This document shows positions 1-64,000 of a stretch of 64,000 nucleotides of DNA, piece after piece (the first letter of the stretch is position 1; each line of letters starts with the position of its first letter). The notes under the pieces are model-generated. The model made no database searches and was not told where the DNA came from. It saw only the letters and a list, made by a program, of their open reading frames with translations. The stretch is from assembly GCF_900093605.1 (NCBI RefSeq), contig NZ_FLYE01000012.1, positions 186,001-250,000 on the forward strand, given 5' to 3'. This DNA comes from Candidatus Terasakiella magnetica (lineage in GTDB: Bacteria; Pseudomonadota; Alphaproteobacteria; Rhodospirillales; Terasakiellaceae). Made by a program: the position numbers and the translations under genes.

Positions 1-45
1 GTCTTTTTGTTTTACGATTTTAACCATAGGTCTCGTTTCAATAAA

Positions 46-1095
46 TTACGGCGCAACATAGAAAAGACGCCCAAACCAACGCCAGCGCCCATCGCCCGCA
101 GGCATGGTACAGTTTAATCTTGTGCGCCCAACAGGCAGGGGTTTTTCCATGCGCACTTCAACGCGGCGCTCCCACAAACGTTCCACACGTACTTTACCTT
201 CATGGGCGGCAAAACAAGCCAGCGGATCAAGGCTGCCAACTTCTTCAGCCACGGTAAAGCCGATCATGGGTGGGTTGCGCTTGGCAATGGTCATATCTTT
301 TGGCCCAAGCTCACTCACATGCAGGGATTTGGCTTTTGACACCATCTGAAAGCGTTTGATATCACCGTATTTTTCGTTCAGGGCAAAACGTGGCAGATAA
401 TAAAGATCATCACCTGAGCCCACCGCCCCGCTATGCTGGCCAAAGGCGGCTTTCATGCCAAAACCACGCACCACAGACATGGCTTTTAAGCTGGCTTCCC
501 CGTAAGGATAGGCAAAAATCTCGGGACGATAGCCGATTTTTTCATCAAAACGTTTCAAGGATCGCTGCATCTCATCACCAATGCGCGATTGAGAGGCCGC
601 GGCCATATGCATATGGCTTGCGGTGTGAGCCCCAATATAAACCAGCGGATCAGCTGCCATCTCCTTAATCTGTTTCCAGTTTAAATGACGCGCATAACCA
701 CGATCAATAGCATCAGTTGAAATGAAAATGGTAAAGGGAATGCCTGCTTCTTTAAATTTTGGATAGGCTTTCTCATAAATACTGGCATAGCCATCATCAA
801 TGGTGATGCTGAGCGTTTTATCCGCTAAAGGCTGACCAAATTTAAGTTTTTCAACCAGTTCAGGCAAAGGCAACACCTCATACCCACCCGTTTTAATCTC
901 ATTTATATGAGTTTCAAACTGTTCCATGGTGATATTGGTTGCCGGATAATCGCTTTCCCCAAAGCGGTGATACATGACCACACTTGCTGATGTTTTTGGT
1001 GTTTCTTGAGCATAAAGGGGAAAAGCCGACAAAACGGCAAGGCCAAACGCAGCAACTTTATTAAGTCGTTGCGCCCAAAATCGACTGGTATTCAT
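46..1095 (-). CDS. secreted polysaccharide deacetylase (NodB fold)
   Basis: The 349-residue protein has a signal peptide (about residues 1-30, ending LYAQ). A carbohydrate esterase 4 (NodB) core follows. The MYHRF segment lies near residue 41, the TIDDGY metal-site motif at 98-103 (Asp100, Asp101) and the HTASH zinc pair at His157/His161. Family members remove acetyl groups from polysaccharides in the envelope or periplasm. The substrate here cannot be told. About 100 residues after the core are not assigned. The stop codon is at the left edge of the window and the gene is complete. The next gene upstream is transcribed the same way but is separated by about 70 bases. Confidence 0.9.
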   Translation of the reverse strand: MNTSRFWAQRLNKVAAFGLAVLSAFPLYAQETPKTSASVVMYHRFGESDYPATNITMEQFETHINEIKTGGYEVLPLPELVEKLKFGQPLADKTLSITIDDGYASIYEKAYPKFKEAGIPFTIFISTDAIDRGYARHLNWKQIKEMAADPLVYIGAHTASHMHMAAASQSRIGDEMQRSLKRFDEKIGYRPEIFAYPYGEASLKAMSVVRGFGMKAAFGQHSGAVGSGDDLYYLPRFALNEKYGDIKRFQMVSKAKSLHVSELGPKDMTIAKRNPPMIGFTVAEEVGSLDPLACFAAHEGKVRVERLWERRVEVRMEKPLPVGRTRLNCTMPAGDGRWRWFGRLFYVAP

Positions 1096-1164
1096 TTATC
1101 TTTTTTCCGCAAGATCGATATCTAAACCCCTAATATCCCAATAACTTTGGGAAAGGGCAAGGGA

Positions 1165-2421
1165 TTATTCGCCAATAATCACCTTATTGCGGCCTGTTTC
1201 CTTGGCTTGATACAAAAGCTGATCCGCCCGTTTCAAACCATCACCCAAATTTTCACCTTTGCGTAATTTGACACAGCCGAAACTTGCGGTGATATTTCTT
1301 CTCTCTTTAAGCGATTTATAAGGGCGCATTTCAATACGGGCGCGAATGCGTTCTAGTAATCTTTCCAAGTTCTTAAGCTCAATATCTTCAAAAATAATAC
1401 CGAACTCTTCACCGCCCAGGCGTGCCAGTACATCGCTTTGTCTCGTGCTTTCTTGCAGCTGTTTTGAAACCGATTGCAGCACCTCATCCCCCACATCATG
1501 ACCAAACATATCATTTACACTTTTGAAATGGTCAATATCAAGAATAGAGACCCAGACGTTTTTGCCCTCATAGGCCATACGCTCAAGGTTTTCCGTCCCT
1601 TGATCAAGGAAATAACGTCGATTATAGACCCCGGTTAAAAAGTCCTTCATCGCGCCATCAACCAATTTCTGCGTTTTTTCAATCAACTCAATATTCTGTG
1701 TGACACGACAGAAAAATTCTTCTGGCTGAAAGGGTTTGATCAAAAAGTCATTGGCCCCGGTTTTAATAAAGCGTGCAGATAGGGCCTGCTCATTGCTTTC
1801 TGAAAGACCGATAATGGCGATTTCTTCTTTGCTATGTGTATTTCTAATTCGTTTTGTGAGCTCAAACCCATCCATAGGCGACATGGCATAATCGGTTACA
1901 ACTAAATGAATATCTTCATTTTCTTCAATGGTTTTAAGGGCTTCTTCGCCACTTGATGCTTCTAAAACACTAAATTCATATTGGCGCAAAAGCTCGGTAA
2001 TATAAAGGCGCACCGATCTGACTTCTTCAACCACCAAAGCCTTAAGTTTTTTATTTTCTGTTAAACGATAAACCAGATTGGAAAGATAGCGAAAAGCCGA
2101 TGGGCTTTCTTTGACCACATAATCCACCACACCGGGGATTTTTAGCAATTTTTCGCGCACCATCAGATCAAAACTGGCGGTAAAAATAATCGTCGGAATT
2201 TGATATTCCGTCACTTTTTCAATGATATCGCCTTTAATGGAATCTGACAGGGTCAAACCTGAAATGGCAAATTTATAAAAGCCAATGCCATTTTCCTCAA
2301 TAAACATCAAAGCCTGTTCTGTGGTTTGCGCCCAGTTGATTTCTGCATCCACAGTTTTTGACAATTCTGCCATAACCATGAAAGCAACGGTTCGTGAGCT
2401 TTCGACCAGTAAAATGTTCAT
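1165..2421 (-). CDS. REC-REC-GGDEF diguanylate cyclase (PleD-like layout)
   Basis: The 418-residue protein has two receiver domains (about 1-120 and 127-245) and a GGDEF domain (about 255-418). The active-site GGEEF is at 336-340. Five residues before it is RQSD (327-330), which fits the RxxD inhibitory site. It should make cyclic di-GMP and be feedback inhibited. REC2 keeps the phosphoacceptor (VTDYAM, Asp177) and the conserved Lys229, but has VVEE where the acidic pair normally lies. REC1 reads FAISGL at the phosphoacceptor position and VESS at the acidic pocket, so it is probably a non-phosphorylated dimerisation domain. The PleD comparison is from domain order only. Confidence 0.93.
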   Translation of the reverse strand: MNILLVESSRTVAFMVMAELSKTVDAEINWAQTTEQALMFIEENGIGFYKFAISGLTLSDSIKGDIIEKVTEYQIPTIIFTASFDLMVREKLLKIPGVVDYVVKESPSAFRYLSNLVYRLTENKKLKALVVEEVRSVRLYITELLRQYEFSVLEASSGEEALKTIEENEDIHLVVTDYAMSPMDGFELTKRIRNTHSKEEIAIIGLSESNEQALSARFIKTGANDFLIKPFQPEEFFCRVTQNIELIEKTQKLVDGAMKDFLTGVYNRRYFLDQGTENLERMAYEGKNVWVSILDIDHFKSVNDMFGHDVGDEVLQSVSKQLQESTRQSDVLARLGGEEFGIIFEDIELKNLERLLERIRARIEMRPYKSLKERRNITASFGCVKLRKGENLGDGLKRADQLLYQAKETGRNKVIIGE

Positions 2422-2527
2422 GAAGATTATACTTTATTGTTATTTTTATAAATTACAGTCCAAGTTCTTATCATAACCTAATTTCACCCCTCTGGAAAAT
2501 GGCAAATTCCTACCCCATATATAGTAG

Positions 2528-3121
2528 ATGACACCACTAAATGGATCAAAATGGGGGCGAAGTTATAAAACTTGGCATATCCCCTTGAGCGAACAACAGA
2601 TACATCTTGGCGACGCGTTAGCGGACATGCACAATTTATCCCATGAACAAAGCGCGATTCCCTTGATTGTGCAGCTGGTTGAAAACCCACGTTTTCGCCT
2701 GCCCGGGCTTGAGCTTTTCCATGGTGCAGTGGATTTAACAGACCATGATTGTATTCATATTCTTCTTGGGCGCGGCATGATGCCCAAAGACGAGGCTTTT
2801 GTGATTGGCTTTACCATGGGCTCAACCGGAAAAGTCGGTTGTTTTGAAAAGAAACTCTATCAACTGATATCGCGCCATATCTACCCCGATGTTTATCGTT
2901 TTAAACGCGATGATCTGGAGATTTTTAAAGATGCGCTACATTTAGGCATCTTATGTCATTGCAAAGCCCTTGATCGGGTAGATTATAAAAAATATATGGA
3001 CCAGCCCCTTGGCAAAGTGCGCAAAAAACTCGGGCTCGACCCTTCCTTGCTGAAAGCTTATTACGCCCAGGAAAAAAAGCGATATCCCACTTTAAGGGAA
3101 TGTCGCAGGCTTTTGAATTAA
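2528..3121 (+). CDS. small Coq4-like protein with HDxxH-x11-E motif
   Basis: The 197-residue protein has no signal peptide or membrane segment. His73-Asp74-x2-His77, then eleven residues, then Glu89, reproduces the HDxxH-x11-E metal motif of COQ4, a ubiquinone biosynthesis protein, including the HILLG context. The rest is not obviously similar and the protein is shorter than typical COQ4. I infer a Coq4-related fold and possibly a role with quinone or another hydrophobic ligand. Function is not established. The start is uncertain: the ATG at 2528 is the longest choice and Met34 is an alternative. It is convergent with mltA, with only 11 bases between the stop codons. Confidence 0.6.
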   Translation: MTPLNGSKWGRSYKTWHIPLSEQQIHLGDALADMHNLSHEQSAIPLIVQLVENPRFRLPGLELFHGAVDLTDHDCIHILLGRGMMPKDEAFVIGFTMGSTGKVGCFEKKLYQLISRHIYPDVYRFKRDDLEIFKDALHLGILCHCKALDRVDYKKYMDQPLGKVRKKLGLDPSLLKAYYAQEKKRYPTLRECRRLLN

Positions 3122-3132
3122 AAGACTTATTT

Positions 3133-4407
3133 TTATTGCGCCATCACCGGGCTATCTTCAGCGGCTTCACAAATTTGACACCGGCTAAGAGAATTGCTGG
3201 GCAGCAAAGCAAAGAAACTGCCGCCTTCTTTCATTTTACCTGCACGATTTGCTGCAAGCTCACCAAAGCCCCAGAACACATCACCACGCACAACCCCCTT
3301 AATCGCCCCGCCTGTGTCTTGGGCGACCACTAATCTTGAGATCGGGCTTGGCGAAAGCGGGTCAGTAAAGGTATGGAGATAAAGCGGCAAGCCAAGGGGT
3401 AAGAAACGTTTATCCACCGCTAATGAGCGCCCCGGTGTCAACACAACACCTTGTGCGCCAATGGGACCATCATCTTTAAGCTCGCGAAAGAAGATGAAAG
3501 AACCATTTTCTTTCATCAGATCCTGACCTTTTTTAGGATGCGCCGCCATCCATTTTCGGATTGCCTGCATGGACATATTTTCTTTGGAAACTTCACCGCG
3601 CTCAATCAAAATCCGCCCAATGGAGGTATAATCATGACCGTTATGCCCGTCATATCCCACACGCATGGTGGTGCCATCGGCAAAAAGAACGCGACCTGAG
3701 CCTTGAATATGAAGGAAAAAAGCATCTACTGGGTCATCCACCCAGACAAGTTCCAAGTTTTTGCCGCGCAATTTACCCGCTTCAATCTCTGCACGGGTGG
3801 CATATGGCACCAATTGACCGTTTTCCAGCTTACCTGCCAGACGTTTGCCGCGCCAATCGCGCTTAAATTCCCCAAGTCCAACCAGAACAAGGTCTTTAGG
3901 GCGTTTATAAAGCGGAGTTTGATAAATCCCGCCTTTTGATTTTGCCCCGCGCAGGCCCGCTTCGTAATATCCGGTAAAGAGCCCACCGGCGGCCTTGTCT
4001 TTCTTTAAATCCGAAATCAAATAAGGCTGGAAGAATGATTCATAAAAAGCACGTGCTTTAACGCTATCCCCATCGGGTAGGGAATAAGCTTCCGTACAAA
4101 TTGGTTTCCAGTCCCCAGCAGCCCCACCAATGCCTTTTGGCCCGATGAGTTTGCTTTCTTTCATGCGGGCAAATTTCTCGCACGATCTGCGCAATGCAGG
4201 CAGAGACTCCGCAATATTATCATCTTCCCAACCGGGAAGGGCGGCAAAGGAAACCGGTAAAAGCTTGGGATTAAACCCGACGGAAGGGTCTTTAGGTGCA
4301 ATCATCCCTTGATGGGAGTCCACCTGCGGCTGGGCGCACGCCGTCATTAGGCCCAAAACCCCAATAGCGCTAAGGCGCTTTACCCATGATTGCCCCCTGA
4401 TCTTCAT
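3133..4407 (-). CDS. mltA: membrane-bound lytic murein transglycosylase A
   Basis: This is a peptidoglycan lytic transglycosylase that cleaves glycan strands to 1,6-anhydromuropeptides from the inner face of the outer membrane. The N-terminus has a basic segment, a hydrophobic stretch and a lipobox-like MTAC, so it is probably a lipoprotein. The family landmark GYYEAGL lies in the first half. The C-terminal 3D domain shows QDTGGAIKG and GDVFWGFG with the conserved aspartates. The start is placed at ATG 4407; a GTG one codon upstream directly follows the stop of the Tim44-like gene. The two genes are thus contiguous and almost certainly co-transcribed. Confidence 0.95.
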   Translation of the reverse strand: MKIRGQSWVKRLSAIGVLGLMTACAQPQVDSHQGMIAPKDPSVGFNPKLLPVSFAALPGWEDDNIAESLPALRRSCEKFARMKESKLIGPKGIGGAAGDWKPICTEAYSLPDGDSVKARAFYESFFQPYLISDLKKDKAAGGLFTGYYEAGLRGAKSKGGIYQTPLYKRPKDLVLVGLGEFKRDWRGKRLAGKLENGQLVPYATRAEIEAGKLRGKNLELVWVDDPVDAFFLHIQGSGRVLFADGTTMRVGYDGHNGHDYTSIGRILIERGEVSKENMSMQAIRKWMAAHPKKGQDLMKENGSFIFFRELKDDGPIGAQGVVLTPGRSLAVDKRFLPLGLPLYLHTFTDPLSPSPISRLVVAQDTGGAIKGVVRGDVFWGFGELAANRAGKMKEGGSFFALLPSNSLSRCQICEAAEDSPVMAQ

Positions 4408-4410
4408 CAC

Positions 4411-5112
4411 CTATTCCGTCTGTGTTGCTTTCAAGAACCAGTTCGGCGTGTTTGAGGCGACCGAGCGCTCAAACGTCCAAATATCGGTGATGGTATCAAT
4501 ATAGTTACTATCGCCATCAACCACTTCACCCTCGCTGTCTGTGGTGACATTAACCTGCTCACTCACAATACGAACGGTCACTTCAGCCATATTATTTTCA
4601 AGGTCCGCATCGGTGATTTCAATAGAATTCACCCCAACCAATGTGGTCTCAAGCGTTTCACCTGCCGCAACGCGGGCTTCAAGGGCAGCCTCAAAATTTT
4701 GATAAACTTCACTTGTGAGAAGATTTTTCAATGTTTCACGATCATTTTCAGCAAAGGCTGTGATGATCATTTCAAAGGCCATGCGGGAACCATCCACAAA
4801 ACTATGCTGATCAAAGTTCGGGTCAGCCGCAATAATGTCAGCTAAGGCGCGTTGAACCGGACCAACTGGTTCGATCTCGTTAACCTCTTCCTGAACAGGC
4901 TGGTTTTCAGCGGGTTCCTGTTGAGCATTGGGCAAATGGATCACATTGTCATTTGCAGTTTCATCTCGCTGATCATCCTGCGGATTTGGGTTAAACATAT
5001 CGCGATGATTGCGGTTTTCTTCATTACCATCCTTGCCGCCCAAGACATTGCGCAGACGAAGAAAAATAAAGACGGCAATCAATGCCAGCAAAATGAGATC
5101 AAAATTGGCCAT
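4411..5112 (-). CDS. Tim44-like domain membrane-anchored protein
   Basis: The 233-residue protein has one N-terminal membrane segment (about 4-22). A polar linker rich in Asn, Asp, Gln and Glu follows (about 25-80). The C-terminal domain (about 85-233) matches the bacterial Tim44/Mba1 family in length and in features such as the DGSRMAFEMII region and the WTFER ending strand. Bacterial members sit on the inner membrane and their job is poorly defined. Its place between secB/fxsA and mltA is common in alphaproteobacteria. It is the first gene of a two-gene unit with mltA. Confidence 0.85.
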   Translation of the reverse strand: MANFDLILLALIAVFIFLRLRNVLGGKDGNEENRNHRDMFNPNPQDDQRDETANDNVIHLPNAQQEPAENQPVQEEVNEIEPVGPVQRALADIIAADPNFDQHSFVDGSRMAFEMIITAFAENDRETLKNLLTSEVYQNFEAALEARVAAGETLETTLVGVNSIEITDADLENNMAEVTVRIVSEQVNVTTDSEGEVVDGDSNYIDTITDIWTFERSVASNTPNWFLKATQTE

Positions 5113-5230
5113 ATTAAATCTTTAAACCTGTTATCTTTTCACATATAGATTTATGCCCTAGTGTAACTTGCGCATAAGCCGTTGTAAAACTAGATAATCT
5201 TAAATCATCAAAAGAGCAAGGATTCACCCG

Positions 5231-5749
5231 TTGGGCTTTATCATTCTTCTACTGTTTATCGCCGTTCCGGTGACAGAAATCGCTGTTTTTATCCAAGTTG
5301 GCGATATTATCGGACTTTGGTCCACAATTGCCATCGTGATTTTAACCGCCATTATCGGCACCGCATTGTTGCGCCAGCAAGGGATCAGCACCTTGATGCG
5401 TGCCCAAGCGACCCTAAATGAAGGTAAAATGCCCACAACCGAGCTGTTTGACGGGGCCTGCCTGCTCGTAGCAGGTGCTTTATTGCTCACACCGGGTTTT
5501 GTGACCGATACGGTTGGCTTTTTGCTTTTCACCCCGCCGTTTCGCGCGATTTTGCGCCATAAGGCCAAAGATATTGTGAAAAATTCTGCCCATGTTCATA
5601 TGATGGGGCCTGATGGACAACCTTTTCGCCCCCATCCACCGCACTCTTCATCACCTCATGAACAATCTCACGATTCAACCGTCATTGATGGCGATTTTGA
5701 AGAAATTCAGCCAAATCCTGATAGTCCTTGGTCTGAAAAGAAGGATTAA
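5231..5749 (+). CDS. fxsA: FxsA family membrane protein
   Basis: The 172-residue protein has hydrophobic segments near residues 2-20, 30-48 and 75-95. It carries the family features EIAVFIQVG, LLTPGFVTD and the basic FRAIL region. FxsA proteins are cytoplasmic membrane proteins; the E. coli member relieves phage exclusion when overproduced and the cell role is otherwise unclear. The start is TTG: AAGGA lies 8 bases before it, and the family begins just at this hydrophobic segment. The tail from about residue 125 is polar and His/Ser/Pro-rich. secB follows 67 bases downstream in the same direction. Confidence 0.9.
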   Translation: MGFIILLLFIAVPVTEIAVFIQVGDIIGLWSTIAIVILTAIIGTALLRQQGISTLMRAQATLNEGKMPTTELFDGACLLVAGALLLTPGFVTDTVGFLLFTPPFRAILRHKAKDIVKNSAHVHMMGPDGQPFRPHPPHSSSPHEQSHDSTVIDGDFEEIQPNPDSPWSEKKD

Positions 5750-5816
5750 GTTGAGATCAGAATTCTTTCGTGCTACCAGTTTTTCAAAATAATTTTCTAT
5801 TTCAGGAGTAAGGCGC

Positions 5817-6314
5817 ATGGCCGACCAAAACGAACAAGCAGCAGAAAACCAAGAACAAGAACTTCAGCCTTTGACCATCCACGGTCAATATATCAAAGAC
5901 TTGTCTTTTGAAGTGCCAAACTCTCCGGGCATCTATGGTCGCATGATGCAAGAACAGCCTGATGTGAACGTGAATGTTGATGTTGATGCACAAAAACTCA
6001 CAGATACACAATTTGAAGTGATCGTAAAAATCCGCGCAGATTGCAAAACCAAAGAAGACGTGGCTTTCATTTGTGAGCTGGCTTACGGCGGCATTTTCGA
6101 AATCAACGTACCACAAGAACATCTTGAGCCTATGTTGTTGATCGAATGCCCACGCATGCTCTTCCCGTTTGCACGCCACATCATCGCCAACACAACACGC
6201 GACGGTTCCTTCCCTCCAATGATGTTGAACCCTGTTGATTTTGCTGGCATGTACCGCCAACGCATTGAAGCCTTGGCTGCAGAACAAGAAGCTGCTGGTG
6301 AGACAAAACAGTAA
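5817..6314 (+). CDS. secB: protein-export chaperone SecB
   Basis: SecB binds unfolded preproteins in the cytoplasm as a tetramer and passes them to SecA. The 165-residue length is normal. The sequence shows the family blocks YIKDLSFE, FEVIVKI, ICELAYGGIF, LLIECPRMLFPFAR and PPMMLNPVDF. An acidic tail rich in Gln, Glu and Ala ends the protein. A good ribosome binding site (AGGAGTAAGG) lies just before the ATG. A clear terminator follows. Its neighbours dnaQ, fxsA and the tim44-like gene are the usual alphaproteobacterial ones. Confidence 0.97.
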   Translation: MADQNEQAAENQEQELQPLTIHGQYIKDLSFEVPNSPGIYGRMMQEQPDVNVNVDVDAQKLTDTQFEVIVKIRADCKTKEDVAFICELAYGGIFEINVPQEHLEPMLLIECPRMLFPFARHIIANTTRDGSFPPMMLNPVDFAGMYRQRIEALAAEQEAAGETKQ

Positions 6315-6333
6315 GTCTTAAAAGAAGTTACTG

Positions 6334-6373
6334 AAAAAGGCCTTTGTTTAAAAAAACAAGGGCCTTTTTTTAA
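6334..6373 (+). terminator. Rho-independent terminator after secB
   Basis: AAAGGCC (6336-6342) pairs with GGCCTTT (6361-6367) and is followed by a run of T. It ends the secB transcript and is close to the stop of the convergent FecR-domain gene. Confidence 0.85.
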
Positions 6374-6384
6374 GGCTTTATGCC

Positions 6385-7005
6385 CTAATTCACCAAGGCC
6401 AATGCGCGTTTTTTCTTCTCATTAGCCCAAGCTTTGGGCGGGGTGGGCGCGATATGGGCATCAGTAAGCTTTGTGCCCACATTATTCTCACTCAACATGA
6501 CTTCACCGGCGTAGTTTTTCACCAAAACACCACCGCCTTTCCAATGCGCCACACTGAGTGCGCCATCAAGCTCGCCAACAAAAAATTTCGTACCACGAAT
6601 ACCGATGGTGCCAACAGAGGTATCAATGCTCATCCCCTTTGGGTTGGCTTTGGCAATTTGGCCAGACACCCCGTCCATGGCACCATTAAGCAGTTCTAAC
6701 ACCGCATTATTATTGCCTTTGCCAAAGGTGTAATCAATCACCACAAAAGAGGTACGCTCACCCAATTTAAAGCTGCCTTCATCAATCATGGTGATTTCCA
6801 AGCGCGAGCTTGCCCCTGTTGATAAAATATCCCCAATGAGAATTTCATCACCAATTTGAAGTGGACGTACTTGAGCATCTTGAACAGCAAGGGCTAAGCC
6901 TTTGATCTGTTTCACCTTTCCCGCCACATTCGGACTTAAAGCTGCATGGGCTGTAAAGGCCAGAACAATCAAACATCCAAATAAGGCAAAGAAGGTGCGT
7001 TTCAT
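6385..7005 (-). CDS. secreted FecR-domain protein
   Basis: The protein of about 206 residues has a signal peptide (MKRTFFALFG then a hydrophobic run, cleaved near TAHA). A FecR domain follows: it has GDEILIGDILSTG, SRLEITMIDEGSFKLG, LELLNGAMDG and the SVGTIGIRGTKFFV block. There is no sigma-factor or TonB receptor gene nearby, so this is not a classical FecR iron-signalling unit. A role as a periplasmic or envelope protein is inferred. The chosen ATG (7003-7005) starts the signal peptide. The bases just upstream belong to the 267-bp repeat element, and no strong ribosome binding site is visible. In-frame ATG and GTG codons inside the repeat could add nine residues. Confidence 0.85.
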   Translation of the reverse strand: MKRTFFALFGCLIVLAFTAHAALSPNVAGKVKQIKGLALAVQDAQVRPLQIGDEILIGDILSTGASSRLEITMIDEGSFKLGERTSFVVIDYTFGKGNNNAVLELLNGAMDGVSGQIAKANPKGMSIDTSVGTIGIRGTKFFVGELDGALSVAHWKGGGVLVKNYAGEVMLSENNVGTKLTDAHIAPTPPKAWANEKKKRALALVN

Positions 7006-7006
7006 A

Positions 7007-7279
7007 TTAGGGCGTAAACTCATAAAATACACTTGCTTTGGTTTATCAAAAATATAGGCAAGACAAGGAAATGACTTGCAGGAAGTACCAGTACTTTCAA
7101 AAGGCTTTGACGCTGTATTTGCCTATATTTTTGATAAATCCCTAAAGGGACGGGATTACTTTGAGGATGGACTACGTTATAAAACCCTTAAAGTGCATGC
7201 ACTTCTGCGGATTTCATGCCTAATCCATCCTCAAATTAATCTCCGCCAAACAAGTGTATTTTATGAGTTTACGCCCTAA
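7007..7279. repeat. 267-bp structured repeat element, copy A
   Basis: The element proper (7010-7276) begins GGGCG and ends CGCCC, with TA on each side. Perfect inverted repeats of 29 bases, including the flanking TTA/TAA, lie at 7007-7035 and 7251-7279. Inside are two further inverted repeats. The arms 7042-7060 and 7120-7138 are perfect over 19 bases and enclose the palindrome around GAAGTAC-CA-GTACTTT. The second pair lies near 7155-7172 and 7224-7241 and encloses AAGTGCATGCACTT. A second copy, inverted, is at 46898-47170. An open frame of 67 codons (7076-7279, + strand) runs through it. There is no transposase, so it is a MITE-like, non-autonomous element. Confidence 0.85.
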
Positions 7280-7956
7280 TTATCCTCAGTGGCAAGCCAT
7301 AATGGGTCTTTTATTTTTTCTAAAAATGCGGCGTGGGCTGCGAGTTCTTCTTCACTGGCCACATGGGGGCGTGGTTCTCTAAAGGCGCGTTCTTTACTGG
7401 CAATTTCATCAGAAGCCTTAGCTTCTTTTTCCAAGACAAGACCGGGTTGGCGCCCACCGATGAGTTCCAGATAAACTTCGGCTAAGAGCTCACTATCTAA
7501 AAGCGCGCCGTGTTTTTCACGATTGGAGTTATCAACCTGATAGCGCCGACATAACGCATCCAAATTAGCAGGCGAGCCGGGGAATTTCTTGCGCGCCATG
7601 ACCAATGTATCAATGATATGATTATCCATATGGGGAAATTGATGTTGTTTTAATTCCCAGTTTAAGAACGGCTCATCAAAACCCGCATTATGGATGATCA
7701 GGGTCGAATCCCCGATAAAATCGAGAAATTCCTGTGCGACTTCTTTAAATAAAGGAAAATCGCGCAAAAATTCTTCAGAAAGCCCATGAACACGAAACGC
7801 GCCTTCCGGCATATCGCGCTCGGGATTGATATATTGGTGATAGGTATTGCCCGTGGGCATATGATTGACCAATTCGACACAACCGATTTCAACAAGACGA
7901 TGGCCCTGTTTATATTCAAACCCTGTGGTTTCCGTATCGAGAACGATTTCACGCAT
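7276..7956 (-). CDS. dnaQ: DNA polymerase III epsilon subunit (3'-5' exonuclease)
   Basis: This is the proofreading exonuclease of the replicative polymerase. The 226-residue protein has all catalytic motifs: ExoI DTETTG (Asp7, Glu9), ExoII HNAGFD (Asp94) and the ExoIIIe pair His149/Asp154 in KHGALLDSELL. A short C-terminal tail for binding the alpha subunit follows. It lies three bases after coaE on the same strand. Its TAG stop codon (7276-7278) overlaps the end of the structured repeat, so the element lies directly against the gene's 3' end. Confidence 0.97.
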   Translation of the reverse strand: MREIVLDTETTGFEYKQGHRLVEIGCVELVNHMPTGNTYHQYINPERDMPEGAFRVHGLSEEFLRDFPLFKEVAQEFLDFIGDSTLIIHNAGFDEPFLNWELKQHQFPHMDNHIIDTLVMARKKFPGSPANLDALCRRYQVDNSNREKHGALLDSELLAEVYLELIGGRQPGLVLEKEAKASDEIASKERAFREPRPHVASEEELAAHAAFLEKIKDPLWLATEDN

Positions 7957-7958
7957 GG

Positions 7959-8549
7959 TTAGCCCTGAATTTCCTGAAGTATCTGTTTAACCTGATTTCG
8001 TGCATATCGAAAGCCTGCACCACTAAATATTATATAATCAGCTTTGCGCCTTTTTAACACATCGGGCATTTGTTTTTTCAAAATCGCATTAAATTTCTCC
8101 GGGCTCATGCCCGCTCGCGCAAGAACCCGGCGACGTTGAATGGCCTTGGTCGCGCTTACCACAGCCACCCCATCCATGCGTTTTTCCCCGTTGGTTTCAA
8201 AAAGAAGCGGGATATCCAGCACAACAACACGCTTTCTTTGAAGTTGGCAGACGCGCAAAAATTTACGTTCTTCTTCGCGCACCATGGGATGAAGAATGGC
8301 TTCAAGTTTTTTAAGCTCCCCATCATTGCCCAGCACGCACGCGCCAAGTTTCTGGCGATCAATAGCGCCTTGCTCAGTTAAACAGTCTGGGAAGACCTCA
8401 TTGATCCTAAGCGTTGCACGCCCTGACGGCCCCATAAGCTTATGCACGGTGGCATCGGCATCATGAACCGGAACACCATATTTTCGAAACATCTCAGCCG
8501 TTGCCGATTTGCCCATACCGATGGAGCCTGTAAGACCGAGGATATACAT
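7959..8549 (-). CDS. coaE: dephospho-CoA kinase
   Basis: This enzyme catalyses the last step of coenzyme A synthesis, phosphorylating the ribose 3'-OH of dephospho-CoA with ATP. The 196-residue protein has a P-loop TGSIGMGKS near residues 7-15. The HDADATVHKL segment, which binds acceptor substrate, comes next. PLLFE lies in the middle part. Length is normal. It sits between aroE (24 bases upstream) and dnaQ (2 bases downstream) in a leftward operon. Confidence 0.97.
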   Translation of the reverse strand: MYILGLTGSIGMGKSATAEMFRKYGVPVHDADATVHKLMGPSGRATLRINEVFPDCLTEQGAIDRQKLGACVLGNDGELKKLEAILHPMVREEERKFLRVCQLQRKRVVVLDIPLLFETNGEKRMDGVAVVSATKAIQRRRVLARAGMSPEKFNAILKKQMPDVLKRRKADYIIFSGAGFRYARNQVKQILQEIQG

Positions 8550-8573
8550 TAAAAATAACCGTTCCCGACTTAG

Positions 8574-9419
8574 TTATTCATCTTCAGCCAAGACAAACTC
8601 GCGCAATTTGGCATCAACCTCGGGGTCCGTACCAAACCATTCCTTAAAACCCGGTCGGGCCTGATGCAGCAACATGCCCAGACCATCCACTACTGAACAA
8701 CCATGAACATGGGCTTTTTCAAGCAAATTCGTCATTAAAGGAGCATAGACAATATCACTGACCAGCGCGGTTTTTGGCATATCGAAAATATCAATTTCCA
8801 AAAGATGCTGACCTGTCATGCCAAGGGTTGTGGTGTTGGTTAAAAGATTACAGCCCGCCAAGGATTCTTCGCGCTCATTCCAATCCACAACATGAATGGT
8901 GTGATCAAGCTCATCTGCCAGATTAATCGCACGTTCTTTGGTGCGATTGGTTAAGCGAATTTCAGGACAGCCCGCTTCTGCCAAAGCAACCAAAACCGCA
9001 CGCGCTGCCCCGCCAGCACCGAGCACAACGGCAGGTCCGGCCTTTAGGTCCCAATCCGGCGCGCCAGCTTTAAGATTTTCCATAAAGCCAAACCCATCGG
9101 TATTATCGGCATAAATAGAACCATCTTCTTTAAACACCAATGTATTGGCTGCGCCAATTTTATGGGCGCGCGCACTGGCATCATCGGCAATTTTTAAGGC
9201 TTTTTCCTTATGGGGAACCGTTACGTTACAGCCACGCATGCCTGCAGCCTGCATGCCATGCACAGCCTTGGCAAAATTATCCGGTGTGACTTCCATGGGA
9301 ATATAAGTGCCATCAATGCCGTATTTTTCCAGCCAAAATCCATGTAGGCGAGGGGATTTTGAATGTGTCACCGGCCATCCCATGACGCCAGCAACTGCAG
9401 CTTTACCTGTTAAAATCAT
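8574..9419 (-). CDS. aroE: shikimate dehydrogenase
   Basis: This enzyme reduces 3-dehydroshikimate to shikimate with NADPH in aromatic amino acid synthesis. The 281-residue protein shows the substrate site GWPVTHSKSPRLH, the catalytic lysine in NVTVPHKEKAL and NTDGFGF. The dinucleotide-binding VLGAGGAARAV and the NRTKERA NADP-phosphate loop follow. A purine-rich ribosome binding site precedes the ATG. It is the third gene of the leftward unit ppsR-maf-aroE-coaE-dnaQ. Confidence 0.97.
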   Translation of the reverse strand: MILTGKAAVAGVMGWPVTHSKSPRLHGFWLEKYGIDGTYIPMEVTPDNFAKAVHGMQAAGMRGCNVTVPHKEKALKIADDASARAHKIGAANTLVFKEDGSIYADNTDGFGFMENLKAGAPDWDLKAGPAVVLGAGGAARAVLVALAEAGCPEIRLTNRTKERAINLADELDHTIHVVDWNEREESLAGCNLLTNTTTLGMTGQHLLEIDIFDMPKTALVSDIVYAPLMTNLLEKAHVHGCSVVDGLGMLLHQARPGFKEWFGTDPEVDAKLREFVLAEDE

Positions 9420-9454
9420 CTCTCTTCCCCCTTTTTGTTTTCTTTAGAAATCTA

Positions 9455-10045
9455 TTATATCTCAATCATATCCTGCTTGCGCAAAAAATCCAAGACAGCC
9501 AGTAAGGGTAATCCTAATATGGTGAAGTAATCCCCTTCAATGCGATCAAACAATTGTACGCCGATTTCTTCTAATCGATAGCCGCCCACCGTTGTTGTGA
9601 CATCGTCACCAACCTGTTTTAGATAGTCTTCTAAAAAACCATCACTGAAATTGCGCATTTCCAATTCAGCCATTTGGTGATGGGACCATAAGGTCTCGCC
9701 ATTTTTTACAAGACCAACCGCACTGATTAAACGATGGGTTTTTCCGCGCAAAAATTGCAACTGTTCTTTTGCCTTTTCAAGACTATCAGGCTTATCAAAG
9801 CGCACTCCTTCACATTCCATCATCTGGTCTGCGCCAATAACAAGGCCATCGGGATATTGTTTTGAAATAAAGGCTGCTTTGGCTTTTGAAAGTTTTAAGG
9901 CGGTTTCCACCACACTTAATTTTTCTGCCTTGATGATTTCTTCATCTAGATGAGCGGGAATAACCTCAATCTCAAGCCCGCTTCCGCGCAACAAATCTGC
10001 GCGTGATTTTGACGCTGAAGCTAAAATAAGTCTGCTCATGTTCAT
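9455..10045 (-). CDS. maf: Maf family nucleotide pyrophosphatase (YceF type)
   Basis: Maf proteins hydrolyse non-canonical or modified nucleoside triphosphates. The sequence shows LILASASKSRADLL at the start, HLDEE near residue 34 and GADQMM for the catalytic loop. It then shows RGKTH, TTTVGGYRLEEIG and DRIEGDYFTILGLPL. The GADQ form is typical of YceF-type members, which prefer 7-methyl-GTP; this is inferred from the motif. I start it at ATG 10045 (MNMSRLIL). A longer frame begins inside ppsR and adds 19 residues unlike the family. Translation is probably coupled to ppsR. Confidence 0.93.
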   Translation of the reverse strand: MNMSRLILASASKSRADLLRGSGLEIEVIPAHLDEEIIKAEKLSVVETALKLSKAKAAFISKQYPDGLVIGADQMMECEGVRFDKPDSLEKAKEQLQFLRGKTHRLISAVGLVKNGETLWSHHQMAELEMRNFSDGFLEDYLKQVGDDVTTTVGGYRLEEIGVQLFDRIEGDYFTILGLPLLAVLDFLRKQDMIEI

Positions 10046-10086
10046 TACGTCATTCTGGCGCAAGCCAAAATCCATATTGTGACATG

Positions 10087-10932
10087 TTATTCCCCATCCC
10101 AATTACTGTCTTCATAGGCCTGATCGCGTTTCATTTTTAAATTAAGGATGGCGGTGGCGGTTTCTTCAATGGATTTGCGCGATACATCAACCATGGGCCA
10201 GCTGTTGCGATTACAGAGTTTGCGCGCAAACTGGACTTCTTCAATCACCGTTTCCAAATCCACATAATCCGTCATGGCGGTTTCATTAAGCATAGACAGG
10301 CGGTTTTTGCGCACCTGAACCAAGCGACGGGGATCTTTTGTCAGCCCGATGATCAAACATCCGGCAAATTTTGGGTCCGTTAGATTGGTCGGTAAAGGAC
10401 ATTGCGGCACGATGGGAATATTGGCGACTTTTAAGCCTTTATTGGCCAGATACACACTGGTTGGGGTTTTTGAAGTGCGCGATACCCCCAAAAGCACGAT
10501 ATCAGCTTTATGAATTTCATGGGTAGACTGACCATCATCATGAGCCAGCGCAAAATGCATGGCCTCAATACGGTTAAAATAATTCTGGTCCATCTCATGC
10601 TGGCGCCCCGGTTTAAAAGAGGCCTCCGCACAGAAATGATCTTTAAAAGCTGACATGATGGGATCAAGAACCGCAATACAAGGCACCCCCAAACTTTCAC
10701 AGCCTTTTTCAAGCTGGGTGCGCAAACCCTTATCCACCATCGTGAAAATTACCACACCGGGATGGCGTTTTACCGCATTGAGGATTTTTGACACCTGACC
10801 GCTGGTGCGCACCAAGGTCCAGACGTTTTCGGTGACAGAAATCCCCTCAAACTGGGCGATACAGGCCTTTGCCAGTGTTTCAATGGTTTCACCCGTGGAG
10901 TCGGAGACAAGATGGATGTGATAGTTGTTCAT
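10087..10932 (-). CDS. ppsR: pyruvate, phosphate dikinase regulatory protein (DUF299)
   Basis: Family members are bifunctional serine/threonine kinases and phosphorylases that switch phosphoenolpyruvate synthase or pyruvate phosphate dikinase. The 281-residue protein begins with the typical HLVSDSTGET. It has the P-loop-like GVSRTSKTPTSVYLANKG near residues 149-166. It also shows the conserved PLP and GLT blocks. Whether the target here is PPDK or PEP synthase cannot be read from the window. The gene borders the putative origin; a homologue (RP001) flanks the Rickettsia origin, to my recollection. Confidence 0.93.
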   Translation of the reverse strand: MNNYHIHLVSDSTGETIETLAKACIAQFEGISVTENVWTLVRTSGQVSKILNAVKRHPGVVIFTMVDKGLRTQLEKGCESLGVPCIAVLDPIMSAFKDHFCAEASFKPGRQHEMDQNYFNRIEAMHFALAHDDGQSTHEIHKADIVLLGVSRTSKTPTSVYLANKGLKVANIPIVPQCPLPTNLTDPKFAGCLIIGLTKDPRRLVQVRKNRLSMLNETAMTDYVDLETVIEEVQFARKLCNRNSWPMVDVSRKSIEETATAILNLKMKRDQAYEDSNWDGE

Positions 10933-10946
10933 AAGTTACCTAAATA

Positions 10947-10955
10947 TGTGGATAA
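10947..10955 (-). other. DnaA box
   Basis: TGTGGATAA on the + strand is an exact reverse complement of the consensus TTATCCACA. It lies 15 bases upstream of the ppsR start codon, so DnaA bound here might also affect ppsR expression. Confidence 0.65.
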
Positions 10956-11254
10956 CTAGGCCCTTCATGCACAAGGCCATATTTAATCCCAGTTCCTACA
11001 AAATCTATATGCCCGGATATCAAGCTATGGATTATTGTTTTTTACAGAAGCTCATTATGGGGACAAAATGATTTTTATCAAATCTTATCCCCACTATCCC
11101 CATTATTCATCACTGACAAAGCGACTCCGCTATTTTTAGAGAGCGACTCCAGCGAAAAAAAAGCCTAATCCACATGGGCGACTCCAACATAGCCATATTT
11201 TGGACAGAAAGCTCCTCCATATGGGGACAGGCTGTGGATGAAATTTGATCCCCG

Positions 11255-11263
11255 TTATCCACA
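11255..11263 (+). other. DnaA box
   Basis: An exact TTATCCACA lies here, with a one-mismatch box in the opposite orientation at 11233-11241, only 13 bases away. Confidence 0.7.
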
Positions 11264-11317
11264 GGACCAACATCAAAAACAAACTAAAGAAAATAACCTT
11301 TACACTTGTTATTGAAC

Positions 11318-11326
11318 TGTGAATAA
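11318..11326 (-). other. DnaA box
   Basis: TGTGAATAA is the complement of TTATTCACA, which fits TTATNCACA. It lies about 40 bases upstream of the hemE start and next to an AT-rich run. Confidence 0.6.
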
Positions 11327-11367
11327 CTCTTCAAACTTCGGGCAGATCAAAGGGAAGACTTAAGAAC

Positions 11368-12417
11368 ATGGCATCATCAGAAAAACTTTTCTTACGTGCA
11401 TTAAAGGGCGAAACAACAGAACGTCCGCCTATCTGGCTTATGCGTCAAGCAGGTCGCTATCTTCCTGAATATATGGAAACCCGTGCAAAATCGAAAAACT
11501 TCCTCAATTTTTGCTATTCTCCTGATCTGGCAACTGAAGTTACCTTACAACCGCTTCGTCGTTATGGTTTTGATGCCGCCATCTTATTTGCCGATATTCT
11601 CACAATTCCCGATGCATTGGGTCAAAAAGTCGAATTTATTAAAGGTGAAGGGCCAAAGTTGGAGCCTATTCGTGATATGGACGGGCTTTCCAAACTGAGC
11701 TTAGAGGGGATTCATGACCATCTTGCCCCCGTCTATGAAACTGTCAGCAGGTTAAGTAAGGAAATCCCAGAGACAACGGCGCTTATTGGTTTTGCAGGGG
11801 CTCCTTGGACAAATGCGACCTATATGGTTGAGGGACAGGGTTCAAAAACTTATGAAACCATTCGCTCAATTGCTTATACGGACCCTGATTTCTTTCAAGA
11901 GCTGATCAATCTTCTTGTGGAATCAACTTCAGAATATCTTTTAAAACAAATAGAGGCAGGCGCTGAGGCCGTTCAACTGTTTGATAGTTGGGCAGGGGTT
12001 TTACCAGAAGATCAATTTGATCGCTGGGTGATTGAGCCAAATAAAGAAATTACCTCGCGCATTAAAGATGCCTATCCTGATATGCCTGTTATTGGTTTTC
12101 CACGTGGTGCCGGCCCACTTTATAAGAAATTTGTTATTGAAACAGGGGTCGATGCCGTCAGTATTGACCAAACTGTTCCCCTAGATTGGGCGGTAGAAGA
12201 GCTCCAGCCGCTTTGTACTGTTCAAGGTAACCTTGATAACCTTTGTGTGGTTGCAGGCGGCGAGCAGATGGAAGAGCAAGTTCAAAAGATTTTAGATAAA
12301 ATGACCAATGGTCCGTTTATTTTCAATCTAGGCCACGGCATCGTGCCACAAACTCCACCAGAAAATGTTGGTCGCGTGGTCGAAATGGTCCAAAACTTCG
12401 ATAAAACAGCTATTTAA
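11368..12417 (+). CDS. hemE: uroporphyrinogen decarboxylase
   Basis: This enzyme removes four acetate carboxyl groups from uroporphyrinogen III to give coproporphyrinogen III in haem synthesis. The 349-residue protein has the signatures [17 protein letters not shown] near the start and [16 protein letters not shown] in the middle. The FADIL aspartate and the C-terminal FNLGHGI are also present. Length is normal. It is the first gene right of the putative origin, with hemH 26 bases downstream. A purine-rich site (AGGGAAG) lies about 12 bases before the ATG. Confidence 0.98.
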
Positions 12418-12443
12418 GCTAAGTTAGGAAGGGTTTTAAAAAC

Positions 12444-13484
12444 ATGAAACTTGCCATCGTGTTGTTCAATCTTGGCGGGCCAGACTCCGTTGAGGCGATC
12501 GAGCCCTTCCTGTTTAATCTGTTTAACGATAAGGCCATTATTGGTGCGCCTCAGCCCATTCGATGGATGTTGGCGCGCTATATTTCATCAAAACGAGCGC
12601 CAGTGGCAGCAGAAATTTATGATCATTTAGGTGGTAAATCGCCACTTTTAAAGCTGACAAAAGACCAAGGGGAGGCCCTAAAAACTTCTGTTGCAAAAGA
12701 AATGGGGGAGGCCGTTGAGGTCGAAACCTTTATTTCCATGCGCTATTGGTATCCCATGAGTGAGGATTGCGCGGCAAAAGTTAAAGAGTATGAGCCTGAT
12801 CACATTGTTTTATTACCGCTTTATCCGCAATTTTCGACCACAACGTCTGAATCTTCTATTAATGAATGGCATCATGCGGCTAAAAAGGCAGGAATTTCTG
12901 CTAAGACAACAACAGTTTGCTGTTATCCCACCAATGAAGGTTTTATCAGTGCCGTAACTGATAATTTACGCAGTCAAATTGAAGAAGCCACTTATATGGG
13001 CAAGCCGAGAATTTTATTTTCTGCCCATGGTTTGCCCAAAAAAATCATTGAAAAAGGTGATCCTTATCAATGGCAAGTCGAACAATCAGCCCTTGCGGTG
13101 GTTGAAAAGCTCAATATGCCTAATTTGGATTGGTGGGTGACTTATCAAAGCCGGGTGGGCCCTTTAGAATGGATTGGGCCAAATACGGAAGATGAGATTA
13201 TTCGCGCAGGCCAGGAAAAGCGTCCGCTTATTATTGTGCCCATCGCTTTTGTATCAGAACATAGTGAAACTTTGGTTGAGCTGGATATTGAATATAAAGA
13301 ACTGGCCTTAAGCCAAGGCGTGCCGCTTTATTTGCGCAGTCCGGCAGTGGCAACCCATCCGTTTTTTATTGATGGTTTGCGCGATCTGGTGATCAATCAT
13401 ATTTCAATTGAAAAAGAAGTTTTGCCAGAAGGCCATGAGAAAATTTGCCCCCATAAACACACCCGTTGTATTTGCAAAGGCTAA
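12444..13484 (+). CDS. hemH: ferrochelatase
   Basis: This enzyme inserts Fe2+ into protoporphyrin IX, the last haem step. The 346-residue protein has LFNLGGPDS at the start and the catalytic histidine in FSAHGLP. The QSRVGPLEWIGP and FVSEHSETLVELDIEY blocks follow. The extreme C-terminus reads CPHKHTRCIC, a cluster of three cysteines. Some ferrochelatases, including the Caulobacter enzyme, bind a [2Fe-2S] cluster through C-terminal cysteines plus one internal Cys, so a cluster is likely here (inference). The gene lies between hemE and hemJ; together they form a haem operon. Confidence 0.97.
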   Translation: MKLAIVLFNLGGPDSVEAIEPFLFNLFNDKAIIGAPQPIRWMLARYISSKRAPVAAEIYDHLGGKSPLLKLTKDQGEALKTSVAKEMGEAVEVETFISMRYWYPMSEDCAAKVKEYEPDHIVLLPLYPQFSTTTSESSINEWHHAAKKAGISAKTTTVCCYPTNEGFISAVTDNLRSQIEEATYMGKPRILFSAHGLPKKIIEKGDPYQWQVEQSALAVVEKLNMPNLDWWVTYQSRVGPLEWIGPNTEDEIIRAGQEKRPLIIVPIAFVSEHSETLVELDIEYKELALSQGVPLYLRSPAVATHPFFIDGLRDLVINHISIEKEVLPEGHEKICPHKHTRCICKG

Positions 13485-13495
13485 AGGATCAACAC

Positions 13496-13930
13496 ATGTT
13501 TGAAGATGCTTATCTTTGGTTCAAAGCCTTACATGTTATCTCGGTTATGGCGTGGATGGCGGGGCTTTTTTATCTACCGCGCCTTTATGTCTATCACACA
13601 AATGCAGAAGTGGGATCAGAGCTATCTGAAACCTTAAAAGTGATGGAACGGCGTTTGCTGCGTGCCATTATGTATCCAGCTATGGTGTCTTCAGCGATTT
13701 TTGGTACGATCATTTTATTTGAGATTGATGCCTGGGATCAAGGCTGGCTGCATGTAAAACTGACTTGCGTGTTTGCTATGATTGTTTTTCATTTTTATCT
13801 GGCAAAATATCGCTTGGATTTTCTGGAAGATAAAAATACCAAATCTGAAAAATTCTATCGCATGATCAATGAAGTGCCGACTTTATTAATGATCGTATTG
13901 GTGATTATGGTCATCGTAAAACCATTTTAA
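13496..13930 (+). CDS. hemJ: protoporphyrinogen IX oxidase HemJ
   Basis: HemJ is the oxygen-independent-type membrane protoporphyrinogen oxidase found in many alphaproteobacteria and cyanobacteria. The protein of about 144 residues has four membrane segments. It shows WFKALHVISVMAWMAGLFYLPRLYVYH at the start, with the conserved His, and the FHFYLAKYR motif in the third segment. The start at 13496 is chosen because AAAGGA lies 8 bases upstream and the family begins at this helix; a frame 30 bases longer overlaps hemH. It completes the hemE-hemH-hemJ set: HemJ makes the substrate of HemH. Confidence 0.94.
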   Translation: MFEDAYLWFKALHVISVMAWMAGLFYLPRLYVYHTNAEVGSELSETLKVMERRLLRAIMYPAMVSSAIFGTIILFEIDAWDQGWLHVKLTCVFAMIVFHFYLAKYRLDFLEDKNTKSEKFYRMINEVPTLLMIVLVIMVIVKPF

Positions 13931-13976
13931 ATATCAAAAAAGGGTTCCTCTAATATGAAGGAACCCTTTGATATTG
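13931..13976. terminator. bidirectional terminator between hemJ and a convergent gene
   Basis: AGGGTTCC pairs with GGAACCCT around a loop of 11 bases. The stem is extended by ATATCAAA/TTTGATAT on the outside, giving A- and T-runs on both sides. It serves the haem operon and the convergent gene at 13979. Confidence 0.85.
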
Positions 13977-13978
13977 CC

Positions 13979-14596
13979 TTATTTTTTACCGCGATCCATT
14001 TCTTTTTTAGTATCAAAAACAGCATCACAATCCGTAATGGTTTGATCTTTTAAATCCTTTGGGATTTTTCGGTTATTATAAAGACCTGTGTAAACATAAA
14101 TACTGGTGAAATAATCTAGTTTTGTTTTCAGTGCTTTTTTAATCACTTTGCGCACTTCAGTATCCATACCTTCCGTATTTGCCCGACCGCGACGGTCTAA
14201 TTCTGGTGGATTTTTAAAGAGATACTGATTGATATTATCGCGGATTTTTCTGATTTTTGTACAGGCGCGGTGTGTCAGCAGGAATTTGCGACTTTCTCCA
14301 AAAACAGTGATTTTGGCGTTAAATCTTTTCTTTGGCACATAAGTTTCAAAGCTACCAATATAAAGGATGTCGCCAGCACTGACCTTTTTACCATCCATGC
14401 GCCCAGATTTTCCCTTACCCCCTTTGCCGCCTTCACCTTCTTCGCCGTCTTCATCATCGCTATCCCCGCCACTGGCATTAAGGCCAGAGCCTGCTGCTTT
14501 TAGTCGGTTAAAGCCCGCATTGGCAGAAAGATCAGGTGTAATAAAGAGGGTGGTACAAAAAACAATTGCGATAAGTATGGCAATATTCTTCATCAT
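13979..14596 (-). CDS. uncharacterised secreted protein with acidic/Gly linker
   Basis: I do not recognise this 205-residue protein. It starts with a signal peptide (about 1-26, MMKNIAILIAIV to SANA). A low-complexity linker follows (about 37-65), first Asp/Glu/Gly and then Gly/Lys. A basic domain (about 70-205) then shows SAGDILYIGSFETYVPKKRF, HRACTKIRKIRDNIN, DYFTSIYVYTGLYNNRKIP and TDCDAVF. Two cysteines in the mature part (in HRACTK and TDCDAV) might pair. It is probably periplasmic or secreted. It is transcribed alone, opposite to hemJ and rho. Confidence 0.75.
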   Translation of the reverse strand: MMKNIAILIAIVFCTTLFITPDLSANAGFNRLKAAGSGLNASGGDSDDEDGEEGEGGKGGKGKSGRMDGKKVSAGDILYIGSFETYVPKKRFNAKITVFGESRKFLLTHRACTKIRKIRDNINQYLFKNPPELDRRGRANTEGMDTEVRKVIKKALKTKLDYFTSIYVYTGLYNNRKIPKDLKDQTITDCDAVFDTKKEMDRGKK

Positions 14597-14921
14597 GGCA
14601 GGGCACTTTTATCAGTTAATCCAAGGTCATTGTCTTATTATAGTAAACTGAATGAGAGAAAATATGGCAAGTGTTGATATGGATATCTTGACTTATAGGG
14701 ATATTTTACGCTACATCTTGAGCAACAGCGGGTCGTCAAAAGCCCCATTATCAGTAATGATATTCCTTCCTTTTCATCTGAATTAAACCTCGAACAGTTC
14801 TGTTTCGCCTGCTTTAAACTTCGGATTTATCAAATATATCAATAACATATAAAGATTTCGCCTTTATCGAACCTTCTTATATGTTTTCTCCTTTTCCCCT
14901 ATATCAAGATGTTGATCCCTT
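14597..14921. other. intergenic leader region upstream of rho
   Basis: These 325 bases hold no gene I can support. They separate the divergent secreted-protein gene and rho and must contain promoters for both. A TTGACT (about 14689) is followed 18 bases later by TACATC, a weak sigma-70-like pair. rho genes are often autoregulated through an untranslated leader; the long distance fits this, but no definite structure is seen. Confidence 0.4.
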
Positions 14922-16181
14922 ATGAATCTTCAGGACCTTAAAGAAAAAACACCAGCTGACCTTCTTGCCTATGCAGAAGAGTTGGAAATCGAAAATGCCG
15001 GTAATATGCGCAAACAAGAACTGATGTTTGCGATTTTAAAGCAACTGGCTGAAAATGACGTAACCATTTATGGCGGTGGCGTTTTAGAAGTTTTGCAAGA
15101 TGGTTTTGGTTTCTTGCGCAATTCAGAAGCCAATTATCTGCCGGGTCCGGATGATATTTATGTAAGCCCTAATCAGGTTCGTAAATTCTCACTACGCACT
15201 GGGGATACGGTTGAAGGCCAAATTCGTTCACCAAAAGATGGCGAGCGTTATTTTGCCCTGCTTAAAGTAGAAAATATTAACTTTGAAGATGCTGGCAAAG
15301 CGCGCCATCGTGTGCATTTTGATAATTTGACACCGCTTTATCCAGATGAGCGCCTCAAGATGGAAATTGAAGATCCTGAGCGCAAGGATATGACACCACG
15401 CGTGATTGATCTTGTTTCACCTATTGGTAAAGGCCAACGTGCGCTTTTGGTGGCGCCACCACGCACAGGTAAGACGGTGATGTTGCAAAATATCGCCCAT
15501 TCCATTGCTGAAAATCATCCTGAATGTTACCTCATTGTGCTCTTGATTGATGAGCGCCCGGAAGAAGTGACCGATATGGATCGCTCCGTAAAAGGTGAAG
15601 TGATTTCTTCTACCTTTGATGAGCCAGCTTCGCGTCACGTACAGGTTGCTGAAATGGTGATCTCTAAGGCCAAGCGTCTGGTGGAACATAAAAAAGATGT
15701 GGTCATCTTGCTTGACTCCATCACGCGTCTTGCACGGGCCTATAACACTTGTGTGCCAAGCTCTGGTAAAGTGTTGACAGGTGGTGTAGATGCCAATGCC
15801 TTGCAACGCCCAAAACGTTTCTTTGGGGCCGCGCGTAACATTGAAGAAGGTGGCTCCCTCACGATTATTTCAACAGCCTTGATTGATACCGGTTCGCGTA
15901 TGGATGAAGTGATCTTTGAAGAATTTAAAGGGACGGGTAACTCTGAAATTATCATGGATCGCAAGCTCGCTGATAAACGGACCTTCCCAGCCATTGACAT
16001 CACCAAGTCCGGTACGCGTAAAGAAGACCTGTTGGTACCTAAAGATACGCTTTCCAAAATGTGGGTGCTGCGTCGTATTCTTGATCCGATGGGCACAACC
16101 GATGGGTTGGAATTCTTGCTTGAAAAGCTGAAATATTCCAAAAATAACGATGATTTCTTTGATGCGATGAACTCTCGTTAA
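14922..16181 (+). CDS. rho: transcription termination factor Rho
   Basis: This is the hexameric RNA-dependent ATPase that ends transcription. The 419-residue protein has the N-terminal helical domain ([14 protein letters not shown]) and the cold-shock RNA-binding fold with DGFGFLR near residue 65. The Walker A APPRTGKT, Walker [17 protein letters not shown], the Q-loop [21 protein letters not shown] and the R-loop GTGNSE region follow. Length is typical for alphaproteobacteria. A strong terminator follows. In alphaproteobacteria rho commonly lies near hemE and the origin, as here. Confidence 0.98.
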
Positions 16182-16187
16182 TTGATT

Positions 16188-16225
16188 TTGTGCCCCTGTG
16201 AAATCAGGGGCCTTTTTCTTTTTGT
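16188..16225 (+). terminator. Rho-independent terminator after rho
   Basis: GCCCCTG (16192-16198) pairs with CAGGGGC (16205-16211) around a 6-base loop and is followed by CTTTTTCTTTTTG. Confidence 0.88.
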
Positions 16226-16267
16226 TATCCAAGGTTTTCGACATTCTTTGTCGGAGAAAAAACAATC

Positions 16268-17239
16268 ATGACTGCTGTTTCCTACGTCATTACCGTCTTT
16301 AATAAAGAAGAATATCTCTCTGAAGTCATCCGTTCCCTTGAGGCGCAAGTCGATATTGAGGAACGTGAATATATTTTCGTGGATGATGGCTCTTCTGATA
16401 ATTCTGTTGCTGTGATTAAAGAATGCACACGCGATCTTGAGGCTAAAACCATCATTATCGAGCAGGAAAATTTAGGCGCGTCCTGGGGGACAAATGCGGG
16501 CGTTGAAGCGGCAAGTCATGAATGGATCAAACTGTGTGATGGGGATGACCTGCTCACACCGCATTCTTCTATCTGGTTGATCAAGGCCTGTGAGAAATTT
16601 GGTGTTCATCACGCTTGGGGCCATTCTTCTTATTTTGAATGGCAAGGCGAAGAAGACCCACTTACCCGCAAGGTGGTTGAACCCACAATGGAAGTGATGG
16701 AAGACGGGCTTCGTTTTTTCATTCGCAATAATCCAGCCAATTCCACCTGTATGTTATTTAAGAAAAGCTATTATCAGGAAATTGGTGGCTGTGATCCCCG
16801 TTTGGTATCACCCGATCAAATGCTCTTTTTCCGCCTGTTTGCTTATGGAAAAGGTGCGCGCGTGTTTGGTGATGTGGGTTTATTGCCCCATGCGGCCCCT
16901 GATCGCCTTTCTGCGCAAAAAGGGCGATCGCGCTATGAATCAGTTCTGGCCATGTATTTCACCATTTTGGAAAAGCCGCCGCTTTTAACTGATGAGCATA
17001 TTGATTATGCCTATCAAAGGGCAGTTTCGCGCGCAGAGCGTTTTCATCGCAAAGTTTATGGTGGACTGTTTAATCGCTTTTTATGGGACCATATGCGCGT
17101 GCGCCTAAAACCCCATAAAGACAAGGTGCGCGCTATTAAGAACTGTCTGGCCGCCTTTACCCCTGATGGCAAAATCGAACGCTCAGAAGACTGGAAACCG
17201 GGCGCGGGCAAAAAGGGTAAAGCGCCTGCTGATTTTTAG
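16268..17239 (+). CDS. family 2 glycosyltransferase
   Basis: The 323-residue protein has a GT-A fold: VSYVITVFNKEEYLSEVIRSL at the start, the nucleotide-binding FVDDGSSDNS near residue 38 and the metal-binding CDGDD near residue 93. A later SPDQMLFFR block fits the acceptor/catalytic region. It should transfer a sugar from a nucleotide sugar in the cytoplasm, perhaps for envelope glycans. Donor and acceptor are unknown. The C-terminal ~60 residues are basic. GGAGAAAAAAC lies just before the ATG. It is alone between the rho terminator and the convergent channel gene. Confidence 0.88.
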   Translation: MTAVSYVITVFNKEEYLSEVIRSLEAQVDIEEREYIFVDDGSSDNSVAVIKECTRDLEAKTIIIEQENLGASWGTNAGVEAASHEWIKLCDGDDLLTPHSSIWLIKACEKFGVHHAWGHSSYFEWQGEEDPLTRKVVEPTMEVMEDGLRFFIRNNPANSTCMLFKKSYYQEIGGCDPRLVSPDQMLFFRLFAYGKGARVFGDVGLLPHAAPDRLSAQKGRSRYESVLAMYFTILEKPPLLTDEHIDYAYQRAVSRAERFHRKVYGGLFNRFLWDHMRVRLKPHKDKVRAIKNCLAAFTPDGKIERSEDWKPGAGKKGKAPADF

Positions 17240-17242
17240 GCC

Positions 17243-17800
17243 TTATTTCTCTCTTAAAGCTTTTAAAATTTCATCGGTATCGTGATCAATTTTACGGTTG
17301 AGAGCTTCATTATTTTTTGACAGTTCCACAATCATGCGATTGAGCTCTTTATTTTCAGAGGCAATTTCGCGGATATGGGCGTTGAGCTCATTATTTTGTT
17401 TTGCCAGCAGTTCAATGCGGCTGTTTTGTTGATGGAGCATATCGGTTGTGGCTTGGCGCACGACCTTATCTAAAACGACGGAGCCAATATAACCCGCTAA
17501 GGTACCAAATACCCCAATGCCTGTTGCGGCTAAAGGAATGGCGATAAAACGCCCCAAGCCCGTAACCGGATAAAAATCACCAAAGCCAATGGTGGTGACA
17601 ATCATAAATGAAAGCCAGACGGCATCTTCAAATGATTTGATATTGGCATCAACAGCGCTTGCTTCTGCCCAATAAAGAACAGGCGCACAAAGGGCGATGA
17701 CCAACAAAGTGACCCCACCCAATGTGATAAAGACGCTGATATAATCCATCTTTGAGATGGAAAAATAACGGATATATTTTTGAAAGAGGCTTACGATCAT
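17243..17800 (-). CDS. two-TM potassium channel-like protein with coiled-coil tail
   Basis: The 185-residue protein has a first membrane helix (about 20-46), a pore region with the selectivity-filter-like TTIGFGD (about 71-77) and a second helix (about 85-112). The GFGD filter is a known variant of GYGD, so an ion channel of the Ion_trans_2 family is likely. The tail (about 118-180) is rich in Leu, Asn, Glu and Lys in heptad-like spacing, so a coiled coil for assembly is likely. No RCK ligand domain is present. The start overlaps the end of the DUF4197 gene by 4 bases, so the two are translationally coupled. Confidence 0.85.
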   Translation of the reverse strand: MIVSLFQKYIRYFSISKMDYISVFITLGGVTLLVIALCAPVLYWAEASAVDANIKSFEDAVWLSFMIVTTIGFGDFYPVTGLGRFIAIPLAATGIGVFGTLAGYIGSVVLDKVVRQATTDMLHQQNSRIELLAKQNNELNAHIREIASENKELNRMIVELSKNNEALNRKIDHDTDEILKALREK

Positions 17801-18552
17801 TTTCCAAAGACGGTCTTTAAAATCTCAGTTGTACGTTTTGCCGGATTCTCACGAATGGCGGCTTCTTCTTGTGCAAGATAATGGAAAATGCCTTCCATCG
17901 CCAGCTCGGTCGTATGATTAACCAGATTGGCTTTTACATCCGGCACAAAGGGCATGGATTTATATTGCCCGATAAGTGAGTCATAAGCGCTTAATGCACC
18001 CACATCTTTCAAGCTGTTTTCAGCAATGGGCGAGATTATATTTTGTAAATCGCTTGAGGCAACTTTCTTGAAATATTGCGTGGCGGCATCTTTTGGCCCT
18101 TTATAAATAGCCTGGGCATCTTCCATATTCATATTTGAAATAGCGTTCCAGATGATCTCTTTGGCTTGTGGGGCGGCTTGTTCTGCTGCGCGATTAAGTT
18201 TGAGTTCCACATCATCAGCCATGGCGGAAAGGCCAAATTTCTTTAACAGATTTTGGACCTGTTTTAATTCATCAGGTAGGGGAATATGGATTTGTGGATC
18301 CGCGTTATAGCCATCTGCCGCACCGATTTGGGAGACCACATTTTGTGTGCCGACTTTAAGGGCTTCTTGCAAACCTTCAATGATTTGGCTCTGGCTTAAT
18401 CCACCAGCCAATGATGTTGTGGAAGTTGGCAGATTGACATTTTCCTCAACGGTTTTCTTTAAGGTATTAAGCAGGTCCAAGGCCTGTGCATTTTGGTTAA
18501 ATGCAAAGAGGGCCAGCAGTGTTAGAATTATAAAGTGCATCATATTCCCCAT
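17797..18552 (-). CDS. DUF4197 family secreted protein
   Basis: The 251-residue protein has an N-terminal signal peptide (to about NAQA). The DUF4197 body shows SQSQIIEGLQEALKVGTQNVV, a long amphipathic helical middle and MPFVPDVKANLVNHTTELAMEGIFHYLAQEE. The family is predicted periplasmic and has no assigned function. ATG codons at 18543 and 18540 are alternative starts. It is the first gene of a pair with the channel protein; a parS site lies 19 bases upstream. Confidence 0.88.
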   Translation of the reverse strand: MGNMMHFIILTLLALFAFNQNAQALDLLNTLKKTVEENVNLPTSTTSLAGGLSQSQIIEGLQEALKVGTQNVVSQIGAADGYNADPQIHIPLPDELKQVQNLLKKFGLSAMADDVELKLNRAAEQAAPQAKEIIWNAISNMNMEDAQAIYKGPKDAATQYFKKVASSDLQNIISPIAENSLKDVGALSAYDSLIGQYKSMPFVPDVKANLVNHTTELAMEGIFHYLAQEEAAIRENPAKRTTEILKTVFGK

Positions 18553-18570
18553 TGTTATTTTTGTGTGCCG

Positions 18571-18586
18571 CGTTTCACGTGAAACA
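18571..18586. other. parS: parS site 1
   Basis: CGTTTCACGTGAAACA matches the ParB-binding consensus TGTTTCACGTGAAACA at 15 of 16 positions. It lies in the intergenic region between the divergent DUF4197 and pirin genes. Confidence 0.85.
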
Positions 18587-18672
18587 ATTTGTTTCCATTT
18601 CAGGCTCTAATCTAAAGCCGTCTTTCATTCTATCTTATAGGGAAGATAGAGAAACAGGAAAGAGAGAATGTT

Positions 18673-19503
18673 ATGACACAGCGTATGATTGACCAAATAG
18701 TTTCGCCCCTTGAAGTCAGCGATGGGGCAGGGGTGAAAATCAAGCGGGTCATTGCCACACCAACGCTCAATACATTTGATCCGTTTTTATTGCTGGATGT
18801 GTTTGGTTCTGAAGAAGGGGCCGATTATATCGCAGGTTTTCCCGATCATCCCCATCGTGGATTTGAAACGGTGACTTATATGTTAAATGGTAAAATGCGT
18901 CATCGCGACAGTAGTGGAAATGAAGGCCTGCTTGAAACAGGCGGGGCGCAATGGATGACGGCAGGGCGCGGTATTATCCATTCAGAAATGCCTGAGCAAA
19001 CTGAGGGATTGATGAAGGGTTTTCAGCTGTGGGTGAATTTACCAGCCAGCCATAAAATGACAGACCCGCGTTATCAGGATATATCCCCTGAAGATATTGC
19101 TCATAAAGAGATTGAAAATGTCGGCAGTTTAAAAGTTATTGCTGGTGAGATGTTAGGCGTTAAAGGCCCGGTATCCAAGATTATTACAGAACCTGTTTTC
19201 ATTGATTTAGACATGCAGGCAGATAGTGAAATCAATCTGCCGATCACACAAGGTCATGCGGCTTTTTTATATGTGTTTGAAGGCAGTATCCATCTTGATG
19301 GTGAAGATATTGAAACCGATCGCTTGGTGACCTTACAAGATGGGGATCAGCTTTTACTAAAAGCAGGTCCAAACGGGGGGCGCTTTATTTTACTGTCAGC
19401 CAATCCAATTGGCGAGCCCATTGCGCGCCATGGCCCATTTGTGATGAACACCCGCGAGGAAATCTATCAGGCCTTTGAAGATTTCCGCGCCGGGCGGTTT
19501 TAA
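18673..19503 (+). CDS. pirin family protein
   Basis: The 276-residue protein is a bicupin. The N-terminal cupin has HPHRGFETVTYML, followed by the HRDSSGN and GRGIIHSEMP metal-site motifs. Pirins bind iron or another metal, and some have quercetinase activity; the cell role here is unknown. Length is normal. The C-terminal cupin (about 160-276) lacks clear metal ligands, as in other pirins. It is transcribed alone, convergent with the quinone oxidoreductase gene. Confidence 0.92.
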   Translation: MTQRMIDQIVSPLEVSDGAGVKIKRVIATPTLNTFDPFLLLDVFGSEEGADYIAGFPDHPHRGFETVTYMLNGKMRHRDSSGNEGLLETGGAQWMTAGRGIIHSEMPEQTEGLMKGFQLWVNLPASHKMTDPRYQDISPEDIAHKEIENVGSLKVIAGEMLGVKGPVSKIITEPVFIDLDMQADSEINLPITQGHAAFLYVFEGSIHLDGEDIETDRLVTLQDGDQLLLKAGPNGGRFILLSANPIGEPIARHGPFVMNTREEIYQAFEDFRAGRF

Positions 19504-19510
19504 ACATTCT

Positions 19511-19540
19511 TGTCATTGTGGATCAAGTCCAGCCATGACA
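19511..19540. repeat. REP-like palindrome between convergent genes
   Basis: TGTCAT (19511-19516) pairs with ATGACA (19535-19540), with an inner GGA/TCC pairing around TCAAG. The GTCATT...GATCAAGTCC pattern resembles short palindromic repeats common between convergent genes in alphaproteobacteria. Only one copy was seen in this window. It might also stop transcription from either side. Confidence 0.5.
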
Positions 19541-19549
19541 GTATGAGTT

Positions 19550-20524
19550 TTAAGGAATTAAGATCGTAGAGCCTGTGGTTTTGCGATCTTCTAAATCACG
19601 GTGAGCCTGTTCAGCATCTTTTAAATCATATTTCTGGTTCACATGGATTTTAACCGCGCCGGATTTCACCACATCAAACAGATCATTTGCCGCCCAAAGC
19701 AGGTCTTCACGTTTGGCCACATAATGCATCAGGCTTGGTCGTGTGATGAAAAGGGAGCCTTTTTGCGCAAGCAGGGCAGGGGAGAAATCAGGCACCGGCC
19801 CTGTGGCATTGCCATAAGTGACCATCATACCTAAGGGCGCAAGGCTATCAAGGGAGCCTTCAAAAGTAGCGCCACCAATGGAGTCATAAACAACGGGTAC
19901 GCCTTCTCCATTGGTGAGTTCGCGCACTTTATCAGTGAAATTTTCTTCACGATATAAAATGGGATGATCACAGCCTTGAGCTTTAGCAAGCTCGGCCTTT
20001 TCTGGGGAACCTACTGTTCCGATCACTCTTGTCCCAATAGATTTTGCCCATTGGGTGGCGATTGAACCTACCCCGCCGGCAGCGGCATGAAAAAGGATGG
20101 TGTCATCTTTGGTAATTTTATAAATCCGGCGCAAAAGATAATGTGCGGTCATGCCTTTCAGCATCATGGCAGCGGCAGTTTCAAACTCAATCTCATCGGG
20201 TAAGGCGATGACAACGCTTTGATCAAAATTACCAAGTTCGGTATAACAGCCCAAGGCCGCGCCAATGCAGACCCGTTGACCAACATTAAATTCACTGACA
20301 TTTGCGCCCACAGCCTCAACCACACCTGCGCCTTCCATGCCAATGGTATGGGGGAGGCTTGGCGTTGGGTAAAGGCCACTGCGGTGATAACAATCAATGA
20401 AATTTAAACCCACTGCTTTAAATCTGATTTGAACCTGATTTTCACTAGGGGCAGAAATATCGATCTTGTCATACGTAAGAGCGTCTGGCCCACCGGGGGT
20501 ATGGATGCGAATGGCGTTGGTCAT
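19550..20524 (-). CDS. qor: zinc-free NADPH:quinone oxidoreductase
   Basis: The 324-residue protein is a quinone-oxidoreductase-type medium-chain dehydrogenase. It has the GroES-like half with NFIDCYHRSGLYP and GMEGAGVVEAVG. The Rossmann half has HAAAGGVGSIATQWAKSIG for NADPH and the YDSIGG block. It lacks the structural zinc cysteines. It should reduce quinones with NADPH in the cytoplasm. It lies upstream of a convergent palindrome. ogt follows upstream on the same strand but 44 bases away. Confidence 0.92.
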   Translation of the reverse strand: MTNAIRIHTPGGPDALTYDKIDISAPSENQVQIRFKAVGLNFIDCYHRSGLYPTPSLPHTIGMEGAGVVEAVGANVSEFNVGQRVCIGAALGCYTELGNFDQSVVIALPDEIEFETAAAMMLKGMTAHYLLRRIYKITKDDTILFHAAAGGVGSIATQWAKSIGTRVIGTVGSPEKAELAKAQGCDHPILYREENFTDKVRELTNGEGVPVVYDSIGGATFEGSLDSLAPLGMMVTYGNATGPVPDFSPALLAQKGSLFITRPSLMHYVAKREDLLWAANDLFDVVKSGAVKIHVNQKYDLKDAEQAHRDLEDRKTTGSTILIP

Positions 20525-20568
20525 ATGATTATCCTATTTTTGTAATCTTTATGAAATTCTTGAATAAG

Positions 20569-21048
20569 TCAGGCTGAGGTTTGATGTCTTGATGTAAGAA
20601 CGGCTTGTTCCAAGCGCAAGAGCTGCTCTTTTGTTTCTAGGCCTTCTCCACCGGAATATCCGCCCTTATTGCCATTTGATCCAATAATGCGATGACAGGG
20701 GATGATAATGGGGATGGGGTTTTTACCACAGGCACTGCCCACGGCTTGAGCTGCTGAATTGAGTTCTTTGGCAATATCGCCATAGCTGCGGGTTTCCCCA
20801 AAGGGGATTTCGCACATTTTCTGCCAGACTTTCTTTTGATGGTCCGTGCCATGGGGATCAACAGGCAGGTCAAATTGGGTTAATTTCGCACTGAAATAGG
20901 CAGAAATCTGGGCTTTGGCTTCTTTTAATAAAGGGGTTTCAATACCTTGCGGAACTTGGCCCCATTCGAGCACAATGATTTTATCATCTTCTTCAAAACA
21001 CGATAGAGTGCCCACAGGGCTCATGATTGAGGTGCATTTAATATCCAT
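20569..21048 (-). CDS. ogt: methylated-DNA--protein-cysteine methyltransferase
   Basis: This repair protein moves the alkyl group from O6-alkylguanine onto its own cysteine. The 159-residue protein has the acceptor Cys118 in IPIIIPCHRIIG. The DNA-binding helix region FGETRSYGDIAKELN and the GYSGGEGLETKEQLLRLE end follow. There is no Ada regulatory domain, so it is the constitutive single-domain form. It is transcribed with, or just before, the quinone oxidoreductase gene. Confidence 0.95.
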   Translation of the reverse strand: MDIKCTSIMSPVGTLSCFEEDDKIIVLEWGQVPQGIETPLLKEAKAQISAYFSAKLTQFDLPVDPHGTDHQKKVWQKMCEIPFGETRSYGDIAKELNSAAQAVGSACGKNPIPIIIPCHRIIGSNGNKGGYSGGEGLETKEQLLRLEQAVLTSRHQTSA

Positions 21049-21181
21049 GGGTGTCCTTTAAAAGGGATTCATATGTAGTTAATTGTAACGATAGCGGAAA
21101 GTTAAGGCAGAGTTCAAACTGCAAAAGAAGTTAATTCGATAATTTTTCTATCTCTGCAACTTCCATGAAGACTCCTTATGA

Positions 21182-23212
21182 CTATTCAGGCAGAGAACTT
21201 AAAGTCCCTTCTAACCCATCAAGCGTTGTGATGGGCATTGAGCAGCTGCCAAACTGACAGATATAGACTGTGGGCTTATGATCACTCATTTCTTTCCCTT
21301 TAAGGCTCTCTGGACCTTGAATTTGGGGTGAATTTCCGCCTAGTAGAAGTTTTCTAGAGGGGGAAGGATAGTGAGAAGCCTTATTTATCAATAACTTAGT
21401 ATCATTATCTGTGAGTGGGCCTAAAATGGCGATGGTTTCCATTTTTTCAAAACGAATGAGCGCGCTACATAGACCCGGGGTTCCAAATATCTCATTTGGA
21501 TGGCTTGAGCCAAAGGTTTGAATGAGGTTTTCAAAACGCTCTTTATAATGATCATTACCGCTGAGATGATAAAGATCACACAATACATTTGCCATTAAGC
21601 CATTGCCAGACGGGGTGGCATTATCTTGAATGGGTTTTTGTTGAACGGGGAAATCCTCAACGGTTTGCTCGCCTGCAAAATTATATCCTTTGGTATTTTT
21701 ATCCCAAAAGGCGAGATCAAGATAATCAACCCAGCTTTTAACCTGATCAAAATAACTCACATCCCCTGTGACTTCATAAAGGGCAAGGCCCGCCATAGAT
21801 AGATTGGCATAATCTTCCAGATAAGCGTTTGATCCTAATTTGCCCTTACACCAGCTATGATGCAGTTGATTGTCCTTAATCATGAGTTTTAGCAAACAGG
21901 CGTAAATTTCTTGGGCCTTTGCAATCCAGTCTGGGCGATCAAAAACAAGTCCGGCCTCACATAAGGCCTTGATCATCATGGCGTTCCAATCTGTCAGCAC
22001 TTTATCATCACGTTGAGGGGCAATACGTTTAAGGCGGGTTTGATAAAGAGTTTTGCGTGCGGTATTTAAATCTTTCTCATCAGACAGGCTGGTAAAAGGT
22101 GTTATTCGGCGCAAAATGGTGCTGCCTTCCCAGTTTCCATCGCCACTGATATCATAAGCTTCTTTAAATGATTTTGCTTTATCACCTAAAATCTCATCAA
22201 TCTCGGCTTCATCCCAGACATAAAACTTACCTTCCACCCCTTCGCTATCCGCATCAAGGGCCGCAGCGAGTGCAAGGCCATGGGGGGTCTGAAGGCTCAT
22301 TTCAGCAAAGACCCAGTTAATAGTCTCAATAATTGAGCGTTTAAACAGTGCATTTGGATGTTTGCGCCAGACCATGGTGAGCAGGCTAACAAGTAAGGCA
22401 TTATCATAGAGCATCTTTTCAAAATGCGGGGCGAGCCATTCTTCATCGGTTGAATAGCGCGCAAAACCACCGCCCAGATGATCATAAATTCCGCCGAGAC
22501 ACATTTTTTCTAAGGAAAGATGAATGAGGTCTTCCATCTTTTTATCCTGTTTGATCCAATTGGCCCGCCAGAGGAAATCAAATAAAACAGGTTGGGGGAA
22601 TTTGGGTGCACCGCTAAGCCCGCCATGAACAGGGTCTAAGGCCTGATGCATATTACCGACAAGGTTGGTGAGGGATTTGATGGTGAGCTTTCCATCGCCT
22701 TTGGGCTTGGCTTCTTCTTCAATGGCTTCAGAAATGGCGCGCACGTTTTTGACCACATTTTCTTTTTGCTCATGAAAAACATCGCTAATGCTGCCCAAAA
22801 CATCTTTAAAAGACGGGCGACCATAAGCGGCTGTTTTTGGAAAATAAGTCCCGCCCCAAAAAGGTTGACCAAAAGGGGTGAGAAAAACCGTCAAGGGCCA
22901 GCCACCTTGTTGACCCATTACAGAAATGGATTTTTGATAAAGCGCATCCACATCGGGATGTTCTTCACGGTCCACTTTAATATTGATGAATTTATCATTC
23001 ATCACATGGGCGGTTTCGCTATCTTCAAAAGATTCATGGGCCATTACATGGCACCAATGACAGGCTGCATAACCAACAGAAAGCAGGATGGGCTTGTTTA
23101 ATTCTTGGGCGATGGCAAAGGCCTCATCGCTCCAGGCTTTCCAATGAACGGGATTATCTGCATGTTGTAAAAGATAGGGACTTGTCTGTTCATTTAGTTC
23201 GTTATGCGCCAT
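21182..23212 (-). CDS. DUF255 thioredoxin-fold / glycosidase-like protein (YyaL type)
   Basis: The 676-residue protein has a thioredoxin-like domain (about 1-165) with [19 protein letters not shown] and a CHWCHVM motif in the position of the thioredoxin CxxC. A long alpha/alpha-toroid region (about 180-676) resembles six-hairpin glycosidases or N-acylglucosamine epimerases. The family includes the mammalian protein SPATA20. The biochemical role is not established. Length matches the family. It has no signal peptide and is likely cytoplasmic. It stands alone. Confidence 0.92.
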
Positions 23213-23368
23213 TGAAATATATATCCCGCCGTTTTATGAAGTTATTTACTTTCAAGAGTTTCGTTTTTTTAGAAAAATAACAACCCTTTTTTCTATGAGG
23301 GATGGACCTGAGGGCAAAAGATTGTCACATTAGAGACAAGAACGCGTTTTATTAGTTGGGATAAATCA

Positions 23369-23623
23369 ATGAAAATCACCATCAATGTCGATTGCACACC
23401 GGACGAAGCCCGTACCTTTATGGGGCTACCCGATGTTAAACCCATGCAGGAAATGATGATGAAAGAGGTTGAAGAGCGCATGAAGGCCAACCTCAATGCC
23501 ATGGATCCTGAGACACTGTTTAAAACATGGATGCCCGCTGGCATTTCAAATATGGAGCAATTGCAGAAAATGTTCTGGTCCCAGTTTGGTAAAAATCCCA
23601 TGTCGGGCGGCTCAAGCGAATAA
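23369..23623 (+). CDS. small DUF6489-like protein upstream of mnmE
   Basis: This 84-residue protein contains PDEARTFMGLPDVKPMQEMMMKEVEERMKANL, a conserved helical segment. A small protein of this kind often precedes mnmE in Rhodospirillales; I assign it to DUF6489 from memory. Function is unknown. The helical, Met-rich centre suggests oligomerisation or phasin-like surface binding (inference). It ends 6 bases before mnmE, so the two are likely one transcript. Confidence 0.78.
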   Translation: MKITINVDCTPDEARTFMGLPDVKPMQEMMMKEVEERMKANLNAMDPETLFKTWMPAGISNMEQLQKMFWSQFGKNPMSGGSSE

Positions 23624-23629
23624 ACCATT

Positions 23630-24964
23630 ATGATGGATCAGACCATATATGCCCTTGCCAGTGGTGCAGGGCGCTGCGGCGTGGCGGTTGTGCGTTTAAG
23701 CGGCAGCCAAGCTTTTGACGTTTTAAAACAGCTTTCAGGCAAAGAAAGCTTCAAAGCGCGCTATGCCCATCGGGTCCACTTATGTGATCCAAGTGATGGC
23801 GAACCCATCGATGATGGTCTGGCACTTTATTTTCCAGCCCCTCATAGTTTTACGGGTGAGGATGTGGTTGAGCTGCAAATCCATGGCGGGCGTGCTGTGG
23901 TGCAGGGCCTGCTTGATTGTCTCGCCGCCATGGATGGTTTGCGATTGGCAGAACCGGGGGAATTTACTCGGCGTGCTTTTGAAAATGACAAGATGGACCT
24001 CACAGCAGCCGAAGGTCTGGCTGATCTTATCCATTCAGAAACCCGTGCTCAAGCCAAACAGGCCTTGCGTCAAATGGAAGGGGCGTTGGGTAGTCTTTAT
24101 AATGATTGGGCTGATCGCATTTTGCGTATCCTTGCCCATTTTGAAGCGGTGATTGATTTCCCTGACGAAGACCTGCCTCAAGAAGTCGAAGACGGCGTGC
24201 GCGCTCAAGTCGATACATTGATGGGTGAGATTGAAGATCACCTTAAAGATGGGCATCGCGGGGAGCTGTTGCGCGATGGGGTGCGTTTGGCCATCGTTGG
24301 CCCACCCAATGCGGGGAAATCCAGCCTGCTTAACCATCTGGCAAAGCGCGAAGTTGCTATTGTGTCTGATATTGCCGGGACCACGCGTGATATTATTGAA
24401 AGTCATCTTGATATTGGTGGCTATCCTGTGGTGGTCTCAGATACCGCAGGGATTCGCCATAGTGAAGATGTGATTGAAATTGAAGGGATCAAACGCGCGC
24501 AAGATCGGGCAGAAAGTTCTGATCTAAAAGTCGTCATGTTTGATTGTGGCGATTGGCCTGAGCTTGATGATAAGACCTTAGAGCTGATTGATGAAGATAG
24601 TCTGGTGGTTCTCAATAAGATTGATAAGAACGACAAGCCGGATATTTCCGAGATTAAAGGTCACACTCCTATTTATATGTCAGCTAAATCCAAAGATGGC
24701 TTGGCTGACTTTTTTAAGAAGCTTGAAGAAGAAGTTGCCAGCCGATGTATGATGACAGGGGCGCCGGCTTTGACCCGGGCGCGTCATCGCGAAGCCTTGG
24801 AAGAATGTGTTCAGGCCTTGGTGCGTTTTTCCCATATTGATCTGGCAGAATTAGCCGCAGAAGATTTGCGCATGGCGACACGATCTTTAGGGCGAATCAC
24901 GGGTCGAATCGATGTTGAAGATGTGCTCGATATTGTCTTTAGTGATTTCTGTATCGGTAAATAG
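23630..24964 (+). CDS. mnmE: tRNA modification GTPase MnmE
   Basis: With MnmG it makes the carboxymethylaminomethyl group on U34 of certain tRNAs. The 444-residue protein has the N-terminal tetrahydrofolate-binding domain (TIYALASGAGRCGVAVVRLSG, then FTGEDVVELQIHGG and AEPGEFTRRAFENDKMDL). The G domain shows GPPNAGKSSLLN, DTAGIR and NKID. The C-terminus ends FCIGK, with the catalytic cysteine. An ATG one codon later may be the true start. A parS site follows 3 bases after the stop. Confidence 0.98.
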   Translation: MMDQTIYALASGAGRCGVAVVRLSGSQAFDVLKQLSGKESFKARYAHRVHLCDPSDGEPIDDGLALYFPAPHSFTGEDVVELQIHGGRAVVQGLLDCLAAMDGLRLAEPGEFTRRAFENDKMDLTAAEGLADLIHSETRAQAKQALRQMEGALGSLYNDWADRILRILAHFEAVIDFPDEDLPQEVEDGVRAQVDTLMGEIEDHLKDGHRGELLRDGVRLAIVGPPNAGKSSLLNHLAKREVAIVSDIAGTTRDIIESHLDIGGYPVVVSDTAGIRHSEDVIEIEGIKRAQDRAESSDLKVVMFDCGDWPELDDKTLELIDEDSLVVLNKIDKNDKPDISEIKGHTPIYMSAKSKDGLADFFKKLEEEVASRCMMTGAPALTRARHREALEECVQALVRFSHIDLAELAAEDLRMATRSLGRITGRIDVEDVLDIVFSDFCIGK

Positions 24965-24966
24965 AG

Positions 24967-24982
24967 TGTTTCACGTGAAACA
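24967..24982. other. parS: parS site 2
   Basis: A perfect TGTTTCACGTGAAACA lies directly after the mnmE stop codon, in the mnmE-mnmG intergenic region. Confidence 0.95.
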
Positions 24983-25137
24983 TTGACGCTGTTTTTTGCA
25001 AATAAGCGCAGTTGAAAAATCAAAACCTTACCCATCCCTTACTTATGAACGTGGTTTTCCCCTGCTTTATCCACAGGGGCTAAATTAGTTAATTTTCCAA
25101 ATTGACTCGAAACCAAGGGATACATACATTCCCGTCT

Positions 25138-27009
25138 ATGAATACATTTGATGTGATTGTTATCGGTGGTGGACATGCTGGCTGCGAAGCAGCGGCGGCA
25201 AGTGCACGGATGGGGGCAAAGACCCTTCTGCTAACACAAAGATTAGACGCCATTGGCGAGATGTCGTGCAATCCAGCCATTGGCGGATTGGCGAAAGGCC
25301 ATCTGGTACGTGAAGTTGATGCGCTAGACGGGCTCATGGGCCGCGTTATTGATGAAGGCGGCATCCAGTTTCGCATGCTCAACCAATCTAAAGGTCCAGC
25401 TGTGCGCGGACCACGCGCCCAAGCAGACCGTAAGCTTTATAAGCAAGCCATGCAGGGCATCCTGTCTTCTTATGAAAATTTAGAGTTAATGGAAGGCACG
25501 GCTGAAGATCTGATCTTGTCAAAAGATGATAAACAGGTCACAGGTGTTGTGCTGGGTTCTGGTGAGTCCTTACAAGCTGGCTCGGTTATTCTAACCACAG
25601 GCACATTCCTTCATGGCTTGATCCATATTGGCAAAGAGACATGGCCTGCCGGGCGCATGGGCGATGAGCCTTCCATCGGTTTGGCAGAAACCTTGGCGCG
25701 CTTAAAGTTTGATCTGGGTCGCCTTAAAACAGGGACGCCTGCGCGCCTTGATGGCAAGACTATTGATTGGGATAGTCTGCAACGCCAAGATGGCGATACA
25801 CCACCCCAGCCGTTTTCTTTCTTAACAGACAAGATCACCACACCACAAATTCCCTGCTATATCACCCGCACGACAGAAGAAACTCACGAGATTATTCGCT
25901 CTAACATGGATCAGGCGCCAATTTATTCGGGCCAGATTCAGGGCAGGGGACCGCGTTATTGCCCCTCAATCGAAGATAAAGTGGTACGTTTTGCTGAAAA
26001 AAACAGCCACCAGATTTTCTTGGAGCCTGAAGGTCTCGATACAGATAGCGTGTATCCAAACGGTATTTCCACTTCTTTGCCGCGTGATGTACAGATGGCC
26101 TTTATGCGCTCCATTCCCGGATTGGAAAAAGTTGAGGCACTCAAACCCGCTTATGCCATTGAATATGATTTTGTTGATCCGCGCGAATTGTATGAGACGT
26201 TTGAGACCCGCAAAGTCTCCCACCTCTATTTTGCAGGCCAAATCAATGGCACAACAGGTTATGAAGAAGCCGCGGCCCAAGGTCTAATGGCAGGGGTGAA
26301 TGCGGCGCTTAAAGCATCTGGCAGTGCAGAGACCTTTATCTTTGATCGCGCAACCGCCTATATCGGCGTGTTAGCAGATGATTTGGTGACGAAGGGAACC
26401 AATGAGCCTTATCGTATGTTCACGTCTCGTGCAGAATATCGTTTGATTTTGCGCGCAGATAACGCAGACCAGCGTTTGACCCGTTTGGGAATGGATGTGG
26501 GCTGTATTTCTTCAAAACGGGCCATTGCTTTTGAAGCCAAGGACAAAGAGATTGCTGCGGCTAAACAGCGTATGTTTGAACTTAACGCCACACCGCAAGA
26601 ACTGGCGAAATTTAACATTAAGGTCAATATGGACGGTCAACGCCGTACAGCCATGGGGCTTTTGGCCTATCCCGACGTAACGCTTGATAAAGTCAAAGAG
26701 ATTTGGCCAGAGCTTGATAACATTACTGGGGTTGTGGCTGAACAAGTTGCCATCGAAGGGCGCTACGCAGGTTATCTGGAACGTCAAGAAGCTGATATTC
26801 GCGCCTTTAGACGTGATGAGTCGCTCAGCTTACCAGAAGATTTGGATTATATGTCCATTGATGGCATGTCTACTGAAGTGCGCAGTAAATTAGCAGAACA
26901 TAAACCCTCAACACTTGGGGCGGCAGCACGCATCTCGGGTATCACACCCGCCGCGCTGACGGCGTTGTTGAGTTACGTTAAACGAAAAAATTTTAACAAA
27001 GTCGCTTAA
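25138..27009 (+). CDS. mnmG: tRNA uridine-5-carboxymethylaminomethyl modification enzyme MnmG
   Basis: This FAD enzyme is the partner of MnmE in U34 tRNA modification. The protein of about 623 residues has the FAD site [21 protein letters not shown] at the start and [26 protein letters not shown]. It also shows [34 protein letters not shown] and [21 protein letters not shown] start it at ATG 25138 (MNTFDVIV), where the family begins. A TTG 36 bases upstream would add twelve residues of no family likeness. It follows mnmE and is followed by rsmG with a parS site between. Confidence 0.97.
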
Positions 27010-27026
27010 GGTTAAATTAATATGCT

Positions 27027-27042
27027 TGTTTCACGTGAAACA
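27027..27042. other. parS: parS site 3
   Basis: A perfect TGTTTCACGTGAAACA lies 17 bases after the mnmG stop, in the mnmG-rsmG gap. Confidence 0.95.
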
Positions 27043-27097
27043 AGGAGACCTTGGGCTGATTTTCAGGTAAAGTTTGTAGAATAAGATTTATATAGGG

Positions 27098-27721
27098 ATG
27101 AAAATGGGATTTTCTAAACAACAAGATCAATGGAATGCACTCAATGTTTCACGTGAAACATTGGATAAGCTGCAAGCCTATGCTGATCTGTTGGTGAAAT
27201 GGCAGGCCAAGATCAATCTGGTGAGTAACAGTACCTTGGATGATCTATGGAACCGTCATTTGTTAGATTCAGCTCAAATCTATCCTTATTTGCCTAAAGA
27301 CTGCAAAACACTGGTGGATATTGGCTGTGGAGCAGGGTTCCCGGGTATGGTTTTAGCGATCATGGGGGTCCCTGATGTGCATATGGTAGATTCCGATGCC
27401 CGCAAGATGGCCTTTGTGCGTGAAGTCTCGCGCATTACAGAAACGCCTGTCACTATTCATAATTGCCGAATCGACGACGTAAAAGAAAAGCATTTTGCTG
27501 ATGTGGTCACTTCACGGGCCTTAGCGACTCTGGAGAAACTCTTGGGTTTTTCAAGTGCTTTGAAAAAAGAAGACGCACGCTGTATTTTCCTCAAGGGAAA
27601 AAAGGCGGATGAAGAAATCATCGAAGCTCAAAATTCGTGGGATTTTGAGTGTGAAAGCAAAAGAAGTCTTTCTGACCCGCAAGGGCAGATTCTTATCATC
27701 GAAGGGATGACACGAAAATGA
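27098..27721 (+). CDS. rsmG: 16S rRNA (guanine527-N7)-methyltransferase RsmG
   Basis: This methylates G527 of 16S rRNA with S-adenosylmethionine. The 207-residue protein has NRHLLDSAQ, the SAM motif VDIGCGAGFPGMVLAI, HMVDSDARKMAFVREVSR and VTSRALATLEKLL. Its reading frame contains a parS site that encodes the residues NVSRETL. An ATG two codons later is another possible start. It overlaps parA by 4 bases (ATGA), as is usual in alphaproteobacteria. Confidence 0.97.
   Translation: MKMGFSKQQDQWNALNVSRETLDKLQAYADLLVKWQAKINLVSNSTLDDLWNRHLLDSAQIYPYLPKDCKTLVDIGCGAGFPGMVLAIMGVPDVHMVDSDARKMAFVREVSRITETPVTIHNCRIDDVKEKHFADVVTSRALATLEKLLGFSSALKKEDARCIFLKGKKADEEIIEAQNSWDFECESKRSLSDPQGQILIIEGMTRK
27145..27160. 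other. parS: parS site 4 (inside rsmG)
   Basis: A perfect TGTTTCACGTGAAACA lies within the coding sequence of rsmG near its 5' end, the classic position for parS in bacterial chromosomes. Confidence 0.95.
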
Positions 27722-28518
27722 CGGATCAAGCGACTGTGCAGGAGATACCGCGCATTATCGCCGTTGCAAACCAGAAGGGTGGGGTGGGTAAAACCACAAC
27801 GACCATCAATCTGGCAACGGCTTTGGCAGCTGTGGGTAAAAAGACATTGGTTTTGGATTTGGACCCGCAAGGTAATGCCAGCACCGGTTTGGGTGTGGGT
27901 CATGACCAGCGTGAGCGCAATGCCTATCATGTGTTGATGGGTGATATTGAGATGGATCAGGCCATTCAGGATAGTAATATCCCGAATTTGTCGATTATTC
28001 CGTCCGGTCCTGACCTGGCTGCGGCTGAAATTGAAATTCCCGAGCTTGATCGCCCGCAATTTTGCCTGCGCGAAGCCATTGGCGATGTTTCTGGCTATGA
28101 TTATGTGCTGATTGATTGCCCACCGGCTTTAGGGATGTTGACCATTAATGCCTTGGTGGCGTCAAATGCGGTGATGGTGCCCCTGCAATGTGAGTTCTTT
28201 GCCCTAGAAGGCATCACAGCACTGGTGAAAACCATTGAGCGCGTGAAGAAAAACTTCAACGCCACGCTCGATATCCAAGGCATCGTGCTGACCATGTTTG
28301 ATAAACGTAATAATTTGAGCGATATGGTTGCCAATGATGTGCGTGATTTCTTTGGTGAAAAAGTTTATGAGACGGTCATTCCACGAAATGTGCGTATTTC
28401 TGAAGCGCCATCCCATGGAAAACCTGTTCTTCTTTATGATCATAATTGTGCGGGATCAAAGGCTTATTTGCATCTCGCCAGTGAAGTATTAAAACGCGAA
28501 AACAGGAGCGCAGCATAA
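27718..28518 (+). CDS. parA: chromosome partitioning ATPase ParA (Soj)
   Basis: This Walker-type ATPase forms a nucleoid-bound gradient that moves ParB-parS complexes. The 266-residue protein has the deviant Walker A KGGVGKTTTTINLA, DLDPQGNASTGLG and DYVLIDCPPALG. It also shows the VPLQCEFFALEG block and RNVRISEAPSHGKPV. Its short N-terminus fits chromosomal ParA rather than plasmid ParA with a DNA-binding extension. It lies between rsmG and parB. Confidence 0.98.
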   Translation: MTDQATVQEIPRIIAVANQKGGVGKTTTTINLATALAAVGKKTLVLDLDPQGNASTGLGVGHDQRERNAYHVLMGDIEMDQAIQDSNIPNLSIIPSGPDLAAAEIEIPELDRPQFCLREAIGDVSGYDYVLIDCPPALGMLTINALVASNAVMVPLQCEFFALEGITALVKTIERVKKNFNATLDIQGIVLTMFDKRNNLSDMVANDVRDFFGEKVYETVIPRNVRISEAPSHGKPVLLYDHNCAGSKAYLHLASEVLKRENRSAA

Positions 28519-28521
28519 AAA

Positions 28522-29529
28522 ATGGCTAAAGATAAGAAACGCCGCAATCTGGGTCGTGGACTTTCAGCCCTTTTGGGGGAAGAAACCGCAAGTGTTGTTG
28601 AAGAACAGGATGTTAGCCCTGTTGCTGAAAGTGAAGCTTCAGAAACAGCTACTGTGGTTCCTTTTTCAAGTGGTAATCAAAAGACGGTCGCTATCAGCTT
28701 GTTATCACCGGGTAAATATCAGCCACGGACCAATTTTGAAGAAGAAGCCATTGAGGGTTTGGCCGATTCGATCCGTGAGAAGGGTATTTTACAGCCAATT
28801 TTGGTGCGCCCGCACCCTGATCGCAGCGGTGAATATGAGATTATCGCAGGTGAGCGTCGCTGGCAGGCTTCTCAAAAAGCCCAGCTGCATGAAGTTCCGG
28901 TCATCGTTAAAGAAATGGATGATCGCGACGCTGCTGAAATCGCTTTGGTGGAAAACCTGCAGCGCCAAGACCTGTCTCCTTTGGAAGAAGCTGAAGGCTA
29001 TAACCGTTTGATGGACGAATTTAGCCATACACAGGAAGCTTTATCCAAAGCTTTGGGTAAAAGTCGCTCCCATGTGGCTAATATGATGCGTCTTTTGGCC
29101 CTACCAAGTGATGTGAAGACCTATTTAGAAGATGGCTTGATCTCCACAGGCCATGCACGCGCCTTGTTAAACTGTGATGAACCTGCAGAAATTGCCAAAC
29201 AGATCATCAAGAAAGGCCTAAATGTTCGCCAAACTGAAAGCCTGGTGAAAACAGCCGGTGTTCAGGCACGCCCGAAGGTGAAAAAAGAAAAAGATGCAGA
29301 CACGGTCTTGCTTGAGCGTGACCTGACAGACTTACTTGGAGTTAAAGTCGACATCAAAGTGTCCAATAAAGGTGGGGCTTTGACGCTTCATTATTCCACA
29401 TTGGAACAGTTAGATGACCTGCTTCATCGTCTTAGCCATGGTCATCATGGCAAAGCCGAGCAAGAACAAGATAGCGACCTTGATCCTGTGAGCGAGTTTG
29501 ATATTGAAGCAGAACTTGAAAAACTCTGA
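28522..29529 (+). CDS. parB: chromosome partitioning CTPase ParB (Spo0J)
   Basis: This binds parS sites and spreads as a CTP-gated clamp. The 335-residue protein has the conserved start RRNLGRGLSALLGEE, the ParB/Srx domain with QPRTNFEEEAIEGLADSI and GERRWQAS and the ENLQRQDLSPLEEAEGY motif. A helix-turn-helix (about 170-200, LSKALGKSRSHVANMMRLLALP) and a C-terminal dimerisation part follow. It is three bases after parA. A terminator follows. Four likely targets lie in this window at 18571-27160. Confidence 0.98.
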   Translation: MAKDKKRRNLGRGLSALLGEETASVVEEQDVSPVAESEASETATVVPFSSGNQKTVAISLLSPGKYQPRTNFEEEAIEGLADSIREKGILQPILVRPHPDRSGEYEIIAGERRWQASQKAQLHEVPVIVKEMDDRDAAEIALVENLQRQDLSPLEEAEGYNRLMDEFSHTQEALSKALGKSRSHVANMMRLLALPSDVKTYLEDGLISTGHARALLNCDEPAEIAKQIIKKGLNVRQTESLVKTAGVQARPKVKKEKDADTVLLERDLTDLLGVKVDIKVSNKGGALTLHYSTLEQLDDLLHRLSHGHHGKAEQEQDSDLDPVSEFDIEAELEKL

Positions 29530-29550
29530 ATTATCAACATTCTATCAATA

Positions 29551-29585
29551 AAAAAGAGGCTCATATATTTGAGCCTCTTTTTTTA
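29551..29585 (+). terminator. Rho-independent terminator after parB
   Basis: AAAGAGGCTCA (29553-29563) pairs with TGAGCCTCTTT (29570-29580) and is followed by a T-run. It also faces the convergent GNAT gene and may work for both. Confidence 0.92.
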
Positions 29586-29591
29586 TGGGTC

Positions 29592-30098
29592 TTAAAGTTT
29601 AAGTCTGAGCTTTTCTTCCTGCACTTGAGGGCCCCATTGAGATTGTAAAAGGGACTCTTCAAGCTCAAATCCGCATGATCGATAGAGTGTTCCAGCAGGC
29701 TCTAACCCTTTTAGGGTCCAAAGATAGAGCGAGGAAAACTGGCGATCTCTGGCAAAACCAAGGGCACAATTTAATAACAATTGGCCAAAACCTTGCCCGC
29801 GCACAGTTTCATCAAGAATGAACCATCTTAAATGTGCACCGTCTTTTTTTGCGCGAGAGCCATCAAGGGTAATAGAGCCAAAGAATTGACTGTCTTTTGT
29901 AAGGGACCAGATTTGTGAATTGAGTGGTTGATAAGTTTCCATGAAGTTGGAAAGTTCTGTGGCGACTTTACATTCGAAAAACTTTCCGAAATTCCACTCC
30001 TTGGCATAGTTTTCTCCATGTTGGCGAGTGACCCATCCAACAAGACCCTTTTGGTAGCCGGTTTTGATCTGAAATCCGTTTTTTTGCTCTATCATCAT
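29592..30098 (-). CDS. GNAT family N-acetyltransferase
   Basis: The 168-residue protein has the acetyl-CoA-binding motif A RGQGFGQLLLNCALGFAR (about 106-123) and the motif B region LYRSCGFELEES. The start resembles the acetyltransferase half of MarR-GNAT fusion proteins (GLVGWVTRQHGENYAKEWNFG), but no MarR domain is attached. It should transfer an acetyl group from acetyl-CoA to an amine. The substrate is unknown. It diverges from the LysR gene with about 100 bases between, so the regulator may control it (inference). Confidence 0.88.
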   Translation of the reverse strand: MMIEQKNGFQIKTGYQKGLVGWVTRQHGENYAKEWNFGKFFECKVATELSNFMETYQPLNSQIWSLTKDSQFFGSITLDGSRAKKDGAHLRWFILDETVRGQGFGQLLLNCALGFARDRQFSSLYLWTLKGLEPAGTLYRSCGFELEESLLQSQWGPQVQEEKLRLKL

Positions 30099-30196
30099 CT
30101 ATCTTGCAAATATGCATAATTAATTGAAGTTATATCTAGATTATCATGCAAAAAAATGGCATTAAATAGGAAATATAGCAATTTAGGAATGCAAAA

Positions 30197-31087
30197 ATGC
30201 AAAACTGGGATGATTTACGGTTTTTTCTAACGGTTGCCCGTAATGGGAGCTTCTCTGCGGCGGCTGAGAGCCTGTCTGTAAACGCCTCAACAGTGGGTCG
30301 TCGCATTGATCAGCTTGAAATTAATCTCAAATGTAAGCTGTTTGACCGTCAACGCTATGGCATGACCCTTACACCAGATGGACGCCACCTTCTTGATCAT
30401 GTCCAGAAAATGGAAAAATCTGCTCTTGATCTTGACTCAATGGTGAAGGGAAGTGATGAAGCGTTAAATGGTCAGGTGCGTATTTCCGTGACTGATGGGT
30501 TAGGCTCTTTTTGGTTAACGCCAAATTTGGCGAATTTTCAAAGAGACTATCCGCAAATCTCTTTAGAGGTGATGAGTGAAAGTCATTTTGTCGATCTTGC
30601 TGCACGTGAAGCTGATATTGCTATCCGTTTAAGTGAACCAACACAAAATGCGTTGAAAATACGCAAAGTCGGGATGATGAAGTTTCATGTTTTTGCGGCT
30701 CCTGCTTATTTGGATGGTTTTGGTATGCCAAGCAGTTGGGCTGATTTAAAAGGTCATAAGCTGGTTGATTATTTGGGTTATCAAGAAAGTAAGGCGCTTT
30801 CTTTATGGCAGGAAACAGTGAAAAATCATGACAATGTGGTGTTTCAAACCAATAGTGCCATGAGTTTTGTCAGTGCGCTGCGCAGTGGCATGGGAATCGG
30901 CATGTTGCCGCAGTTTTATCGCCATACGGTCAGTGATTTGATCATCGTTGATTTACCTACAGACCTGTTTGAGATGCCAATTTATCTGGTGACCCATGAA
31001 GAAACCAGCCAAACAGCACGGATCAAGGCCGTAAAAGATTATATAAATGATCTATTTGACCGTGACCGTAAGAGTTGGTTCAGTTGA
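30197..31087 (+). CDS. LysR family transcriptional regulator
   Basis: The 296-residue protein has a winged helix-turn-helix at the start (WDDLRFFLTVARNGSFSAAAESLSVNASTVGRRIDQLE). A periplasmic-binding-protein-like effector domain (about 90-296) follows. Its ligand is unknown. LysR proteins often regulate the divergent gene, here a GNAT acetyltransferase, and themselves. It is followed by holA on the other strand. Confidence 0.92.
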   Translation: MQNWDDLRFFLTVARNGSFSAAAESLSVNASTVGRRIDQLEINLKCKLFDRQRYGMTLTPDGRHLLDHVQKMEKSALDLDSMVKGSDEALNGQVRISVTDGLGSFWLTPNLANFQRDYPQISLEVMSESHFVDLAAREADIAIRLSEPTQNALKIRKVGMMKFHVFAAPAYLDGFGMPSSWADLKGHKLVDYLGYQESKALSLWQETVKNHDNVVFQTNSAMSFVSALRSGMGIGMLPQFYRHTVSDLIIVDLPTDLFEMPIYLVTHEETSQTARIKAVKDYINDLFDRDRKSWFS

Positions 31088-31119
31088 TTGAATTTATTAA
31101 CAAATGGTTAATGTTTAGA

Positions 31120-32148
31120 TTAACGCCGTGCGCGTGCTGCTTGGGCAATACGCATTAAGGCCCGTGAACAGACAGTTTCGGGTGGGTTTCCGGTGACTTT
31201 ACAGTGCGCTTCGGCCTGGGTGATGACTTCCAAGGCCATGGCAATACGTGGCAGGTTCCAGGAACCAAGCTGTTTCTTAAAGGCAGGTGCCTGTTTGAAA
31301 ATAACCGGAGGGCGTAGTTTTCTCATAGCGTCATCTACACCAAGGCCTTTTTGCATGGCACCTTTGGCTAAATGCAGGCGATGGAAATGGCGCGCGAGCA
31401 TTCTTAAGATCATGATCGGTTGGTTGCCTTCATCAAAACAACGCATAAGCGCGGTTTCAAGGCTGGCATGATCACCATTTCCTGCCGACATAATCACATT
31501 ATCCAGGGAAAAGGCACCGCTATCACCCACACAGGCCATGGCATGTTCCATGGTGACGCTGGTTTCATCGCCCATGTAAATGGCAAGTTTTTCCAGCTCC
31601 CCACGGCTGACTTGGCGATCAGAGCCTAAATGATTAAGCAGATAGCCCATGGCGTCGCGATCAGCATTAAGCCCATGTTTTTGCAAAGATTCCCGAATGA
31701 CATCTGAAAGATTACGCCCCTCATCACCATAACAGGCCACCGCTGCAGCAATGGTTTTGTTAGATTCAAAGAGTTTGCGCAAAGAAGAGCGTGCACTTAA
31801 CTCCCCACCTTCTAACACGATCACCGCATCACCGATGGGATCAGACAGATAGGATTTAAAAGCAGAAGTCAGGCTATCAGCAGCATCTTGAATGCGAATA
31901 AAGCGACGTCCACCTGTTAAAGACATGGCAGCGGCCTCATCCGCGATAAGAGCAGGATCACTCTTAATGTCTGAGGCTTGTAAAATAACGCTGTTAAACG
32001 GGTCGTTAATATCGTCTAAGACTGCATGAGCAAGGGCCTTAGAGCGTTCAAACACAAGGCCTTGGTCTGGCCCAAAAAGCAAAATACAGCGCACATCACG
32101 CGGTGGGCTTTTAATAAAACCATCGGCTTTGCCTGCGCTTATTTTCAT
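31120..32148 (-). CDS. holA: DNA polymerase III delta subunit
   Basis: This is the clamp-loader delta subunit, which opens the beta clamp. The 342-residue protein begins with KISAGKADGFIKSPP and shows CILLFGPDQGLVFERS, the usual degenerate P-loop region. The GGELSARSSLRKLFES block follows, and helical domains end with ARALMRIAQAARARR. In alphaproteobacteria it commonly follows leuS and lptE, as here. lptE ends 16 bases before its start. Confidence 0.95.
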   Translation of the reverse strand: MKISAGKADGFIKSPPRDVRCILLFGPDQGLVFERSKALAHAVLDDINDPFNSVILQASDIKSDPALIADEAAAMSLTGGRRFIRIQDAADSLTSAFKSYLSDPIGDAVIVLEGGELSARSSLRKLFESNKTIAAAVACYGDEGRNLSDVIRESLQKHGLNADRDAMGYLLNHLGSDRQVSRGELEKLAIYMGDETSVTMEHAMACVGDSGAFSLDNVIMSAGNGDHASLETALMRCFDEGNQPIMILRMLARHFHRLHLAKGAMQKGLGVDDAMRKLRPPVIFKQAPAFKKQLGSWNLPRIAMALEVITQAEAHCKVTGNPPETVCSRALMRIAQAARARR

Positions 32149-32163
32149 GGAAATTTCAGCCTG

Positions 32164-32691
32164 TTATTTATCTTCTTCAGGTTTTGCATTCAACAGGTGG
32201 ACAGCAATACGGCGATGAATGTCCGTTGCAACCTGCTTAATTGCACGAAGACGGGCATCACGGCGGGCAAATTCGGTGCCTGTAGGAGAGGTGAGGATAT
32301 TGTAACTCACAACAGATTGACTGGTTCCGGAAAGTTTATTATTTCCGGTGAGATTAAATTTTGCATTAACAATTAGGTTAGTACGTGTGGCAAATTCGTC
32401 TTTACCAATGCCTAGACCTGCACTGCTCTCTGAATAATATACTGCTAAACGATATTTGGGATTACGGGGTCGTCCCTTTGTGTTGAAAAGGGCGAGCAGT
32501 TCATTATGCAGTAACTGGCCTTCACGGTCTTCAATTTCATCAATCCAGACAGTGGATAAGGCCTGAGACATAGCAATATTTTGCGCAGTTTTGCGTTTGC
32601 CATGCAAAGGCTGATAGCCACAAGCCCCAAGGCTAATGGCTATAGCAAGAAAACAGGTCAGTTTAATAAGATGATTTTTATGCAACGACAT
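32164..32691 (-). CDS. lptE: LPS-assembly lipoprotein LptE
   Basis: LptE partners LptD to insert lipopolysaccharide into the outer membrane. The protein of about 175 residues has a signal peptide and lipobox ([12 protein letters not shown]), where the Cys is lipidated. The family's GYQPLYG-like mature start, NELLALFN and DRRIAVHLL blocks follow. The start is placed at the ATG inside the end of leuS (32691), because the signal peptide then begins [14 protein letters not shown] 24 bases upstream is less likely. It lies between leuS and holA on one transcript. Confidence 0.92.
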
Positions 32692-35245
32692 TGATAATCC
32701 GATTCGGTACCACAATCACTTTCTTAGGGGCTTTGCCATCCAAAACAGCTTGCACTTTTTCTGAGGCTAAAGCCAGTTTTTCAATCTCTTTTGGGTCCAT
32801 ATCTTTTGGAACTTCAAGCTGATCACGGCGCTTACCATTGATTTGGATGGGCAGAATAACTGAATCTTCAACCAGCAGACTTTCATCGGCAACAGGCCAG
32901 TCAACTTCACATAAAATGGTGTCATGACCTAACTCTGCCCAAAGCTCAGCAGCGATATGGGGTGTCATAGGCGCAATTAAGCGCACAAGATATTCATAAC
33001 CTTCGCGCAAGACCCATGAATCATCACCTTCAACACCGTCCATATTCCCCAGTGTGTTTGTGAGTTCACGCAAGCGCGCAACCGCTTTGTTGAAATGGAA
33101 ACGGCTTAAATCTTCTGTAATAGCAGCCACTGTTTTATGAACTTGTGCGCGAATCTTTTGAGCATTTTCAGAAAGTGTGGCCGGTTGGGCTGAGCCTTTT
33201 GGCGCAAATGGGGCTTTTGGCTCGGTAATCAGGCGCCAAAGACGATTAAGATAGCGCCAAGACCCATCAACACCGCTGTCTGTCCATTCTAAATCACGCT
33301 CAGGCGGGCTGTCAGAAAGCATAAAGAGGCGCGCGGTATCCGCACCATAAGATGAAATGATCAATTCAGGATCAACAACATTCTTTTTGGATTTAGACAT
33401 TTTAATGGAGGCCCCGACGTCAACGTCACGACCATCATCTTTATGAACCAGTTTGCCAGCGTCACCTTCAACCGCATCACTGGGTAACATCCAGTTGCCA
33501 TCGGCATCTTTATAAGTCTCGTGGCAGATCATCCCTTGAGTGAGAAGACCAGAAAAGGGTTCTTCAGCAGAGAGATAGCCGCATTTCTTCATAGCGCGCG
33601 TGAAGAAACGGGAATAAAGCAGATGAAGGACGGCATGTTCCACGCCACCGATATATTGATCGACCGACATCCAGTAATCAGCAGCTGATTTATCAATGCC
33701 ATTTTCGGATTTTGGTGAGCAATAGCGCGCAAAATACCAAGAAGACTCAAAGAATGTATCAAATGTATCTGTTTCACGCGTTGCGGCCTTGCCACAGGTG
33801 GGGCAATCAACATTTTTCCAGGTTGGATGATGATCCAGCGGGTTGCCCGGTTTATCAAAAGTGACGTCTTCTGGGAGGGTTACGGGCAAATCTTCAGCTG
33901 GTACTTCAACAATGCCGCAATCCTCACAATGGATCACAGGAATAGGACAACCCCAGTAACGTTGGCGTGAAACACCCCAATCGCGCAGGCGATAGTTGGT
34001 TTCTTTCTCACCAATCTGTAAATCAGCGCATTTGGCAAAAATGGCTTTTTTAGCCTCAGGCACCGTCATACCCGTCATGAAATCAGAATTGATCATGACG
34101 CCCTCATCGGTGAAAGCTTCATTTTCAATGGTGAATTCTTCTGGCTTTTCCATCTCTTTTGGCGCAACCACGGGCACAACAGGCAGGTCATATTTGCGGG
34201 CGAAATCAAGGTCGCGTTGATCACCACTTGGGCAGCCAAAGACAGCGCCTGTGCCATATTCCATCAAGACAAAGTTGGCGACATAGATGGGGAGTTCCCA
34301 GTTGTCGTCCAGTGGGTGTTTAACTTTCAGGCCCGTATCAATGCCTTTTTTCTCTGCCTTTTCGATGGCTTCTTCAGACGTCCCCATCTTGTTGCATTCT
34401 TCAATGAAGGTCTGAAGATCAGGATTATTTTCAGCCAATTCAGTTGCCAGTGGATGGTTGGCAGAAATGGCGCAAAAAGAGGCCCCATAAAGCGTGTCTG
34501 GACGAGTCGTATAAACTTCAAGAGAATCGGCGCGATCAACCAATTGCCATTTCAGGCGCATCCCTTCGGATTTACCAATCCAGTTTTCCTGCATGGTGCG
34601 GACTTTTTCCGGCCAGCGGTCTAAATCTTTCAGCGCGACTCGCAGGTCTTCGGCGAAATCGGTGATTTTTAAGAACCATTGGTTCAGCTTGCGACGCTCA
34701 ACCGGAACGCCAGAGCGCCAACCACAGCCATCAACAACTTGCTCATTTGCCAGTACCGTATTTTCCACCGGATCCCAGTTCACCCAGCTTTCTTTGCGAT
34801 AGACCAGATCGTTTTTGAGAAAATCGAGGAACATTTTTTGTTCATGCTGGTAATATTCTGGATCACACGTGGCAATTTCGCGATCCCAGTCATAAGACAG
34901 GCCCATGGTTTTGAGCTGGCCGCGCATGTCTTCGATATTTTTATGGGTCCATTTCCCGGGATGAACGCCTGCATCCATGGCGGCATTTTCAGCCGGCAGA
35001 CCAAAGGCATCCCAACCCATGGGGTGAAGTACGTTAAAGCCTTGGGCTTTTTTATAACGCGCGACAACATCACCAAGGGTGTAGTTGCGTACATGGCCCA
35101 TATGGATACGCCCACTGGGGTAGGGGAACATCTCTAAAACATAGTATTTTTCTTTAGAGGTATCTTCAGTGACTTTAAATGTGGCGTTTTCATCCCAGTA
35201 GGACTGCCATTTAGATTCGGTTTCTTTAAAGTTATAACGGGCCAT
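32678..35245 (-). CDS. leuS: leucyl-tRNA synthetase
   Basis: This charges tRNA-Leu. The 855-residue protein has the HIGH motif as HMGH in [20 protein letters not shown], the KMSKS motif in [16 protein letters not shown] and CysXXCys zinc pairs (CEDCG and CPTCGK). The CP1 editing domain shows [12 protein letters not shown]. In the second editing motif the usual PAHDQRD is PSGDQRD: the Asp is kept and the His is a Gly. The gene overlaps lptE by 14 bases. The order leuS-lptE-holA is well conserved. Confidence 0.98.
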
Positions 35246-35317
35246 GGTTGTTCTTTTTAATCGTATGTCTGTTTTCTTCTTTGAAAAACTTTGAAGAAAA
35301 CAGGTCTGTTAAAAGGA

Positions 35318-35347
35318 AAAGCCCCCTTAAGACTTATAAGAGGGCGT
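35318..35347 (-). terminator. terminator between the DUF3576 gene and leuS
   Basis: GCCC-C-CTTA (35321-35329) pairs with TAAG-A-GGGC (35337-35345) with one mismatch. On the minus strand the hairpin is followed by TTTTCCTTTT. It ends the DUF3576 gene transcript and insulates leuS. Confidence 0.7.
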
Positions 35348-35370
35348 ATCGTATATATATAAGGTGTCTT

Positions 35371-35913
35371 TTACTGGGTCATGCTTTCGGTGCGCAACTG
35401 GCGCGCCCGTGTGAGAATGGCATTTTCAATATCTGTGACGGCTTTGGGGTCAACGCTGACCGCCTGCCATTCATTGGTGGCATTTTTGACCTGGCGAAAA
35501 GCCGCGACTCGGATACCATCTGCGCGCAAAGACTGACCAAGAATATAAACATTGAGCTTATAACGTTCATTTGGCGATTCGCTTGCACTATGCCAATCGG
35601 TGAGAACGACTCCGCCAAATGGGTCGGCAGAAGCCAGCGGCATAAAGGAAACCGTATCAAGTGTTGCGCGCCAAAGATATGCGTTTACGCCAATGCCGGT
35701 GCCGCCTTGACCTTGACGTTTTTCTTCTTTCCCCCCAAATGAGAGGCCGCCATCACCAAAAACAGAAGCTTGTTTATCGCGTTGTTGCCATTTGTCATTA
35801 GGTCGATCAAATGTGTCCGGTCCGGTAATATTCATTCCTTCACAGGCACTTAAGCTTACAGCAACGGCGCCAATCATGGCAAAGCGGGTCAATAATCGGT
35901 TAAAGCGACACAT
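35371..35913 (-). CDS. DUF3576 family lipoprotein
   Basis: The 180-residue protein has a signal peptide with lipobox SLSACEG, so it should be lipidated. The DUF3576 body shows GIGVNAYLWRATLDTVSFMPLASADPFGGVVLTDWH and LRADGIRVAAFRQ. The family is alphaproteobacterial, found next to leuS-lptE-holA, and function is unknown; an outer-membrane biogenesis role is an inference from its place. A terminator lies downstream. Confidence 0.9.
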   Translation of the reverse strand: MCRFNRLLTRFAMIGAVAVSLSACEGMNITGPDTFDRPNDKWQQRDKQASVFGDGGLSFGGKEEKRQGQGGTGIGVNAYLWRATLDTVSFMPLASADPFGGVVLTDWHSASESPNERYKLNVYILGQSLRADGIRVAAFRQVKNATNEWQAVSVDPKAVTDIENAILTRARQLRTESMTQ

Positions 35914-36104
35914 CGAGATTGTCCTTCAAGGTCATTTGGTTAGATATCTTAAATAGATGTATGCCTTAATATAAGGGGATTAGGCAAGTCTCTAGCTTAG
36001 GATTTAAGCAATTTTGCACAAAATAATGCAAATGGGCGGAAATCAAATGTGTGTTTTTTGTGCAACAGTGATGAAAAAAGGCAACAAGAGAGGCATCGGT
36101 TTGC

Positions 36105-36133
36105 TTGACCCTACATGTTGAAAAGCATTTAAT
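36105..36133 (+). promoter_or_regulatory. sigma-70-type promoter of porin 1
   Basis: TTGACC (36105-36110), a spacer of exactly 17 bases and TTTAAT (36128-36133) make a good vegetative promoter about 80 bases upstream of the first porin gene. Confidence 0.6.
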
Positions 36134-36211
36134 GGCTCTTACGCATCGGGTGTATGGGTACATCCAAATGCACTATTTACTTAAACCAAATCTTTATGGG
36201 GATTTATAATA

Positions 36212-37351
36212 ATGAAAAAGCTTCTCGTAGCTTCTACTGCTCTCGTTGCTTTCGCTGCAGTTTCAACTGCACAAGCTGCTGATCCAATCAAACTGTCTAT
36301 CGGCGGTTACATGCAGCAATATGTTGGTTACTCTGACAACGAAGACGACAACGGTGCTGCTAACTACTCTGAAGTTGGTACTTACTCTGTAGCGGAAGTT
36401 TATTTCCGTGGTTCTACTAAACTCGACAACGGCCTGACTGTTGGTGTTAACATCGACACATTCAAGTCTGGTGGTACTGCTTTGGACGCTGCGTCTGATG
36501 ATACTTTCCTCTCTGTATCTTCTGACTCTTTGGGTTCTGTTAAAGTTGGTTCTACGAAAGGTGTTTCTTTCGGTCTGTCAACTTTCCACTCAGACGCTGG
36601 TATCGGCATGACTGGTTCTTTCTCTGTTGATGAGTTTGCTCAAGACGTTTCTGGTCTTGGTTGGGGTACTGCACTGTCTACTACAGATGGTCACAAAGTT
36701 GTATACCTGACTCCAAACCTCGGTGGTGTTCAAGCTGGTGTATCTTACGGTCTTGTAAACGAGTCTAACGTTGGTTCTGCTAACCTGCAGACTGCTGGCA
36801 ACGACATCCAGTACCAAGCTGGTATCGCATACCGTGGCGACCTCGGTGGTGTAGCTGTTTCTGCTGACTACAACTACGAAATGATCGAAGACGGTGGTCT
36901 AACTGGTGTTGGTGTTGCTTCTACTGCAACTGACGGCACTGCTACAGACTCTGTTGATACAATTTCTAACCCAGAATCTCACCGTGTAGGTCTTGCTGTA
37001 ACTGTAGCTGGTTTCAAAGTAGCTGCTGGTTACCGTAAAACTGACAACGTTGGTACTGTAAGCGACAAAGACTCTGACGCTTGGGAAGCTGGTGTTAAAT
37101 ACGCAACTGGCCCATACGCTGTTTCTTTGGGTTACACAAAAGTTGAACAAGACGACGATGGTACAGCTGCTGCTCAAGAAGATACTTCTGAGCTGTGGGT
37201 TGCTTCTGGTTCTTACAACCTCGGCGCTGGCGTAACTATGATCGGTTCTGTCATCAACTTCGACGAAGACGATGCATCTGACAACGCTGCAAACCAAACA
37301 GACGAAGGCTCTAACTGGGCTGTAGTTGCTGGTTTGAAAGTTTCTTTCTAA
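36212..37351 (+). CDS. outer membrane porin (first of three)
   Basis: The 379-residue protein has a signal peptide (MKKLLVASTALVAFAAVSTAQA) and a mature start ADPIKLSIGGYMQQY. It has the alternating strands and aromatic C-terminal Phe (LKVSF) of a 16-strand trimeric porin. It should let small hydrophilic solutes cross the outer membrane. Codon use is very biased to GGT, GCT, TCT, GTT and CGT, as expected for an abundant protein. It shares its first 35 bases exactly with porin 2. A promoter lies upstream and a terminator after it. Confidence 0.95.
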   Translation: MKKLLVASTALVAFAAVSTAQAADPIKLSIGGYMQQYVGYSDNEDDNGAANYSEVGTYSVAEVYFRGSTKLDNGLTVGVNIDTFKSGGTALDAASDDTFLSVSSDSLGSVKVGSTKGVSFGLSTFHSDAGIGMTGSFSVDEFAQDVSGLGWGTALSTTDGHKVVYLTPNLGGVQAGVSYGLVNESNVGSANLQTAGNDIQYQAGIAYRGDLGGVAVSADYNYEMIEDGGLTGVGVASTATDGTATDSVDTISNPESHRVGLAVTVAGFKVAAGYRKTDNVGTVSDKDSDAWEAGVKYATGPYAVSLGYTKVEQDDDGTAAAQEDTSELWVASGSYNLGAGVTMIGSVINFDEDDASDNAANQTDEGSNWAVVAGLKVSF

Positions 37352-37383
37352 TCTGATAAAGATTTAGAATAAAAGCTTTAAAG

Positions 37384-37423
37384 TTAGGGCGTTGGCTTCA
37401 AGTCAACGCCCTTTCTTTTTGTT
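37384..37423 (+). terminator. terminator after porin 1
   Basis: AGGGCGTTG (37386-37394) pairs with CAACGCCCT (37404-37412), followed by TTCTTTTTG. Confidence 0.9.
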
Positions 37424-37507
37424 TTGTGGCCTCATAAAGCAGCATTTATCAACGTTGTAATTTTGCAACATCGTGATGGTTTTAAGTCAAAAATTTGTCA
37501 CAATTTC

Positions 37508-37536
37508 TTCACACCGCACTGCAAAAAGATTATGTA
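37508..37536 (+). promoter_or_regulatory. sigma-70-type promoter of porin 2
   Basis: TTCACA (37508-37513) and TATGTA (37531-37536) with a 17-base spacer lie about 50 bases upstream of the second porin. Confidence 0.5.
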
Positions 37537-37586
37537 TAGAGTAGGAAGGTAAGAACAACTCAAATACTTAAACTAAAGGATTAAAA

Positions 37587-38717
37587 ATGAAAAAGCTTCT
37601 CGTAGCTTCTACTGCTCTCGTAGCATTTGCTGCAGTTTCTTCTGCACAAGCCGCTGACCCAATTAAACTGTCTATCTCTGGTTTCATGAACCAGTGGGCT
37701 GGTTACTCTGATAACGAAGGCGACAACGGTGCGGCTAACTACTCAGAAGTTGGCACATTCTCTGATGCTGAAGTTCACTTCTCAGGTTCAACTAAACTTG
37801 ACAATGGCTTAACTGTTGCTGTTAAAATCGAAGCTGAGCGTTCAGGCGGTACTGATGGCGTTTCAGACGATACATTCTTGTCTGTTTCTTCTGATGCTTT
37901 GGGTACTGTTAAGATCGGTTCTACAAAAGGTGCTGCTTACGGTTTCAACACTCTGCACGGTGACGTAGGTCTTGGTCTTTCTGGCACAGATGCGACAACT
38001 TTTGCACAAAACTCTTTGGGCAACGATCTCTCTACAGAAACTTCAGGTAGCGACGGTCACAAAGTTGTTTACCTAACACCAAACTTTGGTGGTGTTCAAG
38101 CTGGTGTATCTTACGGTCTTGTAAACGAGTCTAACGTTGGTTCTGCTAACTTGCAGACTTCTGGCAACGACATTCAGTATGATGCAGCAATCGCATACTC
38201 TGGTGACTTTGACGGTGTTACTGTTGGCGCTGACTTGAGCTACGTATTTGTTGAATATGGTGGTTTGACTGGTGGCGGTGTTGCTTCATCTGCAACAGAC
38301 GGTACAGCTACATCTTCTATTGACCAAATCAAAAACGAAGAAACTCTTCGTGGTGGTGTTTCTGTAGGCGTTGCTGGTTTCACTGTTACTGCAGCTTACC
38401 TTGAAAAAGATAATGTTGGCGGCGTAACTGACAAAGATTCTGAAGCTTGGGAAGCTGGTGTTGCTTACGCAACTGGCCCATATGCTGTTTCTTTGGGTTA
38501 CTTGAGTGCATCTAATGATGACTCTGGTCTGTCTTCTGCGAAAGAAGACGAATCTGAGCTTTGGATCCTGTCTGGTTCACGTGATCTTGGTGCTGGCGTT
38601 TCTGTTGCTGCTTCTGTATTCAACGTTGATACAGACGATGCTTCTGACAACTCTGCAAACCAAACAGACGAAGGTTCAAACTGGGGCGTAGCTGCTGGTG
38701 TGACGGTTTCTTTCTAA
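37587..38717 (+). CDS. outer membrane porin (second of three)
   Basis: This 376-residue porin is a close paralogue of porin 1. The signal peptide is nearly identical and the mature start is ADPIKLSISGFMNQW. It shares long blocks such as HKVVYLTPN-GGVQAGVSYGLVNESNVGSANLQ and the DDASDN-ANQTDEGSNW ending. The C-terminus VTVSF ends in Phe. Codon use is also strongly biased. It differs most in the inferred loop regions (about residues 90-150), so pore selectivity may differ. It has its own promoter and terminator. Confidence 0.95.
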   Translation: MKKLLVASTALVAFAAVSSAQAADPIKLSISGFMNQWAGYSDNEGDNGAANYSEVGTFSDAEVHFSGSTKLDNGLTVAVKIEAERSGGTDGVSDDTFLSVSSDALGTVKIGSTKGAAYGFNTLHGDVGLGLSGTDATTFAQNSLGNDLSTETSGSDGHKVVYLTPNFGGVQAGVSYGLVNESNVGSANLQTSGNDIQYDAAIAYSGDFDGVTVGADLSYVFVEYGGLTGGGVASSATDGTATSSIDQIKNEETLRGGVSVGVAGFTVTAAYLEKDNVGGVTDKDSEAWEAGVAYATGPYAVSLGYLSASNDDSGLSSAKEDESELWILSGSRDLGAGVSVAASVFNVDTDDASDNSANQTDEGSNWGVAAGVTVSF

Positions 38718-38745
38718 TCTAAAAGATTACAAAGACTTCGAAAAG

Positions 38746-38783
38746 ATTGGGCGCTGGCTTTGGCTAGCGCCCTTTCTTTTTGC
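38746..38783 (+). terminator. terminator after porin 2
   Basis: GGGCGCTGGC (38749-38758) pairs with GCTAGCGCCC with one mismatch and is followed by TTTCTTTTTG. The layout mirrors the terminator after porin 1. Confidence 0.88.
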
Positions 38784-38865
38784 ATAATGTAAAGTTTAGT
38801 GGTATTTCAACTGTAAATATTTATAAAAATATTTTTTCTAATGGGGTTTTAAGGGGAGAATCTAA

Positions 38866-39996
38866 GTGATAAAGCTATTATTGGGCACAGCAGCACTATC
38901 GGTTATGAGTTTGATCAGCGTTGGGGCAAATGCAGCTGATCCGATCAAATTATCGTTTTCGGGCTTTATGGAACAGTGGGTCGGTTATTCAGATAATGAA
39001 GGCGATAATGGGGCTGCGAACTATTCAGAAGTCGGGACTTTTTCTGATGTAGAACTGTTTATGAAGGGTTCTACCCGCTTGGATAATGGCCTCACGGTTG
39101 GTGTGAACTTTGAGATTGAACGCTCAGGCGGCGCTGACGGGGTGAGTGACGAATCTTATGTAAGTGTCACGTCTGATGCATTGGGGACGCTGAAAGTCGG
39201 CTCCACAATGGGGGTTTCTTACGGTCTATCTAATCATCATTGGGACGTTGGTGCCTTGATGGATGATGGCGTGCATCAGCTTTTTGCCGTAAATGCATTG
39301 GGTGATGAAATTGATACGACCCATAATACATCTGATGGTCATAAAGTCATTTACCTGAGCCCTAATCTCGGTGGTGTTCAGGCTGGTTTTTCATATGGTT
39401 TGATCAATGAGACAAATGTGGGCTCTGTTGATACCTTAGATACGAACAATGACTTACAATATAATGCCGGGATCGTTTATAGCGCAGACTATGACGGTTT
39501 GAGTGTTAATGTGGATGTGAACTACGAGCTCATTGAAGATGGCGGCTTGACAGGTGGTGGTGTTGCCTCAACAACTGCTGGCAGTGAAACCGATGGGACC
39601 GATCAGGTTAAGAATGAAGAGTCCTGGCGCGCTGGCTTTACGGTTGCCCAACAAGGTTTGACTGTTTCAGCATCTTATCTGGAAACAGATAATAAAGGCA
39701 CCGTAACAGGTAAAGACTCAACGGCTTGGGAAGCGGGTGTGACGTATAAAACAGGGCCTTACGGTTTTTCTGTTGGATATTTCAACCGCGCGACAGAAGA
39801 TTCAGGCCTTTCAACAGCGCTTGAAGATACAACGGACATGTATCTGGTTTCAGCCTCTTATAACTTGGGCCCGGGTGTAACCCTGGCAGGTTCAATCGTG
39901 ACTATTGAAACAGATGATGCTTCTGATAGTTCCCCAAATCAAACGGATGAAGGCTCAAACTGGGCGTTGATTACGGGCTTGAAAGTCCATTTCTAA
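38866..39996 (+). CDS. outer membrane porin (third of three, GTG start)
   Basis: This 376-residue porin has the same architecture: a signal peptide (IKLLLGTAALSVMSLISVGANA), mature ADPIKLSFSGFMEQW, and a C-terminal aromatic (LKVHF). The start is GTG, with AAGGGGAG upstream. Unlike porins 1 and 2, codon use is ordinary (many GGC, GGG, GCG, CTG-type codons). It is thus an older or more weakly expressed copy (inference). The inferred loop regions differ most. There is no strong terminator between it and the convergent ThiE-like gene. Confidence 0.94.
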   Translation: MIKLLLGTAALSVMSLISVGANAADPIKLSFSGFMEQWVGYSDNEGDNGAANYSEVGTFSDVELFMKGSTRLDNGLTVGVNFEIERSGGADGVSDESYVSVTSDALGTLKVGSTMGVSYGLSNHHWDVGALMDDGVHQLFAVNALGDEIDTTHNTSDGHKVIYLSPNLGGVQAGFSYGLINETNVGSVDTLDTNNDLQYNAGIVYSADYDGLSVNVDVNYELIEDGGLTGGGVASTTAGSETDGTDQVKNEESWRAGFTVAQQGLTVSASYLETDNKGTVTGKDSTAWEAGVTYKTGPYGFSVGYFNRATEDSGLSTALEDTTDMYLVSASYNLGPGVTLAGSIVTIETDDASDSSPNQTDEGSNWALITGLKVHF

Positions 39997-40013
39997 TCTT
40001 TCAAGCGCTAAGA

Positions 40014-40628
40014 TTAATCTAAAAGACCGCCGATACCGGCAAATCCACAGGCTTTTGTGGCAGCTAAGGTATGGGCGGTTTTTTTATTGATCCCGCCAAG
40101 GCCGTAACAGGCCGCTATTGATTGGCGCGCCATATGTTGAAACTTCCAACGCCCAAGGCTGCGTGCTTTGGGATGGCTTTTTGTTTTAAAAACAGGTGAG
40201 AGCAGAGCGATATCGGCGCGCACCTTATTTGCCCAGTTTATTGCAGATAGGTTATGACAGGCCGCGCTGATGAGGAAGTTAGCTTTTGGTTTTTTAAAAG
40301 TGCCGCATTGGGCAATCTTTTGGAGCTTTTTTTGCGAAAAATGCACACCATCAAGCCCATAGTTTAAGGCCAAATCAACATCATCTGAAACCAGAAGTAT
40401 CACTTTATTTTTTTTACATAAGGTTTTGTTATTTTTAATTAAATTGATTTTTTCTGATTTGATTTTATGGCGAATAATCAAGGCACTTTGCGCTGGCATC
40501 TGGGGGATGAGACTGCTTGGGTCTAAAAGTCGTTCCATATCCGTCATGAAAATGAGGCAGGGTAATTTTGCCTTTTTTCCATTCAATCGATTGAGCCGCA
40601 GGGCGAGCTCTGATACGGTCTGAACCAT
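40014..40628 (-). CDS. thiamine-phosphate synthase-like (ThiE/TenI) protein
   Basis: The 204-residue protein follows the TIM-barrel pattern of ThiE/TenI: PCLIFMTDMERLLDP, SALIIRHK, LLVSDDVDLALNYGLDGVHFSQ, ISAACHNLSA, DIALLSPVFKTKSHP and CYGLGGINKKTA. The final GFAGIGGL block fits the phosphate-binding end. Some ThiE catalytic positions differ, so it may be a TenI-type homologue of unclear function and not a true thiamine-phosphate synthase. It diverges from the YggS gene. Confidence 0.78.
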   Translation of the reverse strand: MVQTVSELALRLNRLNGKKAKLPCLIFMTDMERLLDPSSLIPQMPAQSALIIRHKIKSEKINLIKNNKTLCKKNKVILLVSDDVDLALNYGLDGVHFSQKKLQKIAQCGTFKKPKANFLISAACHNLSAINWANKVRADIALLSPVFKTKSHPKARSLGRWKFQHMARQSIAACYGLGGINKKTAHTLAATKACGFAGIGGLLD

Positions 40629-40660
40629 TCTTTACCTAATTTATAAATCAAGGGCCGACT

Positions 40661-41329
40661 ATGGGTATTGCAGATAATCTTGCACAAGTGAAGCATTCTA
40701 TTGAATTGGCAGCACAAGACGCCAATCGTTCCTCAGATGAGGTTGAGCTGGTGGCGGTGAGTAAGGTCCATGTGGTTGAAACCATCCGCCCTGCTTTAGA
40801 GGCTGGTCATCGCATCTTTGGTGAAAACCGCGTGCAAGAAGCCCAAGGCAAATGGCCTGCGTTAAAAGAAGAATTTACAGATCTTGAGCTGCATCTCATT
40901 GGGGGTTTGCAAACCAATAAGGTGAAAGACGCCGTTGAGCTGTTTGACGTGATTGAAACGGTTGATCGCCCAAAACTGGCGCGCGCTTTGGCAAAAGAGA
41001 TGGAGAAACAAGGCAAGTCTCTGGGGGTTTATGTGCAGATCAATACGGGTGAGGAAGAACAAAAAGGCGGCTGTCTGCTTTCTGAAGCTGATGAATTGAT
41101 CACATTGTGTCGCGATGAATTAAAACTTAATGTCTTGGGGCTCATGTGCATTCCGCCGGCTGCGGAAGAGCCCAGCCTGCATTTTGCTTTTTTGCGCGAA
41201 ATTGCCAAACGCCACGGGATTGAGAAACTCAGCATGGGCATGAGTGGGGATTATGAAGCCGCCATTCGTTTTGACGCAACCTCCGTGCGTGTTGGCACGG
41301 CCGTTTTTGGTGAACGGGTAAAGGCGTAA
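40661..41329 (+). CDS. YggS family pyridoxal-phosphate homeostasis protein
   Basis: The 222-residue protein has the PLP-binding lysine in ELVAVSKVH (about residue 35). FGENRVQEAQGKWPAL and LHLIGGLQTNKVKDAVELFD follow. It then shows INTGEEEQKGGC, LGLMCIPP and LSMGMSGDYEAAIRFDATSVRVGTAVFG. Members bind PLP and buffer its level, and no catalytic reaction is known. It stands alone, facing a convergent L,D-transpeptidase gene one base beyond its stop. Confidence 0.95.
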   Translation: MGIADNLAQVKHSIELAAQDANRSSDEVELVAVSKVHVVETIRPALEAGHRIFGENRVQEAQGKWPALKEEFTDLELHLIGGLQTNKVKDAVELFDVIETVDRPKLARALAKEMEKQGKSLGVYVQINTGEEEQKGGCLLSEADELITLCRDELKLNVLGLMCIPPAAEEPSLHFAFLREIAKRHGIEKLSMGMSGDYEAAIRFDATSVRVGTAVFGERVKA

Positions 41330-41330
41330 C

Positions 41331-41828
41331 TTATTTCGTTATCTTAATCACGGCTGTGTCATCAACCGTGGCTAATATGTCCAACATATCCGCACGTTTG
41401 ATCGCTACACAGCCTTCTGTGCCTTCATAATTCTCGCGTGCAAGATGAAAGAAAATGGCACTGCCTTTGCCGGGTATGGGCGGGTCATCATTATGTCCAA
41501 GCACCACAATAATATCGTAAATATGGTCCTCGCGGCTCAGCTTTTCATGAGAGGCTGAAAAAGGCAGGCAGACCGGGCGGTTATAAAGCGGATGGTTGGG
41601 TGCATCACACCAGCCATCATAAGACTTAATGGCGTGAGTTTTCAGGATGGTTTCAGGCTTTTCAAGGCGATCTGCACGATAAAGCACACGGCGAAGCGCA
41701 TAGGTCCCGAGAGGTGTGGCGCCATCACCCTCACATTTATCCTGCGTCATCCCGCTTTTACCAAGCGCGCACTTATATGTTTTCCCCTGAAAGGTGAGTG
41801 TCTGATCACCAGTAACCTGAAGGATCAT
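41331..41828 (-). CDS. L,D-transpeptidase (YkuD) family protein, no signal peptide
   Basis: The 165-residue protein has the YkuD catalytic motif: FFHLA for the His, then EGTEGCVAI with the catalytic Cys. GDGATPLGTYALRRVLYRADR is the usual substrate-binding strand. L,D-transpeptidases link meso-DAP residues or attach lipoproteins to peptidoglycan. Unusually, it starts directly at the domain (MILQVTGDQTLTFQGK) with no visible export signal. It lies three bases after an uncharacterised Gln-rich protein gene, so the two are co-transcribed. Confidence 0.88.
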   Translation of the reverse strand: MILQVTGDQTLTFQGKTYKCALGKSGMTQDKCEGDGATPLGTYALRRVLYRADRLEKPETILKTHAIKSYDGWCDAPNHPLYNRPVCLPFSASHEKLSREDHIYDIIVVLGHNDDPPIPGKGSAIFFHLARENYEGTEGCVAIKRADMLDILATVDDTAVIKITK

Positions 41829-41831
41829 GCC

Positions 41832-42863
41832 TTATCCCTTAATTTCGCCTGAGCGATACTGATCCATATTCTGGCTCATCATCTCTGCAAACCAGGCATT
41901 ATTCTGTGTCTGGCTCAACTGGGCCGTATTGCTGGCAACGGGCTTGGGTGCAACAACTTGTTTTTCAACCTCTTGAGCTTGAGTCTGTTGTTTTTGCGCT
42001 TTTACATCACGGGCAAAAGCCTGTAAGGCTGCAAGAGAAGACTCTTCATAAGATTGTTTAGATTGAAAGCGTTGCACAGGTTGTTGCGAATTCGAAACAG
42101 CTTGTGTTTGAGTTTGCACCTGTGGTTTGGGCTGAATTTGGGGCTGAGCTTGGGCTTGGGCCACCTCAGCAACGGGCTGGCGCGCTTGGAAAAGCGACGT
42201 CATATCTTTGGGCATGGCAGAACCAGCTCTTGTGCGCTCTGTTGGGAAAGGATGGGCTTGATTAAGCGGTGGCTCCCACGTGCCGGCTGAGCCTGCACCT
42301 TGTGCTTCAGGCATAGCGTGGCTTTCCATAGGGACTTCTTTTGCCAAGGCCGGGTTCATAAATTCTTGCAATTTTGCCATGCGCAAACTGGCTTCCCCAG
42401 CAGCAAAAGCATCAGCTTCACTATCGGGAACAGGCAAGGGGGCAAAGCTGGACATTGCCGGGTTTGGGGCTGGTTGACCATTTTGGGCCATCATGGTGGG
42501 GTTTTTTGTGGGGGCTTCATCGCCATCAAACCAGGCCACCACATGTTCACCCGCATCCATGCCCGTATTATGATCTAAAAGTACGTTAAAGGCAGAAGCT
42601 GCTAAACCAATGGGGCCGCCAAAAAGGGTGCCGCCTGCCAAGCGTGCCCCGGGATCGATCTCATCACCGGTTAAGCTTCGATAAGCTGTTGAAACAACAG
42701 GGATATGTTGAAGCGGGTTAATCACATCAACAAAGTCTAAAAAAGAAAACCCATCATCACCGAAAAAGCTGAATTCTTTTTCAGCATCTTCTTCACTGAG
42801 TTTTTTATCATTGCCTGCTTCCGAAGGAGCATAGGCTATTTGTGTATGTACGCTATCGACCAT
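41832..42863 (-). CDS. uncharacterised protein with Gln-rich linker
   Basis: I do not recognise this 343-residue protein. A conserved-looking N-terminal part (about 30-115) has FSFLDFVDVINPLQHIPVVSTAYRSL and GARLAGGTLFGGPIGLAASAFN. It resembles a membrane-associated, Gly/Ala-rich helical hairpin. The remaining two thirds are low complexity, rich in Gln, Ala, Pro and Val (about 230-330). Composition and disorder suggest a scaffold or surface-associated role (inference only). It is the first gene of a two-gene unit with the L,D-transpeptidase. Confidence 0.7.
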   Translation of the reverse strand: MVDSVHTQIAYAPSEAGNDKKLSEEDAEKEFSFFGDDGFSFLDFVDVINPLQHIPVVSTAYRSLTGDEIDPGARLAGGTLFGGPIGLAASAFNVLLDHNTGMDAGEHVVAWFDGDEAPTKNPTMMAQNGQPAPNPAMSSFAPLPVPDSEADAFAAGEASLRMAKLQEFMNPALAKEVPMESHAMPEAQGAGSAGTWEPPLNQAHPFPTERTRAGSAMPKDMTSLFQARQPVAEVAQAQAQPQIQPKPQVQTQTQAVSNSQQPVQRFQSKQSYEESSLAALQAFARDVKAQKQQTQAQEVEKQVVAPKPVASNTAQLSQTQNNAWFAEMMSQNMDQYRSGEIKG

Positions 42864-43040
42864 ATTTTGGCTCCGATTGCTCTAGGTATCGCTCTAAATT
42901 ATATTTTGAGCTTTACTATGCAGAGACCGTGCCAAAATAATTATTATGGTTTTTCAATTACTTATATAAATACTAAGAGGGTGAGGGCAAAATTTACCGC
43001 AGAATTGGGGGGTGATTTTTTCCCCTTATGCCCTCCATCT

Positions 43041-44186
43041 TTAAAGGTAATGCCCGCCCTTGGTGGCCTTGGCGACAATGTAAGGCTCGTTATGCTGATT
43101 GGTGGGAAAAGCATGTTCCACACGTTCAATCACATCCACATCACAGCTTTTTAACACGCTGACTTTTTCAGGGTTATTGGTCATCAGGCGCACTTGATTG
43201 ACCCCAAGATGGTCTAACATCTGGGCCGCAGGCAGGTAAACCCGCTCATCTGCATCAAACCCGAGTTGTTCATTGGCATCAAACGTATCAACGCCAGTAT
43301 CTTGCAGTTTATAGGCGCGCAATTTATTGACCAGACCAATACCGCGGCCTTCTTGGGCAAGATAAAGCAAAATACCACTGCCATGATCGGCAATGGAGCG
43401 AATGGCACCACGCAATTGATCACCACAATCACAGCGAAGCGAGCCGACCAAATCGCCTGTAAAACATTCTGAATGGATACGGATCAAGACCGGATCAGCC
43501 GGGTTAGGCTCCCCAATGATGATGGCAAAATGTTCAATCCCGCCATCTGAGGGACGAAAGGCGACAATCTTGGTGTTTGGCGCATCTGCTAAAGGTACTT
43601 GTGCGTCACTAACCGCGCGAAGCGAGCGTGCTGCGGCTTCTTCATAGCCAAAGATATCTTCTTTTTTAAGACCTGTGAGATTTTCAGCCTCAACAAACCC
43701 CTTAAAATCATCATTTTTAATGGTGGCGCTGATGGAAGCCGGGATCAGGCGCGAGAGTTTAGCCAAACCAATAGAGGCACTCTCGCCACTTTGCAAAGCC
43801 ACCTCACTAAAAGGAATATCAAAGAAATCGTTTTTTGAAATGCGGGCTAAAGGATTGACCAGACCTTCAATCAGGTCGGGGCGCATGGCTTTACCCATTT
43901 CGGCGCGCACGGCCTTGGTTGAAAAACTGCCTAAGCCCAAGGTATGGACACGCGCGGTTGTTAAAATCAGATGGGGAAAGCCACCAGATAAGCTTTTAAG
44001 CCGTTCAATCGCCGTTTTGGTTGCCCCTTCAGCGGCCAATGTCAGGGTTACTTCATCACCATCGCCTTGAATGGCGACAATTTGTCCGCGGCGCAGGTCA
44101 CTTAAGGCGCGGTCTACGGCCAAAAGGGAAGGGGTATAATCAGTGCTGTCAGTGTCACTTAATGTGATGGAAAGGCGATGGGGCAT
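43041..44186 (-). CDS. ribA: GTP cyclohydrolase II with degenerate DHBP-synthase-like N-terminus
   Basis: RibA opens GTP to start riboflavin synthesis. The C-terminal half (about 200-381) has IRIHSECFTGDLVGSLRCDCGDQL (zinc cysteines), YLAQEGRGIGL and LMTNNPEKV, all intact. The N-terminal half has the layout of a DHBP synthase (RibB), for example AAEGATKTAIERL. The acidic DDEDRENEGD catalytic segment is absent, so it is probably non-catalytic. The start is placed at MPHRLSITLS (44186); the longer frame adds 27 unlikely residues. It stands alone, divergent from the response regulator gene. Confidence 0.9.
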   Translation of the reverse strand: MPHRLSITLSDTDSTDYTPSLLAVDRALSDLRRGQIVAIQGDGDEVTLTLAAEGATKTAIERLKSLSGGFPHLILTTARVHTLGLGSFSTKAVRAEMGKAMRPDLIEGLVNPLARISKNDFFDIPFSEVALQSGESASIGLAKLSRLIPASISATIKNDDFKGFVEAENLTGLKKEDIFGYEEAAARSLRAVSDAQVPLADAPNTKIVAFRPSDGGIEHFAIIIGEPNPADPVLIRIHSECFTGDLVGSLRCDCGDQLRGAIRSIADHGSGILLYLAQEGRGIGLVNKLRAYKLQDTGVDTFDANEQLGFDADERVYLPAAQMLDHLGVNQVRLMTNNPEKVSVLKSCDVDVIERVEHAFPTNQHNEPYIVAKATKGGHYL

Positions 44187-44345
44187 TTTTTTAAACGTAT
44201 AACTTTTATAAATTGGTCTCCATATGTAGGCCCATATGGGTAAATTCACAATAGTGTTATCAGGCACTTTGGGCTCTATACGGGATATTTTTTCCTTGGT
44301 ATGGTGCTTTTAGTTGTGAATTTTACCGATTGTTGTGGGGAAGTT

Positions 44346-45035
44346 ATGTCCAACGTTAAGCGTGTTCTTCTGGTTGATGATGATGACTCATTGCGCCAAA
44401 TGCTTTCTGAGCAGCTGCAACTGCATGAAGATTTTGAAGTTGCTGAGGCCGATGGGGCCACAAGCGCGTTGGAAATCACCAAAGAAGGCCCCTTTGATGT
44501 GGTCATCCTTGATGTAGGCCTGCCCGATATGGATGGGCGTGATGTATGTCGCTTAATGCGCAAACAAGGGGTGAAATGCCCCATTATCATGCTAACAGGG
44601 GCTGATACGGACGCCGATACTATCCTTGGCCTTGATGCAGGGGCCAATGATTATATCACCAAGCCATTTCGCTTAGGCATTTTGCTTGCCCGCATTCGTG
44701 CGCACCTGCGTCAACATGAACAAAGCGAAGATGCGACCTTTACGGTGGGGCCTTATATGTTTCAGCCCGCTGCCAAATTATTGGTGGAAAATGACACCGA
44801 GCAAAAAATTCGCCTGACAGATAAAGAGACTAATATTATCAAGTATCTCTATCGCGCGGGTGGCAAGGTTGTGGGGCGCGATGTGTTGCTTGATGAAGTC
44901 TGGGGCTATAATGCCGGGGTGACAACCCATACGCTGGAAACCCATGTTTATCGCTTGCGCCAAAAAATTGAGAAAGATCCCTCAAACGCGCAAATCTTGG
45001 TAACAGAGCCCGGCGGCTATAAACTGGTGCCTTAA
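44346..45035 (+). CDS. OmpR/PhoB-family response regulator
   Basis: The protein of about 229 residues has a receiver domain (1-120) with VLLVDDDDS, the phosphoacceptor in VVILDVGLPDMDG and the conserved Lys in YITKPF. The winged-helix effector domain (about 130-229) shows LTDKETNIIKYLYRAGGKVVGRDVLLDEVWGY and ETHVYRLRQKIE. Its histidine kinase is not adjacent. The cyclase gene starts 4 bases after its stop, so the pair is likely co-transcribed. The start at 44346 is supported by GGGGAAG just upstream; the longer frame is unlikely. Confidence 0.94.
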   Translation: MSNVKRVLLVDDDDSLRQMLSEQLQLHEDFEVAEADGATSALEITKEGPFDVVILDVGLPDMDGRDVCRLMRKQGVKCPIIMLTGADTDADTILGLDAGANDYITKPFRLGILLARIRAHLRQHEQSEDATFTVGPYMFQPAAKLLVENDTEQKIRLTDKETNIIKYLYRAGGKVVGRDVLLDEVWGYNAGVTTHTLETHVYRLRQKIEKDPSNAQILVTEPGGYKLVP

Positions 45036-45039
45036 AAAT

Positions 45040-46362
45040 ATGATGCTGCACACCCTTATCTGCCGTTTTGTTGGCGATCCTAATGAGCGCGATGTGCCCA
45101 AAAGGGTGCAAGGCGCAATTGTTGAGCAGCAAAATGTGTCTGAGCAATTGGTCGGCTGGATTCAGCTGCTTGTGGTGCTGACCTTTGGCACGCTTTATGC
45201 CATTTCGCCCAAGACCTTTCATCCCGATGCGGCTTTTGCGCCGGTGCCTTATGTCTTATCGATTTATTTGGCCTTTACACTGCTGCGCCTTTATCTAAGC
45301 TATCGCATGAGATTAAGCGGGTGGATGATCAGCCTGTCCATTGTGGCTGATATTTTACTTTTATTTGGCACGATCTTTAGTTTTCATATCCAATATATGC
45401 AGCCCCCGAGCTTTTATTTAAAAGCGCCAACGGTTCTTTATATCTTTATTTTCATTGCCTTGCGCGCGTTGCGTTTTGAAGCGCGCTATATTCTGCTTTC
45501 TGGTTTGGCCGCTGTTGTGGGCTGGGGGGGTATGGTGGCTTATGTGGTGATCAAGGATGATATGAACACCATGCTCACGCGTGATTATGTACATTATTTG
45601 ACCTCAAACAGTGTGTTGCTGGGCGCTGAGTTTGACAAGATTGTCTCTATTATCATGGTCTCGTTGATTTTGGCGATTGCGACTTTGCGCGCGCGGGTTT
45701 TATTAAAACAGGCGGTTACACAAGGCCAAGCGGCGCAATCCTTATCGCGTTTTTTCTCTGATGATCTGGCAGAGCAAATTAAAAATTCAGAAAGTGATGC
45801 CTCAATCGGGGATGTGGTGTCGCGCGAAGCGTCAATCTTAAATGTGGATATCCGGGGCTTTACCCCACTTACCCAGCGCTCCACCCCACAAGAACAAATC
45901 GCGTTAATTACTGAATATCACGCGCGCATTGTGCCAGTGATTTCAGGCTGTGGCGGGCATGTGGATAAATTTACCGGTGATGGCATTATGGCTTATTTCG
46001 GGGTGTTACAAGCCTCTAAGACCCATGCTATACAGGCCTTAAAAGCCATGGAAGATATTATTAAAGCTTCAGATAAATGGAATGAGGACCGCGTTCGCCA
46101 AGGGCTTGATCCGGTGGTGATCCATGCTTCTTGTGCATCTGGGCCCATTGTCTTTGGGGTGATTGGGGATGCAGCCAATGTGTCTGCCAAGATGGAAAAA
46201 CAAACCAAGCTTGAAGGCGTGCGCGCCATTGCTACAGCCATGACGCTAGAATGTGCCATGGCCCAAGGTTATGAAAATGCAAAAGAGTTATGGGAGCTGC
46301 GCAAAGATCGCAAGGTTGTTGGGGTGGATCACGCCATGGATGTGATTGTCTTGAAGGAATGA
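45040..46362 (+). CDS. membrane class III adenylate/guanylate cyclase-like protein
   Basis: The 440-residue protein has about six membrane helices (within 38-220), then a class III cyclase domain (about 245-430). Metal-site Asp270 (LNVDIRGFT) and Asp314 (KFTGDGIM) are kept. The dimer-partner region is odd. After SGPIVFG it goes almost directly to IGDAANVSAK, lacking the usual dozen residues that carry the (D)YT segment. Lys384 stands where the transition-state Arg is expected (VNxAAR). Activity is therefore doubtful or altered. It is coupled to the upstream response regulator gene. Confidence 0.85.
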   Translation: MMLHTLICRFVGDPNERDVPKRVQGAIVEQQNVSEQLVGWIQLLVVLTFGTLYAISPKTFHPDAAFAPVPYVLSIYLAFTLLRLYLSYRMRLSGWMISLSIVADILLLFGTIFSFHIQYMQPPSFYLKAPTVLYIFIFIALRALRFEARYILLSGLAAVVGWGGMVAYVVIKDDMNTMLTRDYVHYLTSNSVLLGAEFDKIVSIIMVSLILAIATLRARVLLKQAVTQGQAAQSLSRFFSDDLAEQIKNSESDASIGDVVSREASILNVDIRGFTPLTQRSTPQEQIALITEYHARIVPVISGCGGHVDKFTGDGIMAYFGVLQASKTHAIQALKAMEDIIKASDKWNEDRVRQGLDPVVIHASCASGPIVFGVIGDAANVSAKMEKQTKLEGVRAIATAMTLECAMAQGYENAKELWELRKDRKVVGVDHAMDVIVLKE

Positions 46363-46364
46363 GC

Positions 46365-46874
46365 TTAGTGTCTTAAAGCTTCTTCATAAAGAGATTTATT
46401 TTCGATATCGAAACAACAGAAAATCACCTCTTTAAGTTCTGGATGATTTCGGCAAAAATCTCGGACATTTTTCACCACAAGCGGGGCTGCGCGCTTTGGT
46501 GGAAAGCCATATATACCAGTAGAAATTGCTGGAAAAGCAATGGTTTGTAAATTTTTCTTCAAGCAAAGCTTAAGGCTATTGAGATAGCAGCTAAGTAATA
46601 ACTGGTCGGCTTCATTTGGGGAATGTTCATGCCAGATGGGTCCGACAGTATGGATGATATGGCGCGCTTTAAGATGATAGCCTTTGGTGATTTTCGCTTG
46701 GCCTGTTTCACAACCGCCAAGGCTTTTACATTCGTCTAACAGGGCAGGTCCGCCAGCAAGGTGAATGGCCCCATCCACACCACCTCCACCAAGCAGGGAA
46801 GAATTGGCTGCATTGACGATACAATCCACATCTAATTGTGTGATATCGCCTTTAAATACACGTAAACTTGCCAT
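46365..46874 (-). CDS. macrodomain protein (O-acetyl-ADP-ribose deacetylase type)
   Basis: The 169-residue protein is a single macrodomain. It shows DCIVNAANSSLLGGGGVDGAIHLAGGPALLDEC, GQAKITKGYHLKARHIIHTVGP and FPAISTGIYGFPPKRAA, close to E. coli YmdB. These bind ADP-ribose and remove O-acetyl or mono-ADP-ribose groups. It lies 3 bases after the convergent cyclase gene. The structured repeat (copy B) lies just upstream, between its start and the DUF2189 gene. Confidence 0.94.
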   Translation of the reverse strand: MASLRVFKGDITQLDVDCIVNAANSSLLGGGGVDGAIHLAGGPALLDECKSLGGCETGQAKITKGYHLKARHIIHTVGPIWHEHSPNEADQLLLSCYLNSLKLCLKKNLQTIAFPAISTGIYGFPPKRAAPLVVKNVRDFCRNHPELKEVIFCCFDIENKSLYEEALRH

Positions 46875-46897
46875 AAAGCACCTCTCTATGGTTTAAT

Positions 46898-47170
46898 CAA
46901 GGGCGTAAACTCATAAAATAGACTTGTTTGGCGGAGATTACTTTGAGGATGGGTGAGGCATGAAACCCGCAGAAGTGCGTGCACTTTAAGGGTTTTATAA
47001 CGCGGCCCATCCTCAAAGTAATCCCGTCCCTTTAGGGATTTATCAAAAATATAGGCAAATACAGCGTCAAAGCCTTTTGAAAGTACAGGTACTTCCTGCA
47101 AGTCTTTTCCTTGTCTTGCCTATATTTATGATAAACCAAAGCAAGTCTATTTTATGAGTTTGCGCCCTAA
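46898..47170. repeat. 267-bp structured repeat element, copy B (inverted relative to copy A)
   Basis: The element (46901-47167) has the same length, ends and internal hairpins as copy A, but in the opposite orientation. Its two TIR differences from copy A include one compensating pair. The second internal stem is perfect over 18 bases (GATTACTTTGAGGATGGG and its complement). The left flank is AA and the right is TA, so a TA target duplication is not intact. A matching open frame of 71 codons runs on the minus strand from 47101 to 46886. It sits in the promoter region between divergent genes. Confidence 0.85.
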
Positions 47171-47218
47171 ATAATTATAAGTAAATAATAGCAAAATAGC
47201 TATTTCTTGGGAGGGGAT

Positions 47219-48019
47219 ATGACCGAACAACCCGCAAAAGTGCGCCAGAGCTTTCTTGTGCCGGAGATGGCCTATGTGCGCAAGGTCCAGACAGAAGATG
47301 TCTTTATGTGGCTGTCAAAAGGCTGGACCGATATGAAACTATTGAGGAAAACCTCAATGGCTTATGCGGGGCTGTTTTTATTTATCGGTCTGTTTATCTC
47401 ATTTGGCTTTTATTTTATGGGGCTGCCCTATCTGATTTTACCCTCATTGACCGGATTCTTGCTGGTGGGGCCTGCCATTGCGGTGGGGTTTTATGAAGGC
47501 AGTCGACGTCGCCAAAATGGCGAACCTTTTACGCTGATCCATGCGCTGGGCGGGTTTCGGCGCAATACATTGGCGATTATGGCCATCGGTATTGCCCAAG
47601 TGTTCCTCTTTATGATCTGGATTAAAATGGCCTTTACGGTTTTTGCCATTTCCTTTCCCGGGATCATGCCGGAGTGGGGCCATATTATTGAGCGTACCTT
47701 TTCCATGGAAGGGTTGCATTTTGGCCTGATGTTACTGGCAGAAGGCAGCATTTTTGCCGCGGGTATTTTCCTCACTGGTGCATTTTCCCTACCTTTAATG
47801 GTCGGGCGCAAAACCATGTTGATCCCGGCGATGGTGACGAGCGCATATGCAGTGATCAAGAATTTCCACGTGATGATCTTATGGGCAGCGATGATTACCG
47901 CGATCATGTTTACCGCGCTGGTTACGGGTTTAGGGCTGATTTTTGCCTTTCCTCTTATTGGACACGCCACATGGCATGCGTATTTACAAGTGATGGGAGA
48001 GGAGGGTCCTGATGAATGA
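47219..48019 (+). CDS. DUF2189 family membrane protein (first of two)
   Basis: The protein of about 266 residues has a cytoplasmic N-terminus with VRKVQTEDVFMWLSKGWTDMK. About six membrane segments follow, including LFLFIGLFISFGFYFMGLPYLILPSLTGFLLVGPAIAVGFYE, which is the family hallmark. Function is unknown; the family is typical of alphaproteobacteria. The ATG 47219 is preceded by GGGAGGGG; a TTG at 47207 would put this purine run in the coding sequence. Its last 8 bases overlap the next paralogue. Confidence 0.88.
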   Translation: MTEQPAKVRQSFLVPEMAYVRKVQTEDVFMWLSKGWTDMKLLRKTSMAYAGLFLFIGLFISFGFYFMGLPYLILPSLTGFLLVGPAIAVGFYEGSRRRQNGEPFTLIHALGGFRRNTLAIMAIGIAQVFLFMIWIKMAFTVFAISFPGIMPEWGHIIERTFSMEGLHFGLMLLAEGSIFAAGIFLTGAFSLPLMVGRKTMLIPAMVTSAYAVIKNFHVMILWAAMITAIMFTALVTGLGLIFAFPLIGHATWHAYLQVMGEEGPDE

Positions 48020-48803
48020 TATAAAAGATACGCCGTCTCAAACCTATTTGGTAGATGAGATGGCCTTGCCAAGAAAGATCGACACCACACGGGTGTTTGA
48101 ATGGCTGTCAAAAGGCTGGGCCGATGTGAAAGAATTGAAAAGGGTAAGCACATTTTATGCTGCCCTTTTTTTAATGCTCGGCCTTCTGATCTCATTTGGC
48201 TTTTATGTTATGGAGCTGCCCTATCTTATCTTGCCCGCCCTTTCTGGTTTTTTACTGGTAGGGCCTGCTATTGCGGTGGGGTTTTATGAAGGCAGTCTGC
48301 GCTGTCAACGCGGCGAGCCTTTTGCCTTAACCCATGCGTTATTGGGCTTTCAGCGCAATACTTATTCCATTATGGCGATCGGGATTGCGCAAGTTTTTCT
48401 CTTTATGGTTTGGATCAGACTGTCTTTTACGCTTTTTGCCATCGCCTTTCCCGGGGTTATGCCCGAGGCTGAGCCGATTATGGAGCGTATGTTCTCTCAA
48501 GAAGGGATTGATTTTGCCTTGATGATTGTAGGCTTGGGCGCTGTCTTTGCCAGTATCATCTTTTTCACAGGCTCTTTTTCCTTGCCCATGATGATTGATC
48601 GCAAAACCGTGCTTATTCCGGCCATGCTCACCAGTGCTTATGCGGTGGTGATTAATTTTAAAGCGATGGTTTTATGGGCTGGCTTGATCGTTTTGATCAT
48701 GTTTTTAGGCTTAATCACCGGGGTGGGCCTTATTTTGGCCTTTCCCCTCATCGGTCATGCCACATGGCACGCTTATTGTGATGTGATTGGGCAAAAACGT
48801 TAA
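48012..48803 (+). CDS. DUF2189 family membrane protein (second of two)
   Basis: The 263-residue protein is a paralogue of the one before, with the same LISFGFYVMELPYLILPALSGFLLVGPAIAVGFYEGS and C-terminal LAFPLIGHATWHAY segments. The pair arose by tandem duplication and overlaps by 8 bases, so translation is coupled and the two may form a heteromer (inference). Function is unknown. It converges with hldE, 3 bases away. Confidence 0.88.
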   Translation: MNDIKDTPSQTYLVDEMALPRKIDTTRVFEWLSKGWADVKELKRVSTFYAALFLMLGLLISFGFYVMELPYLILPALSGFLLVGPAIAVGFYEGSLRCQRGEPFALTHALLGFQRNTYSIMAIGIAQVFLFMVWIRLSFTLFAIAFPGVMPEAEPIMERMFSQEGIDFALMIVGLGAVFASIIFFTGSFSLPMMIDRKTVLIPAMLTSAYAVVINFKAMVLWAGLIVLIMFLGLITGVGLILAFPLIGHATWHAYCDVIGQKR

Positions 48804-48806
48804 GTA

Positions 48807-50273
48807 TCAGCTTTTCTTTAGCTTATTCACCGTATTAGTGGTGGAAAAACCATCTTCTAAATTGGCAAGAAAGACACGACCGCCATTTTGCTGGATCAAA
48901 TCAGCCCCGACTACTTGGTCAATGGTGTAATCCGCTCCCTTAACTAAAACATCAGGCAAGAGATGGGATAAGAGCTCAAGCGGGGTGTCTTCATCAAAGA
49001 TCACCACCATATCCACACAGGCAAGCGAAGACAGCACGGTTGCGCGCGCCATTTCATTTTGTAAAGGCCGCTCATCGCCTTTTAAGCGTTTCACAGAAGC
49101 ATCGCTATTGAGCCCAACAATGAGTTTATCACATTGAGAAGCAGATTGTTTCAAAAGCGAAATATGTCCGGGATGGAGCAGGTCAAAACAGCCATTGGTA
49201 AAGCCGACGGTTTTACCCTGGGTCTGCCAGCGCGTGATACGGTCTTTGGCAGGGGCTTTTTGCACAATTTTGGCTTCAGCTTGGGAAAGGTCCTGATGAT
49301 GCAGGGCTTCGATAAGCTCTTCGCTATAAACGCTGGCGGTACCGATCTTGGCAACCACAATGCCTGCTGCCACATTGGCAAGTTTTGCCCCATCACTTAG
49401 GGAAGCGCCATGGGCAAGGGCTAAGGCCAGACTGGCGACAACCGTGTCACCCGCACCAGAAACATCAAAAACTTCACGCGCTTGAGTGGGTAGATGCACC
49501 ACATCACCACCACGCGTGACCAATGTCATACCGTCTTGGGAGCGTGTTGCCAGTACATTTTCAATGCCGCAAGTCTCAATAATATGGCGCGCTGCTGCAA
49601 CGATTGAGGCATCATCCCCACATTTCATACGGCTGGCTTCAGAAAGTTCCTTGCGGTTTGGCGTAACAAGGGTGGCCCCGCGATATTTGGAATAATCAAT
49701 GCCTTTGGGATCAACAATGACAGGAATGCCCGCTTTTTTTGCCAGATTGATTAAATGGGTCGGGGTTTCGCTTTCTAAAACGCCTTTGCCATAATCAGAC
49801 AGCACCATGACCTTGGCATTACCCAGACTTTCTGCCACATCTAAGAGGAGGTCATCTTGTAGGTTTTGTGAAAGCGGGGCAACGGTTTCATGGTCTGTGC
49901 GCAACATCTGTTGGTTTGAGGCCATAAAACGGGTTTTCATTGAGGTCGGGCGGTTTTTATCAAGCAAAAGATTGGCACAGCAATGGTCATCTTCATTTAA
50001 AAGCCCGGCAATGGTGCGTCCGGCTTCATCTTCACCCACAAGCCCGCAAAACCGCGCCTCTGCCCCAAGGCTTAAAAGGTTGCGCACTACATTGCCTGCC
50101 CCACCAAGCATGGCATCTTCGCGCTCGATCTTTAACACCGGAATAGGCGCTTCAGGTGAGATGCGCTCAACAGAACCGTATACGAAACGATCAAGCATAA
50201 TATCGCCGACACAGAGGATTTCGACAGATTTCTCGGAGCTGACGAGATCAATCAAATGGGCATGTTGGGACAT
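48807..50273 (-). CDS. hldE: bifunctional heptose kinase/ADP-heptose synthase
   Basis: HldE makes ADP-L-glycero-D-manno-heptose precursor for the LPS inner core in two steps. The 488-residue protein has a PfkB kinase half (1-330) with LGGAGNVVRNLLSLGA and DVSGAGDTVVASLALALA. The nucleotidyltransferase half (about 350-488) has GFTNGCFDLLHPGHISLLKQS (HxGH) and GLNSDASVKRLKG. Both active sites look intact. gmhA lies directly upstream; its stop is 3 bases before the hldE ATG. Confidence 0.97.
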   Translation of the reverse strand: MSQHAHLIDLVSSEKSVEILCVGDIMLDRFVYGSVERISPEAPIPVLKIEREDAMLGGAGNVVRNLLSLGAEARFCGLVGEDEAGRTIAGLLNEDDHCCANLLLDKNRPTSMKTRFMASNQQMLRTDHETVAPLSQNLQDDLLLDVAESLGNAKVMVLSDYGKGVLESETPTHLINLAKKAGIPVIVDPKGIDYSKYRGATLVTPNRKELSEASRMKCGDDASIVAAARHIIETCGIENVLATRSQDGMTLVTRGGDVVHLPTQAREVFDVSGAGDTVVASLALALAHGASLSDGAKLANVAAGIVVAKIGTASVYSEELIEALHHQDLSQAEAKIVQKAPAKDRITRWQTQGKTVGFTNGCFDLLHPGHISLLKQSASQCDKLIVGLNSDASVKRLKGDERPLQNEMARATVLSSLACVDMVVIFDEDTPLELLSHLLPDVLVKGADYTIDQVVGADLIQQNGGRVFLANLEDGFSTTNTVNKLKKS

Positions 50274-50276
50274 GGT

Positions 50277-50855
50277 TTATTCATTTCCAAATTCATTTTC
50301 AAGGGCTTGGCAAAAGGCATGGCCCAAGGTGATATGCATTTCCTGAATGCGCGCGGTCTCTTCATGGGGCACAATAAGTGCGACATCACACAGGCTTGGC
50401 AGCTCGCCACCATCGCGCCCGCCCATACCGATGGTTTTAGCACCGATTTTTTGAGCTGCTTTTAAAGCTTTAATCACATTGGGGCTGGTGCCGGATGTGG
50501 AAATGCCAATGACAAGGTCTTGCGGGCGACATAGGGCTTCGATTTGGCGAGAAAAAAGATCCTCAAAGCCAAAATCATTGCCAATAGCGGTCAGGGCTGA
50601 GGTGTCAGTTGTCAGTGCAAGGGCTGCCATGGCTGGGCGGTTTTTGGTGTAGCGCACGGTTAATTCTGTTGCCAAATGCTGGGCATCTGAGGCGCTGCCA
50701 CCATTGCCAAGAAAGATAATCTTTCCCTCATGTTTCAAACAGTTAATGGCCAATTCCACCCATTTGGTGAATGGTGTGGCAAGTTGTTTGCGCGTTTGTT
50801 GAAGCGCCGTTTCATGGCGTTTCAGCTCATCTAGAAAAAGGGCGTTTAAATCCAT
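50277..50855 (-). CDS. gmhA: sedoheptulose-7-phosphate isomerase
   Basis: GmhA isomerises sedoheptulose-7-phosphate in the first heptose step. The 192-residue SIS-domain protein has FLGNGGSASDAQHLATELTVRY, TTDTSALTAIGNDFGFEDLF, GISTSGTSPNVIKAL and a C-terminal EMHITLGHAFCQALE with the catalytic His region. Together with hldE it supplies LPS inner-core heptose. Two small related genes lie upstream on the other strand. Confidence 0.97.
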   Translation of the reverse strand: MDLNALFLDELKRHETALQQTRKQLATPFTKWVELAINCLKHEGKIIFLGNGGSASDAQHLATELTVRYTKNRPAMAALALTTDTSALTAIGNDFGFEDLFSRQIEALCRPQDLVIGISTSGTSPNVIKALKAAQKIGAKTIGMGGRDGGELPSLCDVALIVPHEETARIQEMHITLGHAFCQALENEFGNE

Positions 50856-51047
50856 AAGGTTAGATACTTTTGCAAAATAAAGGACAGGTCTCCTTTATAG
50901 CCTGCCTTTTCTCAGGTTAAAAGAGGGCTTGCTTATTTATCAGGGAAATATTTCGAAACAATTGAAAAAAATACAGAAAAACTATGGCAATAATCATGTG
51001 TTTAGATGTGATCATAACAAAACCAGATACCCTTTAAGAGGTAAGTC

Positions 51048-51236
51048 ATGATTTCCGCATCGATAGAAACGAACACACAAGAAACTCATAATCAAACCCA
51101 AGTCCGTGCTTATGCCGAGCAACTCGTACTCAGCCTTGGATATAATGACGCCATTTGTACAGCTATGGAATTCCAGCTGTTTAATGTGGCTGAAGAGCTT
51201 CGTTTTATGCAAGACGATTTTCGCGGCTTAGCGTGA
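51048..51236 (+). CDS. small uncharacterised protein (62 aa), paralogue of next
   Basis: This 62-residue protein has no signal or membrane segment. Its core reads AEQLVLSLGYNDAICTAMEF, then a VAEELRFMQ helix. The 65-residue protein at 51418 shares LV-x-LGY-x-x-A ... VAE-x-x-RFM, so they are related. AAGAGGTAAG lies just before the ATG and a strong terminator follows the stop, both supporting a real gene. Function is unknown. It is acidic and probably helical. Confidence 0.7.
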   Translation: MISASIETNTQETHNQTQVRAYAEQLVLSLGYNDAICTAMEFQLFNVAEELRFMQDDFRGLA

Positions 51237-51267
51237 GAGACATCTGGATGTTGTAGGTTAAAATAAA

Positions 51268-51298
51268 GTCCCACCCCACAGGTTGGGGCTTTTTTTTA
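51268..51298 (+). terminator. terminator after the 62-residue gene
   Basis: CCCCA (51274-51278) pairs with TGGGG (51284-51288) around CAGGT and is followed by a long T-run (CTTTTTTTTAT). Confidence 0.82.
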
Positions 51299-51417
51299 TA
51301 ATCTTTATATTGAAACTATATCGAAACGTTCATACATCTTTAAAAAATAAGACATAAAGCAAAGGTAATTTGCTTACTCATTCGAAAAAAGTTGATTAAT
51401 CAACGAAAGGGAATGCG

Positions 51418-51615
51418 ATGTTTACAACACTCTCAACCAAACGGGCAAACCGCTATACTCACCCTAAACAAGAAACCCGCACAGATGAGCTGGCCCATTT
51501 GCTGGTCAATGCGCTGGGTTATGACGGGGCAAAAGAACAGGCCGAACAAAGCCACTGGGAAAAAGTTGCTGAAACAATCCGTTTCATGGAAAGTCAGTCT
51601 TTGCGCCGTTATTAA
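51418..51615 (+). CDS. small uncharacterised protein (65 aa), paralogue of previous
   Basis: This 65-residue protein has a basic N-terminus (TLSTKRANRYTHPKQ). Its helical core is TDELAHLLVNALGYDGAKEQAEQSHWEKVAETIRFMESQSLRRY. It shares the LGY(N/D)xA and VAE-x-(L/I)-RFM pattern with the 62-residue neighbour. AAAGGGAATGCG lies before the ATG. Each gene has its own ribosome binding site and a terminator separates them, so they appear separately expressed. Function is unknown. Confidence 0.7.
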   Translation: MFTTLSTKRANRYTHPKQETRTDELAHLLVNALGYDGAKEQAEQSHWEKVAETIRFMESQSLRRY

Positions 51616-51641
51616 ACGTTTGTCAGCCTTTTAGGCAATGA

Positions 51642-52583
<942 letters not shown>

Positions 52584-52734
52584 GAGCTTATTCTCCCCTG
52601 TGATCAGTCGTGAATTGATGTAGCATTCATCACAATAAAAACATAGATGATTTTAATTTTTTATGAACAGTTTTATCTCTATGTTACATTCACAATAAAT
52701 AAGGCTGACGTTCTTTGGGTGGAAATGGGATAAA

Positions 52735-53988
52735 ATGGCACAAAAACTGACAGATTCACAGGTGATGCGGGCAATTCGGGCGGATACGAATGGGCCTGAA
52801 AATAAGCTCTTGGAAAATCTGCAAATCCTTGAAAAAAAACCAGCAGGGCAATGTGCAATCCATATTCACCTGTCTCAATTGCAAAGAACCAACAAAAAAC
52901 CGGATTATATCCGCATTGCAGAGCGCACTTTTGACAATATCACCCTGGCCCATCTGTCAGAACTGTTTGTCTTGGGTAATTTCGATATCGTTTTGACCTG
53001 CCCAAACAACAAAGTGGAAGAGATTGATCGCGCGTTAGCCTCCATTCGCACCATGTTTAAGGCAGACCCGCTTATTGAGCGGCGCGATATCAGTGGGGAA
53101 GAGGCTTTTTCCACATGGTATGATTTAGAAGAAGATTTCGAATATTTCAAAGAAGCCGTGGTCAGCAGTGTCTTGGCAGGTAAGCGCCAGTCCATGGAAT
53201 TTGGCACAGCTTCCATGGATGATGAGAAGCTTACCCCTAAAAACCTTGATTATTTAGCACGTGGTTTTCGAAAACTAGATGCCCGCCCGCTCATGCGTCA
53301 TCAATCAGCTGTATTGATCGGGGCAACAGGCCAAGGCCAGCTTCTGTTTCGTGAGTATTTTGTCTCTATTGCGGATTTGCGCAAAGTGGTTGCGCCAAAG
53401 ATTGATTTATTGGCAGACCGCTGGTTATTCCAGTTTTTAACCACCATTCTTGATCAGCGCGTGCTCCATATGTTGCGCAGCCAGACCATGGATGATCTGC
53501 CAAAAAACATCAGTTTGAACCTGAATATCCAGACCGTTCATTCCAAAGACTTTCAGCTTTTTGACCATTTTGTTGGCGAACAAGCCCACCGTGTGATTAT
53601 TGAGCTTCAGCCCGCAGATGTGTTTTCCAATATTTTTGCCTATGAAGAAGTGCGCGACCTGCTTCAAGCGCGCGGCTATAAAGTCTTGATTGATAGCTTG
53701 CAGCCTCTTGTGATGGATTATTTTGATCCCTCTATGTTGAAAGCAGATTTTTATAAAATTGCTTGGGGGGATCGTTTGGGCGGTTCAGCCACCAAAGAAG
53801 GGCTGGGTGAAATGCGCGAATTGATCCATAGCATCGGGGCAGACAAGATCATTATTGCACTGGTGGATAGTGAAGAAGCGGTGCGTTTTGGCCTACAATT
53901 AGGGGTTCAACGCTTTCAAGGCTTCTTTGTGGACCGTCTGGTCGGGGCCATGACCCAAAAAACCGCAGCTTCGGTAAAGGGGGTATAA
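52735..53988 (+). CDS. degenerate EAL-like protein, first of a tandem pair
   Basis: The 417-residue cytoplasmic protein has no signal or membrane segment. The C-terminal half (about 210-410) follows the EAL fold pattern: ISLNLNI, IIELQP, YKVLIDSLQP (where active enzymes have DDFG), KIAW and the RFQGFFVDRLV end. The catalytic EAL/ExL motif is absent. The N-terminal part (about 20-150) vaguely follows a GGDEF-like pattern, with VLGNFDIVLTCP where GGDEF would lie. It should not hydrolyse c-di-GMP; a sensor, adaptor or scaffold role is an inference. The neighbour at 53993 is a paralogue. Shared motif FSTWYD. Confidence 0.65.
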   Translation: MAQKLTDSQVMRAIRADTNGPENKLLENLQILEKKPAGQCAIHIHLSQLQRTNKKPDYIRIAERTFDNITLAHLSELFVLGNFDIVLTCPNNKVEEIDRALASIRTMFKADPLIERRDISGEEAFSTWYDLEEDFEYFKEAVVSSVLAGKRQSMEFGTASMDDEKLTPKNLDYLARGFRKLDARPLMRHQSAVLIGATGQGQLLFREYFVSIADLRKVVAPKIDLLADRWLFQFLTTILDQRVLHMLRSQTMDDLPKNISLNLNIQTVHSKDFQLFDHFVGEQAHRVIIELQPADVFSNIFAYEEVRDLLQARGYKVLIDSLQPLVMDYFDPSMLKADFYKIAWGDRLGGSATKEGLGEMRELIHSIGADKIIIALVDSEEAVRFGLQLGVQRFQGFFVDRLVGAMTQKTAASVKGV

Positions 53989-53992
53989 GAAA

Positions 53993-55291
53993 ATGAGCGC
54001 ACAAAATCAGGAAAGCCTCTTTTTAGATTATATCCGCCGCCTTGAGCATCATCGCCAAGGTCGTGAAATGGTGCATTTCAACCTGTCCAAACTGCGCCCG
54101 TTTAACCGACGCGAGCATCACATCCGTGTGGCGGCTGATGCGTTTGAAGCCATGGTTAAGGAATTGCTCGGCCAAATCTTTGTGTTTGAAAATGCCGATA
54201 TTATCTTTGTCTTTAAAACTGAAGCCATGGGGCAGGTGGAACAGGCCATTGATAAGGTGAAATTCCTGTTTGGCGATGATCCGTTAATGGCGGAAGAAGA
54301 AATCGACGGGAAGGGGTTTAGCACTTGGTATGATGTTGAAAGCGACTATGAAGCCATTGTTAATATGGCGCGCAAAATGGTCGATACAGAGAAAAATGCC
54401 CGCGCTGGCGGTGGGGCTGGCCATGATGTAAAAGCAGCCCTTAAAGCCAAGCAGGATACGGGTGAGCGCATGACGCCGCGTATTTTGGACCGTGTGGTGG
54501 AATCGCTTAAAGTGGCGGATTTGACCAATATGGTGCGCCGTCAATATGTCTGTTCGGTTGAAGGTCCGCAACTGATCCCGACCCAACAGTTTAGTGAGTT
54601 GTTTATCTCCATTACGGATTTGCGCGAAACCTTATTGCCCGGTGTGAATTTGACTTCCTCGCCTTGGCTTTTCCAGCATTTGACCGAAACATTGGATCGC
54701 CGCGTGCTTTCTTTGTTAAGCCGCACGGAAGATCGCGATATTACCGGTGATATCAGCATCAATTTGAATGTGGGCACCTTGCTTTCAACCGATTTTATGA
54801 AGTTTGATGAAAATGTGATTGCGGCCATGCGCGGCAATATCGTTTTGGAGTTGCAACAACTTGATATTTTCAGTGATTTAAACGCTTATCTCTTTGCGCG
54901 TGAATATGTAAAAGAGCGCGGCTATCGCATTTGTATTGATGGGGTGAATTATAAGACCTTGCCTTTCATTGATCGTGAACGCCTTGAAGCCGATATGATC
55001 AAGCTGATCTGGTCACCTGATATTGTAAATGGTGGTCATGATTTAAAAGACCGGGTTATTCGCCAGATCATGCTCACTGGGGCGGACCGTATTATCATGA
55101 GCCGATGTGACACCGAAGAATCCATTGAATTTGGGCGCGATAACGGTATTAAGCTGTTCCAAGGCCGCCATGTGGAAGCTTTGATCGCTGAAGAGGGCCG
55201 CCGCAAAAGTATGCGCACCCTTAAAAAACGTGCTGCTGCCCATGATAAAGCGGCGGCGGCGCGCAAAAAATCATTAAGCCGTCGTGAATAG
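53993..55291 (+). CDS. degenerate EAL-like protein, second of a tandem pair
   Basis: The 432-residue protein is a paralogue of its neighbour, aligned along most of its length: FSTWYDVESDYEAI, ISINLNVG, IVLELQQLDIF, YRICIDGV and LFQGRHVEAL. The catalytic Glu/Asp motifs of EAL proteins are missing. A Gly/Ala-rich linker lies near 140-155. The C-terminal tail (about 395-432) is very basic (Arg/Lys/Ala), unlike the partner, and could bind nucleic acid or acidic surfaces (inference). It is 4 bases after its neighbour, so both are co-expressed. Confidence 0.65.
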   Translation: MSAQNQESLFLDYIRRLEHHRQGREMVHFNLSKLRPFNRREHHIRVAADAFEAMVKELLGQIFVFENADIIFVFKTEAMGQVEQAIDKVKFLFGDDPLMAEEEIDGKGFSTWYDVESDYEAIVNMARKMVDTEKNARAGGGAGHDVKAALKAKQDTGERMTPRILDRVVESLKVADLTNMVRRQYVCSVEGPQLIPTQQFSELFISITDLRETLLPGVNLTSSPWLFQHLTETLDRRVLSLLSRTEDRDITGDISINLNVGTLLSTDFMKFDENVIAAMRGNIVLELQQLDIFSDLNAYLFAREYVKERGYRICIDGVNYKTLPFIDRERLEADMIKLIWSPDIVNGGHDLKDRVIRQIMLTGADRIIMSRCDTEESIEFGRDNGIKLFQGRHVEALIAEEGRRKSMRTLKKRAAAHDKAAAARKKSLSRRE

Positions 55292-55300
55292 TTCATCAGC

Positions 55301-55768
55301 GTGGAAAAGATACTCATAAGTGCCTGCCTTTATGGAGAGGCTGTGCGGTATGATGGGGGGGATCAGAAAATTGCTGATCCCATCTTGGCCCAATGGCGCG
55401 CACAAGATCGTTTGATTGTATTATGTCCTGAAGTGGCAGGTGGATTATCTGTACCCAGAAAGCCGTGTGAGCGTGATTTAAAAACAGGGCGTATTTTTTC
55501 AAAAGACGGGGAAGAATTTACAGCAGCCTTTAAGCGTGGCGCCCAAGAGGCCTTGAAGCTGGTAAAAAAACACCATATCGGTTTTGCCTTGTTAAAAGAG
55601 CGCAGCCCGTCTTGTGGGGTGAACCTGATTTATGATGGTCATTTTACCTCTACTAAAATAAAAGGCAGCGGAATATGTGCGAGCCTCTTGAAAGAAAATG
55701 GGGTTCAGGTATATAGCGAAGAAGATATTGAGCGCTTAAAAGAAGATTTGAAAGCATTGCCTGAATAA
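55301..55768 (+). CDS. DUF523 family protein
   Basis: The 155-residue protein has the DUF523 pattern: ILISACLYGEAVRYDGGDQ, VLCPEVAGGLSVPRKPCERD and LLKERSPSCGVNLIYDGHF, with several conserved cysteines that may hold metal or a cluster. The start is GTG at 55301. Function is unknown. It overlaps cbiB by one base, suggesting a link to cobalamin synthesis here; that link is positional only. Confidence 0.85.
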   Translation: MEKILISACLYGEAVRYDGGDQKIADPILAQWRAQDRLIVLCPEVAGGLSVPRKPCERDLKTGRIFSKDGEEFTAAFKRGAQEALKLVKKHHIGFALLKERSPSCGVNLIYDGHFTSTKIKGSGICASLLKENGVQVYSEEDIERLKEDLKALPE

Positions 55769-56760
55769 TGATCGCCACAGACTCCTTGATTTCCTTTGAT
55801 ACTTACGACCCTTTATGGCTGCTCTTAGCCGCCCTTGCACTGGATGTGTATGTGGGTGATATGAACCGTTTGTTTAAAATGATCAAACATCCGGTTGTCT
55901 GGATTGGCGATTTGATTTCGCTTTTAGAAGGAAAGCTTAATCGGACCTCTCGCTCAGAAGTAAATCGGGCCATTCGCGGGTTTGTCGTGGTGGCTGTGAT
56001 TGTTTCGCTTTGCTGGATTATTGGTATGGCTGTGGCATGGCTTGGGCAGAATTATCCCTTTGGCTGGGTGTTAGAGCTATTCTTGGTCATTTCCTTGGTG
56101 GCCCAGCGCAGCCTGTTTTCTTATGTGCGCCGTGTTGGCATTGCGTTAAATAAAGAGGGGCTTTCTGCCGGGCGTGAAGCGGTGAGCCATATTGTCGGGC
56201 GTGATCCTGACCAGCTTGATAACCATGGGGTCGCGCGCGCTGCTATTGAGTCATTAGCGGAGAATTTCGGTGATGCGGTGGTGGCACCTGTCTTTTGGTA
56301 TGTGCTGTTTGGTTTCCCGGGCTTATTGATTTACAAAGCGGTCAACACTATGGATTCCATGATCGGTCATAAGTCAGAACGCTATAAATCCTTTGGTTTT
56401 ACAGCGGCGCGCCTTGATGACATTCTCAATCTGATCCCGGCGCGCTTGGCGGGTTTATGGATTTTCTTAGGGTCTTTTTTCGTGCCGACTTCAAGCCCGC
56501 TAAAATCCTTAAAAACCATGGTGCGCGATGCGCGCAAACATCGCTCGCCCAATGCGGGTTGGCCTGAAGGGGCCATGGCTGGTGCGTTGGATATTTCTTT
56601 GGCAGGCCCGCGCAAATATCGCGAAGGCCAAGTCAATGATGAATGGATCGGGGAGGGTCGCGCACGTGTGATCCCCAAAGACATCAAACGTGCGCTACAG
56701 ACTTATGTGGCGGCATGTTGCGTTAATGCAGCCTTTGTGGCCTTAATTGCGATTTTATAA
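55768..56760 (+). CDS. cbiB: adenosylcobinamide-phosphate synthase
   Basis: This membrane enzyme attaches the aminopropanol arm to adenosylcobyric acid. The 330-residue protein has AALALDVYVGDMNRLFKMIKHPVVWIGDLISLLEGKLN, GREAVSHIVGRDPDQLDNHGVARAAIESLAENFGDAVVAPVFW, VNTMDSMIGHKSERY and SPNAGWPEGAMAGAL. These are the family signatures. Four or five membrane helices are present. The symbol cobD is used in the aerobic pathway. The substrate is made by CobQ, coded 2.4 kb downstream. Confidence 0.96.
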   Translation: MIATDSLISFDTYDPLWLLLAALALDVYVGDMNRLFKMIKHPVVWIGDLISLLEGKLNRTSRSEVNRAIRGFVVVAVIVSLCWIIGMAVAWLGQNYPFGWVLELFLVISLVAQRSLFSYVRRVGIALNKEGLSAGREAVSHIVGRDPDQLDNHGVARAAIESLAENFGDAVVAPVFWYVLFGFPGLLIYKAVNTMDSMIGHKSERYKSFGFTAARLDDILNLIPARLAGLWIFLGSFFVPTSSPLKSLKTMVRDARKHRSPNAGWPEGAMAGALDISLAGPRKYREGQVNDEWIGEGRARVIPKDIKRALQTYVAACCVNAAFVALIAIL

Positions 56761-56770
56761 GAGTAAAAAC

Positions 56771-57676
56771 TTACTCCCATTCCATCTCGCTAAAGACTTG
56801 CTGGGCATTGCGCCCGGCCAGTGAAGAAAACTGCTCCAGATGGGAAAAAGCAGATTGATCGATTTTAGGCGCTGTGATGATATCCTTGCCCTCATCAATA
56901 TGGCTGCGCATTTTATTTCGGATATTTAATAAATAATTATAGGTATCAGCCTTGGCCTGTTTAAGGCTGGTGGCATGACCGTGACCGGGGATGATATGGT
57001 TGGGCTTAAAGCTAGCTAAGGCCTCAAAAACGTCGATCCATGTCCCAGAATGAGACATACTGCCAATACCGAGCAGGCGCTCCACATAGATGATATCGCC
57101 ACTAAAGAGTGTGTTTTTCTCTTTTAGCCAGACAAAGCTGTCGCCCGGTGTATGGGCTTGGCCTTTATGGTGGATTTCAAAAGCGAGCCCGCCAAGGCTA
57201 AAGCTGTAAGTCGTATCGAAAGTGGTATCGGCATAAACCGCTTCTGTCCCATCAAGTTCAGAGCCTAAAAAATTGCGCAAGGCTGTGAAATGCATGGATT
57301 CGCGCTCTTTATGGTCTTCAACAGCGGCGTTTGAGGCAATGATTTGCGCGCCTTGTTCTTTCCAATAGCTATTGCCCAGCCAGCGATGGTCTTGCCCGCC
57401 TGTATTAATGACAATTTTAACAGGTTGGTCACTGATGGTCTTAAGGGTTTCATGGATAACTTTAGCCCCTTTATAGCTCCCGCCCGGATCAACCAGCACA
57501 ATACCTTCTTTTGTAACAACCACGCCGAAGGTGGCATTATTGGCAAGATTACTGGCGGAGCGCTGCTTTTTCTCCCCCACTAAAGCGTAGACATCTTCTG
57601 TGACTTTTTGAATTTCAAGGCCTAGGGCTTGCCCGCTTAAAAGGATCAGGCTGAGAAGGGGGAGTATAAAACGCAT
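56771..57676 (-). CDS. secreted MBL-fold hydrolase with altered metal motif
   Basis: The protein of about 301 residues has a signal peptide (MRFILPLLSLILLSGQALG), so it is probably periplasmic. The MBL fold is clear: GIVLVDPGGSYKGAKVI, HHKGQAHTPGDSFVW, LFSGDIIYVERLLG and HIIPGHGH. The first motif, normally HxHxDH, reads TGGQDH: two metal-binding histidines are missing, although Asp-His remain. Similar NTGGQDHRWLGN sequences are known to me in other proteobacteria. It is unlikely to be a normal two-zinc hydrolase. The ATG 57676 gives a good signal peptide; a TTG upstream is unlikely. Confidence 0.8.
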   Translation of the reverse strand: MRFILPLLSLILLSGQALGLEIQKVTEDVYALVGEKKQRSASNLANNATFGVVVTKEGIVLVDPGGSYKGAKVIHETLKTISDQPVKIVINTGGQDHRWLGNSYWKEQGAQIIASNAAVEDHKERESMHFTALRNFLGSELDGTEAVYADTTFDTTYSFSLGGLAFEIHHKGQAHTPGDSFVWLKEKNTLFSGDIIYVERLLGIGSMSHSGTWIDVFEALASFKPNHIIPGHGHATSLKQAKADTYNYLLNIRNKMRSHIDEGKDIITAPKIDQSAFSHLEQFSSLAGRNAQQVFSEMEWE

Positions 57677-57807
57677 GGTGATCAAAGCTCCATTAAATAA
57701 TATGTTCCTAATATATACAGAAACCTCTTAGATGTGAATTGCTGATTGCGAATTCTTTAGGGGCTCTTATATTGAGTGGAGATCATTGTTTCATAAGGAT
57801 AAAGCCC

Positions 57808-58413
57808 ATGTCAGAAGAAGACCTGCAAAAGCACGCCAGCAAAATGGCGAAAAAGAAAGCGGCCCGCGACAGAATGATGGAAAAAAAGATTGATGAAAAA
57901 GGCCTTGTGATTGTCCATACGGGCAAAGGTAAGGGCAAATCTTCATCCGCTTTTGGTATGGCGCTTCGTTGTGTGGGCCATGGTTTTAAGGTTGGTGTGA
58001 TCCAGTTTATTAAAGGGGCATGGGATACCGCAGAGCGCCGTGTGTTTGAGGGCTTTCCAGACCAAGTGACTTTTAAGGCCATGGGCGAAGGTTTTACATG
58101 GGAGACCCAAGATAAAGAGCGCGATATTGCCGCGGCACAAAAAGCATGGGCAGCAGCCAAAGAAATGATTGAAAGCGGGGAATACCGTATGGTGATCCTT
58201 GATGAGATCAATGTGGCTATGCGTTATGACTATATCAGTGAAGATGACGTGCTTGAATGCCTTGAAAACCGCCCCGATCTGGTCCATGTGGTGCTCACTG
58301 GGCGTCATGCCTCTGAAAAACTGCTCGATGTGGCAGAACTGGCAACGGAAATGACTTTGGTGAAACATCCCTTTAGAAGCGGTATTAAAGCGCAACCCGG
58401 TGTGGAATTTTAG
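57808..58413 (+). CDS. cobO: cob(I)yrinic acid a,c-diamide adenosyltransferase
   Basis: This adds the adenosyl group to cobalt in cobalamin synthesis and salvage. The protein of about 201 residues has the P-loop VIVHTGKGKGKSSSAFGMALR, GVIQFIKGAW, FTWETQD and VILDEINVAMRYDY. The start at 57808 (MSEEDLQKHASK) follows AAGGAT; a longer frame would add 23 residues. It lies between the MBL gene (divergent) and the SYLF gene. Confidence 0.96.
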   Translation: MSEEDLQKHASKMAKKKAARDRMMEKKIDEKGLVIVHTGKGKGKSSSAFGMALRCVGHGFKVGVIQFIKGAWDTAERRVFEGFPDQVTFKAMGEGFTWETQDKERDIAAAQKAWAAAKEMIESGEYRMVILDEINVAMRYDYISEDDVLECLENRPDLVHVVLTGRHASEKLLDVAELATEMTLVKHPFRSGIKAQPGVEF

Positions 58414-58482
58414 GGATTTCTTTAGGAATTTAAGACATTCTATGAGCTGATCTCTGCCCGATTAATTTAAGGATTTGGACCC

Positions 58483-59163
58483 ATGAAACGCTTATTGGCT
58501 GTTGTCTGCGCTGTTTTCACGCTGTTATCGTTTAATAAAGCACATGCTGTTGAACAAGATGCCATCCAGATTTTGCTGGAAGCAGAAGCAACGACCCGTC
58601 ATGTTTTGGGTTCGAAACATTACCCAGAGCTCAATGAAGCTTTTAATAAAGCAGTTGGTGTTGTGATTGTGCCACGCCTTTTAAAAGGCGGTTTCATCAT
58701 TGGTGGTGAATATGGTAATGCGGTCTTGTTGGCAAAAAAACAAGACGGCACATGGAGCTATCCGGCCTTTTACACCATGGGCGGTGGCAGTGTGGGCTTT
58801 CAAATCGGGCTAAAAGACAGTCAGATGATCTTGGTTATTCGCACCCATGTGGGGCTAGAGGCAATTTTGCAGGATCAATTTAAAGCCGGTGCAGAAGCCG
58901 GTGTGGTCATTGGCAGTTTTGGTGGCTCTGTTGAAGGGGCTGCGACAACGGCAATGGGCGCTGATATCATTGCCTTTTCACTAGATCGCGGCCTGTTTGG
59001 CGGCGGGGCTTTGGAAGGGTCCGTTTTTGCTAAACGTAAAGATTTAAACGAGGCTTTTTATTCTGAAATCGTTGAGCCACGCCAAATCGTTATTGAAGGT
59101 GCGGTGAGCAATCCGGCTGCTGATAGCTTGCGCTCCACCCTGTCAGCTCTAGAAACGCAGTAA
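58483..59163 (+). CDS. SYLF (YSC84/DUF500) domain protein
   Basis: The 226-residue protein has a signal peptide (MKRLLAVVCAVFTLLSFNKAHA) and a SYLF domain. It shows GVVIVPRLLKGGFIIGGEYGNAVLL, YTMGGGSVGFQIGLKDSQMILVI, AGAEAGVVIGSFGGSVEG and IIAFSLDRGLFGGGALEGS. SYLF domains bind lipids; the bacterial periplasmic or outer-membrane function is unknown. It lies between cobO and cobQ with no clear link to cobalamin. Confidence 0.9.
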   Translation: MKRLLAVVCAVFTLLSFNKAHAVEQDAIQILLEAEATTRHVLGSKHYPELNEAFNKAVGVVIVPRLLKGGFIIGGEYGNAVLLAKKQDGTWSYPAFYTMGGGSVGFQIGLKDSQMILVIRTHVGLEAILQDQFKAGAEAGVVIGSFGGSVEGAATTAMGADIIAFSLDRGLFGGGALEGSVFAKRKDLNEAFYSEIVEPRQIVIEGAVSNPAADSLRSTLSALETQ

Positions 59164-59166
59164 AAA

Positions 59167-60636
59167 ATGCCAAAATCGCCAAAAGCCCTCATGTTTCAGG
59201 GCACGGGCTCTGATGTGGGAAAATCGCTTTTGGTGGCGGGATTATGTCGTGCTTTTGTGCGCCGTGGTCTAAAGGTTGCTCCGTTTAAGCCGCAAAATAT
59301 GTCCAATAATGCGGCAGTGACCCGTGAGGGCGGCGAGATTGGGCGTGCACAAGCCTTACAAGCACGCGCCTGCGGCCTTGATTTATCCATCCATATGAAC
59401 CCGGTATTGTTAAAACCACAAAGTGATGTGGGCTCTCAAGTTGTGGTCCAAGGCGAAGTTGTGGGCAATGCCACAGCGCGTGATTATACCAAGCTTAAGC
59501 TCAGCCTGATGCCTAAGGTGTTGGAAAGCTTTCATAAATTGGCTGAAACGGCTGATCTGGTTTTGGTGGAAGGCGCAGGCAGTGCGGCAGAAGTGAATTT
59601 GCGCAAATCCGACATTGCCAATATGGGCTTTGCCGAGGCCGCTGACATTCCTGTTATCTTAATAGGTGATATTGATCGCGGCGGGGTAATCGCCTCAATT
59701 GTGGGGACACATTGCCTGATTAGTGAGAGTGAAAAGCTTCGCACCAAAGGTTATTTGATCAATAAGTTTCGCGGGGACCCGAGCCTCTTTACATCTGCGC
59801 TCGATATTATTAAAGATCAGTGCGATCAAGACTGTTTCGGTATCGTTCCTTATTTTAAAGAGGCGTCTTTATTGCCAGATGAAGATGCCATGAGCCTTGA
59901 TAATCGCAAAAAACAGGCCGGCGAAAAATCGATTAAAATTATCGTGCCGCGTTTTTCCAGAATTGCCAATTTTGATGATCTTGACCCACTGCGCGCTGAA
60001 AATGACGTGGATGTGGTAATTGTTGAGGCAGGCTCTGCCTTACCCGCTGATGGGGATGTGATTTTATTGCCCGGTTCTAAAGCCACCTTGGCAGATTTGG
60101 CTTATATGTATGAGCAAGGTTGGGATATTGATATCAAAGCCCATGTGCGCCGCGGGGGCCGTGTGGTGGGGTTATGCGGTGGCTATCAGATGTTGGGCCA
60201 AGAAGTTTGTGATCCAGACGGGATTGAAGGCAAGATAAAATCTATGGACGGGTTGGGTCTTTTGCCCATGAAAACCGTGATGAAGGGGCCGAAAACCTTG
60301 CGCGAAACCAGTGGGACCTGCCTTGAAACTAGCCATAAAGTTTCTGGTTATGAAATGCATATGGGTGTTTCTAAAGACCTTGAACCAACTGAGCCTTGGT
60401 TGGAGCTTGAAGGTAAAAAAGAGGGTCGTCTTTCTAAAGATGGCTTGATTATGGGGACTTATCTGCATGGGATTTTCAATAGTGATGAATTTCGCCATGC
60501 TTTTTTGAAAGATATTCGGGCTGAGCGCAGCGCAGGTGTGGCTTATGACCAGCAAATAGAGGATGTGCTGGATCAACTGGCCGAGCATCTTGAAGAATAT
60601 TGTGATCTGGATGGCTTACTGGCTTTGGCAGGCTAA
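59167..60636 (+). CDS. cobQ: cobyric acid synthase
   Basis: CobQ amidates four side chains of adenosylcobyrinic a,c-diamide using glutamine and ATP. The 489-residue protein has the dethiobiotin-synthetase-like nucleotide site MFQGTGSDVGKSLLVAGLCR and FKPQNMSNNAAVT. The glutamine amidotransferase domain has VVGLCGGYQMLG with the catalytic Cys and YLHGIFNSDEFR. It starts 3 bases after the SYLF gene. Confidence 0.97.
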   Translation: MPKSPKALMFQGTGSDVGKSLLVAGLCRAFVRRGLKVAPFKPQNMSNNAAVTREGGEIGRAQALQARACGLDLSIHMNPVLLKPQSDVGSQVVVQGEVVGNATARDYTKLKLSLMPKVLESFHKLAETADLVLVEGAGSAAEVNLRKSDIANMGFAEAADIPVILIGDIDRGGVIASIVGTHCLISESEKLRTKGYLINKFRGDPSLFTSALDIIKDQCDQDCFGIVPYFKEASLLPDEDAMSLDNRKKQAGEKSIKIIVPRFSRIANFDDLDPLRAENDVDVVIVEAGSALPADGDVILLPGSKATLADLAYMYEQGWDIDIKAHVRRGGRVVGLCGGYQMLGQEVCDPDGIEGKIKSMDGLGLLPMKTVMKGPKTLRETSGTCLETSHKVSGYEMHMGVSKDLEPTEPWLELEGKKEGRLSKDGLIMGTYLHGIFNSDEFRHAFLKDIRAERSAGVAYDQQIEDVLDQLAEHLEEYCDLDGLLALAG

Positions 60637-60649
60637 GAACTTTAAACCT

Positions 60650-61396
60650 TTACAGAACACCTTGCTTGCTGTCCCACCAATTTGAATTTCGCCGATCATT
60701 CTGGTTGCGTTCTAAAAGGTTGCGTCCACGATCCACATCGACCATATGTTCAGGCAGGTTGAAATAGCGCTGGATAAAGGCGCTGACATGGGCTTCGCTT
60801 AAGTCGCGTAAAGTCTCCATCACCTCATTGGAAAGTTCACCGCGATCAAATACGGCTTGCTCGATCTTTTTATCATCGCCATAAACCCGAACGATTGTCA
60901 CCATTGTATGGTCGCTAATATCAGCCCCCGGGTTATTTAACAATCGCACAACCGCGCCTTTTCGCCCCGAAGCGACAATTTGGCAACAAATATGGGCAGA
61001 GACATTATCCCGCCCGGCAATGGCGGTTATTTTTTCAGCCACACCGCTGTTAATTACATCATCTAAAAGCTTTTCTTCCAAAGCGGGGGAAAGCGCAAGT
61101 ACGGGAATACTGACTTCAGCAATATCTTCAGCCAATTTGCGCGCAATGCGCCCGGGCAGATGGGGCGAGCCAGCAACGGCCTCAGCAATGGCGGCGCGCA
61201 CCTGAACCATTTCATCTTCAACCAGTTTGGAGATGATATCTTCAGCCAATGTGCGTTGTGTATCGTTTAAATTTTCTTGATCAAGCGCCTGACCCATATC
61301 ACGCGCAAGGGCGCATTTTTCTTTGGCATCCATGCGATCGCGCAAGGCTTGGGCGCGATTGGCGAGTGTGGTGGCGGTTTTATTTGAGCTAAACAT
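60650..61396 (-). CDS. DUF2336 family protein
   Basis: The protein of about 248 residues is helical and repeat-like: RAQALRDRMDAKEKCALARDMG, LAEDIISKLVEDEMVQVRAAIAEAVAGSPHLPGRIARKLAEDIAEVSIPVLA and RGAV-type helices. The helix pairs resemble HEAT-like repeats and point to protein binding. DUF2336 proteins are common and often numerous in alphaproteobacteria and have no assigned function. GAGG lies 7 bases before the ATG 61396; start codons at 61411 and 61408 are less favourable. It converges with cobQ. Confidence 0.82.
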   Translation of the reverse strand: MFSSNKTATTLANRAQALRDRMDAKEKCALARDMGQALDQENLNDTQRTLAEDIISKLVEDEMVQVRAAIAEAVAGSPHLPGRIARKLAEDIAEVSIPVLALSPALEEKLLDDVINSGVAEKITAIAGRDNVSAHICCQIVASGRKGAVVRLLNNPGADISDHTMVTIVRVYGDDKKIEQAVFDRGELSNEVMETLRDLSEAHVSAFIQRYFNLPEHMVDVDRGRNLLERNQNDRRNSNWWDSKQGVL

Positions 61397-61501
61397 CGAA
61401 AACCTCATCAATGAACTGCATCTTGGCTTTTAGCTTATCTAAAATTTTATGGATTGGCTGTGATGGGCGACACAAGGCATATTGGGCTGGACATAGCCTA
61501 G

Positions 61502-62143
61502 ATGTTGGCACAGAATTATCTTATGGTTCAGGAATATCTCATATACGGCTTTGGCTGGTTAAGCTTTGGCCTTGTCCATTCGCTTTTGGCGCGTGAGAAT
61601 GTAAAAACACGGCTTAAGCCTGCCTTTGGGGCGTATTATCGTCTTGCTTATAATATCTTTGCAGTCTTGCATATTGGCGCAGTTTATATGGTGGGCCTGT
61701 TTATTTTTGAGGGTGTGATTGATTTTATGCGCCCAAGTTGGCTGTGGTGGTGCCAAGGGGTAGCCCATGGTTTGGGCTGGATCATAATGTTTTGGGCGTT
61801 GCGTGAATATGATCTGGGCCGTTTGGGTGGGCTTAGCCAAATTCGGGAGCATTTTAAAGGCATTATGGCCCATGATGAAGAACCGCTTCATTTTAAGGGC
61901 TTTCATAAATGGGTGCGCCATCCGCTTTATAGTGCGGGTTTTCTGATTTTATGGGGGCGCATCAATAATGAATTTGATGTGATGACAGCGATTTGTGGCT
62001 CGCTTTACCTATGGATTGGCAGCCGTTTTGAAGAGCGCCACTTGATAAGGCTGTACGGCGATCATTATGCCACGTATAAATCGCGTGTTCCGGCCTTTAT
62101 CCCTTTTAAGGGCCAAGTTGATTTTAAAGAGCCCAAGATATGA
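61502..62143 (+). CDS. membrane methyltransferase (NnrU/ICMT-like)
   Basis: The 213-residue protein has four or more membrane helices. The C-terminal half (about 135-210) has FHKWVRHPLYSAGFLILWG, GSRFEERHLIRLYGDHYATYKSRVPAFIPF, the isoprenylcysteine-carboxyl-methyltransferase pattern; the N-terminal half resembles NnrU. The substrate is unknown, and methanethiol S-methyltransferase-type activity is one option. The start is uncertain because no ribosome binding site is clear; an ATG at 61523 is also possible. It overlaps the next methyltransferase gene by 4 bases. Confidence 0.82.
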   Translation: MLAQNYLMVQEYLIYGFGWLSFGLVHSLLARENVKTRLKPAFGAYYRLAYNIFAVLHIGAVYMVGLFIFEGVIDFMRPSWLWWCQGVAHGLGWIIMFWALREYDLGRLGGLSQIREHFKGIMAHDEEPLHFKGFHKWVRHPLYSAGFLILWGRINNEFDVMTAICGSLYLWIGSRFEERHLIRLYGDHYATYKSRVPAFIPFKGQVDFKEPKI

Positions 62144-62844
62144 GCGAATTTGATACCACCCAGCATTTTGATGCCCAAAAGGCTGAAGCCTATGACCGTG
62201 TGATCCGCCAAGTGGTGCCCGGTTATGATGTTTTACATGAGATGATCAAGGTTTTGCTCACTCGTTATGTAACCAAAACAAATGCAAAACTCTTGTCTGT
62301 GGGCTGCGGCACGGGTGTGGAACTCATCACCATGGGCCATGATTTCCCTGACTGGTCCTTTGTCGGGGTAGAGCCGGCGCCTGCCATGGCCTCAGTTGCT
62401 CAAGCCAATATGGAGATTGAACAACTTTCTGATCGTTGTGAAGTCTATCAAGGTTTTGTGGAAGACCTAGATGGGGATGTAGAATTTGATGTGGCGTGCC
62501 TGATTTTGGTGATGCATTTTGTGCCTGATGATGGCTCAAAAGAAGCCTTGTTGCGCTCTATCGCCAGTCGCTTAAAGCCCGGTGCGCCTTTGGTTTTAGC
62601 AGACCTCCATGCAGAAGTTGAAGGCGAGCGTTTAGAAAAGTTTTTACAGATTTGGCGCGATTGGCAGCTTCATAAAGGCATGCCGGAACATATTGTGGAT
62701 CGTGGCTTTGAACATGTGGTGCGCGATATCCAGTTTGTCTCAGAAGAACGTATTATGGAATTGCTCCATAGCGCAGGCTTTAAAACCGTGGAACCTTTTT
62801 ACGGGGCCTTCTTGTTTGGCGGCTGGATTGCGTGGAAAGAATAA
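62140..62844 (+). CDS. class I SAM-dependent methyltransferase
   Basis: The 234-residue protein has the SAM motif I in LLSVGCGTGVELI, the acidic end of strand 2 in FVGVEPAPAM and VACLILVMHFVPDDGSKEALLRSIASRLKPGAPLVLADLH. The substrate is unknown. The start begins inside the preceding methyltransferase gene (ATGA overlap), so translation is coupled and the two methyltransferases may serve one pathway (inference). Confidence 0.9.
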   Translation: MSEFDTTQHFDAQKAEAYDRVIRQVVPGYDVLHEMIKVLLTRYVTKTNAKLLSVGCGTGVELITMGHDFPDWSFVGVEPAPAMASVAQANMEIEQLSDRCEVYQGFVEDLDGDVEFDVACLILVMHFVPDDGSKEALLRSIASRLKPGAPLVLADLHAEVEGERLEKFLQIWRDWQLHKGMPEHIVDRGFEHVVRDIQFVSEERIMELLHSAGFKTVEPFYGAFLFGGWIAWKE

Positions 62845-62871
62845 TCAAGAAAAGAAGAAAGGAAACAAGTG

Positions 62872-63096
62872 ATGTTTATTGAAGTTAAAACAGAAGAAAA
62901 GAAATTCCTGATCAATGTGGAAGATATCAGTTATATCGAACCTGTTGCATCAGCTGTTTTCACCGGGGTTCGCGTTTTCTTGCGCACGAAAAAGCCTGGG
63001 GGAGATTATCCCATGTGTTTTGAGGTTTGTTGTGATCTAGACGATATTTGCGATCAGATTGAATTTTCCAACAATAAAATCGCTCGCATTCGCTAA
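62872..63096 (+). CDS. small uncharacterised protein (74 aa)
   Basis: The small protein has FIEVKTEEKKFLINVEDISYIEPVA, VFLRTKKPGGDYPMCFEVCCDLDDICDQIEF. The alternating strand pattern and the sequence INVEDISYIEP remind me of LytTR or FlbD-like small beta proteins, but no firm assignment can be made. Two cysteines lie adjacent (VCCD). AAGGAAAC lies 9 bases before ATG 62872; a GTG just upstream is less likely. A terminator follows. Confidence 0.7.
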   Translation: MFIEVKTEEKKFLINVEDISYIEPVASAVFTGVRVFLRTKKPGGDYPMCFEVCCDLDDICDQIEFSNNKIARIR

Positions 63097-63141
63097 AGAG
63101 CGTCTTGCGCAGGCCAGATTCTAAGAAAATCAAATATAAAA

Positions 63142-63180
63142 AAATCCCCGCGCTCTATTTTAAGAGGCGGGGGTTTTTGT
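63142..63180. terminator. bidirectional terminator between a small gene and dnaJ
   Basis: CCCCGC (63146-63151) pairs with GCGGGG (63167-63172) with an inner CTC/GAG pairing, with A-run and T-run on the two sides. It ends dnaJ transcription on the minus strand and the small gene on the plus strand. Confidence 0.88.
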
Positions 63181-63182
63181 TT

Positions 63183-64000
63183 TTACTCTGTCAGGTCTTC
63201 AAAGAAGTCTTTGACTTTGCTGAAGAAACCTTGGGTTTCGGGGCTGTGTTTTTCAACATTGCCGCCACCGGCTGCTTCAAACTGTTTCAGGATATCTTTT
63301 TGTTCCTTGGTCAGTTTCACTGGCGTTTCAACCGAGACTTCTACAAACATGTCCCCGCGCGCCGCTGAGCGCATGACGCTCATGCCTTTGGAACGCAGAC
63401 GGAATTGATTACCGCCTTGTGTCCCTTCAGGGATTTTAATGCGTGCACGCCCGCCATCAACGGTCGGGACCTCAATCTCACCACCAAGGGCGGCTGTGGT
63501 CATGGGGATGGGCACTTCACAGAAAATATTGGCACCTTCGCGTTGGAAAATGCGATGGGGAGCCACAGATAAGAAGATGTAGAGATCACCACTTGGCGCA
63601 CCGCGCAATCCGGCTTCACCTTCACCGGTTAGGCGAATGCGTGTGCCATCTTCCACACCTGCAGGTACGGAAACAGACAAGTTTTTGGATTTACGCTCAC
63701 GCCCTGTACCGCCACAAACACCACACGGATCTGAAATGACTGATCCCGCACCGTGACACGTTGGGCAGGTCCGCTCAATGGTGAAGAAACCTTGTTGGGC
63801 ACGCACTTTGCCGCGACCATGACAGCTTGGGCACATGCTTGGCGGTTTGCCGCCTTCAGAACCCGTACCTTCACAAGAATCACAATTGACTGAAGTTGGC
63901 ACTTCGATGGTAGCTTTTTTGCCGTTATAGGCATCTTCAAGGCTGATTTCCATGTTATAGCGCAAATCTGCACCGCGACCGGAAGACTGGCCTCGCCCGC
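63183..64000 (-). CDS. dnaJ: chaperone DnaJ, 5' end outside the window
   Basis: This is the Hsp40 partner of DnaK. The part seen contains the zinc-finger region with four CxxCxGxG repeats ([32 protein letters not shown]). It is followed by the C-terminal substrate-binding domains ([23 protein letters not shown], then [14 protein letters not shown]-type strands) and a short tail. The J domain and the Gly-rich start lie beyond 64000; the in-frame sequence runs to the edge as a Gly/Ser/Arg-rich stretch. The stop is at 63183 and a terminator follows. Confidence 0.97.

Follow-up and report, generated by a model that had tools for sequence, protein, structure and literature searches.

The window—the whole stretch of 64,000 nucleotides analyzed here, from Candidatus Terasakiella magnetica—harbors two copies of a structured, gene-free repeat, copy A at positions 7008–7278 and, on the opposite strand, copy B at 46899–47169. 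The original prediction had located the repeat at both places and described it as 267 bp long with 29-base terminal repeats. The repeat is real and these dimensions are approximate, each copy measuring 271 bp (TA to TA in copy A) and the terminal repeats of copy A matching unbroken over their first 28 bases and at 30 of the first 32. Copy A begins with a left terminal inverted repeat (7008–7041, + strand) bearing the class I end TAGGGCGTAAACTCATAAAAT, followed by arm 1, a 97-nt hairpin (7042–7138, + strand) whose motif core lies at 7055–7124 on the + strand (55.2 bits), by a predicted central mini-hairpin, TCCC-TAAA-GGGA (7139–7150), by arm 2, a 95-nt hairpin (7151–7245, − strand) with its motif core at 7163–7232 on the − strand (40.4 bits), and by the right terminal inverted repeat (7246–7278, − strand), the outer TAG of which is the stop codon of an ORF at 7276–7956 on the − strand. 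Copy B is inverted with respect to A, has A rather than T as its outermost left base, and comprises arm 2 (95 nt, 46932–47026, + strand; motif core 46945–47014 on the + strand, 41.7 bits), a predicted central mini-hairpin (47027–47038), and arm 1 (97 nt, 47039–47135, − strand; motif core 47053–47122 on the − strand, 59.6 bits). Beside copy B, the adjacent ORFs 47207–48019 and 48012–48803 constitute a tandem gene duplication, the former being 71% identical in DNA sequence over about 690 bp to a stretch overlapping the latter.

Both copies are predicted to fold with two long arms and a very small hairpin inside a terminal stem. Copy A reaches −124.6 kcal/mol compared with −55.6 ± 4.5 for dinucleotide shuffles (z −15.3), and z is likewise about −15 for copy B. 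The two copies differ at 15 of 271 bases. Two of these differences had been taken as signs of covariation, C-G replaced by G-C in the terminal stem and A-T by G-C in the second arm, and both are genuine pair exchanges. Most of the other differences between A and B are single-sided or fall within loops, and for this reason the covariation between these two copies alone proves little.

A search of the whole genome retrieved ten copies, one of them truncated. Four, A and B among them, carry class I ends (TAGGGCGTAAACTCATAAAATA) and six carry class II ends (TAGGGTCAGGACCYATTAAT); between the two classes, the interiors share about 80% identity, whereas the outer 30 bp show no relationship. In the same-genus genome G005, both the site of A and that of B lack the element, with flanks too diverged for an exact reading of any duplication; across same-genus genomes, copies are seen to be present or absent. 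T and A flank 170 of the 177 full copies, and the longest open frame per copy ranges from 42 to 93 amino acids across the 177. Solo ends, and copies without one or both arms, are also present. Solo ends devoid of an interior are found at L048/L049 (G000:C44:16591 and 17525), L046 (G000:C3:47437), and L062 (G000:C12:305474). Two solo ends adjoin genes resembling periplasmic solute-binding proteins, and one is located directly 3′ of the last codon of a penicillin-binding-protein-like gene, which uses the TAG of the element as its stop codon. By its anatomy, the element is a MITE, i.e., a short, transposase-less, TA-flanked inverted-repeat element.

The element is by no means confined to this genome. 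With the class II end alone as query, matches were obtained in 61 of 317 genomes of the order, one of which contains over 100 end matches. A scan of a named genome collection, using a pattern that permitted 240–270 bp, returned matches of 266–270 bp throughout, in Rhodobacteraceae, Sphingopyxis, Thalassospira, Henriciella, and Hyphomicrobiales (Brucella, Nitratireductor, Labrenzia, and Chelatococcus). Copies picked by their ends alone across Alphaproteobacteria are nearly all 263–270 bp long between the flanking TAs. Among the collected copies with both ends, 177 measure 263–280 bp between the outer AGGG ends and none 183–262 bp, a few being short derivatives without arms; this set stems partly from a length-limited pattern, and 69 copies collected without such a limit give the same length peak. 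Longer variants of 382–398 bp with the same ends, at least one of them with extra hairpins, occur at L190 (in genome G145) and at L109 and L157 (in G193). A complete element (L117, 8315–8584) and a matching IS5-type insertion sequence (L116, 1731–2568) are each carried on a contig classed as viral, and viral contigs carrying element and insertion sequence are a possible route between genera.

The absence of a transposase from the element had been noted correctly, and full-length partners with the same or nearly the same ends, for which a search had been proposed, were found. A viral contig carries an 838-bp insertion sequence that encodes an IS5-type transposase and has exactly the class II ends (TAGGGTCAGGACCTATTAAT). 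The same ends, save for a C in place of G at position 5, occur on elements of about 825–865 bp, in one of which the two ORFs match DUF4096 and DDE_Tnp_1. A DUF4096 gene is bounded by class I ends, again with C at position 5, and TAGGCCGTAAACTCATAAAAT ends in other genomes have a transposase gene behind them. In both end classes, MITE ends mostly read TAGGG and those of related insertion sequences often TAGGC. A further end class encountered in Vibrio, TATACCCAAGTRAC..., is common to the element and an IS630-family element encoding DDE_3 and HTH_33, the other end of that insertion sequence being less similar. Two of the end classes match IS5-family (IS427-like) insertion sequences and the third an IS630-family one. 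Since the Vibrio-class end matches the IS630 family and the others are IS5-type, a single interior is joined to the ends of two transposase superfamilies. Derivation of the element from an insertion sequence by deletion (Type I MITE) was considered and rejected, given that the interior is conserved under different ends and that the insertion sequences lack an arm by inspection; the arm model described below likewise found no arm in the insertion sequence loci L116 and L416. The element's own genome, a 47-contig draft, contains no match to the class II transposase and none to DUF4096, the same model matching five control genomes. Within the limits of that draft, the copies may therefore now be stranded.

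The proposal that the folded form matters receives strong support from covariation that extends over the terminal stem and the two arms and across many genera. Unconstrained folding of both strands of 137 copies, taken for their ends, led in 240 of 274 cases to the order long arm/small hairpin/long arm; the terminal stem averaged 32 bp, and the arms mostly measured 95–97 nt. For 24 non-redundant copies, likewise taken for their ends, canonical pairs make up 95.4% of the stem cells, whereas 100 simulations along the inferred tree gave 72.1 on average and 77.0 at most. Changes on both sides affect 69 of 98 pairs (simulated mean 26.5, maximum 35). These values lie far above the simulated null at the level of the structure, and none of the 100 simulations reached the observed values of the terminal stem, of arm 1, or of arm 2. 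This comparison is somewhat generous in that the structure was derived from the same 24-copy alignment, a circularity that the unguided folds escape; pairing played no part in the choice of copies for either set, which relied on the ends or on BLAST with copy A. In an R-scape-like per-pair test on the 24 copies, which has too little power at this sample size, no pair remained significant once all column pairs were corrected for. An alignment of 31 diverse arms (A1) has a covariation score of 0.708, compared with 0.216 ± 0.016 after shuffling and 0.10–0.24 with partners slid; as it was chosen partly for pairing, this result is supportive rather than independent. Covariation of the terminal stem is by itself no sign of a folded function, because transposon ends have to match each other anyway.

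The arms contain more than paired stems. Across 218 distinct arms, stem 1 is followed by an internal loop (NAG-G.../...A-C-G), an 8-bp stem, a second internal loop (GCA/AA), and a 7-bp stem that starts GGAA/TTTC with a conserved G·T pair and is closed by a short end loop, the key loop bases being conserved mostly at 75–94%. One pair of internal loops (AGG/ACG; GCA-GGAA/TTTC-AA) recurs in both arms, carried by the + strand in arm 1 and by the opposite, − strand in arm 2, and the first arm met on either strand is a motif arm. At the threshold used, both arms score strongly in 38 elements and one arm in 133. A covariance model built from the 71-nt arm core detects exactly the four arms in the window and nothing else below E 0.1. 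Among genomes sampled from the class, it matches 11 of 289, and among those sampled from Pseudomonadota, 60 of 398, representing 44 genera, many of them outside the class, with filters in these large searches that drop weak matches to the arm model. The loci found in this way are elements of about 262–282 bp with at least twelve different ends, most of which fold as the same cloverleaf. One small genome contains versions of 172–206 bp with a single motif arm. A single-arm version of 175 bp (L358 in G533, 1455–1629) lies three bases short of a tRNA gene (1632–1705). The TATACCCAAGTRAC... end class is present in Vibrio plasmids, one copy having an arm-model match of 32.7 bits; a BLAST search of plasmids with copy A gave no matches. 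The original observation was right and understated. It overlooked a mobile element with partner transposases, conserved unpaired arm motifs, and a phylum-wide family.

Mismatched pairs in the stems bear on the strand that folds. In the arms of 69 elements, 79 G·T and 44 A·C pairs were counted on the motif strand after removal of the conserved wobble and of similar copies (two-sided binomial p about 0.002 by our own arithmetic), compared with 20:30 in the terminal stem. Taken arm by arm, the excess has p 0.08 in arm 1 and p 0.012 in arm 2. An earlier count was set aside for having included the conserved G·T wobble, its omission leading to a smaller bias, and larger ratios in other counts rest on the choice of register or include this wobble. 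As selection for a double-stranded cruciform predicts equal counts, the excess of G·T over A·C speaks for a single-stranded fold. The bias moderately supports a single-stranded fold of the arms together with a double-stranded role of the ends, and a cruciform needing both strands equally fits it poorly; it does not distinguish RNA from single-stranded DNA.

We lean, with somewhat better than even confidence, towards a non-autonomous element whose interior module is selected as single-stranded folds recognized by a conserved Pseudomonadota factor. This reading builds on the observed mobility signature, the partner transposases, the fold and its covariation, the conserved loops, their opposite-strand placement, and their independence of end class. 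A transposase acting in trans would recognize the outer 20–30 bp as ends in double-stranded form; for both end classes of this genome it would be an IS5/IS427-type enzyme, and the element would insert at TA. The interior would represent a separate conserved module of two fixed-length hairpin arms, each with the same two-internal-loop motif; as the motifs lie on opposite strands, either strand, read 5′ to 3′, would meet a motif arm first. From these features we infer that the arms are recognized as single strands, and the recognizing factor would be conserved across Pseudomonadota, whatever the transposase. As a first guess, the arm would work within RNA transcribed across the element from either direction, where it might engage RNA polymerase, a ribonuclease, or Rho, with the consequence that insertion does little harm. 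Both the RNA form and the benefit are guesses; we would place RNA at about even, single-stranded DNA clearly lower, and any other form at a small remainder. Insertion contexts neither favor nor disfavor this guess, 26 being co-directional, 13 divergent, and 12 convergent against a background of 82/26/39, with no clear difference. The arm facing transcription is no better kept (15 vs 11), and this comparison reveals no influence on transcripts of the host. We are evenly divided on the broader formulation of a phylum-wide structured passenger, in which fold and loop motif rather than ends would define the module and elements of ~267 bp would have gained the repeats of many transposases, the IS5 and IS630 families among them, while offering a strand-specific hairpin in either orientation to a conserved host factor.

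Alternatively, the arms could function as single-stranded DNA hairpins or extruded cruciform arms, e.g., as a site for priming or protein docking on lagging-strand or transferred single-stranded DNA in transposition or DNA uptake, where one arm per strand would serve either strand. When short, the central hairpins mostly carry C-GNA-G triloops or their complement (GNA or its complement accounts for 40 of 57 triloops), and C-GNA-G triloops are unusually stable in DNA. These triloops are a hint towards DNA, the strand-specific folds and the independence of insertion context suit the same idea, and the truncated copies without one or both arms suggest hairpin formation in replication. However, no HUH or relaxase partner was seen, the linked transposases being DDE enzymes, and a cruciform formed by both strands would give no G·T/A·C bias in the arms, contrary to the counts. 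A DNA role of this kind seems possible but doubtful.

Far less probable is an ordinary MITE with palindromes maintained through template switching during repair or through gene conversion between the arms, and with no function for the fold. Transposon terminal repeats do covary for transposase reasons, and repair of quasi-palindromes can transfer a change from one stem strand to the other. Yet such repair would erase mismatches, and the same non-complementary loops are found in 218 distinct arms; these conserved mismatched loops argue against neutral palindrome repair, as do an arm length that stays at 95–97 nt and a motif that persists with unrelated ends and outside the class. About as unlikely in our estimation is that each arm is a small RNA with a target in trans, spread by transposition. 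Small RNAs derived from MITEs are on record for the QMITEs of Coxiella (PMC10969869). In the present family, by contrast, the stems differ almost wholly in sequence from genus to genus while the loops are retained, which makes pairing with a target unlikely, and there is no Rfam match: at gathering and permissive thresholds, the elements gave chance matches only, none above the gathering threshold.

Several known systems resemble the element. Correia/NEMIS, ERIC, RUP, and YPAL, bacterial MITEs with structured transcripts, are likewise short, gene-free, strongly folded, and intergenic, with mostly TA ends (PMC2229807), and RNase III or RNase E effects have been reported for Correia and ERIC transcripts (PMC10969869). 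In contrast to these, the present element is a four-way cloverleaf of ~267 bp whose two arms carry a conserved loop motif on opposite strands and whose single interior occurs with many unrelated end classes. MITEs of the IS5 family (IS427 group) are related through the ends, which correspond to those of IS427-type insertion sequences; most members of that group are listed with 2-bp direct repeats (PMC3281130). Unlike in such MITEs, the interior is no deletion derivative of an insertion sequence and also occurs with IS630-type ends. GTAG/CGTC REP elements are palindromic interspersed repeats as well, the CGTC type being common in Alphaproteobacteria and without a known transposase, but they differ in their length of 20–40 bp and their tetranucleotide tags (PMC3733652). 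The putRNA of HK022—an RNA of about 70 nt with internal-loop stems that acts in cis on RNA polymerase (PMC9378689)—serves as a working analogy only; it forms a two-stem V shape in phage leaders, and no sequence relation to the element is claimed. As candidate identities, attC sites and tagged REPs were weighed and set aside. The same applies to CIR (Caulobacter/Brucella CcrM-associated repeats), GANTC being absent from A and B and present in 16 of 177 copies, and to the 155-bp Correia type, the IHF-binding consensus of which occurs in 2 of 177 copies and in neither A nor B.

Keyword searches of open-license papers found no description of the cloverleaf family, and literature searches by end sequence returned chance matches only. 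The papers found treat MITEs mainly as derived from insertion sequences (PMC10969869, PMC2229807). Although a MITE by anatomy, the element has a real chance of containing, in its interior, a category of its own. The usual picture of MITEs is that of deletion relics with an unimportant interior; here, the interior is conserved and the ends are exchangeable, which turns this view around and implies that the fold has a function. Given such strict geometry and conserved loops, the binding partner becomes a tangible goal for experiments. The covariance model, in turn, provides a means to find and annotate what seems to be a large unnamed class of repeats in proteobacteria, including Vibrio, Thalassospira, Sphingopyxis, and relatives of Brucella.
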